From contig CANQQR010000007.1 in NCBI GenBank assembly GCA_947626035.1, positions 1 through 38,701 on the forward strand: a DNA stretch of 38,701 nucleotides. The letters run 5' to 3'. The notes under the pieces were generated by a model, which did not search any database, had not been told where the DNA came from, and saw only the letters and a program-made list of their open reading frames with translations. Below are positions 1-38,701 of this stretch, piece after piece. The DNA comes from an uncultured Bacilli bacterium (GTDB taxonomy: Bacteria > Bacillota_I > Bacilli_A > RF39 > UBA660). The position numbers and the translations under genes were made by a program. Each line of letters opens with the position of its first letter. Within the stretch, counting starts at the first letter, position 1.

Positions 1-1703
1 GGAGGTGTTTCTGAAGTTGTAGTTGCTATACCTATGTATTTTGTATCTTCGGTAGGTATATCTACCATCGGACTTCCAGTTTCATTTACTGAATATTTAA
101 CATGTAAATATGTAGACTGACCATTTTCCCCAGGTGGTCCTTGTAATCCTTGTGCACCATCTTTACCGTCTTCTCCCTTAGCTCCATCTTCTCCTTTTTG
201 AACTAAAGTAATTATTACTTTCTTTTGTAATGTATATTTACCTGACTCATCACTATATTCAAAAGTAAGAACTAACTCGTTAGAAATACTAGGTATAGCT
301 ATAGAATTATCAGTTGACACTTTGATATCATTTTCTGTTGTTTCTATTGTTAAGCCATCTATTTGTTCTTTTAATTTAGGTGTAACAAATACTTGCTTAC
401 CTTTAAAATAAGAATAGTGATTAATTAAAAAATCCTTTGTTTCCAAAGGAATATACCCTTTACAAGGTATAGTTAAATTATATACATCTAAATCTGTACT
501 AAATAAATCTATACTTTCTGATAGTTCTTTAACAGAATTTTCAGTATTAGTAACACTTTCTTTTATACCGTCAACTGTAGTTTCAACCTCTGTCATTTTT
601 TCTGTAGTTTCATCAACTTGTTTTACCAAAGCGTCTATTGTTTGATTTTGCTTATCAACGATTATATAAGCTTCATTTATTCTTCTATCGGTTGTGTCTA
701 AAGCAGAATAATTTGGTACACTTTCTTCTGGTTTCTCAGTATAAATTGACTCTTGATAGCCATCAGTAAATTTTTCTTCATTATTAAAAACATATGAATT
801 ATAAATTTTTTCGCCAGTACTAATCTCTATTTGGTCTAACGGATTAAATCCACCATAACCTATTAATTCTAAATCAAAGATATCATATTCTATTCCATAA
901 AGTGCATCATATATTTCTTGTAAATAATCCACTCTATTATTATCATTCATTAGTTGATTATCTAATATTTTAAATTCATTCCATTCAGTTAAAGACTCAT
1001 CTCTTTTGTATATAGAATCACTTTCTCCACTTCTTGATAAAATTATGGAATTAATTGGACCAAAGTGTTCTCCTAAAGAAATATTTTGATTTTTCAAAAT
1101 ATCATCATCTATTTTTATTGGAGAAGTTCCTAAAATACATTTTTTTATTTCATTATCTTCTAGTTCAAATAAAGTTGCTGTTGCTTGTCCTATATCTTCA
1201 AAAACACTTCTATAAGTATAATCAATTCCATTATAGATATCTCCTAACATTATTCTTTCTCCATTGGGTAAAGTCTTTATGTTTGTGGTAAATCCACACT
1301 TAGTAACCAATGCTATAAAAAAATTGTACACAGTAGTAGGAAATTCAATTTCTAGTGGTTCATAAGGAACCATGGTTTTAATAAATCTATCATATAATTC
1401 ATATGAATAAGTTTTAGTATCAGCATTATATGTCGGATTTTCTTTAAAATAATAGGGTCCTATAGTTTTTGTAGCGCTATCATTTCCATAGCTAACTGTA
1501 TTTTCAAAATAGATTTCTGTATTAGGTATTAATTCTTTTATTTCTAAATTTAATCCCCTCATAACTGTTCCAATTAATGAAGAATTAAAAAAAGGAGATG
1601 CTGTAATATCTTCTGTTATTTCTTTTTTGGTATCAGATACAAAATAATATATTTTTGTAGATAATCTTTTACCTGCTTTTTGCATTAAAACATTATAATC
1701 CTT
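1..1703 (-). CDS. Phage tail protein (endopeptidase-tail type), 3' end cut by window, AAG start
   Basis: An open frame of 567 codons runs off the left edge. The N-terminal half resembles the prophage tail / minor structural protein family that follows the distal tail protein in siphoviruses. A helical stretch of T/E/K-rich repeats follows (about 530-700), then eight collagen-like G-X-Y triplets (about 122-195, reading GED GAK GED GKD...). The Shine-Dalgarno AAAAGGAG lies 9 nt before an AAG at 1701-1703 that overlaps the upstream stop by one base (TAAAG). In this frame a TGA stands three codons before that AAG, with only TAT and GTA between. The first ATG (1683-1685) is six codons inside and has no good Shine-Dalgarno sequence. 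Translation from AAG gives x-DYNVLMQKAGKRL. Role: baseplate or host-contact part of the tail (inference from position). Confidence 0.8.
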
Positions 1704-2065
1704 TACATATCACTCCTTTTTGATACAGCTTTTAAACTAAAACTAAAAGACGGGTATCTTTTAGTTTTTTTGTTTATTTCCACTTCTATAGTTGTGCCAT
1801 AAAAACTTCCTACCTTATTTTTGCCAGTTTTAGTATCAAGAAATGAAACATTTTCAATAATAGGAACTTCTATATAGTTTCTTATTTTAGTTAATTCTTC
1901 TTGTGTGGTAGTTCCAACCGTAACATTTAAATTATCAAAATACCCTACAAATGTACCGGAAAACTTCCCACTATTGGAATTTCTCCCAGCATCACTACCC
2001 CACGTAGGTTCTACCGCGTGTTTTACTTTTGTTACTTTTGGTAATGTCATTAAATTACAAGCCAT
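1703..2065 (-). CDS. Distal-tail-like protein (DUF6711-like)
   Basis: This 120-residue protein begins MACNLMTLPKV. The ATG at 2063-2065 follows GGAGG by 8 nt, so I prefer it to an upstream in-frame ATG that lies before the ribosome site. The motif with GRNSNSGKFSG and a late K/R-rich beta pattern resembles small tail proteins found between tape measure and tail protein. Its place there suggests a distal tail or tail-completion role. The family name is from memory. Its TAA stop overlaps the AAG start of the next gene. It uses a normal ATG although both neighbours use AAG. Confidence 0.65.
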   Translation of the reverse strand: MACNLMTLPKVTKVKHAVEPTWGSDAGRNSNSGKFSGTFVGYFDNLNVTVGTTTQEELTKIRNYIEVPIIENVSFLDTKTGKNKVGSFYGTTIEVEINKKTKRYPSFSFSLKAVSKRSDM

Positions 2066-2066
2066 A

Positions 2067-4403
2067 TTAAAAACCTCCATTTCTTGCAAAATTTTTATTA
2101 TTTCTTATTGCTTCTAACCTTTTATTTAATACTCTTCCGTCTATAGTGTTTGTTAAATCTATATTTAAAGTTATCCACTTTCCAATTTCTTCGCCTAACC
2201 TTCTCATGGTATCTTCATTTGTAAGTGGTAAAACGCCCTCTGCTCCTTTTTCTCCAGCAATAGCGCCACCTATATTAACGCCTGTTTTTGGAACATCTAC
2301 AATACCACCGGTTGCAAGTCTAGGTACAAATCTTTCAATAGTTACCTTTGGAAGTTTTGGTATGTCTACAAAAGGTATTTTATTAACAACTTTAAGAAGG
2401 TCATTTATTGCCCCTATAATCAATGTGTTTATTAAGTATTCAATTCCTGATATCAAGAAATTAATTAATTTAGTAACTGCTTGAATAGCATTATCTACAA
2501 AATTGTTGATTGCTGGTCCTAGTTGATTTATAAAATTAATAATAGATTGTAAAACGCTATCTACTAACGATTTAGCTGTGTTCATTATTTTTACAATAGT
2601 ATCTCCAACGGTTTCTATAACATTAGAAATTCCAGTGAAAATTTTTGTGAACAAACTACCGATTGAATTTACAATTGGAGGTAAATTTTCTCCTAGTGCA
2701 TTAATAATTTTATCAATACCGTCATAAATAGTATTTAATAATTTTATTACAAATGGACCTATATCATTTATAAATTTAGAGCATGCGTCTAAGATTGTTG
2801 GTAATGTATTTGCCACGACTAAAAGTATTGCTGATATTGAAGCCACTAATACTGCTAATCCGCCCATTGCTAATGGGGTTTGTAACAATTGTGCCGCTAA
2901 AGTTAAGGCTCCTATCAATGCAATTAATGATTTTACAACGTCTCCTAACATCGTTCCAACGTCGCCGACTTCTAATCCTGTTTTGCCCATTGTTTTTAAT
3001 AGTTCATTAACCAATAAAATAATCGCAGCAAATCCTGCAAATATTACAGCGGCTCCGGCTATACTTTGCCAGCTTGGTTCCATTAATGACATTACACCTA
3101 GTAATACTATAAATGCACCAGCTAACTCTCCTAATATTATGCCTAGTAATCCAGCGACTTCTCCTAAAGTCATACCACTTTTGCTAAACGATTCTATTAA
3201 GCCTGTTATAGATTCTATAACTAAAGCTATACCACCTAATATTGCGATTGCTTCTGTTGCTTTACCTAAAGCATCGAAAAATCCAGTGAAATCTACTGTA
3301 GCACCACTGGTAGCTTTACCTAAATTTTTTATAAGGTTAATTATGTTTTTCAATATTAAAAATCCTGCTAAAGCACTTACAACTATTAGTATTCCACCTT
3401 TTACAGGACCGTATTTTTCAATAATATCTTGAAAGAATTTAATAATAGGTTTACAAAAATCAGCAAAATCTTGTAACCATTTTGGAATTTCTATATCATC
3501 TATTCCGGTTAAATCAATACTAGGTCCAACAGCACTTGCTCCAGCACTTTCGCTTGAACTATTATCTTCTAATTTGTTTATTTCGTCCCAGCCTGCTAGA
3601 GTTTTATCTGCGTCTTTTATATTACTAGCAATACCAGCAGAAGATTTTTTCATGTCTTGAAATTGTTTAGCACTGACGAATAAATCGTTACCAAACCATG
3701 CTTTTGCAAGATAATTGATATATGAAAGTAATGTAGCTACTAAGCTTATTATTTTTTCAATTATAGGTTCTAAAACTTTAGCTAGCGCATACATAATATA
3801 TTCAATATTGCTTGCCATTTCTTCATTATATTGCGTTAGTGTACTCATTGCTCTTCTTACAAGTGTGTATGCCGACCTAATACCAAAAATAGCTAATGTC
3901 CATTTTCCAACTTTCGAAATTATATTTGTTAAACTTTTTTCAGTCTTTGGAAGTTCATTATTAGCTGTATTAGATAACTTTTTATTCATTTCGTCTATGG
4001 ATTTATTTATATTACCTTGTTTTGTTTGATTCTTTGATAATTGATTTTCAATTTTTTCCAATTGATATTCTGCTTTTGAAATAGAAGTTTCCATCTTTAA
4101 ACCTAAATTAGAAATTTGGTTGTCATATTTAGTATTTATTTTTAATTCTTTTGTACTATCGATATTGCCCCATGAATTAGTATTAGCTTTTATTTCTAAA
4201 TTTCTTTGTCTATTTATTTCGTCTACTTTTCTTTTATATTCTGCATCATCTAAATTTAATTTAGCTTCTATTTCTAATTTTTTATTACTTAATTTTGTTT
4301 CTTCTTTTTTTAGTCCTTTCATTTCGCTTTCAAGCTCTTTTAGTTTTTTGATTGCATCTTTTGTTTGTGCTTTAGTATTTATATATAAATGTCCATCTTC
4401 CTT
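2067..4403 (-). CDS. Tail tape measure protein, AAG start
   Basis: The product has 778 residues counted from AAG at 4401-4403. It sets tail length and spans the tail tube. Long amphipathic helices fill the first 150 residues. Several very hydrophobic glycine/alanine/isoleucine-rich segments fill the middle (plus-strand 2500-3400), as is usual for tape measures. The start is decisive: GAGGAGG stands 8 nt before AAG, the codon just before the AAG is an in-frame TAA, and the first in-frame ATG is at 4320-4322, 27 codons downstream with no Shine-Dalgarno sequence. From AAG the protein begins x-EDGHLYINTK, which matches the usual tape-measure opening (M-x-DG-x-L-x-x-x-TK). An ATG three bases after the AAG is in another frame and hits a stop after five codons. 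Confidence 0.9.
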   Translation of the reverse strand, partial: KEDGHLYINTKAQTKDAIKKLKELESEMKGLKKEETKLSNKKLEIEAKLNLDDAEYKRKVDEINRQRNLEIKANTNSWGNIDSTKELKINTKYDNQISNLGLKMETSISKAEYQLEKIENQLSKNQTKQGNINKSIDEMNKKLSNTANNELPKTEKSLTNIISKVGKWTLAIFGIRSAYTLVRRAMSTLTQYNEEMASNIEYIMYALAKVLEPIIEKIISLVATLLSYINYLAKAWFGNDLFVSAKQFQDMKKSSAGIASNIKDADKTLAGWDEINKLEDNSSSESAGASAVGPSIDLTGIDDIEIPKWLQDFADFCKPIIKFFQDIIEKYGPVKGGILIVVSALAGFLILKNIINLIKNLGKATSGATVDFTGFFDALGKATEAIAILGGIALVIESITGLIESFSKSGMTLGEVAGLLGIILGELAGAFIVLLGVMSLMEPSWQSIAGAAVIFAGFAAIILLVNELLKTMGKTGLEVGDVGTMLGDVVKSLIALIGALTLAAQLLQTPLAMGGLAVLVASISAILLVVANTLPTILDACSKFINDIGPFVIKLLNTIYDGIDKIINALGENLPPIVNSIGSLFTKIFTGISNVIETVGDTIVKIMNTAKSLVDSVLQSIINFINQLGPAINNFVDNAIQAVTKLINFLISGIEYLINTLIIGAINDLLKVVNKIPFVDIPKLPKVTIERFVPRLATGGIVDVPKTGVNIGGAIAGEKGAEGVLPLTNEDTMRRLGEEIGKWITLNIDLTNTIDGRVLNKRLEAIRNNKNFARNGGF

Positions 4404-4408
4404 TTACG

Positions 4409-4969
4409 TCACCTCCTCATTTTCAATTGTTCCTCCCAATATTTATCTAACTCTAATTCTCTTTCAGTTTTTTCTCTCTTTAATTCAACCTGTTTTTTGG
4501 CTTTTTCCCAACGCTCTCTTTCTTTACCTTTTTTACCTGATAATGGTTCTTCTCTTATCATACGCACTCTATTTAAAATACTATTTTCAGTTAATCCTTT
4601 TAACAAGTCGTAAAAGCACCACCAATGCATTTCAACTTTATCTAAATTTATGCCATAATCACTCATGAAACTTGCTTTAATGTAACCCTCATCTTGTTTA
4701 AAATTCATTGATGGTTCTTCATTATCTGTACTTTCATTATCTTTTCCACACTGTAAATATTTAACAATAAGTTTTAACATTTCTTCTGAATGCTCTGAAT
4801 TATCTAATCCATCATTACCAAGTAATAAATATATTATAGCTAACGTCTTTTCAAAAGAACCTATTGTAGTGTCTCTATAGATGTCATCACATTTTAATGC
4901 GATTCTAAAATCTGTATTTATTTTTAGTTTTTTTCCAGCGACTTCAATATATTCTGGGTATTTATTCAT
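4409..4969 (-). CDS. Gp15-like tail assembly protein
   Basis: This 186-residue protein resembles the bacteriophage Gp15 family: an N-terminal IEVAGKKLKINTDFRIALKCDD, a central YGINL...MHWWCFYDLLKGL block and a highly charged C-terminal helix. Such proteins lie just before the tape measure and act in tail assembly, probably as the second tail chaperone. It overlaps the previous gene by 8 bp, so translation is likely coupled. The ATG is immediately preceded by TAA AAG, so an AAG start one codon earlier cannot be excluded; the Shine-Dalgarno sequence is weak either way. Confidence 0.75.
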   Translation of the reverse strand: MNKYPEYIEVAGKKLKINTDFRIALKCDDIYRDTTIGSFEKTLAIIYLLLGNDGLDNSEHSEEMLKLIVKYLQCGKDNESTDNEEPSMNFKQDEGYIKASFMSDYGINLDKVEMHWWCFYDLLKGLTENSILNRVRMIREEPLSGKKGKERERWEKAKKQVELKREKTERELELDKYWEEQLKMRR

Positions 4970-5462
4970 CTTTTAAGACACTTTCATCTACTGTTTTATA
5001 CTTTTCTTGTATTTTTTTCTTTATATTTTCAGTATGCATTTTAATTTCAGGTAATATTGGTTCAAACATTTCGGCGAAATCATTAAACATAGTTATATAT
5101 CTTGACTCTCCAAATATTTTATTAATACCGTCTTTTCCTAAAAATAAGTTTAAAGCTACTTCTAATTCTTTATAATATTCTTCGGTTGCTTTAATTTTCG
5201 CTTTTGTGTTTTCGCTAAGAATTTCATTTTTATTCTTTGAATCTTGTTTTTTATCAATCACTGTTAATTGATTTTTATATTTTTGAATTGCTTTTTTAGC
5301 ACTTTCTATAGCTTTACTATATTTATCAGGTAAAGTTATATCTTCTAAATCAAATTCAATAAATATTTCATTACCATTCTCATCAACTTTTGCTATTCCG
5401 TTTTCGTCTTTAATTCCTATCTTTAAAGTATCTCTCTTTTTTAATTCTATATAATTTTCCAT
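4962..5462 (-). CDS. Tail assembly chaperone-like protein
   Basis: The 166-residue product has a short beta-rich N-terminus, then lysine-rich helices and an acidic end. It lies between the major tail protein and the Gp15-like gene, the usual place of the first tail assembly chaperone. The ATG follows AAAGGAG by 7 nt. A strong terminator separates it from the major tail gene, so its expression probably depends on partial readthrough and is lower than that of the tube protein (inference). The family (DUF6673-like) is from memory. Confidence 0.6.
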   Translation of the reverse strand: MENYIELKKRDTLKIGIKDENGIAKVDENGNEIFIEFDLEDITLPDKYSKAIESAKKAIQKYKNQLTVIDKKQDSKNKNEILSENTKAKIKATEEYYKELEVALNLFLGKDGINKIFGESRYITMFNDFAEMFEPILPEIKMHTENIKKKIQEKYKTVDESVLKDE

Positions 5463-5483
5463 CTTTTTTCTCCTTTATATAAA

Positions 5484-5517
5484 AAATAAGGGTGGTAACT
5501 TTTTACCACCCTTATTT
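5484..5517 (-). terminator. Rho-independent terminator after major tail protein
   Basis: A perfect 15-bp inverted repeat (AAATAAGGGTGGTAA and its complement) has a 4-nt loop. On the minus strand T-rich sequence follows. The stop codon of the frameshifted Ig extension (5512-5514) is inside the stem. The hairpin divides the abundant tail-tube message from the downstream tail assembly genes. Confidence 0.85.
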
Positions 5518-5883
5518 GCTAGGGCTTAATGTTACCCCTGTTAGTTCTAATACCTTATTAGCTTTATCATTTTTTAGTGTTATAGTTTGAGTATTAGAAT
5601 GTAATTGAACCACTAATATTCCTGTTTCATCTAAAGTTCCTGAACCTTTTGTTGTTGCTTCCGATAATTCCCATTCAACAGTATCTCCTTTAGTAGCTTC
5701 ATCACATTTAATCGCTAAAAAGTTACCTTTAGCATTTTTGCTAAACTTGGGAAAACTTTCAACATATTTAGATGTACCAGTTACTTTAGTATCATTAATT
5801 TCAACTTCTTGTAGTGTACTTACATCTATTCCTAATACTTCGCCCTCTGGTAAAGTTATTGTTACCGTTTTTGAGGGCTCACT
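5512..5883 (-). CDS. Ig-like extension of the major tail protein, reached by +1 frameshift
   Basis: After the TAG of the major tail gene, the frame one base further on stays open for 123 codons. It begins SEPSKTVTITLPEG and ends TGVTLSPSK. It has the alternating beta pattern of a bacterial Ig-like domain. It has no start of its own: a TAA lies in this frame just before the join, and no Shine-Dalgarno sequence is seen. A +1 slip at the proline codon CCC gives a fused protein of about 292 residues. Listeria phage PSA makes longer forms of its capsid and tail proteins by +1 shifting at a CCC before a stop, which is the precedent. Confidence 0.8.
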   Translation of the reverse strand, partial: SEPSKTVTITLPEGEVLGIDVSTLQEVEINDTKVTGTSKYVESFPKFSKNAKGNFLAIKCDEATKGDTVEWELSEATTKGSGTLDETGILVVQLHSNTQTITLKNDKANKVLELTGVTLSPSK

Positions 5884-5890
5884 AGGGTGT
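5882..5890 (-). other. Programmed +1 frameshift site
   Basis: On the minus strand the tail gene ends ACA CCC TAG TGA. Proline tRNA on CCC can slip one base to CCT, after which AGT GAG CCC is read in the Ig-like frame. A slow stop codon right after CCC is the arrangement known from phage PSA. The shift itself is an inference from sequence. Confidence 0.75.
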
Positions 5891-6391
5891 TACATCAGCG
5901 GTAAATGTAGGTACACCCTCTACAAGTGTAACAGTTCCGTTAATTGGGTCTCCGTTTACATTAATCTTAAATCCGATTGTTGGTGTTGCCCCGCCGTCAC
6001 CACCATATGAACTAATACTAATCGAACAGTCAAATTTTTGTGCTTTAAACTTTGTCTCCTCTGTTACCATATATTTATCTACTAAAAGTACTGTAGTTTC
6101 AGCATCAGTTCCTGTAGCTAACTTTAATCTCAAATCATTTATAAAATCATAAATAGGGTCTCCAAAAATACATTTCATTTCTCCGTCTAATGAAACAGCA
6201 TAACTATCTATAGTAGTTGTTGCATTGTCATGAATAATGTAAGTTTCACTTGTTTCACTAGCTTCGTATGAATATGAACCACTTGTCATACCATTACCAA
6301 CTAAACCCCATTTTTCTACTTCTTTCCCTGGGTCAGTATTTAAAAAAGCCATTATTTCTGTTCTTTTTACAAATCTTGTTTTATTTTCCTT
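5882..6391 (-). CDS. Major tail (tube) protein, AAG start
   Basis: The product has 169 residues from AAG at 6389-6391. It begins x-ENKTRFVKRTEIMAFLNT and carries the GDPI..FI.DLR pattern of phage tube proteins. AAAAGGAGG stands 8 nt before AAG. In this frame a TAA lies two codons before the AAG, so no upstream start exists. The first in-frame ATG (6350-6352) is 13 codons inside and lacks a Shine-Dalgarno sequence. The AAG overlaps the upstream stop by one base (TAAAG), like the common TAATG overlap. The gene ends with ACA CCC TAG, which looks like a +1 shift site leading to an Ig-like extension. Confidence 0.88.
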   Translation of the reverse strand, partial: KENKTRFVKRTEIMAFLNTDPGKEVEKWGLVGNGMTSGSYSYEASETSETYIIHDNATTTIDSYAVSLDGEMKCIFGDPIYDFINDLRLKLATGTDAETTVLLVDKYMVTEETKFKAQKFDCSISISSYGGDGGATPTIGFKINVNGDPINGTVTLVEGVPTFTADVTP

Positions 6392-6813
6392 TATTTATTC
6401 CTCCTTTTAATATAAATAAATTTACAACTTATTCGATAAATTGCTTCATCTGCTTTTGTTGCATAAATATAGCCGTTAGTTTCTGCACTAATGGCTATAG
6501 GGTCTATTCCCTCTATTTTAGGGAAGATTTTATTTTCATTTTTTTCTTCTAACCAATTTCTAAAGTTCTCAAAGAATAGTGAATTATTTATATTGTTCAT
6601 TAATTCTTCATTCCAATAAAATTTAGCATCAAAATTAAATAAGAATTGCATTTCTTTATCGCCATTTAAATAAGTATTTATAACTGGTTTATAACTCGAT
6701 GCTTCATTTACTGAATATGCTTTTACTTTATCTACTAAGTAATTTACATTAATAGATACAAACTCATCTAAATATGGACAATCGCTTATGTACTCTCGTA
6801 TTTTTTCAATCAT
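6391..6813 (-). CDS. Tail terminator-like / minor capsid protein
   Basis: This 140-residue protein sits between the HK97 gp10-like gene and the major tail protein, the position of the tail terminator in siphoviruses. It has the pattern of the small minor capsid family placed there: an N-terminal helix (IEKIREYISDCPYLDEF), a core with NTYLNGDKEMQFLFNFDAKFYW and a basic end. The ATG overlaps the upstream stop as ATGA. GGAG lies 11 nt upstream, a rather long spacing, so termination-coupled restart is likely. Confidence 0.65.
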   Translation of the reverse strand: MIEKIREYISDCPYLDEFVSINVNYLVDKVKAYSVNEASSYKPVINTYLNGDKEMQFLFNFDAKFYWNEELMNNINNSLFFENFRNWLEEKNENKIFPKIEGIDPIAISAETNGYIYATKADEAIYRISCKFIYIKRRNK

Positions 6814-7247
6814 TTACTATCTAGCTCCTTTTGTGCAGCATTAACTATATCGTTAAAATTTTCTGACACTGTTCTTTCTACAAAATGTGCTCCTCTATCA
6901 GGACCACCGCTATAATTTAGTTGTCTATCACTTGGGACTTTTGTTGTATTTGGTCTGCTCCAAAAACCGTAATTTTCATTATAAAATGCGCCTTTTCCTG
7001 TAATAGGGTCAACATATAATGTTCCCTCGTTCATATAGTGTGCATAAGGCGTTTCTACTGTTACAAGTCCGCCCCTTGGATTTCTAGTATTAGCTATTAA
7101 TATTCCACTATCTTGTGGCATCTTCTCTCGCATAAAACGTATAAATTCGCTATCGATTACGTTTTGAACACTTCCGTTTTCATCAAGACCTAATTTTTTC
7201 AAAATCTTTTCTTGACTTGGTAAGAAAGCTTTTATTTCAAATTCCAT
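6810..7247 (-). CDS. HK97 gp10-like / minor capsid 2-like head-tail protein
   Basis: The 145-residue product has the features of the minor capsid 2 / gp10-like families: ...MREKMPQDSGILIANT, then a run ending with YAHYMNEGTLYVDP and a GGPDRGAHFVERTV end. These proteins help join the tail to the head. The ATG lies one base after the upstream TAA, with GGGGA as the ribosome site. Adjacent genes on both sides are head-tail joining proteins. Confidence 0.7.
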   Translation of the reverse strand: MEFEIKAFLPSQEKILKKLGLDENGSVQNVIDSEFIRFMREKMPQDSGILIANTRNPRGGLVTVETPYAHYMNEGTLYVDPITGKGAFYNENYGFWSRPNTTKVPSDRQLNYSGGPDRGAHFVERTVSENFNDIVNAAQKELDSK

Positions 7248-7643
7248 TTATTCCCCGCTTACTTCAATATGTTGCATATATAAAGAACCATAATCTTTAA
7301 TAGCAATATTAGTTATTTTCATACATTCATATTTTGATTTAATATCACTAATACTATTTATGCTATCTACTAAACCTTTTATTAAGTAATCATCATTTTG
7401 CAATGTCCAACCAATTCCGTTTTCTTGAAATTCAATAGGATTTTTATAGTTAGACAACTCATCATTAAAAATCATAACTTTAAGTCCATCTGATTTAACA
7501 ATTTCAGTATTAGATATATTTATACCATTATTAGAACTCCAAAAACCTTTTACATGGCTTATTTTATATTCATTTGCTTTTGTTTGTTTATTGTACCATT
7601 TGTTAACAACTGTAATATCTTTTAAGATATTATTATTCAACAT
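7248..7643 (-). CDS. Minor capsid 1-like head-tail connector
   Basis: I place the start at the ATG at 7641-7643 (MLNNNILKDITVVNKW), 6 nt after GGGG and inside the last codons of the upstream gene. A longer frame to 7697 would add a hydrophobic stretch that merely reflects overlap with that gene. The 131-residue product fits the minor capsid 1 position between the gp6-like and gp10-like connectors: a short beta-rich protein with KANEYKISHVKGFW and an acidic C-terminal half. Confidence 0.65.
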   Translation of the reverse strand: MLNNNILKDITVVNKWYNKQTKANEYKISHVKGFWSSNNGINISNTEIVKSDGLKVMIFNDELSNYKNPIEFQENGIGWTLQNDDYLIKGLVDSINSISDIKSKYECMKITNIAIKDYGSLYMQHIEVSGE

Positions 7644-8049
7644 AAGGTACCCCAGCATATAATAAACCAGTAAAAAACAAACAATTATATAATTCATCTA
7701 ATATTTGACTATCTACATATTCGTTAGAAGTGAATTTTTCTAAGTCTCCGATGGAAGTGTTAGCATAATTTATACTATAATCTCCCACTTTCTCACTAGA
7801 AATTTGACTATTTTTTCCATTAATTAATGATTGTAGTCTTTCTTTATTTAGAATTTGGTTATATAAAATTTCAGCTACTAAGCAAGTAGCATTTTGTACT
7901 TCGCTTTTAAAATTAGAAATATCTCTATTAAAAATAGCATTTCGCACTTTACTACTTGCTCTTGTAGCTAAAGTATCAAAGTTGTCTTTTGGAATTGAAG
8001 TTCCTTTAAAAGTATTGGTGTAATATTCATAATCAATATAATTATTCAT
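7633..8049 (-). CDS. Head-tail connector (gp6-like)
   Basis: The 138-residue protein directly follows the major capsid gene. It has the all-helical pattern of gp6-like adaptors: YYTNTFKGTSIP at the N-terminus, then a helix beginning FDTLATRASSKVRNAIF and further helices. GAGGTG lies 5 nt before the ATG. It overlaps the next gene by 11 bp. Confidence 0.65.
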   Translation of the reverse strand: MNNYIDYEYYTNTFKGTSIPKDNFDTLATRASSKVRNAIFNRDISNFKSEVQNATCLVAEILYNQILNKERLQSLINGKNSQISSEKVGDYSINYANTSIGDLEKFTSNEYVDSQILDELYNCLFFTGLLYAGVPYVE

Positions 8050-8069
8050 TTAAACACCTCACTTTTTAT

Positions 8070-9215
8070 TTAGACTGCTTCACTTGCTGAAACAGTTAAG
8101 CTTAATTCCCCGCTACCTGTTTTTTGTTTACTATCAGTAACTTTAATAGTAGCTGAGTATGTTTTTTCAGTCAATTTAGTTTTAACTTTTACGTTTCCGC
8201 TAGTATCAACTTCAAAACTATCTTTATCAGTACCCTCTACTTCATAAGTAAATGGTGCTGTTCCTCCAGTAACACTAACTGTTGCTACTGTTTGTCCAAC
8301 TTCTACTTGTGGACTATCAGTTTTTAAATCTTCTTGTGAATTAGTTACTGTTACTTTTGTTATTTCAGGGTCAACCTTACTCACTTTTTTTTTTACAATA
8401 ACAGCTTTAGTGTTAGTAACAGTATCAGTGTATACCATACGTCCTTGTAATGCACTAGCACCTATATGTTTACCATCACTTAAATTATTGATAGTTGGAT
8501 TTACTTTCCATTCATCAATAGCTTGACACCAGTCAATACCATAGATAATATATTCAGCTTCCTCCTTACCATCGGTTAAGTCTTGAACTATTACATTAAC
8601 ACCGTTTATTTTACCTACTACACCATTACGCGCTAATTCAGCACCGATTTGACTTGATGTATTAGAATATTTTTGGTCTGTTAATAGTAATGTTTCAGTT
8701 TCATAACTAATAGCAACATACATTCTTTCTTTTGGTACACCCATTTTTGCTAATACTGCTATATCTTTTACAATATTAGAATACACGTTTTGCTCTGTAC
8801 AATCTTCTTGTGTACTTGCTGTACCTTTAAGCAATGCTGCTATTGCACTCTTTTCAAGTGTTGATGCTATTACATATGCACCACTTTCTAATCTTTGTGC
8901 TACTAGGTTATCTGGTACAGCTGAAGCTTCGTAACCATCGATTAGTTCATTAATAGCTTTATGATTATCAACTGGAATGTTTAAATACTCAGTTGCACTT
9001 TGACTTAAATCAGTTCCTGATTTTACATCGTAATCACTTATTTTAACGTCCATTTCCCTTTTAGGAACCTTAACAGCACCTGCTGTTGGACGACCCTCAT
9101 AATCTTTACTAAATGTATTTCTTATTTTTAAACTTGGTCTCATTAATTTTACGATAGCGTTAGCATATCTTTCTTGTCTTTCATGAGTACCATTTGCTCC
9201 TATTGCGTTTGCCTT
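8070..9215 (-). CDS. Major capsid protein with C-terminal Ig-like domain, AAG start
   Basis: From AAG at 9213-9215 the product has 381 residues and begins x-ANAIGANGTHERQERYANAI. Residues up to about 278 form the HK97-fold-like shell protein. A KVSKVDPE linker and an Ig-like domain of about 90 residues follow. AAAGGAG lies 10 nt before AAG. A GTG at 9222-9224 is in frame, but it lies one base after the ribosome site, far too close for use. In related phages capsid proteins often begin M-A-N, which fits translation from this AAG (recollection). A run of ten A residues lies at the shell/Ig join. Confidence 0.88.
   Translation of the reverse strand, partial: KANAIGANGTHERQERYANAIVKLMRPSLKIRNTFSKDYEGRPTAGAVKVPKREMDVKISDYDVKSGTDLSQSATEYLNIPVDNHKAINELIDGYEASAVPDNLVAQRLESGAYVIASTLEKSAIAALLKGTASTQEDCTEQNVYSNIVKDIAVLAKMGVPKERMYVAISYETETLLLTDQKYSNTSSQIGAELARNGVVGKINGVNVIVQDLTDGKEEAEYIIYGIDWCQAIDEWKVNPTINNLSDGKHIGASALQGRMVYTDTVTNTKAVIVKKKVSKVDPEITKVTVTNSQEDLKTDSPQVEVGQTVATVSVTGGTAPFTYEVEGTDKDSFEVDTSGNVKVKTKLTEKTYSATIKVTDSKQKTGSGELSLTVSASEAV
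8385..8394 (-). other. A10 run at the capsid/Ig-domain join
   Basis: The mRNA reads GT followed by ten A residues and GTGAGTAAG. In frame 0 the Ig-like domain is read. A shift of -1 reads AGT GAG TAA and stops; a shift of +1 gives TGA at once. Either shift would make a capsid protein without the Ig domain. Whether slippage occurs is unknown. Confidence 0.45.
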
Positions 9216-9233
9216 TAAAATCACTCTCCTTTA

Positions 9234-9767
9234 CTAAAAGGCTTCTGGGTGTTTTGCTTTTAATATTGCAAGTACACCGTCCTCTTCTGCATTTGGAATC
9301 TTTTTTACACCTACACCTGTATTATTTGTAGTAGTAGGTTCAGTTTTAAGATATTTAGGGTTTTCTTTTAAAAACACCTTTAAATTATCTTCAAAATCCC
9401 CCTCCATTTTTGATACTTTAAAAACTACATAATCCACGTCTTCTGCATTAACACCACTTTTTAATACTTGATTTTCTTGCTTTAATGAGATATTTTCGTT
9501 TGTAGTATCAGTAAGTTTTTGATTAAACTCACTTTGTTTTTGAGTTTCAGTTTTTTGACTTTCTTTCCAATCATTAAATGCTTTTAGTTCTTCCTTACTT
9601 GGAACTTTTTTACGTTCTTTAGCAAGCATTGCATTTACTTCTTCTTGAGTAAAAGTCTTAACCTCTTCTCCCTCAGTTTTATTTTCTGTTTGAGTAACAG
9701 CTCCCTCAGTTTTTTCTTTTGCTGGTTCAGTTTGAGTAACTGGTTCAGTTTCTTGTTTATTTTCCAT
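9234..9767 (-). CDS. Phage scaffold protein (GP20-like)
   Basis: This 177-residue protein is highly charged and lies just before the capsid gene. It starts with a T/E/K-rich disordered region, contains FTQEEVNAMLAKERKK (typical of the minor structural GP20 scaffold family), continues as a coiled coil (QKLTDTTNENISLKQENQVLKSG) and ends in a basic/mixed tail. Scaffolds guide shell assembly and then leave the capsid. GGAGG lies 4 nt before ATG. Confidence 0.85.
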   Translation of the reverse strand: MENKQETEPVTQTEPAKEKTEGAVTQTENKTEGEEVKTFTQEEVNAMLAKERKKVPSKEELKAFNDWKESQKTETQKQSEFNQKLTDTTNENISLKQENQVLKSGVNAEDVDYVVFKVSKMEGDFEDNLKVFLKENPKYLKTEPTTTNNTGVGVKKIPNAEEDGVLAILKAKHPEAF

Positions 9768-9845
9768 TTTTCCTCCATTTTTATTAAGGGTAACAAAGTA
9801 ATTCCCTCGCCTTAATCTCTTTATTGTCTAACTAAGTAAAAGACA

Positions 9846-9874
9846 TAATAAAAACCCGATATTTCTATCAGGTT
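9846..9874 (-). terminator. Terminator downstream of structured RNA
   Basis: On the minus strand AACCTGATA-GAAA-TATCGGGTT forms a 9-bp stem with one G-U pair and a GAAA loop, followed by TTTATTAT. It lies between the structured RNA and the scaffold gene. Confidence 0.8.
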
Positions 9875-9878
9875 ATTT

Positions 9879-10039
9879 GTGCTATCTTATAAGCACTGCA
9901 CTAACTAATAAAATTTCGATTCCATTCCGCTATAAAGTATTCTATATCATATGTTCAAATACTTCCTTATAGGGTTCTACTACTCATTGTACTTTTGAGA
10001 CCTCTCTTCATTAGTTAGTACACTACTTACAAAGTAGTG
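9879..10039 (-). ncRNA. Structured RNA of unknown class in the late operon
   Basis: No gene fits this stretch. The minus strand shows a 5' hairpin (8 bp, 10021-10039), then a perfect 10-bp closing helix (ACTAACTAAT at 10010-10019 with its complement at 9900-9909) around 100 nt. Inside is a two-part hairpin (CTATAA/TTATAG, then AAGTATT/AATACTT, 9930-9972). A further imperfect hairpin (9879-9896) and a terminator follow. I do not recognise a known class. It lacks the CUGAUGA core of a hammerhead. It could be a small RNA cut from, or ended within, the late transcript. Between the terminator and the scaffold gene, TTAAGG...CCTTAA can form another hairpin. Confidence 0.55.
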
Positions 10040-10040
10040 C

Positions 10041-10075
10041 ATAATAAAAGCACTCTATTTATTTTTGAGTGCTTT
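10041..10075 (-). terminator. Terminator at the end of the 62-residue gene
   Basis: AAAGCACTC pairs with GAGTGCTTT (10047-10055 and 10067-10075), followed on the minus strand by TATTAT. It overlaps the 3' end of the small gene and precedes the structured RNA. Confidence 0.8.
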
Positions 10076-10247
10076 GTTCATTATCATCATCTCTTATAAT
10101 ATTGTCATCTGGTAAATTTATGTATTCTTCATATTTTTTTCTTATCTCTTCTGGTACATCTTTCTTTAATTCATCGCAACATTTTTCTTTATTGAAAACT
10201 AAATACGGTTTTAACACTTTATATAATTCAAATGCTTTTGGATTCAT
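10059..10247 (-). CDS. Small protein of unknown function, 62 residues
   Basis: The ATG overlaps the upstream stop as ATGA and follows AAAGGAGTG by a good distance. The product begins MNPKAFELYKVLKPYL and ends with an acidic stretch (PDDNIIRDDDNEQ). I do not recognise a family. Two cysteines side by side (CCDE) are not enough for a metal site. Its place between the MuF-like gene and scaffold suggests a small late accessory protein. Confidence 0.6.
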   Translation of the reverse strand: MNPKAFELYKVLKPYLVFNKEKCCDELKKDVPEEIRKKYEEYINLPDDNIIRDDDNEQSTQK

Positions 10248-12013
10248 TTTATCACTCCTTTATCTTTTAAATATTCTCTCATAGCATTTCCTAATTCATT
10301 AGTTTCTCCAAGTTCCATATTAGCAAAGCATTCGGCAAAAAATTCTTTTGGATTATTATCTTTTCTACCATATAAACTAATCACTTCTTCTAAATCTATA
10401 TTAGGATTATTTCTTTTAGCTATTGCTATTATATCATTTTTTACTTCGTTAGCAAAGTTAGTATAACCAATGCTATTCCCATTCGGAAAATTATCTTTAA
10501 ATAATTTCATCTCTAATGTATGTCCAAATTCATGTGTCATTGCATATATATCATAATTTTCTTTTGCACATGGCATAAACCATTTTTCATTTACCATCTC
10601 ATCTGTACATTTAATCAGCACATCTTTATTATAAAAATATTTAAAAGAGGAGTTAATATTTAAAAAATCCATTTCTTTATTATAAGAAATAGCACCAATA
10701 TATTCATTTGTATTCTTAACATAATATGTGGCATTTTGATTCTTATAAAAATCAATTATATTATATTTCTCACTTAATTTATTTATTTGATTAACATTTC
10801 TTTTTAATAATTTACTATCCATTTTACTCAATGAGTCATCAGCTATTATTCCAGCAGAGTTCAATGTATCAACTATATATTTACTAGGCTTTAAATTTAC
10901 TTTGGTTTCTTTATAACCATTTACATATTCTCTAGTAAAATCTCTTTTTAAATTATTTTGTTCTGTAAATTCTTTTGTTCTTAGTTGCCACTCTTTTGTC
11001 TTATATTTTGCTTTAGAATATAATTCTAAATCTTCACTAGATTTAAACATCTCAGCTTTACGTTTCCATTTTCTAGTTCCCCTTTCCAAGTATCTTTGGT
11101 GTTGTGATAACTTATAAGCTTTTGCTGTTTCTTCTTGTGTATATTTTTTTAATTCATTACCTTTTTTATCTCCGTAATATGGTTCAAAGTAATGTTTACA
11201 ATTTATTCCTCCTAGTCCGTCTACTTCTCCGTAGTGTGTCACTTCTATTAAGTCTTCGCGCTTTATAATAGTGCCTTGCCAAGGGAAGTGATTAGGTCTA
11301 CACGCTAGATGTTCACTTATTTTTATATATTCACATTGAAGTTCATTTGCTACTTCCATGTTTATATTATTGCTTAATTGTCTAACTGCGGTTAATGTTT
11401 CACGTCTTACAGTACCCTCTATATCATAATTTCTAATTCCTACTATATTACCGTTTTCGTCTGTTGTTTGATAAGTCAAAGTGGTTAGTCCTTTATTAGA
11501 TAAATCATTAATTGCTTCTCTTATTGCTTCTTGGTATGAGTGAGTTCCCATTGATGTTTTTAAATATGTGCTCTCTACGATGCATAAATAAGCGTTTCTA
11601 GTCGATAAATCAATTTTACTAGACATTTGTATGAACTGATTATTTAATTCGTTATACGCGAAATTAATCATGTTAGAAATGGTGTAATTATTTTTTAATA
11701 TGTCTGGATTAATTTTTAGTTGCTCATCTTCAAATAATCTTCTATACTTTTCATAATTAACAACTTGTATACCAATATCATTTAAAGCTTGATAAACTTT
11801 ATCACTGGTTGTTTTTGTTGCTCTTGCTATATACTTAACCACTTCATCATTAAACAATCCCATTTCTTCTAATTTCTTTATTCTCCAGTAATCGCTATTT
11901 AAGAACTCTTCTTTAACTGAAAAATGACTTGCTATTATATTTAGCAACTCATTTTCAATGTCTTCATACATATTAGTTAATGGTTTTATTGCTTTTTCAA
12001 TTTTTTCGTCCAT
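10244..12013 (-). CDS. Minor capsid protein (MuF/min_cap2-like) with C-terminal zinc metallopeptidase domain
   Basis: The 589-residue product follows portal. The N-terminal 350 residues match the phage minor capsid protein 2 type: helices, then NELQCEYIKISEHLACRPNHFPWQG... and GGINCKHYFEPYY, a Cys/His pattern usual there. The last 220 residues carry HEFGH (in MTHEFGHTLEM) and a later EFFAECFAN, which together fit a zinc-binding gluzincin-like site with a third acidic ligand. MuF proteins with toxin-like C-terminal domains are known; they are packed in the head and may enter the next cell with the DNA. That fate is an inference here. AGGTGG lies 6 nt before ATG. Confidence 0.85.
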   Translation of the reverse strand: MDEKIEKAIKPLTNMYEDIENELLNIIASHFSVKEEFLNSDYWRIKKLEEMGLFNDEVVKYIARATKTTSDKVYQALNDIGIQVVNYEKYRRLFEDEQLKINPDILKNNYTISNMINFAYNELNNQFIQMSSKIDLSTRNAYLCIVESTYLKTSMGTHSYQEAIREAINDLSNKGLTTLTYQTTDENGNIVGIRNYDIEGTVRRETLTAVRQLSNNINMEVANELQCEYIKISEHLACRPNHFPWQGTIIKREDLIEVTHYGEVDGLGGINCKHYFEPYYGDKKGNELKKYTQEETAKAYKLSQHQRYLERGTRKWKRKAEMFKSSEDLELYSKAKYKTKEWQLRTKEFTEQNNLKRDFTREYVNGYKETKVNLKPSKYIVDTLNSAGIIADDSLSKMDSKLLKRNVNQINKLSEKYNIIDFYKNQNATYYVKNTNEYIGAISYNKEMDFLNINSSFKYFYNKDVLIKCTDEMVNEKWFMPCAKENYDIYAMTHEFGHTLEMKLFKDNFPNGNSIGYTNFANEVKNDIIAIAKRNNPNIDLEEVISLYGRKDNNPKEFFAECFANMELGETNELGNAMREYLKDKGVIK

Positions 12014-12023
12014 AGTAGACCAC

Positions 12024-13448
12024 CTACTCTGTCATATCAAATTCACTTCCATCAGTTATTGTTTGATTTTGGATTTCTTCATTCATTTTAGTAGCAAATT
12101 CTTGTGCTTCCTCGTCAGTCATTTTATAAACCCTTTTATAATATTCTGCTTTACTAATTAATTTAGAATTGTATTCACTCATAGCTTGTTGTCTTATCTT
12201 GTCAGTGTCTTCTATAATACTGTCGTCTGGATTAATACTTACTGTTTTATATTTTATATTTTCCATCTCACATACAGTTTTTATTAACTCTTCTAAACAA
12301 TTGTAAATAGGGTTTTGATGATGTACTTTAGTTCTATATGTATCAGAATTAACGCTTATTACTTCTGTAGCGGTCTTAACGCTAGTTCCATCAAATTTAT
12401 AATAATTACTTCCTAATCCTACATTAGAACTTAAATAATTGAGTTCCGCGTTTATTGCGTCCACGTGTTCTTTTGTTCTTAACTCAAAATTAATGTCTTT
12501 AATTCCGTCTTGTTCCAAACCATTTACCGCTACATATACTTCGTCGTTCATATCAAAATATGATATAACTTGTTGGTTACCGTTTTTATCTACCCCAGTA
12601 ACTTGTCCTTTTATCGCAGCACGTGGAACTATGATTCTTCTTTTTCCTGTAATAAATTCTCTATCAAAACTATCATACTTAGTATCTATCGCTTTAAACT
12701 TGTCAAGTTGATTTGCTAGAACAGAAATACCAAAAGGACTTCCTGTATCTAAATTATTTGCAATAGGTAACTTCCATACTTGAAATCTTGGACAAGAAGT
12801 GGGTATTATTTCAGTTTCTTCGACATTTGGAAACTTTGTTTTAAAATCAATATTCTTTCCTAATTCAGTATCTGTAGTTGAACAATATAATTCATTTGTT
12901 TTTCTATATTCTCCGTTTTCATATTCATGATAAGTTAGTAATGTATAGTATTTTTTATCTTCAATAGTTCTACTAATAGTTACAATACCATTTATGTAAT
13001 TATTAGTATATTTGTATGGTAAAACAACATCTCCATCAATATAATCAATAATTGTTTTTTCGTCTTTTTTATATTCAACTGTAACCATAGTACCTAAAGC
13101 ATATAACTTTTCTATAAACATTGGAAAATTTATTTGAAAATCATTTTCTTTACTATTTAAAACCTTTAACAATTGTTTTGTAGCATTAGGTTTATCTAAT
13201 CTTAATTCTACTTTTTCACTATAAATTAATTTTGAAAAATCTTCACAAAGTTTTTTTGCCATGTTTAAAGTTTTGCGTTCTTTCGTTTCTGTTTTTCCGT
13301 CTACTGTCTTAACATTATAAAAATGAAACTTGTTAACATTACCTCGATACCACTGTTTCCAAATTGCCATAAAATCGTAAATATCTCCAATGACAACATT
13401 AACATTTTTCTTACTTAGTACTTCTTGAATATTATTGTATAATGTCTT
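12024..13448 (-). CDS. Portal protein (SPP1-like), AAG start
   Basis: From AAG at 13446-13448 the product has 474 residues. It begins x-TLYNNIQEVLSKKNVNVV, followed by IAIWKQWYRGN-like sequence, the usual N-terminal pattern of this portal family (a helix, then W-x-x-WY-x-G). AAAGGAG lies 9 nt before AAG. The terL stop TGA is in the same frame three codons before it, so no standard start is possible upstream. The first ATG (13368-13370) lies 26 codons inside, has no Shine-Dalgarno sequence and would leave an 84-bp gap after terL. The AAG start reduces the gap to 6 bp. Confidence 0.9.
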   Translation of the reverse strand, partial: KTLYNNIQEVLSKKNVNVVIGDIYDFMAIWKQWYRGNVNKFHFYNVKTVDGKTETKERKTLNMAKKLCEDFSKLIYSEKVELRLDKPNATKQLLKVLNSKENDFQINFPMFIEKLYALGTMVTVEYKKDEKTIIDYIDGDVVLPYKYTNNYINGIVTISRTIEDKKYYTLLTYHEYENGEYRKTNELYCSTTDTELGKNIDFKTKFPNVEETEIIPTSCPRFQVWKLPIANNLDTGSPFGISVLANQLDKFKAIDTKYDSFDREFITGKRRIIVPRAAIKGQVTGVDKNGNQQVISYFDMNDEVYVAVNGLEQDGIKDINFELRTKEHVDAINAELNYLSSNVGLGSNYYKFDGTSVKTATEVISVNSDTYRTKVHHQNPIYNCLEELIKTVCEMENIKYKTVSINPDDSIIEDTDKIRQQAMSEYNSKLISKAEYYKRVYKMTDEEAQEFATKMNEEIQNQTITDGSEFDMTE

Positions 13449-13454
13449 TTTAAA

Positions 13455-14813
13455 TCACTCCTTTATTCCTAATTTTTGTAAATTATCTTTTACCCAGTAT
13501 TGATACATATCGCATGTATGGTCAGCATAATAATATGAACTATCTTTAGCCCATGTGTTGTAATATTCTTCTGTTAATTCTTTTTCTGTTTTATCTGGAA
13601 TAGGTTTACCTTTTTCTACACTTCCCTCTAGCCATTGATAATTCTCTATTTCCTTTTTAAATATTTTATTATTGTTATTGTTTAATACTCTTATTTTTCC
13701 TTTAGATATAAATTCCTGTGAATAATCTATTAATTCTTCTTTGTCTTTACCTTTATTAACCGGGTGGAAGACTTTACCATAATCTGTGTACAATTGATTT
13801 CTCAACGCTCCCTCTGCGCTATCTATTGTTTCGGTATCAATTCCACAATCATACTCTCGTATTTTTGCGGTCTCAAAATTAAATATGTCTCTTGATAATT
13901 CACTAGGAGCCTTTTTTATTTGTTTTTCATGAGGGGAATAATAATACAAATCTAATATATAAAAATACCCATCACTTCCCAAACCAATAGCTCCGCAAGT
14001 GGTTGCAGATGTTTGGTGCCCTCCATCAACACTGAAATCTATATATAATATCTTAATCTTATTTACTTCTAAATAATTGCTATCAACCCATTCGAATAAA
14101 TCAGGATTATAAATAAGTCCATCTAAACCAATTACTTCTCCTAGATACATCCACCTGTACCGCTTATTATCGTAAACCTTTAGTCGTTCCGCTTCATCTA
14201 AAAACATTTTACCTAACCACTTAGCTGGTACTGTTCTATAATCACTATCAGTTGTCAACACGTCAGGTCTATTTTTCATTTCCTCAACCCATTGATTAAC
14301 CCAATGAAATTTATTTTTAGGTGGATTATACGAATATAAACTAATAAACCAATCATCATTGCCACGTGAAAATGTAGCTATTATTTGGTCTAGTTCTTCT
14401 TTATCTTTAAACTCAGTTGTTTCTTCAAACCAAACTATTTTAATTGGTGTATTTTCGTCTATCATACCTTTTAATTTTTCATAATCGTCTGCTCCAGCGA
14501 AATAAATTGTATTTCCATTTAGTAACTTTATTCTCATAGGTTGAACAGTACAATCATAATCGACATTTTGTATCAAACCTAAACGTCTTGCAGCACGTTT
14601 TATTTCTTTATAAACACTATCTCTTAATGTGTTTTGATATTTTCTAATAACAATAGCACTACAATCAGTTTCGTTTAAGCAATGAAATACTACTTTTAAA
14701 GCATTTTTACTTGTTTTAGTAGAACCTCTACCGCCTTTATCTATTTGTCGTGGTTTTTTTGAATTAAATGTTTTCCAAAATGATGGTGCTATTACCTCTG
14801 TGAGTTTTATCAT
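13455..14813 (-). CDS. terL: Terminase large subunit
   Basis: The 452-residue protein is the DNA-packaging motor. The ATPase has a Walker-A-like loop (KGGRGSTKTSKNA, about residues 26-38) and Walker B with catalytic Glu (IKIVWFEETTEF). The C-terminal nuclease has acidic residues in LYIDFSVDGGH, IDTETIDSAEGAL and YYADHTCDMYQYW. It is of the PBSX/phage T4-like terminase type. The ATG overlaps the terS stop (TAAATGA), with GGTGATGAG upstream, so it is likely translated by coupling to terS. That would tie it to the AAG start of terS. Confidence 0.93.
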   Translation of the reverse strand: MIKLTEVIAPSFWKTFNSKKPRQIDKGGRGSTKTSKNALKVVFHCLNETDCSAIVIRKYQNTLRDSVYKEIKRAARRLGLIQNVDYDCTVQPMRIKLLNGNTIYFAGADDYEKLKGMIDENTPIKIVWFEETTEFKDKEELDQIIATFSRGNDDWFISLYSYNPPKNKFHWVNQWVEEMKNRPDVLTTDSDYRTVPAKWLGKMFLDEAERLKVYDNKRYRWMYLGEVIGLDGLIYNPDLFEWVDSNYLEVNKIKILYIDFSVDGGHQTSATTCGAIGLGSDGYFYILDLYYYSPHEKQIKKAPSELSRDIFNFETAKIREYDCGIDTETIDSAEGALRNQLYTDYGKVFHPVNKGKDKEELIDYSQEFISKGKIRVLNNNNNKIFKKEIENYQWLEGSVEKGKPIPDKTEKELTEEYYNTWAKDSSYYYADHTCDMYQYWVKDNLQKLGIKE

Positions 14814-15194
14814 TTACTCATCACCATTTGGCAAATCATTTATTATAGTTACTCTATTTTCAACAGTAGTATCAATAGACTGTTTATCTTGCCAACCGAA
14901 ATTATTTTTTAAATTGAAAATAACCCCAGTAGCAATACCACTTTTAAATAAGCAACATTCGACAAATTCCTGTACTCTTTCTTTAGCTTTTTTTATAGTG
15001 TGGCTAAATTCATCTTCATAATCTTGCTCATACCTTAATAGACTTTTTCGGTCCATGTCTAAATATAAAGCTAGTCCAGTGATAGTATAAGGTCTTTTTT
15101 TCTTGTCGCAAAATTCAAAATACTCATCGATTAATTGTTGCAATTCATCTACCGTTTTGTATTTTCTCGGTCTTCCAACTTTTTTATCTTCCTT
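14814..15194 (-). CDS. terS: Terminase small subunit, AAG start
   Basis: The 126-residue product has KVGRPRKYKTVDELQQLIDEYF, then a helix-turn-helix (ITGLALYLDMDRKSLLRYE) and a helical oligomerisation region, as in small terminases that choose the packaging site. AAGGTGG lies 5 nt before AAG (15192-15194). A GTG at 15201-15203 is in frame but is itself part of that ribosome site. Only weak AAAG lies before it, so GTG is less likely but not excluded. The gene begins 22 bp after the CCA end of the initiator-like tRNA, so tRNA processing would trim its mRNA leader. Confidence 0.85.
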   Translation of the reverse strand, partial: KEDKKVGRPRKYKTVDELQQLIDEYFEFCDKKKRPYTITGLALYLDMDRKSLLRYEQDYEDEFSHTIKKAKERVQEFVECCLFKSGIATGVIFNLKNNFGWQDKQSIDTTVENRVTIINDLPNGDE

Positions 15195-15216
15195 TGATAC
15201 CACCTTTCTTTCATAT

Positions 15217-15290
15217 TGGTTGCAGAGACTGGAATTGAACCAGTATCGCTGGCTAAAGAGACCAGTAAGCTACCATTGCTCCACTCTGCG
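15217..15290 (-). tRNA. Initiator-like tRNA with anticodon CUU (predicted to read AAG start codons)
   Basis: The 74-nt cloverleaf is complete. The acceptor is CGCAGAG/CTCTGCA, with C1 x A72 unpaired and the other six pairs intact, then A73 and encoded CCA. The D stem is GAGC/GCTT, giving A11:U24. The anticodon stem CTGGT/GCCAG has G29:C41, G30:C40 and U31.G39. The loop is CTCTTTA, so the anticodon is C34-U35-U36 with U37. The variable loop has 4 nt and the T arm is ACTGG-TTCAATT-CCAGT. C1 x A72 and A11:U24 are marks of bacterial initiator tRNA, and the acceptor and D arm closely match tRNA-fMet. Elongator tRNA-Lys would have a paired 1:72 and usually pyrimidine11:purine24. U35, U36 and A73 suggest charging by lysyl-tRNA synthetase (inference). 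U37 rules out the usual t6A37. Confidence 0.9.
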
Positions 15291-15330
15291 ATATTACCCG
15301 AAACTTTTTCCAGTATTTATTTAATACCGG

Positions 15331-15355
15331 AAAAAAAGAACGTATTTCTACGTTC
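15331..15355 (-). terminator. Terminator in the late leader, upstream of the tRNA
   Basis: On the minus strand GAACGTA-GAAA-TACGTTC is followed by seven T. A second inverted repeat (CCGGTATT/ATACTGG, 15310-15330) follows. I see no promoter between this terminator and the tRNA, so the tRNA and late genes probably need readthrough or antitermination from the promoter near 15,580 (inference). Confidence 0.8.
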
Positions 15356-15383
15356 AGAAAAAAGAATAATAAGGGGTTAATTT

Positions 15384-15535
15384 GTACCATTTAATTGGTA
15401 CTGTACTAAATATAATCTCACATATTGCTACACACTATATAAACTTTATATAATGCTGTCGACATGTTAGCTTCTGTCTGTTGATAATACTTAGTACATT
15501 ACCTATTAAGGGTAACCGTGAGAACAAAAATGAAA
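15384..15535 (-). ncRNA. Structured untranslated leader of the late operon
   Basis: The region 15,295-15,624 has no gene besides the tRNA edge. It holds a palindrome (GTACCA-TTTAAT-TGGTAC, 15384-15401), a long-range stem (GTACTAA at 15403-15409 with TTAGTAC at 15491-15497) around about 80 nt, and a TTACC/GGTAA hairpin (15499-15515). A further GAAATAA/TTATTTC hairpin lies at about 15530-15557. I do not recognise the class. Its place between promoter and terminator suggests a control RNA or small RNA. Confidence 0.45.
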
Positions 15536-15565
15536 TAACTTAACTAAATTTATTTCATTTTACTC

Positions 15566-15594
15566 ATTATATATCAACAAAAGTGTATAGACAA
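15566..15594 (-). promoter_or_regulatory. Probable late promoter
   Basis: TTGTCT (15589-15594) and TATAAT (15566-15571) are 17 bp apart on the minus strand. It lies just after the ArpU-like regulator gene and before the leader, tRNA and terS. The weak -35 box fits activation by that regulator (inference). Confidence 0.65.
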
Positions 15595-15624
15595 GGGACA
15601 CGAAAAGGGCGTCATAAGGACATT

Positions 15625-16149
15625 TTAACACCCCAATTCATTCAGACTGTCATTTGCAAAGAATAATTTACCTAAATAATTAATAATTCTATCTTTGTTT
15701 CTGGTAACAGTTTTGACATCGCAATTAAAATATTCTGCTATCTCTTCTCTTGTTTTTCCATCTCTATATTTCAAATTAATTAATTCATAAAATTTATCAG
15801 TATTTAATGTTTGAATAATATCGTTAGCCCATTTTAATTGTGTATCTATAATATAATTTCTTTGTTTCAATTTGCTTATTTCTCTTTTTATTATATCATT
15901 TTCATCTTCTTTAGGTGGTACATTATCAGGTATTATATGAATCGCGCTTTGTTTCTTTGATATTCCATATTTTTCTAAATCTTTAATTTTTCTATTATTA
16001 TGATTAATAGCTTTCTTTAAATCAGGTAATAAATAAAGTAATTGTTCCGTGCGCTTGAATATACTTCTCTTTTCTTTTATTTCAAATCCGTTTTTTCTTA
16101 AAATTTCAAATACATTGTTACTACTTATTTTTATTACTTCTTCCATCAT
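15625..16149 (-). CDS. ArpU/sigma-like late transcription regulator
   Basis: The 174-residue protein ends with a sigma region 4-like helix-turn-helix (NLKYRDGKTREEIAEYFNCDVKTVTRNKDRIINYLG, quoted in parts: the HTH core is EEIAEYFNCDVKTVTRNK). The N-terminal half is basic and helical. Proteins of this kind end the early region in Firmicute phages, just before terS, and switch on late genes. A promoter-like site lies directly downstream. The ATG overlaps the upstream stop (ATGATG) and has AAAGGG upstream. Confidence 0.75.
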   Translation of the reverse strand: MMEEVIKISSNNVFEILRKNGFEIKEKRSIFKRTEQLLYLLPDLKKAINHNNRKIKDLEKYGISKKQSAIHIIPDNVPPKEDENDIIKREISKLKQRNYIIDTQLKWANDIIQTLNTDKFYELINLKYRDGKTREEIAEYFNCDVKTVTRNKDRIINYLGKLFFANDSLNELGC

Positions 16150-16439
16150 AGTATCACACCCTTTTTTTCTTTCATTAATTCGTAAAGCCAGTTACTTAAC
16201 TTTACCCAACTGTCATAATCACATTTATCATCTGTAATCATTTTATTATTCCTGTCTTCCAAATATTGACTAATGTCACGTAACATAACTGTACATACCC
16301 TTTGACTTATCAAATCTTTATTTTTCATGATAAATTCTGGAACTTCAAGTGTTACATAAGTTTTTCTACCTAAAGCATATCTTAAAGCCATTATCATTAC
16401 ATTACCAAAATCCTCTGCATCACTATTTACTTTAATCAT
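16146..16439 (-). CDS. Conserved-looking early phage protein, unknown function
   Basis: The 97-residue product begins MIKVNSDAEDFGNVMIMALRYALGR and has a central LISQRVCTVMLRDISQYLED and a C-terminal DYDSWVKLSNWLYELM. I have a recollection of similar small proteins beside ArpU-like regulators, but no function. AAAGGAG lies 8 nt before ATG. It overlaps the regulator gene by 4 bp, so the two are likely expressed together. Confidence 0.65.
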   Translation of the reverse strand: MIKVNSDAEDFGNVMIMALRYALGRKTYVTLEVPEFIMKNKDLISQRVCTVMLRDISQYLEDRNNKMITDDKCDYDSWVKLSNWLYELMKEKKGVIL

Positions 16440-16442
16440 TAA

Positions 16443-16646
16443 CTAACTCCTTTCATAAAATATAAATTTTATATATTTCTTTAAATATTGAATTTCTACA
16501 TGTATTTCTTTATTATCTGATGTACAAAACGATGTGTGTTCTATTTGCCCATAATAATGTGTTCCACCTATATCTCTTTCTTGTATTTTATCTATTACCC
16601 AGCCTAAATATTGATTGCATAAATCTGTTTTATTTACTATTAACAT
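16443..16646 (-). CDS. Small early protein of unknown function, 67 residues
   Basis: AAAGAGG lies 5 nt before the ATG, which overlaps the end of the upstream gene by 7 bp. The product begins MLIVNKTDLCNQYLGWVIDKI and contains GGTHYYGQIEHTSF and a basic-hydrophobic end. I do not recognise a family. Confidence 0.6.
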   Translation of the reverse strand: MLIVNKTDLCNQYLGWVIDKIQERDIGGTHYYGQIEHTSFCTSDNKEIHVEIQYLKKYIKFIFYERS

Positions 16647-16984
16647 TTTTTACCTCTTTCTAATATTTCTAATAATTCTTCATCTTCTTGCATAGACACT
16701 TTCCTCATACAGCAGTTATAAAATTGTCCTTTACCATCTCTTCCATTTCTTATAAAGTGTATTGCTTTCTCAATAATCTTGTCTTTTTCTTCTAATTGTT
16801 TTCTTAGTGTTTTATTCTCTTTAAATAATTCATCAATTGTAGGTACTTTCTTAAATTGTCTTATACTGTCCATTACATCTTCTAAATCAACACTTCCAAA
16901 AGTAGTAAGAGGAATCGCAGGTCCTATTTTAGGTAATTCATTTTTTAAATAATTTTCTAAATTATCAATTTCTTCTTTATTCAT
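16640..16984 (-). CDS. Coiled-coil early protein of unknown function, 114 residues
   Basis: The middle (VPTIDELFKENKTLRKQLEEKDKII) is a coiled coil, followed by a Cys-Cys pair (NCCMRK). GGGTGG lies 4 nt before ATG. Similar leucine/lysine-rich segments occur in the genes at 17,398 and 17,720, so this cluster may be a set of diverged small phage proteins. Confidence 0.6.
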   Translation of the reverse strand: MNKEEIDNLENYLKNELPKIGPAIPLTTFGSVDLEDVMDSIRQFKKVPTIDELFKENKTLRKQLEEKDKIIEKAIHFIRNGRDGKGQFYNCCMRKVSMQEDEELLEILERGKKC

Positions 16985-17005
16985 TTAACCACCCTACTTC
17001 TAATT

Positions 17006-17401
17006 TCATAATCCAAGTTCCTCAAGTGTATATTTTTTGTTTAATTTCATGCCTTTGTACATTGTATTTGGTTTGAAATAAGGTAAACTAAAATATTCGT
17101 GACCTTTCAAATATATAAAAATATATTCTTTGTATATATTAGAACTATCATGACATTTACTAATGTATCGTACCCTATTTCTAAAAGGTCCAATAACATC
17201 ACTTAAATATTCTATTTCAATATCATCAAGTATCGGTTTTGTAAATTCAATTATTAATTTTGCTTTTATATGATTAAAATGTGCTTTAAAAAATTCTCTT
17301 CTTTCATCATTAGTTAAATCTATTTGACCTTGAATTTCTACTGTATTGCAATAAAAATCTCCTTCAACATTGTTTATTAAAAATTCTTTTTCTAATTTCA
17401 T
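17006..17401 (-). CDS. Early protein of unknown function, 131 residues
   Basis: The product is mixed alpha/beta, beginning MKLEKEFLINNVEGDFYCNT and ending KKYTLEELGL. It contains no motif I recognise. The ATG overlaps the upstream stop as ATGA. The Shine-Dalgarno sequence AAAGGAG is 12 nt away, so coupled translation is likely. Confidence 0.6.
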   Translation of the reverse strand: MKLEKEFLINNVEGDFYCNTVEIQGQIDLTNDERREFFKAHFNHIKAKLIIEFTKPILDDIEIEYLSDVIGPFRNRVRYISKCHDSSNIYKEYIFIYLKGHEYFSLPYFKPNTMYKGMKLNKKYTLEELGL

Positions 17402-17745
17402 TTCCTAACACTCTCCTTTATTTCTTTTAATTTTTCCAAACATTCACTAGCATATATTTTATTTGCAGGTTTAATATTTAATTTTTCCCAAAGCCATTTT
17501 TCAAATTCAGTTAAAATATTGTTTTTTATTTCAAGGTCATGTGCTTGCTTTATTGCTAAATTTTTCCAAGATTTGTTATCATATTCATAATACTTTTTTA
17601 AACTTTCATTTTGTTCTTTTAATTCTTCATTTTCCTTTTGTAATTGTTCAATAGCATCATATAAGTTTTCTCCAATAGCATAATAACCTACACCGTCAAC
17701 TTCTAATTCTCCATATTCTCTATTTATTAATCTTATTTTGCTCAT
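17398..17745 (-). CDS. Coiled-coil early protein, 115 residues
   Basis: A short N-terminal domain (MSKIRLINREYGELEVDG) is followed by a strong coiled coil (IEQLQKENEELKEQNESLKK). The C-terminal part (EFEKWLWEKLN...ECLEKLKEIK) resembles that of its neighbour at 17,720 (EFEKWLEEEIK...VCLNKLVELK), which suggests a shared ancestor. Function unknown. Confidence 0.6.
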   Translation of the reverse strand: MSKIRLINREYGELEVDGVGYYAIGENLYDAIEQLQKENEELKEQNESLKKYYEYDNKSWKNLAIKQAHDLEIKNNILTEFEKWLWEKLNIKPANKIYASECLEKLKEIKESVRK

Positions 17746-18046
17746 TTTTGCACGTTCCTTTTAATTCTACTAATTTGTTTAAACAGACTTTTAATATTGG
17801 TATTTCTTTGTCTAATTTTATAATTTCTCCAGGTTCTCTGCCCTCATAAAATTGTAGTGAATTTTGCTTTTGTTTTATTTCTTCTTCAAGCCACTTTTCA
17901 AATTCATTAAAAGCATTATTTTCATCTTGTAATTTCTTAAAATAAATTAAAAATTCTAATTGTTGGTCTGTTAATGGCTGGTCGCCTATTACATAATCAA
18001 GTATTTTTTCTTTGTTCCATTCATTTGGGTTAAAATTTGGTATCAT
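17720..18046 (-). CDS. Early protein of unknown function, 108 residues
   Basis: I start at the ATG at 18044-18046 (MIPNFNPNEWNKEKILDYV), which follows GAAAGGAG by 10 nt. A longer in-frame reading to 18097 runs over the upstream gene and past this ribosome site. An AAG stands directly before the ATG, with a spacing of 7; because ATG itself is well placed I do not count it as an AAG start. The C-terminal part resembles the neighbour at 17,398. Confidence 0.6.
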   Translation of the reverse strand: MIPNFNPNEWNKEKILDYVIGDQPLTDQQLEFLIYFKKLQDENNAFNEFEKWLEEEIKQKQNSLQFYEGREPGEIIKLDKEIPILKVCLNKLVELKGTCKNEQNKINK

Positions 18047-18203
18047 CTTTATACTTCTCCTTTCGTTTTCTACTGTTAAATTTCCTATTTTCTTCACACC
18101 ACGGACACCCTTTATGGTTTCTGCACATCGGGTCTACTGCTTTAGCCCCTCTATATGGTTTTCTGTGTTCTTTACCATATTTTATTGCTTTATTTAGGCT
18201 CAT
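18030..18203 (-). CDS. Small cysteine-rich conserved phage protein, 57 residues
   Basis: It begins MSLNKAIKYGKEHRKPYRG and contains a CRNHKGCPWCEENR motif with three cysteines and two histidines that could bind a metal. I recall close relatives in the early regions of many Firmicute phages, where the function is unknown. AAAGGA lies 8 nt before ATG. It overlaps both neighbours (14 bp and 17 bp), so the frame choice rests on the recognised motif. Confidence 0.8.
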   Translation of the reverse strand: MSLNKAIKYGKEHRKPYRGAKAVDPMCRNHKGCPWCEENRKFNSRKRKEKYKDDTKF

Positions 18204-18390
18204 CTTTTATTCCTTTCTTTTCTAATATCTCTTTTGCTTTTTCAAATAGTTTAATTAGTCCATTAATATGTTCTAGTAATAGTTCATTTGTTTCGTCTGT
18301 TGCCACTAAAATAGCGTCTTTTATGTGGTAATTAGACAAATTACTAATTATGATTTCTTTTACGTATTTAACAATTTGCTCATCATTCAT
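18190..18390 (-). CDS. Small helical early protein, 66 residues
   Basis: The product begins MNDEQIVKYVKEIIISNL and is entirely helical (ELLLEHINGLIKLFEKAKEIL). AGGTGG lies 7 nt before ATG, which overlaps the previous stop as ATGA. No family recognised. Confidence 0.6.
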   Translation of the reverse strand: MNDEQIVKYVKEIIISNLSNYHIKDAILVATDETNELLLEHINGLIKLFEKAKEILEKKGIKDEPK

Positions 18391-18659
18391 TCTTTACCAC
18401 CTGTTTCTACAAATTCTAATATCTCATTAAGTAAATTCCACTTATCACTATTTTTATACTCATTTTCTTTATAATCATAAGCACACTCAGTTTCTTCTAT
18501 TAAGTCTTTTAAATACTTTATAATTTGTTGCTTTTCTTCTTCCATAAGGCTTTTATGTTTATTAATAATGCACTCTGCCCTTTCAATACTTAATTCCTTT
18601 TGATAATCTGATTTTTTATTTTCAGAAATGTAATTATGGCTATATAAGTAATTTTCCAT
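18387..18659 (-). CDS. Small helical early protein, 90 residues
   Basis: It begins MENYLYSHNYISENKKSDYQ and is rich in E, K and N (IKYLKDLIEETECAYDYKE). AGAGGAG lies 8 nt before ATG. Unknown function; part of the same tightly packed early operon. Confidence 0.6.
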   Translation of the reverse strand: MENYLYSHNYISENKKSDYQKELSIERAECIINKHKSLMEEEKQQIIKYLKDLIEETECAYDYKENEYKNSDKWNLLNEILEFVETGGKE

Positions 18660-18660
18660 T

Positions 18661-18786
18661 TTATTTCTCCTCTAACCTTTCTATTTTTCTCTCTAATTCT
18701 CTAATTCTCCTTCTATATCTCTTGTTTTTATTTTTTAAGTTCTTCCATTTTTTATAATATGTAGAAGTGAAGTATTGCTTAATCAA
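18661..18786 (-). CDS. Very small basic protein, start uncertain
   Basis: An open frame between its neighbours codes a basic coiled-coil peptide (KKWKNLKNKNKRYRRR, then IRELERKIERLEEK). I favour TTG at 18784-18786, 10 nt after AGGAG. GTG at 18793-18795 gives 44 residues but lies one base after the ribosome site. It fills what would be a 132-bp gap and ends just before the next ATG, as expected for a real gene in a packed operon. Confidence 0.5.
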   Translation of the reverse strand: MIKQYFTSTYYKKWKNLKNKNKRYRRRIRELERKIERLEEK

Positions 18787-18791
18787 GTCTT

Positions 18792-19175
18792 TCACTCTCC
18801 TAACATCTCTTTTATTTGCTCATCAGTGTAATATCTATTTTTATACTGTGTATTAAGTCTTTTTTCTGTTTTACCTATATTTGTTATTAAAATGTTCCTA
18901 TTATCTTTATTACTAATTAATTTATTTTTATTGTCTTTAAATACTCTATTAAGTTCTACTTGGTTCTTGAATTTTCTTCTTTCCTGTAATATCTTTTGAA
19001 ACTCTCTACATACTCTGTAGCATTTTTTACTATCTAACTTCATATTTTCTATTAAGTGATAAAAATCACATCTAATATAATCATACTTTTGCATTTCAAA
19101 TGAAATTGAGTTATCAAATTCTTCTAATTCATCTAATAGCTTACATACTTCAATTACTTTTTCTTTTATGTTCAT
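18792..19175 (-). CDS. Early protein of unknown function, 127 residues
   Basis: I choose the ATG at 19173-19175 (MNIKEKVIEVCKLLDELEEF); the frame is open four codons further but into the upstream gene. The product is helical and very basic in its second half (KNQVELNRVFKDNKNKL), ending TDEQIKEMLGE. The Shine-Dalgarno sequence is weak, so it may be translated by coupling to the upstream gene. Confidence 0.6.
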   Translation of the reverse strand: MNIKEKVIEVCKLLDELEEFDNSISFEMQKYDYIRCDFYHLIENMKLDSKKCYRVCREFQKILQERRKFKNQVELNRVFKDNKNKLISNKDNRNILITNIGKTEKRLNTQYKNRYYTDEQIKEMLGE

Positions 19176-19176
19176 T

Positions 19177-19770
19177 CTACTTCGCACTCTCTATATACGG
19201 ATTGTCAGACCTTAGACAAACTACTGGACGCACGACGTAACTCGAATTGTAGACGCTGTCGTAGCCCAAGTAGCCAGCGTTGCTAGAACCGCCCACGCGG
19301 AACACGCTCGCGTACTCTTTACCCTTTTGTGTGTACATGGGTGACATTGTCCAGTAATAATAACCTCTATCTAATTTGTGCATCTCTTCTGGCATTTGTT
19401 CTGCTTCTCTTATAGTTATTAATCTAATATAATCTTCAGCGTATTTATCTTGGTCATAGTTAGTTACCATTAGTTCTAATCCTTTATCTTTAAACTCATT
19501 CTCAGCAAACTTAATTAAACCTTTTCTAATAGTACTATTAATCCAGTCTGGGTCTACTTCTGTATTAAATGGTACATCATAATCTTCATCATAACCCTCA
19601 AAATACTTCTTTATCATATCTACTGGTAAAGCATTTTTCATAAGAAGTGTTAATAATCCATCTTCATTTTTCATTACATACCATTCATAACCATTAAATT
19701 TAACTTCATATTCTTTATTACCTACTTCCATTAGTTTATATCTTTTATTATTTATCTTTATTTCTTTCAT
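19177..19770 (-). CDS. DUF6273-like / C-type-lectin-like protein with DGR-type variable 3' end
   Basis: The 197-residue product has an N-terminal EIKINNKRYKLMEVGNKEYEV domain and a C-terminal region with YYYWTMSPMYT, SVFRVGGSSNAGYLGYD and VVRPVVCL, which resembles the FGly-sulfatase/C-type-lectin fold used by DUF6273 proteins and by diversity-generating retroelement (DGR) targets. The last 130 bp are much richer in G+C than all DNA around, with many NNC codons, as if adenines in AAC codons had been changed. GGAGG lies 7 nt before ATG. An early-region location is unusual for a DGR target. No reverse transcriptase is in this window. Confidence 0.75.
   Translation of the reverse strand: MKEIKINNKRYKLMEVGNKEYEVKFNGYEWYVMKNEDGLLTLLMKNALPVDMIKKYFEGYDEDYDVPFNTEVDPDWINSTIRKGLIKFAENEFKDKGLELMVTNYDQDKYAEDYIRLITIREAEQMPEEMHKLDRGYYYWTMSPMYTQKGKEYASVFRVGGSSNAGYLGYDSVYNSSYVVRPVVCLRSDNPYIESAK
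19195..19325 (-). other. Probable DGR variable region
   Basis: Within the C-terminal coding part, codons such as AGC, TTC, CGC, GGC, AAC, TAC, GAC and GTC dominate, while the rest of the prophage uses A/T-ending codons. This is the mark left by adenine-specific mutagenic retrohoming into a template rich in AAC. No template copy is visible elsewhere in the window. Confidence 0.6.
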
Positions 19771-19772
19771 AT

Positions 19773-20027
19773 CTACACCTCCAAATAATTCCTTAAAAAT
19801 TTTTCTAATGGTTCACTATATAAATTATCTAATTTTAGTTTAAACATCATGTAATCAAAATCTTCAACCAAAACCCTATTTTCCAAATCATCAAGTTTGG
19901 ATTCCAAATCATCATTTATTTCGTCCAGTTCGTCATACTCTCTTGTCCAGTAATCAACATCATTTTCTAATTCTGATATTTTCTCTTCTAGTTCTTTTAC
20001 TTTTTCTTCCAATTCGATTTTAGTCAT
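19773..20027 (-). CDS. Acidic coiled-coil protein, 84 residues
   Basis: Almost the whole product is a coiled coil (ELEEKVKELEEKISELENDV, then DELDEINDDLESKLDDLENR). AGAGGAG lies 8 nt before ATG. Function unknown; it may be a partner of the lectin-like protein directly downstream, from which it is 2 bp away. Confidence 0.6.
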   Translation of the reverse strand: MTKIELEEKVKELEEKISELENDVDYWTREYDELDEINDDLESKLDDLENRVLVEDFDYMMFKLKLDNLYSEPLEKFLRNYLEV

Positions 20028-20029
20028 TT

Positions 20030-20281
20030 CTATTTCTCCTCTTCTTCAATCTTATAATCTTCAAATTCCACTAATATTGAATATAATATTAGTACATAAT
20101 TACTTGAATAATCGGTATTAGAAATATCTGCTGACTTAATAATATTAACTTTGAAATCAAGTATTTTATAGTTTATGTATACATTATCTAAATCACTAGT
20201 AATAGTTTGACCGATATCTAAATCATCTTCAGTCATTTCTGCATCAAGCATATATTCTAATGTTACAAGTTCTTGTTTCAT
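20030..20281 (-). CDS. Early protein of unknown function, 83 residues
   Basis: I start at the ATG at 20279-20281 (MKQELVTLEYMLDAEMTEDD), 10 nt after AAAGGAGG. The longer frame to 20338 would start before the ribosome site and run into the repeat region. The product is acidic with a beta-rich middle. No family recognised. Confidence 0.6.
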   Translation of the reverse strand: MKQELVTLEYMLDAEMTEDDLDIGQTITSDLDNVYINYKILDFKVNIIKSADISNTDYSSNYVLILYSILVEFEDYKIEEEEK

Positions 20282-20329
20282 TTTTTTTATTCCTCCTTTC
20301 TTCACAAACTTATGTTTAGTTGTGTCAAT

Positions 20330-20527
20330 TGTGTCCACTTTTTTATATATTTATATATATTATTTATATATATTATTTACTTTATTTCCCCCCCTCAGGG
20401 TATTTTTTGTTTATATTTATAAAAGAAGTTAAATCTAGTGGACACATTTGACACATTCTTATTTTTTAGCATATTTATGCTTGTTTTTTATGTGTCCAGT
20501 TGTGTCCAAACGTGCACATTGTGTCCA
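20330..20527. repeat. Iteron-like repeats and AT-rich tract, probable replication origin
   Basis: No gene lies in 20,282-20,537. TGTGTCCA occurs at 20330-20337, 20491-20498, 20501-20508 and 20520-20527, inverted at 20439-20446, with near copies at 20321 (TGTGTCA) and 20449. Between them is a long A/T-only tract (about 20341-20380). Repeats plus an easily melted tract beside the primase-helicase gene fit a phage origin. A G/C-rich hairpin (CCCTGAGGG) lies at about 20394. Confidence 0.6.
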
Positions 20528-20537
20528 TTATTTTTTG

Positions 20538-22487
20538 CTATTTTTCTATTTTTCGTTTTTTTTCTATATTTTCCCCCGCGGGAGGTCCACTAAATTCATA
20601 TATTTTTGTAAATTTTTTCCCCGCCATTTTTACCCTTGCACTACGTTTCGTGGTTGTTATATTTAAATTTGAACAAATTTTTTTACGAAAAGTAGCATGA
20701 CTTTCTGCACAAAATCCATTTAATCTACAAAATTCTCTATACTCTTCATATATAGGTTCTGTTAATCTATAATAAAAATTTTCTTCTCCATATTCGTCAA
20801 TGAACTGTAATATAGGACTATTTTTAAATTTGTATTCTTGTTTTGTTTGTTCAGCTAGTGCAGATTTTGTAAATCCTTTATTTTCTATAACTCTTTTTAT
20901 TCCTTCTATACCAATAAGAATTAATGTTTCCATCATTTCTTCATTTTTCTCAAATTCTTTATATAGGTTTGGGTCTTTAGTTTTTCCTGTGAATGTTGAG
21001 TTAAACGGTAAATAAATTATTCTTTTATCAATAACCGCGCCTGTTGGGTCTTTAATTCTAGGTATTTCATTTGCACAAAAGATTAATTTAGCATAACTTT
21101 TATACTCATAATGGTCTTGTCCTTTTTGCTCTAATTGTATAGTTTCTCCAGTTACTAACTTTTTAAAATTTTCTGTTGAATTAATATAAGCATCTCCAAT
21201 ATCGTCGCCTAAATTTGCAAGTTTTCCCGTAATACTAGCAGGATTAAATCTACTTTCTAAATTATGTAAACTTATAGAAGAACAATTATTTTCGCCTAAT
21301 AAAGCATTTAGCATTTTTATAAAAGTACTTTTTCCATTATCTTTTTTTCCAGTAAGAATAAAGCAAGTAGATATCTTATTACTTCTATACATACACATAC
21401 CGATACACTCTTCAAGTAGCATAAGCATATCGTTATCATTATCGACCCAGTTGTTTAAAATGTTTTTAATTTTTTGGTTATTCGCATTAGGGTTATAATT
21501 CCAAGGTATTTGATTTGTTATTCTTAAATTAGAATCAAAATCTAATAATTTGTTAGTTTTTATATCATATATACCATTTTTAAAAGCAATATAGCGCTCG
21601 TCTGCATATCTTTCATTATGTCCAATAGGGAGAAGTAATTCCACCATTTTATACGCTTCTGTTCTTTTCCTAGCAACGAAGTTTGGAATATATTTGAGCA
21701 TACTTGCTTCAATAAATGATTTCCCAGTTATATAAACTTCTCCATTGAATATATAAAGTTGATTATTAATTCTACATATATGTTCTTCCTGAATAAGATA
21801 TTTTGCGAATTTTTCATAATTAAAAGTTTTATTTTCTATGAAAGTTTCTTTTTTAAAAGCATCATCTCTTAAAATTGTTTCTAATTCGTTTTCTGGTAAT
21901 TTTTCTTTAAAAACATAATTATTTATTATATTACATGTTTCTCTTATTTCTTCCTTTGATAATGAATTTTGTTGAAGAACTATAATATAACCGAATAAAT
22001 TTTCATTCCTGCCGTCGCCCTCACGTAAGAATTTAAAATCTTTTTTAGTTTCTACAGGGTAGAAGTATTTGGGTAAATTATCAACGCTATTTGTCTTATA
22101 TATAACCTCACGCATATTATTGTTTAATTTTAATGTTCCTAAATTCCCTCCGATTTTAATATCAGCTGTAAGTCCGCAAGCAAGTTTTGTATTTGTCTTA
22201 CCTCTCTCTATACCAATATTTTTGAAATAAAAGTGCTTTCCTCTAGTTGTTTGTAATACAATACAATTAAGTTTTTTGTCAGTAATTATATTAAATGCAA
22301 TGTTTGCATCTTCTTCGCTATCAAAATCAACTAAAATATAATCCTTTTTTATTACCCCTGAAAATGATGTTAATTTTTGTGCTTCTTCAAAAGTTCTATT
22401 TGGTAATGCTGTTTTATATTTTTCTTTTGCCGATTTATCTTCGCCTATTCTAATATAACCGTCAAATAAATCTTTTAATTCCATCAT
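20538..22487 (-). CDS. Primase-helicase (PrimPol-like N-terminus, D5/SF3-type helicase)
   Basis: The 649-residue product likely starts and drives replication. The N-terminal part has archaeo-eukaryotic primase-like motifs (ILVDFDSEED, GKHFYFKN, ADIKIGG). The middle carries the D5_N type segment. The C-terminal helicase has Walker A GKKDNGKSTFIKML, Walker B-like ANLGDDIGD and a motif C-like KLIFCANEIPRI. The first ATG (22485-22487) overlaps the polymerase stop as TAATG; a second ATG follows directly and is 6 nt from GGAGG. An iteron-like region lies just past its stop codon. Confidence 0.88.
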   Translation of the reverse strand: MMELKDLFDGYIRIGEDKSAKEKYKTALPNRTFEEAQKLTSFSGVIKKDYILVDFDSEEDANIAFNIITDKKLNCIVLQTTRGKHFYFKNIGIERGKTNTKLACGLTADIKIGGNLGTLKLNNNMREVIYKTNSVDNLPKYFYPVETKKDFKFLREGDGRNENLFGYIIVLQQNSLSKEEIRETCNIINNYVFKEKLPENELETILRDDAFKKETFIENKTFNYEKFAKYLIQEEHICRINNQLYIFNGEVYITGKSFIEASMLKYIPNFVARKRTEAYKMVELLLPIGHNERYADERYIAFKNGIYDIKTNKLLDFDSNLRITNQIPWNYNPNANNQKIKNILNNWVDNDNDMLMLLEECIGMCMYRSNKISTCFILTGKKDNGKSTFIKMLNALLGENNCSSISLHNLESRFNPASITGKLANLGDDIGDAYINSTENFKKLVTGETIQLEQKGQDHYEYKSYAKLIFCANEIPRIKDPTGAVIDKRIIYLPFNSTFTGKTKDPNLYKEFEKNEEMMETLILIGIEGIKRVIENKGFTKSALAEQTKQEYKFKNSPILQFIDEYGEENFYYRLTEPIYEEYREFCRLNGFCAESHATFRKKICSNLNITTTKRSARVKMAGKKFTKIYEFSGPPAGENIEKKRKIEK

Positions 22488-24457
22488 TAACCTCCGTATA
22501 AGTTCTTTTTGCACAAATTGATATAATATGTTAAATCTAATTTTTTCTTATCAAATGTATCTAAGCTATCATTATGAATTATGTTATGTTCACTTGTATT
22601 AGCAATTTTTTGATAACTATCGCCTTTTCGTTTATAAATCCCTCCATATCTTTTATCATTTGTGGCAAAAGCTCTATTTACTTTTTGCGTTTCTATCAAC
22701 CTTTTCTCCCCTGTTTCTCCATACTCATAGTACATTCCTGAATATGTACTACCCATTTTGCATATAATCTGAAATGGAGATAAATCATTATTTTTATAAG
22801 TATCTATGACTGTCTTTTGAACTGGTATATTGTAGATGTAATAATTAACCAGTGCTCTATCTACTATGCTTAATGAGTTTTGTTTAAAGTCTCCTGAATT
22901 AAACTTAGCAAAGCACCCTTTTGCTTCAACATGTCCGTCATTAAATTGTATTGCATAATTATTAACATCTCTTTGTGCTATTTTAGCTATTTTATCTATA
23001 TCAAATGTTAAATTAAATCGTTTTCCAAAGTCATTAACTTTTGTTTCTATTTGTTCATAATTATTTTCATATTTTACTATGATACCATCAGTGTTACTTT
23101 GTATTAATTTGCAGTAAGGCTCTAATTCTAAAATTAACTGTGTTAGAATTAATTGACCATTGATACAAATATTATTAGCCTGTTTGGGGTCATATAGTGG
23201 GTTAAATTCGCTTTTCATTGCCCCAAAGGTACTATTTATCAAAATTTTATAAATTAGCTGTCTTGGGTCTTTTAATGCTTTATATTTGTATCTTGTTTCT
23301 CTTAACTCTTTAAATCTTTCAGGATTTCTACTTGCTGAGCTCATAAAATTGTTGTTTATAATTAAACTCGGATAAAATGCAAACTATCTTACAATTTACC
23401 ATTTTGTAAGGTTGGACTATATCATCTATGCCCACCGCTTCCAATAATGTATCAATAATTATTGTACTTCCTTTCGGAATAGTCTCTACACTTCTTTATA
23501 TTTAATGAAAATATAAATTTAGCACGGGATTGTCCATATATTTGGTGGAGTTCCCCGTTAGCCATATTTTTATATGACACCCTTGATAAGGTTCAATGGG
23601 TTTTAATTTCGCCATTTTGTTAACGAAACATCAATGTGTAAAAAATTTCCAGTACCATTGTAATTTTCTAATGCTCCATGCAAACCCCCGAAAGCATAGA
23701 TATGCGGTACCCCACAAAGATTTAATTTTAATTTACGTTTTTCTATTATTTCATAATCTTCCCCAGTTCTATAATCATATTCAGCTTGTTTATAGAAATC
23801 TTTTACTTCTTTAGGTATTATGTTCCAGTTTATATTAGGGTCATAATCTATATGAAGTCTGTTTGATGGTAATACTATCTTTTCACAATTAAGAACTTTA
23901 GATGCAAGCATCGCTCTAGTTTTTTGTACATCTTGCGCTGGTAGTTTAAATTCTTTTACTATTTCAAACTTTGACTGAAAATAATCTAATCTTTTCAAAA
24001 ATAACATTTCGGTATCTTTAACGTCGTTTTTACAATATTTTATAAGTAATTCTAGTTCTTCTTTAGTACATGGTCTATCTAAGTTAAAGCTAATTGGTGT
24101 TTCAACAATAGACATACCTAAATTGGCTTGGCTAGATTTTAGACCTACCCCTAATGGTAGTTCCTGAATAACATCAAGTGTAATAATATTTAACTTTTGA
24201 TTAGACCTGTTATTGTTTCCTATTAATTTTTTACTTATTTCATATGGGTCATTTCCTAGTAAAATATTTGCTAAAATAACATTGTCGTAATGATAGTTAT
24301 TGAAACCTACAAGAATTGCTTTACTTTCTCGTAATTTATCTATGTAGGTTTCTAACTCTTTTCTATCATTATGTATTACCTTAAAATAATCACTATCTTT
24401 AAATACCATTAACCAGTCATACTTTAATACTTCACAATCGTAAGTGATTATTCTCAT
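22487..24457 (-). CDS. Family B DNA polymerase, two exons joined by a group I intron
   Basis: Exon 1 is 24457-23623 and exon 2 is 23379-22487; joined they give exactly 576 codons (575 residues). The 3'-5' exonuclease has TYDCEV, GFNNYHYDN and YCKNDVKDT. The polymerase has motif A (HIDVSSFYPSLI, formed only by joining the exons), motif B KILINSTFGAM and motif C SNTDGI. The intron falls inside a serine codon of motif A (TCG T/CA). Read without splicing, exon 1 would end with LTKWRN and stop, and exon 2 would appear as a separate gene starting at an internal ATG. ATG at 24455-24457 follows AGGTGG. Confidence 0.9.
23380..23622 (-). ncRNA. Group I self-splicing intron (243 nt, no homing endonuclease)
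   Basis: The minus strand has the conserved core in order: ACGGGGAACTCC, GACAATCCCGTGCTAAATT (Q region), GTGTAGAGACTAT (R) and GATGATATAGTCC (S), where GACTAT pairs with ATAGTC to form P7. Exon end TTTCGT pairs with GCGAAA in the intron to form P1 with the required U.G pair at the splice site. The intron ends in G before CATTTTATCC. Joining at these points restores the polymerase reading frame and motif A. Confidence 0.93.
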
Positions 24458-24465
24458 ACTTCCAC

Positions 24466-24885
24466 CTACTCAACTGGTGTTATAGTATAATTTGAATAAT
24501 CATTTTTAGTTACTTGTTCTACATTTGCTTGATTACCAGCCATGTTGTTAAGACTTTCAGCTAATGTGTCTAAATTTTCAAATGCTTGAAGCGGTAATTC
24601 ATACCCGAAAGCATAAGCTACTTTACCTAGTAATTTAATGCTTCTTTTTACTGTTTTCTCGGTAAAGAAGTAATTAGCATATATACATTTATTTTCATAG
24701 TCTCCGTCCATTACTGTATACTTAAAACTAATCCATTCTGTACCCTTTTCATTACTTTTGTGTGTAACATCTTCTAGTACACATAAGTACACCCCATCAG
24801 GTAACTTTTCAAAATCATCAGCACTATCAGTTGCTGGATTAAACCCCTCCATTACTTCACTCGCTATATCTAATAAATTATTCAT
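24466..24885 (-). CDS. DUF669-like DNA-binding protein
   Basis: The 139-residue protein begins MNNLLDIASEVMEGFNPATD and has LPDGVYLCVLEDV...EWISFKYTVMDGDYENK, the OB-fold-like pattern of the DUF669 family. Such proteins are thought to be phage single-strand DNA-binding proteins. It lies between a Sak4-like ATPase and the polymerase, in a replication-recombination block. AGAGG lies about 9 nt before ATG. Confidence 0.8.
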   Translation of the reverse strand: MNNLLDIASEVMEGFNPATDSADDFEKLPDGVYLCVLEDVTHKSNEKGTEWISFKYTVMDGDYENKCIYANYFFTEKTVKRSIKLLGKVAYAFGYELPLQAFENLDTLAESLNNMAGNQANVEQVTKNDYSNYTITPVE

Positions 24886-24886
24886 T

Positions 24887-25033
24887 TTATTTTTCCTCTC
24901 TTTCTTTATTTTTTAATTTTTTATTTTCTTTACGAATTCTATCAGTGTCATATCTTACTACAATTTCACATAATAGAACTATAGTAATTAAGACAGCAAT
25001 TATAATTCCAAATATAAACTCTAACAGTGTCAT
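24887..25033 (-). CDS. Small membrane protein, 48 residues
   Basis: The ATG overlaps the upstream stop as TAATG. The product has one membrane segment (LLEFIFGIIIAVLITIVLL) followed by a basic, helical tail (RIRKENKKLKNKEREEK). It fills the gap between two recognised genes. No Shine-Dalgarno sequence is strong, so coupled translation is likely. Function unknown. Confidence 0.6.
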   Translation of the reverse strand: MTLLEFIFGIIIAVLITIVLLCEIVVRYDTDRIRKENKKLKNKEREEK

Positions 25034-25716
25034 TATTTCTTCACTGGCTCTAGTTTCACAGTTTTATTTTCTGATGCAAATATACCAGTTATTCCTTTCA
25101 ATATTTTTAGTACATCTTTATCTTTTACGTCACTTTCTACATATACATCGCGCTTGTTATCACATAATTGTAAGTATGATTTTCCTACTTTCCTACACTT
25201 AATAGAAACATCACATCTTCCCATACACATGTTATAGTATTTTTGTTCGAGACTTGGTCTTTGTATTGTTTGATTATCTTCTGTTATTTCCATTACATGT
25301 GAGATAAATATTACGTTATATGGTAGTTGATTTAATCTAACCATAAGTTTTTGCCATGTCATTTTTACTTCTCTGTAACCTTTTCCGTATGGCACTTCTC
25401 CCTCGTCTTCAACTTTATACTTTTCACACACATAGTTTTGTAGCATTGTTTTTATATCGTCTACTAAGTCAATAATAATAGTTTTATAACTATGCTCTCC
25501 TTTTTCAATTTCGTTAAGTGCTTCTACAAAAGTTTTGAAGTCAAATATCTCCACACTAGGTGTATTTACTTTTTTAGCATTTCCATCAGTATTTAAAATT
25601 AGTGGCGATGGAAATTGTCTTGCTAAATATGTTTTCCCACTCATACTTTCTCCCCAGATAAAGAACACTTTTGGTGTGATATCTTTATCTTTTGGCTTAT
25701 TTACTGGTAATATCAT
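25033..25716 (-). CDS. Sak4-like AAA/RecA-type ATPase
   Basis: The 227-residue product has Walker A WGESMSGKTYLAR (about residues 21-33), Walker B-like TIIIDLVDDI, and NVIFISHVME as a sensor strand. Sak4-like proteins act with phage single-strand DNA-binding proteins in strand annealing, and here the DUF669 gene is close. AAGGAGG lies 10 nt before ATG. Confidence 0.8.
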   Translation of the reverse strand: MILPVNKPKDKDITPKVFFIWGESMSGKTYLARQFPSPLILNTDGNAKKVNTPSVEIFDFKTFVEALNEIEKGEHSYKTIIIDLVDDIKTMLQNYVCEKYKVEDEGEVPYGKGYREVKMTWQKLMVRLNQLPYNVIFISHVMEITEDNQTIQRPSLEQKYYNMCMGRCDVSIKCRKVGKSYLQLCDNKRDVYVESDVKDKDVLKILKGITGIFASENKTVKLEPVKK

Positions 25717-25731
25717 TCCTTCATTCCCTCC

Positions 25732-25920
25732 TTAAAAAACTAATTTTACTTTTTCAAATCTATTTACCAATTGTTTAACAGCTTCGTTAATTTGCTTAAA
25801 TATTGTTTCTGTTGGAGAATATATATTTAGCTTTAAAAATATATCTCCAGTTTCGGTGTCTTCCACAAGTTCACTTACTCCCCCAATTGTCCAGTAAACT
25901 TGTACTTTCTTTATATTCAT
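25732..25920 (-). CDS. Small early protein, 62 residues
   Basis: It begins MNIKKVQVYWTIGGVSELVE and is beta-rich, then helical (IFKQINEAVKQLVNRF). AAAAGGAG lies 6 nt before ATG, and it overlaps the YqaJ gene by 4 bp. Function unknown, probably tied to recombination by context. Confidence 0.6.
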   Translation of the reverse strand: MNIKKVQVYWTIGGVSELVEDTETGDIFLKLNIYSPTETIFKQINEAVKQLVNRFEKVKLVF

Positions 25921-26870
25921 TTCTTCTCCTTTTTTGTTATCATAATATAACCCTTTTTGTTTGTTGTTTTTACCTTTTTGTACTTCTCATATATTTCTTT
26001 ATAATCACTTTGTAATTTTTCCACGTCTATTGTTATAGTGTCATAAGACGTAGGATTTACTTTTGTTATATGATACTTTTCTGTATCAACACTCAAAATG
26101 CCTTTTTTATCAAATAAATTATAAAGATTTTCTTTTTCTTTTTTAAACTCATTTGTTAATAAATTGAATTGCTCTAGTTGGTCATTTATTTCTTGAATTT
26201 TGTTACAAGCAGTCATAATATCTGAACCATAGTAATGTTTACAAAATTCTTCTTCTGTCATATCAGGATTAGTTTTAAGTAGTTCAACACATTTTTTAAA
26301 GACTGTAATTTTTTCTTCAATAGTATTCCATAACTCAGTATCACGTTTAATTAATTTAGTAGTTATTCTGCTTGGGTCAAAATCTTTGTTGAAATAAGTT
26401 TCCTCGTTTTCCATGTCATAATCAAGTCCAGAATAGAAGTCTTCTGGTCGTTTATAACCTATTAATAAACATTGATTTTTATCAAAAGTTTCCATATAGA
26501 ACTGACATTGTGGTTCATAATAATCGACATCTAATTCGTCTCCAAAAGTTTTAATTTCTATTATTGGTATATCTGCGGTTTCGTCTATTCCGTCAGTATT
26601 ACCTCTGTAGCCTTTTTCTTCATTTATTATTGTGTCTTCATGATATTTTGTTCCATAGAGACTATTAATGTAGTCACGTATTACTGGTTCCATTATTTGA
26701 CCATATTTAGTATACTCATTACCTTTAAATGGATTAGGAATTATTCCTGCTTTCTCTCTTGCAAATTCATATATTGACTTTCCGTATTTGGTGTTAAAAC
26801 CTAATATCGATGGTAAATCACTACCTCCTATGTATTTTTGTCTATCTATAGTTACATTTGGGTTACTCAT
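25917..26870 (-). CDS. YqaJ-like viral recombinase exonuclease
   Basis: The 317-residue product opens with IDRQKYIGGSDLPSILGFN, the typical start of YqaJ nucleases. The catalytic site is seen as GNTDGI and IIEIKTF (Asp and Glu-x-Lys of the PD-(D/E)xK fold), followed by CQFYMET. It degrades one DNA strand for phage recombination together with the annealing proteins nearby. A coiled coil (about residues 220-260) follows. ATG overlaps the upstream stop as TAATG. Confidence 0.9.
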   Translation of the reverse strand: MSNPNVTIDRQKYIGGSDLPSILGFNTKYGKSIYEFAREKAGIIPNPFKGNEYTKYGQIMEPVIRDYINSLYGTKYHEDTIINEEKGYRGNTDGIDETADIPIIEIKTFGDELDVDYYEPQCQFYMETFDKNQCLLIGYKRPEDFYSGLDYDMENEETYFNKDFDPSRITTKLIKRDTELWNTIEEKITVFKKCVELLKTNPDMTEEEFCKHYYGSDIMTACNKIQEINDQLEQFNLLTNEFKKEKENLYNLFDKKGILSVDTEKYHITKVNPTSYDTITIDVEKLQSDYKEIYEKYKKVKTTNKKGYIMITKKEKK

Positions 26871-27130
26871 TATTTTTCTACCTCCTTTGTATCTAGTATC
26901 GATTTTATTAATTCAAATTCAGGCTCTGATACATCAAGTTTTTTTAGCATAGCTTTTTCTAGTCCAGCTAGTGTTAGAAGTAGCGATAGTGATTTCCCTT
27001 TTAGATTTATGCTACTCATTCCGTTTTTATCTTTTTCTATTGATATCTTACACTCTTCGTTAAGCGCTTTTAAAAGCTTATCATTGAATGTTTTATCGTT
27101 TGAATGTTTTTCAAAAAATTCTTTAATCAT
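26870..27130 (-). CDS. Early protein of unknown function, 86 residues
   Basis: I choose the ATG at 27128-27130 (MIKEFFEKHSNDKTFNDKLL), 6 nt after AAAAGGAG; the longer frame starts inside the upstream gene. The product is helical with LSLLLTLAGLEKAML. No family recognised. Confidence 0.6.
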   Translation of the reverse strand: MIKEFFEKHSNDKTFNDKLLKALNEECKISIEKDKNGMSSINLKGKSLSLLLTLAGLEKAMLKKLDVSEPEFELIKSILDTKEVEK

Positions 27131-28293
27131 AGTTTCTCCTTTTCCCATATTTCATAATTAAAATCTTGCTTTTGATTTAAACTATCATATATGTTTTCTT
27201 CTATCGTATTTTTTGTTATGAATTTATATACAATTACTTTTTTGTTTTGTCCTACACGGTAGCATCTTCCGTAACTTTGATAAAATTCTGTATACGAATC
27301 AGTCGGACTAAAGTAAATTATCAAATTTGCATACGTGAATTCTACCGCTTCGGAGCCACTTTTATAGTTAGCCAAAGTCACTGTATTTTTAATATTTTCC
27401 CACTCATTCTTTTGCGGGTAGTTCTTTTCAGGACCGTTGCATACATAAATTGTTTTCTTTGTTATATTTTTTAAAAGTTCTAATTCTTCGTTGTAATTGT
27501 AAAATATAACAATGTTATCTGTTGTATCTTCTATAAAATCTTTTAAGTATTCTATTTTATCTTTTAAATTCGCATTTAATCTTAACCCGTGTCTAAGTTT
27601 CATTGCATTATCGTAAAGAGTATCTTTATAAATTCTTTTCTTTAGAATAGTGCTGTATACTTTAGAGGGCTCAAAATATACATTTATAAAACTTAAATCA
27701 GGTAAGTCTATGCAGTCTTCTTTAGATAACCTTTTGGAAAATGATTTCCACATATTTAAAAGTTTATTCTCATTTTTCCATGCTTTTATTTCCATATACC
27801 CATTTTCTATACTTGTAATCGCATTACTACGTATAAACTGAGTTTTATTTTTTGTTAAATGAAACATCTTGAAATAATTAATAGCGTCAATCCAACCATT
27901 TGGAATGGGTGTTGCTGATAATCCAACAAATCCAACAGCTATTTTAGTTAAATTGTAACCTGCTTTTCCCCATACACCGGTAGAGTTTTTTAAACGGTGC
28001 ACTTCGTCAAATATTACAAAATAATTTTTATAGTTTAAATATTTTTTATGTAACATATTATAGCTACAGGTTTCATAATTGATGTATGAATAGTGTTCTT
28101 CTATTGTTCGTTGCCACCCATTTTCAAGCAATTTACTTGCCGGCGCTACTATAAGTACAGGGTAATTTCTATAAAATTTTTTATGATGTTCTAATGCCAT
28201 AATAGTTTTACCTAAGCCAGTATCAACATCATAAATCCAATTAGGTTTTACTTTAGTTAAATACTCTTCCTGAAACTTATATAGTGTTAACAT
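27127..28293 (-). CDS. SNF2-type DNA helicase
   Basis: The 388-residue product has Walker A DVDTGLGKTIMALE (about residues 23-36), motif Ia VLIVAPASKLL, DEAH-like VIFDEVHRLKN, motif III GLSATPIPN, and the C-terminal QSYGRCYRVGQNKK (motif VI). It belongs with phage SNF2-family helicases. It overlaps the nuclease gene upstream by 7 bp. AAG stands directly before the ATG but ATG fits the ribosome site. Confidence 0.9.
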   Translation of the reverse strand: MLTLYKFQEEYLTKVKPNWIYDVDTGLGKTIMALEHHKKFYRNYPVLIVAPASKLLENGWQRTIEEHYSYINYETCSYNMLHKKYLNYKNYFVIFDEVHRLKNSTGVWGKAGYNLTKIAVGFVGLSATPIPNGWIDAINYFKMFHLTKNKTQFIRSNAITSIENGYMEIKAWKNENKLLNMWKSFSKRLSKEDCIDLPDLSFINVYFEPSKVYSTILKKRIYKDTLYDNAMKLRHGLRLNANLKDKIEYLKDFIEDTTDNIVIFYNYNEELELLKNITKKTIYVCNGPEKNYPQKNEWENIKNTVTLANYKSGSEAVEFTYANLIIYFSPTDSYTEFYQSYGRCYRVGQNKKVIVYKFITKNTIEENIYDSLNQKQDFNYEIWEKEKL

Positions 28294-28580
28294 CTTAATA
28301 ACCTTTCTATCAGTTCTTTAAATTTATCAAACTCACTTGGTCTTAATATCATTGCAATGCCACCGGATTTTTTAATTAAGTCTATATTAATTTTTTGTAG
28401 TTCAGATACTTTTCCTGTTTCGCTTTTTATCTCTGTTGCTACAAAGAATCCGTTAACACACATTATTAAGTCAGGTATACCTACAGTGGAATATGCATTT
28501 CCAAAATACTTAAAGTAATATATATGTTTGGACCTTAAATACTTTTTCACTTGGTTTTCAAAAAGTTTTTCTGCGGCCAT
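28287..28580 (-). CDS. VRR-NUC nuclease
   Basis: The 97-residue product is the size of a free-standing VRR-NUC domain: EKLFENQVKKYLRSK, GIPDLIMCVNGFFVATEIKSE (the catalytic PD...ExK) and a Q-x-x-x-I-x-x-I-K-K-S-GG helix. It often pairs with a SNF2-type helicase, as here. ATG overlaps the upstream stop as TAATG. Confidence 0.9.
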   Translation of the reverse strand: MAAEKLFENQVKKYLRSKHIYYFKYFGNAYSTVGIPDLIMCVNGFFVATEIKSETGKVSELQKINIDLIKKSGGIAMILRPSEFDKFKELIERLLRC

Positions 28581-29047
28581 TATTTAACTACCTTTACTTC
28601 ATAACCTAATTCTCTTGAGATTTCCTCTACTGTCATTTCTCTAACTTCTGTTCTTGTATATACTGTCCTATACTTTACAGGTCTTTCCACTTTCACAATA
28701 TCTAATGATTTGCCACAACTTCCACCATTAGTTAAGTCATCATTAATAGTCCCATAAGATAAACCTGTTCCAAGAACTCCATTATTATCTATATAGCCAA
28801 CGTCGCCGTTTCTTAATGTTATTCTATCTCCATCTTTTAAATCTTTCTTTGTAAATGTTATTAATTCAAGTTCAAATTCAGGAAACCACCAACAATGCCC
28901 GCTCATTCCCATTCCAGCACCGTCGTGTAAACCTTCATTTTTATTATCAAATTTTACTAAATACAAGATACCTGTATCATTTTTCTCACTGTGTATTATT
29001 GTTCCTTTCCCATATTCTTTTCTATAAACTCTATCTCCAACTTTCAT
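28580..29047 (-). CDS. Early protein of unknown function, 155 residues
   Basis: It starts MKVGDRVYRKEYGKGTIIHS and has a second similar block (LKDGDRITLRNGDVGYID). Both look like small beta-barrel domains. The middle has HDGAGMGMSGHCWWFPE. It may bind nucleic acid, but nothing proves it. ATG is 9 nt from GAGGAGG; an in-frame AAG two codons earlier is too close (3 nt). Confidence 0.6.
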   Translation of the reverse strand: MKVGDRVYRKEYGKGTIIHSEKNDTGILYLVKFDNKNEGLHDGAGMGMSGHCWWFPEFELELITFTKKDLKDGDRITLRNGDVGYIDNNGVLGTGLSYGTINDDLTNGGSCGKSLDIVKVERPVKYRTVYTRTEVREMTVEEISRELGYEVKVVK

Positions 29048-29249
29048 TTCCTTTTACCTCCTCTATAAAGTCGTCTAAGATATTTCCACCTAATGCAGAT
29101 GCTATTAAAAATGTAATAAATCCATATGCTGTCCAACTATACCAATGTCCTGTTATTGCACCACCAATCATCATAATAACGTCATGTCCAATTGTGTATA
29201 TGCATAATACTAAGACAATAGCTTTAAAAACATTGTTCCACTTTATCAT
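29031..29249 (-). CDS. Small membrane protein, 72 residues
   Basis: There are two hydrophobic segments (FKAIVLVLCIYTIGHDVIMM and AYGFITFLIASALGG) joined by GAITGHWYSW. AAGGAG lies 7 nt before ATG. Function unknown; it may alter the host membrane or exclude other phages, but this is a guess from type alone. Confidence 0.6.
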   Translation of the reverse strand: MIKWNNVFKAIVLVLCIYTIGHDVIMMIGGAITGHWYSWTAYGFITFLIASALGGNILDDFIEEVKGNESWR

Positions 29250-29294
29250 TTCTTTTTCTCCTTATTTCTGATATAATTTAGTTATAAATAATTA

Positions 29295-29600
29295 CTAAGA
29301 ATTATTTATTTGTGTGTCTGTTTTTTCAAGTGCGGTAGACACACTTTTTTTATTTGCCATTTTTTGTAAATATGAAACATCTATATTGTAAAAATTTATC
29401 ACTTCTTTTGTTGGTACCAAGTTTCTTGGTAATGTCTTGTTGTATTTCTCTTTTACAATTTCTGTTATTTTTTTCATATCTTCACGTGCTCTGGTATCGC
29501 ACTTGTAACCAATAACCATTAATCCTTTAACGTCTACCCACATGCTGTCTAACACTTTTAATATTTCTTTAGCCGTGGGTTTTTCTTTTGGTTTCTTCAT
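29295..29600 (-). CDS. Early protein of unknown function, 101 residues
   Basis: It begins MKKPKEKPTAKEILKVLDS. The C-terminal part (LPRNLVPTKEVINFYNID) looks like a small helix-turn-helix, so a DNA-binding or excision-related role is possible. AAAAGGAG lies 8 nt before ATG. The 45 bp after its stop hold an AATAATT/AATTATT inverted repeat. Confidence 0.55.
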   Translation of the reverse strand: MKKPKEKPTAKEILKVLDSMWVDVKGLMVIGYKCDTRAREDMKKITEIVKEKYNKTLPRNLVPTKEVINFYNIDVSYLQKMANKKSVSTALEKTDTQINNS

Positions 29601-29630
29601 AAACGATTCTCCTTTTTGATACGAAATTAG

Positions 29631-29915
29631 TTAATGAACTTCTTGTATATGTAATTCGAAGTATAATGTCTCATCAGAAGTATTAATTTCTAAATCCCAA
29701 TAACCCCAAGTATCACTATAAATAAAGTTATAAGTTTTTAATTTTGTATACACATTATCATTCCAAAATCTTTCTAGTTCTTCTAAACTTGTGTTGTCTA
29801 GTGTGAATGACTTATACCTATTTTCTAAATAAACATTGTATTTTTTATTGATATGTAATTTTTTGTTTAGTTTATTTAGCTTTAAAACTTCTTTTATTAT
29901 TTCTTCTAATTTCAT
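29631..29915 (-). CDS. Early protein of unknown function, 94 residues
   Basis: It begins MKLEEIIKEVLKLNKLNKKL and ends with a beta-rich, acidic/aromatic part (WGYWDLEINTSDE). AAAAGGAG is well placed before ATG. It is the second gene of the early operon. Confidence 0.6.
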   Translation of the reverse strand: MKLEEIIKEVLKLNKLNKKLHINKKYNVYLENRYKSFTLDNTSLEELERFWNDNVYTKLKTYNFIYSDTWGYWDLEINTSDETLYFELHIQEVH

Positions 29916-29956
29916 ATCTTCTCCTTTTTGTTTGTTGTGAAATTTTTGTGTTTAGA

Positions 29957-30205
29957 TTAGCCGTCATTTTTGTACAAATTATAAGACAAATAGTCTTGCT
30001 TTAGAGCATTTAAAAAATTGTTTAATTCACTATCGTCAGTTTCCAAAGCTTTTAATATTTTTATAATTAAATCTAGTTCGCAATGTAACAAATCATTTTC
30101 ATACATATTATAAGCTTGCCTAGAAATTCCAAGCTTTTCTGCAATATCATTTTGTGTTAATAGTCTTTGACCTCTAATGCTCTTTAATATTTTATTTGCA
30201 TTCAT
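29957..30205 (-). CDS. Cro-like HTH regulator
   Basis: The 82-residue protein is a single XRE-type helix-turn-helix (LTQNDIAEKLGISRQAYNMY). It is the first gene of the minus-strand early operon, back to back with the CI-like repressor, the position of Cro. TAGGAGG lies 5 nt before ATG. An operator-like sequence lies inside its own 3' coding part (29981-29997). Confidence 0.88.
   Translation of the reverse strand: MNANKILKSIRGQRLLTQNDIAEKLGISRQAYNMYENDLLHCELDLIIKILKALETDDSELNNFLNALKQDYLSYNLYKNDG
29981..29997. promoter_or_regulatory. Operator-like copy inside the Cro-like gene
   Basis: ATAAGACAAATAGTCTT is the exact reverse complement of the core of the operator at 30233-30251. It lies in the C-terminal coding part of the Cro-like gene, about 240 bp from the promoters, a spacing that could allow repressor looping (inference). 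Confidence 0.55.
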
Positions 30206-30228
30206 TGTTTACCTCCTATCTGTCCTCA

Positions 30229-30314
30229 TTATATAAGACTATTTGTCTTATGTCAATAGTCTTTTGACAATTTGTCTTATTTTTATTGATATATTGTCAA
30301 TTTGGGGGTATAAT
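30229..30314. promoter_or_regulatory. Lysis-lysogeny switch: divergent promoters and operators
   Basis: On the minus strand TTGACA (30251-30256) and TATAAT (30229-30234), 17 bp apart, form the early promoter. Between them is the palindrome ATAAGAC-TATTT-GTCTTAT (30233-30251). On the plus strand TTGACA (30264-30269) with TGATAT, or TTGATA (30285) with TATAAT (30309-30314), would express the repressor. A second operator-like pair (AGTCTT...TTGTCTTAT, 30258-30280) and ATTGA/TCAAT half sites overlap these. Repressor at the first operator would block the early promoter directly. Confidence 0.75.
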
Positions 30315-30333
30315 ACTAGCAAAGGAGGGGAAA

Positions 30334-30990
30334 ATGGAAAATAATTTTGCAAGTAATCTTAAACATTTGAGATTACAAAATAATTTAACTCAACAAGAAT
30401 TAGCCAAAAAATTAGGAAAAGATTATTCTACTATTGGTAAATGGGAATTAGGACAACGCAGTCCAATTATGACAGATGTAATAAAAATTGCTAATTTTTT
30501 TAATGTATCTCTTGAAAAATTAATAGGGTTTTCTACTATTTATGACAACGCAGAGATTATGCCTATTACAAATGATACAGTGCAAATACCTGTACTAGGT
30601 ACTATTAAAGCTGGTATACCAATCGAAGCACAAGAAGATATTTTAGAATATATAGAAATACCTAAACAATGGACCAAAGGCGGAAGAAGCTTTTATGGTC
30701 TTAAAATAAGTGGCGATAGTATGTTCCCTAAATATAGTGAAAAAGATATTGTTATATTTGAACAGACAAATGACTACTCTATTGCTAATAATAAAGACTG
30801 CGCTATTATGGTAAATGGATTTGATGCTACTTTTAAAAATGTCACTATAAATGAAAATGGTATTATGTTGATACCACTTAATCCTAATAATCAGGACAAC
30901 TACTTACCTACTTTTTATAATAAAGAACAAATAGAAAATTTACCTGTTAGGATTATTGGTATAGCTAGAGAAAAAAGAACTAGATTATGA
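30334..30990 (+). CDS. CI-like repressor with S24 peptidase domain
   Basis: The 218-residue protein has an N-terminal XRE helix-turn-helix (LTQQELAKKLGKDYSTIGKW, residues about 15-34) and a C-terminal LexA/CI self-cleavage domain. GTIKAGIP holds the expected Ala-Gly cleavage site. GDSMFPKY carries the catalytic Ser, and a Lys follows about 45 residues later. It keeps the prophage silent and would be cut after DNA damage through RecA. ATG at 30334 follows AAAGGAGG; the longer frame upstream runs through the promoter. Confidence 0.92.
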   Translation: MENNFASNLKHLRLQNNLTQQELAKKLGKDYSTIGKWELGQRSPIMTDVIKIANFFNVSLEKLIGFSTIYDNAEIMPITNDTVQIPVLGTIKAGIPIEAQEDILEYIEIPKQWTKGGRSFYGLKISGDSMFPKYSEKDIVIFEQTNDYSIANNKDCAIMVNGFDATFKNVTINENGIMLIPLNPNNQDNYLPTFYNKEQIENLPVRIIGIAREKRTRL

Positions 30991-31005
30991 AAGGAAGTGA
31001 AAAAA

Positions 31006-31437
31006 ATGTGTAAATTAGGAGATGTAATTATAATTAAAGAATTTAAGAACGAAAATGGCGAAATAGTGTCAAGACATTCATTTGTAGTTATTAATGATGA
31101 ACCAGACTTTGTAGAAGGTTTTAAATATGATTTTGTGTCCAATATGCTATGTAGTTTTCATGATGAAAATCACAAAAATAAAAAATTAAAATTTAAGGAA
31201 AATATGCCTGTTAAAGAAAATAAAATTTCTGGTGAACGTATTAATGATAAGGAGGGTTATATTAAAGCAGACCAACTTTACTACTTTGATAAAAATACAA
31301 TAGAATACAAAGTCATTGCGCATCTTGACAACGAATTATTAGATGAACTTGTACAGTTAATACTTGAATTACAAAGTCAGGGCTTATTAAAACCTATATA
31401 CACAAATATTATTGATAACGAAAAAATAGAAAATTAA
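31006..31437 (+). CDS. PemK/MazF-like phage protein
   Basis: The 143-residue product begins MCKLGDVIIIKEFKNENGE and has RHSFVVINDEPDFV, which resemble the beta-barrel start of MazF/PemK-type proteins found next to phage repressors. The middle (SNMLCSFHDENHKNKKLKF) is typical of this phage branch as I recall it. It could be a toxin, or only a relative of one. ATG at 31006 follows AAAGGA by about 10 nt; GTG at 30997 is too close. It follows the repressor by 15 bp and is likely expressed in the lysogen. Confidence 0.6.
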   Translation: MCKLGDVIIIKEFKNENGEIVSRHSFVVINDEPDFVEGFKYDFVSNMLCSFHDENHKNKKLKFKENMPVKENKISGERINDKEGYIKADQLYYFDKNTIEYKVIAHLDNELLDELVQLILELQSQGLLKPIYTNIIDNEKIEN

Positions 31438-31438
31438 T

Positions 31439-31494
31439 TTGACAGATTTATTACATTTATGTTAAAATACATTATAAATATACATTTATAATGT
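31439..31494 (+). promoter_or_regulatory. Promoter with overlapping palindrome
   Basis: TTGACA (31439-31444) and TTAAAA (31462-31467) are 17 bp apart. Right after the -10 box lies a perfect 11-bp inverted repeat (ACATTATAAAT and its complement, 4-bp spacer, 31469-31494), a probable operator for the small gene downstream. Confidence 0.65.
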
Positions 31495-31520
31495 ATAATA
31501 TATTATGAGAGGAGTTGACT

Positions 31521-31700
31521 ATGAAAGAAAAAAAGAATAATGTTTCAAGATTTCCTAAAGGCTTTTTTGCTAATATTAAACCTTCAAAAATCGTTCGTAG
31601 TAAAAACCCCGATGATTATGATAAACCATTTCAATGGAGCAAAAATGTTCTAAATGGAAAATCAAAAATAACATTAGTAAGTAATAAACTAGTCAAGTAA
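31521..31700 (+). CDS. Small protein, possible partner of the MazF-like protein, 59 residues
   Basis: It begins MKEKKNNVSRFPKGFFANIK and is basic, with KPFQWSKNVLNGKSK. It has its own promoter, operator-like palindrome and terminator. Next to a MazF-like gene this layout suggests an antitoxin or regulator, but no family is recognised. AGAGGAG lies 6 nt before ATG. Confidence 0.55.
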   Translation: MKEKKNNVSRFPKGFFANIKPSKIVRSKNPDDYDKPFQWSKNVLNGKSKITLVSNKLVK

Positions 31701-31716
31701 TATGACTAGTTTTTAT
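31686..31716 (+). terminator. Terminator of the small gene
   Basis: AAACTAGTCA and TGACTAGTTT form a 10-bp stem, followed by TTTATT. The stop codon lies in the loop. Confidence 0.8.
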
Positions 31717-31724
31717 TATATTCA

Positions 31725-31779
31725 TTGCATATTTTAAATTAGATAATATGCAATTGAAAAGAAAAATATGCAATTGAAA
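31725..31779. repeat. Repeats upstream of integrase, possible arm-type sites
   Basis: AATATGCAATTGAAA occurs twice in direct order (31745-31759 and 31765-31779, a 20-bp period), and TTGCATATT (31725-31733) is an inverted partial copy. Two helical turns of spacing beside the integrase gene suggest binding sites for integrase arms or a regulator. Confidence 0.5.
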
Positions 31780-31845
31780 TACATGACAAAATGTCGAGTA
31801 TTAATTCAATTCAGACAAAATATTGAATTTTTGTCCAAATAAAAA

Positions 31846-31933
31846 GAGTTAGTGCTGTAACACCAACTCAGTCGCTATAAAACGACAGATAAAATTAAAT
31901 TAATTTCACAACAAACAATTCTCTTTTATCTGT
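31846..31933. other. Hairpin cluster in the integrase leader
   Basis: Three inverted repeats follow one another: GAGTTaGTG/CACcAACTC (31846-31869), GTCG/CGAC (31871-31886) and ACAGATAAAA/TTTTATCTGT (31885-31933). A GACAAAA/TTTTGTC pair lies just before (about 31813-31834). They may form a structured leader that limits integrase synthesis or mark protein sites; the sequence alone does not decide. Confidence 0.45.
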
Positions 31934-31984
31934 CTTAATTATAGCAAATTTTAAACAAATAAGCAATAATTAGGAGGTGGCTTT

Positions 31985-33142
31985 ATGCCAGTTTATGAAG
32001 AAAAAAATAAAAAAAGGTGGACCAAAGATGGTTATAAATATTATTATAGATGCTACTATACAAATTCTTATGGTAAATTAGCAAGAAAAAAATCTAAAAT
32101 GTATAAAGGAAGATTAGAAGCAAAACGTGCGGAAGAAGACTTTTTGATGCGTGTAGCAACTAGAGATGAAATAGATTATGATATTATGTTTGAAACTGTG
32201 TATAATGAGTGGATTATTATTAAACGTAGAAGTCTTAAATCAACTACTGCTTATAGTTTGTCCGTTAAATTAAATAAAAATATATTAGAGTTTTTTAGAA
32301 ATTATAAATTACATAATATTAAAATAAATACGATTTTACAATATTATCAATGGTTAAAAAATAAAAGTTTCTCTATTGAATATGAGAATATGGTTATTAG
32401 TTATTTGAAAGATATACTTTCTTATGCTAAAGAAAACTATGAGTTTGATAAAAAAGTAGTATCATCTATACAAAGGTCTAAAGTAGAAGTTGTAAAAGAT
32501 GCAATTCCTGACTCTCAAATAAACTGTTGGACCTATAATGAATTTTTAACTTTCATAAATTCTGTTGATAATAATACATATTATACTTTATTTTATTTCT
32601 TATTTTTTACAGGACTTAGAAAAGGAGAATTGTTTGCATTAACATGGAACGACGTTGATTTTGAAAATAAATCTGTATCTATTAGTAAAACAATAAGTGC
32701 TAAGGTGGGAACTGGAACATATCAAATCACTACCCCTAAAACACAAAATTCAATTCGAATTATTGATTTAGACGATAAAACATATGATTTATTAATGAAA
32801 CATTATGAAAGTGAAAGTAAAATATATGGGTTTAATAAGTCTATGTTTATATTTGGAAATATAAAGCCAATTTCAGCCACCAGCTTAGATAGAAAATTAA
32901 ATGAATATATTTCTTTATCTAAAGTTAAAAAAATCTCTCCGCACGGTTTTAGACACTCTCATATAACAATGCTATTAAGTAATGGTGTGCCAATAAGAGC
33001 AGTTGCAGATAGAGCCGGAGATACAATTGAAGTTATAGAAAAAACATACTATCACGTACTACCTAAAACACGTAGTATTCCTGTTAATTTTATAAACAAT
33101 TTTAATAAAAATCTTGAAAAACAGGTCGTAAATGGTCCGTAA
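31985..33142 (+). CDS. int: Tyrosine-recombinase integrase
   Basis: The 385-residue protein inserts and removes the prophage. The N-terminal arm-binding domain has YYRCYYTNSYGKLARKKSKM. A SAM-like core-binding domain follows (about 75-165). The catalytic domain has Arg in FFTGLRKGELFAL, a Lys in the beta hairpin (TPKTQNSIR), HGFRHSH, GDTIEVIEKTYYH with the later His, and Tyr in that last motif. AGGAGGTGG lies 5 nt before ATG. It ends 40 bp from tRNA-His, the usual layout of an integrase beside its attachment site. Confidence 0.94.
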   Translation: MPVYEEKNKKRWTKDGYKYYYRCYYTNSYGKLARKKSKMYKGRLEAKRAEEDFLMRVATRDEIDYDIMFETVYNEWIIIKRRSLKSTTAYSLSVKLNKNILEFFRNYKLHNIKINTILQYYQWLKNKSFSIEYENMVISYLKDILSYAKENYEFDKKVVSSIQRSKVEVVKDAIPDSQINCWTYNEFLTFINSVDNNTYYTLFYFLFFTGLRKGELFALTWNDVDFENKSVSISKTISAKVGTGTYQITTPKTQNSIRIIDLDDKTYDLLMKHYESESKIYGFNKSMFIFGNIKPISATSLDRKLNEYISLSKVKKISPHGFRHSHITMLLSNGVPIRAVADRAGDTIEVIEKTYYHVLPKTRSIPVNFINNFNKNLEKQVVNGP

Positions 33143-33146
33143 AAAA

Positions 33147-33170
33147 TATAAAAACCCCGTAAATACGGGG
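33147..33170 (-). terminator. Terminator for the tRNA-His transcript
   Basis: CCCCGT-AAAT-ACGGGG is followed on the minus strand by TTTTTATATTTTTT. The T-run is on the tRNA side, so it ends the tRNA-His transcript. It lies on the phage side of the probable attachment core, so the prophage seems to bring its own terminator. Confidence 0.8.
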
Positions 33171-33182
33171 AAATTTACTATA

Positions 33183-33225
33183 TGGGGCGGTATGTGGGAA
33201 TCAAACCCACGCATACCAGAGCCAC
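33183..33225. other. Probable attachment site (attR) in the 3' half of tRNA-His
   Basis: The integrase end faces the 3' end of an intact tRNA gene, a classic attachment arrangement. The core should be the 3' part of the tRNA, and a second copy is expected at the other prophage end outside this window. The exact limits cannot be seen here. Confidence 0.65.
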
Positions 33226-33259
33226 AATCTGGCGTGTTAATCACTTCACCAATACCGCC
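33183..33259 (-). tRNA. tRNA-His (GTG)
   Basis: The 77-nt gene has an encoded G-1, acceptor GCGGTAT/ATACCGC, C73 and CCA, and loop TTGTGGC with anticodon GTG. The extra G-1 opposite C73 is specific to tRNA-His. It is a host gene restored across the prophage junction. Confidence 0.95.
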
Positions 33260-33270
33260 ATGTAAATTAA

Positions 33271-33299
33271 ATTATACATGAAATGTATGAATTTAGCAA
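33271..33299 (-). promoter_or_regulatory. tRNA-His promoter
   Basis: TTGCTA (33294-33299) and TATAAT (33271-33276) stand 17 bp apart on the minus strand, with the -10 box 12 bp before the tRNA. Confidence 0.75.
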
Positions 33300-33380
33300 G
33301 CAATTTTGCAATTCTATGTAATATTTTGTTTATTATGGTGTTGTTAAGTGTTAAAATATTGTTATAGGATAGGAGGTTAT

Positions 33381-34334
33381 ATGATTATTGTAGAATTTAT
33401 TTCATTAATAGTAGGTTTTGTGCTATTAATAAAGGGTGCAGATATTTTTGTTGATGGTGCATCTTCTACAGCCCAGAATTTTAAGATTTCTAAAATGTTA
33501 ATAGGTCTTACAATAGTAGCATTTGGTACTTCTGCTCCAGAGTTTGCTGTTTCTGTAAGTGCTTTAGCTAATAGGAGCTCTGATATAGTGCTTGGTAATG
33601 TTATCGGTAGTTGTATTTTGAATATTTTACTGATATTAGGTGTTGCTAGTGTTATTAAACCTATTAAAATTGGAGATAATACTGTTAAAAAAGAATTACC
33701 ACTTTGTTTACTTATTTCTACTTTGCTTGTTGTTCTTTTGTTAGATGTTAAACTAGGTAATGGTAGTATTAATGAAATCACTAGATCTGATGCATTAGTT
33801 ATAATTTTATTTTTTACTGTATTTGTGTATTATTTAATTACATTGTTACATAAGAGTAAAGAATCTAAGGAAAAGGAAAAACCAAAGTATAAACTTTTTA
33901 AATCTCTATTGTTTGTGGCTATAGGTTTAGGTGCGATTGTACTTGGAAGTAATATGGTAGTTAATAGCTCAATAGAAATTGCATTGTATGCTGGTATTAG
34001 TCAAAGAGTTATATCTCTTACAATAGTTGCATTTGGTACTTCACTTCCAGAGCTTGTTACAACTATAGTTTCTTCAAGAAAAGGCGAACAAGAGCTTTTA
34101 TTAGGTAATATTATTGGAAGTAATATATTTAATATTTGTGTTGTTCTAGGTGTACCAGTTGCTATTTTTGGTAGTGTAGCGCAAACGAGTTTTACTGTTA
34201 TAGATTTAATTTATTTATTTGGTTCAGCGTTAGTGCTTTATATTTTTTCTAGTACTAATAAGACTATTTCAAGATGTGAGGGTATTATAATGTTAGTTGC
34301 TTTTGCTGTTTATTATGTATTAGTATTTTTATAA
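33381..34334 (+). CDS. CaCA-family Na+/Ca2+ exchanger-like membrane protein
   Basis: The 317-residue protein is a host membrane transporter. It has two inverted alpha repeats: KMLIGLTIVAFGTSAPEFAV near residue 50 and RVISLTIVAFGTSLPELVTT near residue 210. The Glu in each is the expected ion ligand. GNVIGSCILNI and GNIIGSNIFNI follow. About ten hydrophobic segments are separated by a charged loop (KSKESKEKEKPKYK). ATG at 33381 follows AGGAGG by 6 nt; the longer frame starts before it. Confidence 0.92.
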   Translation: MIIVEFISLIVGFVLLIKGADIFVDGASSTAQNFKISKMLIGLTIVAFGTSAPEFAVSVSALANRSSDIVLGNVIGSCILNILLILGVASVIKPIKIGDNTVKKELPLCLLISTLLVVLLLDVKLGNGSINEITRSDALVIILFFTVFVYYLITLLHKSKESKEKEKPKYKLFKSLLFVAIGLGAIVLGSNMVVNSSIEIALYAGISQRVISLTIVAFGTSLPELVTTIVSSRKGEQELLLGNIIGSNIFNICVVLGVPVAIFGSVAQTSFTVIDLIYLFGSALVLYIFSSTNKTISRCEGIIMLVAFAVYYVLVFL

Positions 34335-34357
34335 AAGCGTTAAACGCTTTTTTTATT
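34334..34357 (+). terminator. Terminator of the exchanger gene
   Basis: AAAGCG-TTAAA-CGCTTT is followed by TTTTAT. It lies between this gene and the convergent rRNA operon. Confidence 0.8.
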
Positions 34358-34398
34358 TATGTGTTAAAATGTTAAGATTTTTTTACGCATAAAAAAAA

Positions 34399-34500
34399 CC
34401 AGCAACTTGCTATTTTCGCTTACACTATCTTCGCCGTAAAAGTGCTTAACTTCTGTGTTCGGGATGGGAACAGGTGTGTCCACTTTGCTATCGTCACTGA
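34399..34500 (-). rRNA. rrf: 5S rRNA
   Basis: The minus strand has the 5S core (ACACACCTGTTCCCATCCCG followed by AACACAGAAGTTAAGC). The terminal helix pairs near 34,399 and 34,500. Eight T residues follow the 3' end and may help end the operon. The ends are estimated. Confidence 0.9.
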
Positions 34501-34562
34501 TTAATATTATTATACAATAATTGTTCTCTCAAAACAAGATAATGTGACAAAATCAAATTAAA

Positions 34563-37489
<2,927 letters not shown>

Positions 37490-37590
37490 CTATATCCTAA
37501 TTTGATGAGCTATTTCTTAATATTCTATACTTGATAGAATTACCAAAAAATTAAGCATTAATATTTACAAGAAATATTAACATCACATTA

Positions 37591-37608
37591 TCAAGTTTTC
37601 AAAGAACA
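37591..37608 (-). promoter_or_regulatory. BoxA-like antitermination site in the 16S-23S spacer
   Basis: TGTTCTTTGAAAACTTGA in the minus-strand spacer resembles the boxA-like element of Firmicute rRNA operons. The spacer (37,490-37,756) holds no tRNA gene; a TTGAGAG/CTCTCAA hairpin lies at 37,631-37,651, part of the processing stems. Confidence 0.6.
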
Positions 37609-37756
37609 ATTATTGCATAAAGCAATTTTTATTGAGAGAAATAATCTCTCAAAGCTAAGTAAAATTTGTTTTATGTTAGTACACATTTATCATATTTCAA
37701 TTAAGCAAACCCCGAATGATAATTACGGTTCTTTTTTCTACTAGTTAATACTCCAT

Positions 37757-38701
<945 letters not shown>

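Follow-up and report, generated by a model that had tools for sequence, protein, structure and literature searches.

A prophage with AAG at the predicted starts of late virion genes and an initiator-like tRNA of matching anticodon

The prophage and its late operon

The window, meaning the whole stretch of 38,701 nucleotides analysed here, is a prophage at the end of a contig, in a fragmented draft assembly of a low-GC host genome of 1.43 Mb. The prophage adjoins a tRNA-His gene and an rRNA operon and has a tyrosine-type integrase at its right end; its late genes lie on the minus strand in the order tRNA, terminase small subunit (TerS), terminase large subunit (TerL), portal, minor head, scaffold, capsid, connectors, major tail, tape measure and tail. 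The features referred to below are listed with their predicted starts and Shine-Dalgarno (SD) energies.

15625..16191, minus strand: ORF 5' of the tRNA, with an ATG start
15217..15290, minus strand: initiator-like tRNA with anticodon CUU, C1:A72 unpaired and CCA encoded, heading the late operon (ARAGORN Lys(ctt); Rfam tRNA, 55 bits)
14814..15194, minus strand: TerS (PHROG terminase small subunit), start AAG at 15194-15192, SD -8.5 kcal/mol versus -3.0 at the best standard codon
13455..14813, minus strand: TerL, ATG start, a late gene without recoding
12024..13448, minus strand: portal protein (PHROG portal), start AAG at 13448-13446, SD -8.2 kcal/mol
8070..9215, minus strand: major capsid protein, MCP (PHROG major head protein), start AAG at 9215-9213, SD -8.8 kcal/mol
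5882..6391, minus strand: major tail protein, MTP (PHROG major tail protein), start AAG at 6391-6389, SD -11.6 kcal/mol
4409..4417, minus strand: SD sequence of the tape measure gene, AGGAGGTGA (direct reading)
4404..4406, minus strand: in-frame TAA immediately 5' of the tape measure AAG (direct reading)
2067..4403, minus strand: tape measure protein, TMP (PHROG tail length tape measure), start AAG at 4403-4401, SD -13.3 kcal/mol
1..1703, minus strand: next tail gene, which leaves the contig edge, start AAG at 1703-1701, SD -8.2 kcal/mol versus -3.3 at the best standard codon

The ORF upstream of the tRNA is possibly a late-transcription regulator, being ArpU-like by eye only. Directly after the MTP gene, in another frame, lies an ORF (5512-5889, minus strand) with no ATG or TTG and a single late GTG, which is probably an extension of MTP joined to it by programmed frameshifting. 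A group I intron at 23394-23632 on the minus strand (Rfam RF00028, 44.1 bits, E 3.6e-10, under the gathering score) splits the phage DNA polymerase gene between HIDVS and FYPSLI, and contains no long ORF.

When SD strength was calculated for each late ORF, six late genes of the window (TerS, portal, MCP, MTP, TMP and the next tail gene) were found to have a strong SD before an AAG and no competing ATG, GTG or TTG, while TerL, the minor head and scaffold genes and most connector genes keep an ATG start. AAG, and not AAA, serves as the putative start although AAA is 4.7 times commoner among the lysine codons of the window's late genes (AAA:AAG 293:62), as is expected from C34 of the tRNA. Outside the late operon, strong-SD AAG codons were found in 0 of 23 scanned ORFs of the window and in 1 of 114 host ORFs drawn from seven host stretches, the one being a fragment cut by the edge of its region.

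At the tape measure gene the minus-strand junction reads ...AAAATGAGGAGG-TGA-CG-TAA-AAG-GAA-GAT-GGA-CAT-TTA-TAT-ATA-AAT-ACT-AAA. The SD is a perfect match, with 8 nt separating GGAGG from the AAG, and the TGA of the upstream gene (4411-4409) ends 5 nt before it, one fewer than the 6 nt given in a preliminary description of this DNA. That description had also pointed to a TAA in frame right before the AAG and to the lack of a standard start for 27 codons, and both are indeed found: the TAA occupies 4406-4404, and the first ATG, GTG or TTG in frame is an ATG at codon 27 (4322-4320). Its central claim, that AAG is the true start of TMP, is strongly supported as an inference from sequence, and the same pattern recurs at five further late genes.

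The CUU tRNA and its counterparts in related phages

The tRNA gene (CGCAGAGTGGAGCA...GCAACCA) lies ~20 nt before TerS and is called Lys(CUU) by software. It fails the criteria for an elongator tRNA-Lys(CUU), having neither a paired 1:72 nor kinship to the host tRNA-Lys: the closest host tRNA is the initiator tRNA-Met (cat), at 68%, and host tRNA-Lys reach 57-58%. In 17 of 17 phage tRNAs compared, pair 1:72 is never Watson-Crick (C:A, C:U or G:A), and the anticodon is CUU, CCU, CGU or CAG, not the CAU of initiators. The three consecutive G:C pairs 29-31:39-41 of bacterial initiators are absent from these 17 sequences, in which the anticodon stem has G30:C40 in 16, U:G or U:A at 31:39 in all and often A:U at 29:41; because this criterion is unmet, we describe the phage tRNA as putatively working as an initiator and stop short of calling it a canonical one.

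An alignment of 15 CUU tRNAs folds into a cloverleaf with 97.7% pairing and strong covariation; in the D stem, where bacterial initiators have A11:U24, the pair is A:U in 13 of them and U:A in L010 and L062. In roughly half of the CUU tRNAs the body is elongator-like and a mismatched C:A has been added at its end, a hint that the unpaired end is under selection. This second class, recognisable by one additional C at the 5' end and one additional A at the 3' end, was seen in L010, L061-L064, L066, L067, L069, L073, L085, L087, L089, L099 and L100, and has U:A at 11:24 if folded as an elongator. A covariance model of the CUU tRNAs, used to scan the loci, detected one in every AAG locus having upstream DNA; the sole AAG locus without a tRNA (L076) begins inside TerL, and L096, from the same assembly, has it.

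Relatives were gathered by TerL from viral and genome contigs, and about 90 portal starts were compared. They lie in contigs from gut Bacilli (e.g. Candidatus Onthousia, Coprosoma), and the differing taxon names on some of them may reflect misbinning; among INPHARED isolates only distant portals were found (best about 34% identity), and no cultured carrier. Aligned with the window's portal AAG is, in nearly every relative, an ATG, a GTG or another AAG; in a few distant relatives the start is offset by at least one codon. The codon is AAG in 24 of 24 loci with the CUU tRNA and ATG or GTG in 63 of 63 without it (Fisher p 6e-22, kinship ignored). As the phages are related and share ancestry within lineages, such counts are not counts of independent events. 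The AAG portals form one supported clade of 25 in which a single ATG row, L060, is nested; the CUU tRNA is gone from L060, whose TerS, portal, capsid, major tail and tape measure genes all begin with ATG. The ATG relatives lack the CUU tRNA, and a few have an initiator-like tRNA with anticodon CAU (L060, L083, L090, L140 and L143), in which 1:72 is a paired T:A in L083, L090 and L140; these CAU tRNAs are a possible ancestral state.

The other recoded genes align in a similar manner. The TerS AAG stands at the same place in CUU relatives, the MCP start position reads ATG-GCA/GCT-AAT in L012, L015 and L060, and the MTP start, just 5' of (R)FVKRTEIMAFLN, is ACG in L155-L157 and ATG in L060. The window's TMP, queried directly against viral contigs, gave no relative, and its comparison was made via the neighbouring gene and tape measures from loci fetched otherwise. 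The aligned starts read GGAGGTGATTAG-ATG-GAT-GGC in L060 and GAGGAGGATTAG-ATG-GAT-GGC in L078, and the codon in the start column is otherwise AGG in L197, GGG in L195 and ACG in L196, L294, L155, L156 and L157. The preliminary description had named methionines of homologues at the ATG of 4322 as what would refute an AAG start; none falls there, and the homologue methionine lies at or beside the AAG column. L195 is a CCU phage, and its GGG is possibly read by CCU via first-base wobble, as GTG is by CAU.

A model scan of 291 genomes of the family yielded initiator-like tRNAs with anticodons CCU (G079, G257) and CGU (G206), in prophages of another terminase lineage, whose genes for portal, head, tail and tape measure start with AGG or ACG; their relatives without such a tRNA have ATG. 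When the strong-SD codons of late ORFs without a normal start were tabulated, the 24 phages with the CUU tRNA had AAG in 85 ORFs and AGG or ACG in none, the CCU phages had AGG in 15 and AAG in 2, and the CGU phage had ACG in 5 and AAG in 1. Strong-SD AAG occurred in 5 of 585 ORFs from 62 phages without the CUU tRNA. In 15 CUU phages, none of the 195 ORFs lying upstream of the tRNA had it.

Four anticodons or start codons were forecast before inspection, and all were found. Because the tail genes of L155 start with ACG, a CGU initiator-like tRNA was expected on its contig, and one is located 9 kb upstream, with six genes having an ACG start. Similarly, the seemingly CTG start of the L219 tape measure led us to expect a CAG tRNA, which is present and has an unpaired C1:A72. 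When 395 genomes of the class were searched by pattern, two further tRNAs emerged, CCU in G249 and CGU in G632 (another bacterial family), the first accompanied by AGG starts (L317) at four ORFs, including an 862-codon tape-measure-like ORF (SD -12.1), and the second by two strong ACG starts (L318).

Taken across these phages, the predicted start codon complements the anticodon of the phage tRNA (CUU/AAG, CCU/AGG, CGU/ACG and CAG/CTG), and comparison shows that the two change together in several lineages. It is this covariation, together with a matching CUU tRNA that has an initiator-type acceptor end, that is the decisive part of the argument, and it was absent from the preliminary description. 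As far as seen, ACG in L294 (CGU) and CTG in L219 (CAG) are confined to the tape measure; L294 had been considered a counter-example, with a CGU tRNA and ATG genes, and was dropped as such when its tape measure was found to start with ACG. CCU initiator-like tRNAs also lie upstream of ATG packaging genes in L205 (6259-6335) and L208 (2162-2238), on contigs that end before the virion genes. In L028, the SD of a gene for a single-strand-binding-like protein (6789-7229) points to ATT, comparable to the rare starts of infC type.

An altered genetic code of the host was ruled out. Besides the host ORFs, whose only strong-SD AAG is the edge artefact, prophages with ATG (L078) and ACG (L196) starts share one host genome, and the host code is therefore unchanged.

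Proposed mechanism and alternative readings

We propose, with a probability of roughly 0.9, that the phage has an initiator-type tRNA whose altered anticodon lets its late virion genes use a private start codon, a reading that rests on comparison of genomes, without protein or reporter data. The prophage would encode its own initiator-type tRNA, with CUU replacing CAU, and this tRNA would take an AAG 8-10 nt past a strong SD as the start of TerS, portal, MCP, MTP, TMP and the next tail gene. Genes of the host and early genes of the phage keep ATG, GTG or TTG. Because the tRNA gene lies directly upstream of TerS and heads the late genes, we infer that the late transcript probably provides the tRNA needed by its own main messages. 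We further infer that the tRNA receives a formyl group and occupies the P site as fMet-tRNA does, entering as an initiator. IF3 is reported to demand Watson-Crick pairs only at codon positions 1 and 2 (PMC10158994), and an anticodon-matched tRNA would supply them. As to the benefit, we can only guess at late-gene gating or at independence from the host initiator tRNA, for instance under cleavage by defence nucleases; the host initiator tRNA is a target of VapC nucleases (PMC10264068).

The first residue is less certain. We lean towards charging with lysine, which is inferred: U35, U36 and A73 favour lysine, and a human initiator tRNA given UUU acquires lysine identity (PMC9976931). It is possible that methionine is still loaded onto the altered tRNA and that only the codon changes, given that each anticodon is one base from CAU and keeps C34, a listed bacterial methionine determinant. 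However, bacterial methionine identity draws on C34, A35 and U36, of which A35 or U36 is altered in every case, and the human UUU result also points away from methionine, which leaves this variant of our proposal the less likely one.

A reading without a phage initiator is that initiation at AAG relies on the host initiator tRNA or on translational coupling from the upstream gene, the CUU tRNA being an unrelated lysine elongator. Elongator tRNAs are common in phages, and the upstream TGA, only 5 nt off, favours re-initiation at TMP. Against this reading, the AAG starts of MCP, MTP and portal lie in varied contexts and AAA is never preferred; moreover, the start codon tracks the phage anticodon in every lineage, and the unpaired 1:72 and the closeness to the host initiator do not suit an elongator. 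We therefore regard this reading as improbable.

Even less can be said for a start of TMP at the in-frame ATG of 4322, or for its translation by readthrough or frameshift from the upstream gene. Reading through the in-frame TAA is conceivable, but the SD energy at ATG 4322 is -2.1 kcal/mol against -13.3 at the AAG, the starts of homologues sit in the AAG column, and the 27 codons encode conserved protein sequence. Nor would downstream starts serve elsewhere, as capsid and major tail of L102 and portal and capsid of L312 have no standard start in the scanned part of the ORF; the downstream start was rejected. Finally, loss of an ATG by point mutation, prophage decay or sequencing error, for which speak the single T-to-A change involved and the fragmented draft assembly of the host, is scarcely credible and is refuted by recurrence and by the anticodon match, since six genes of the window are affected, the same codon is found in the same genes on independent contigs of two collections, and other lineages have AGG, ACG or CTG fitting another anticodon.

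Beyond the phage-encoded initiator itself, we consider it only slightly better than an even chance that the full picture holds, namely that several lineages independently evolved private initiators changed by one base (CUU, CCU, CGU and CAG), recoded virion starts and a first residue other than methionine, with proteins made only with the phage initiator, as a natural orthogonal initiation system. Few parts of the genetic code are as conserved as the start codon, and if the proposal is true, initiation can be reassigned in nature. It would then explain why, in many gut phages, major virion genes have starts that are missing or wrongly called, and gene finders restricted to ATG, GTG and TTG would overlook or truncate the proteins concerned; it would also offer a source of ready-made orthogonal initiators and make late-gene gating or defence shielding via an initiator tRNA testable.

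Comparison with known systems

In the literature on start codons, initiator tRNAs and stop-codon recoding, we found neither a natural AAG, AGG or ACG start system nor a phage initiator with an altered anticodon; subscription papers and preprints lay mostly outside this coverage, which does not prove that none exists. Stop-codon recoding by suppressor tRNAs of phages, for instance in some crAss-like phages, likewise matches a phage tRNA of new anticodon to the genes that need it, possibly with late timing. There, however, an elongator acts at internal stop codons, whereas here an initiator-like tRNA would act at the start codon. The rare GTG, TTG and ATT starts are also non-ATG codons used with a Shine-Dalgarno sequence, but they are read as near-cognates by the ordinary CAU initiator, while AAG, AGG and ACG mismatch CAU at the middle base.

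Phage tRNAs that evade anticodon nucleases also have a changed anticodon loop, and host nucleases such as VapC can cleave the initiator tRNA, but those phage tRNAs retain their codon, whereas the present case alters both the codon and the start of the message; the paper describing them notes that phages tend not to encode tRNA-fMet, the target of VapC (PMC10264068). There is also a likeness in design to engineered initiator tRNAs for amber codons or non-canonical amino acids (Varshney, RajBhandary, as cited in PMC8576571; PMC2268962; PMC13232202), in which an altered anticodon is likewise matched to a non-AUG start and which, like the putative phage initiator, are meant for initiation rather than elongation. 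While those are laboratory-made, the phage case is natural, and appears to involve sense codons, a whole set of virion genes and several evolved anticodons.
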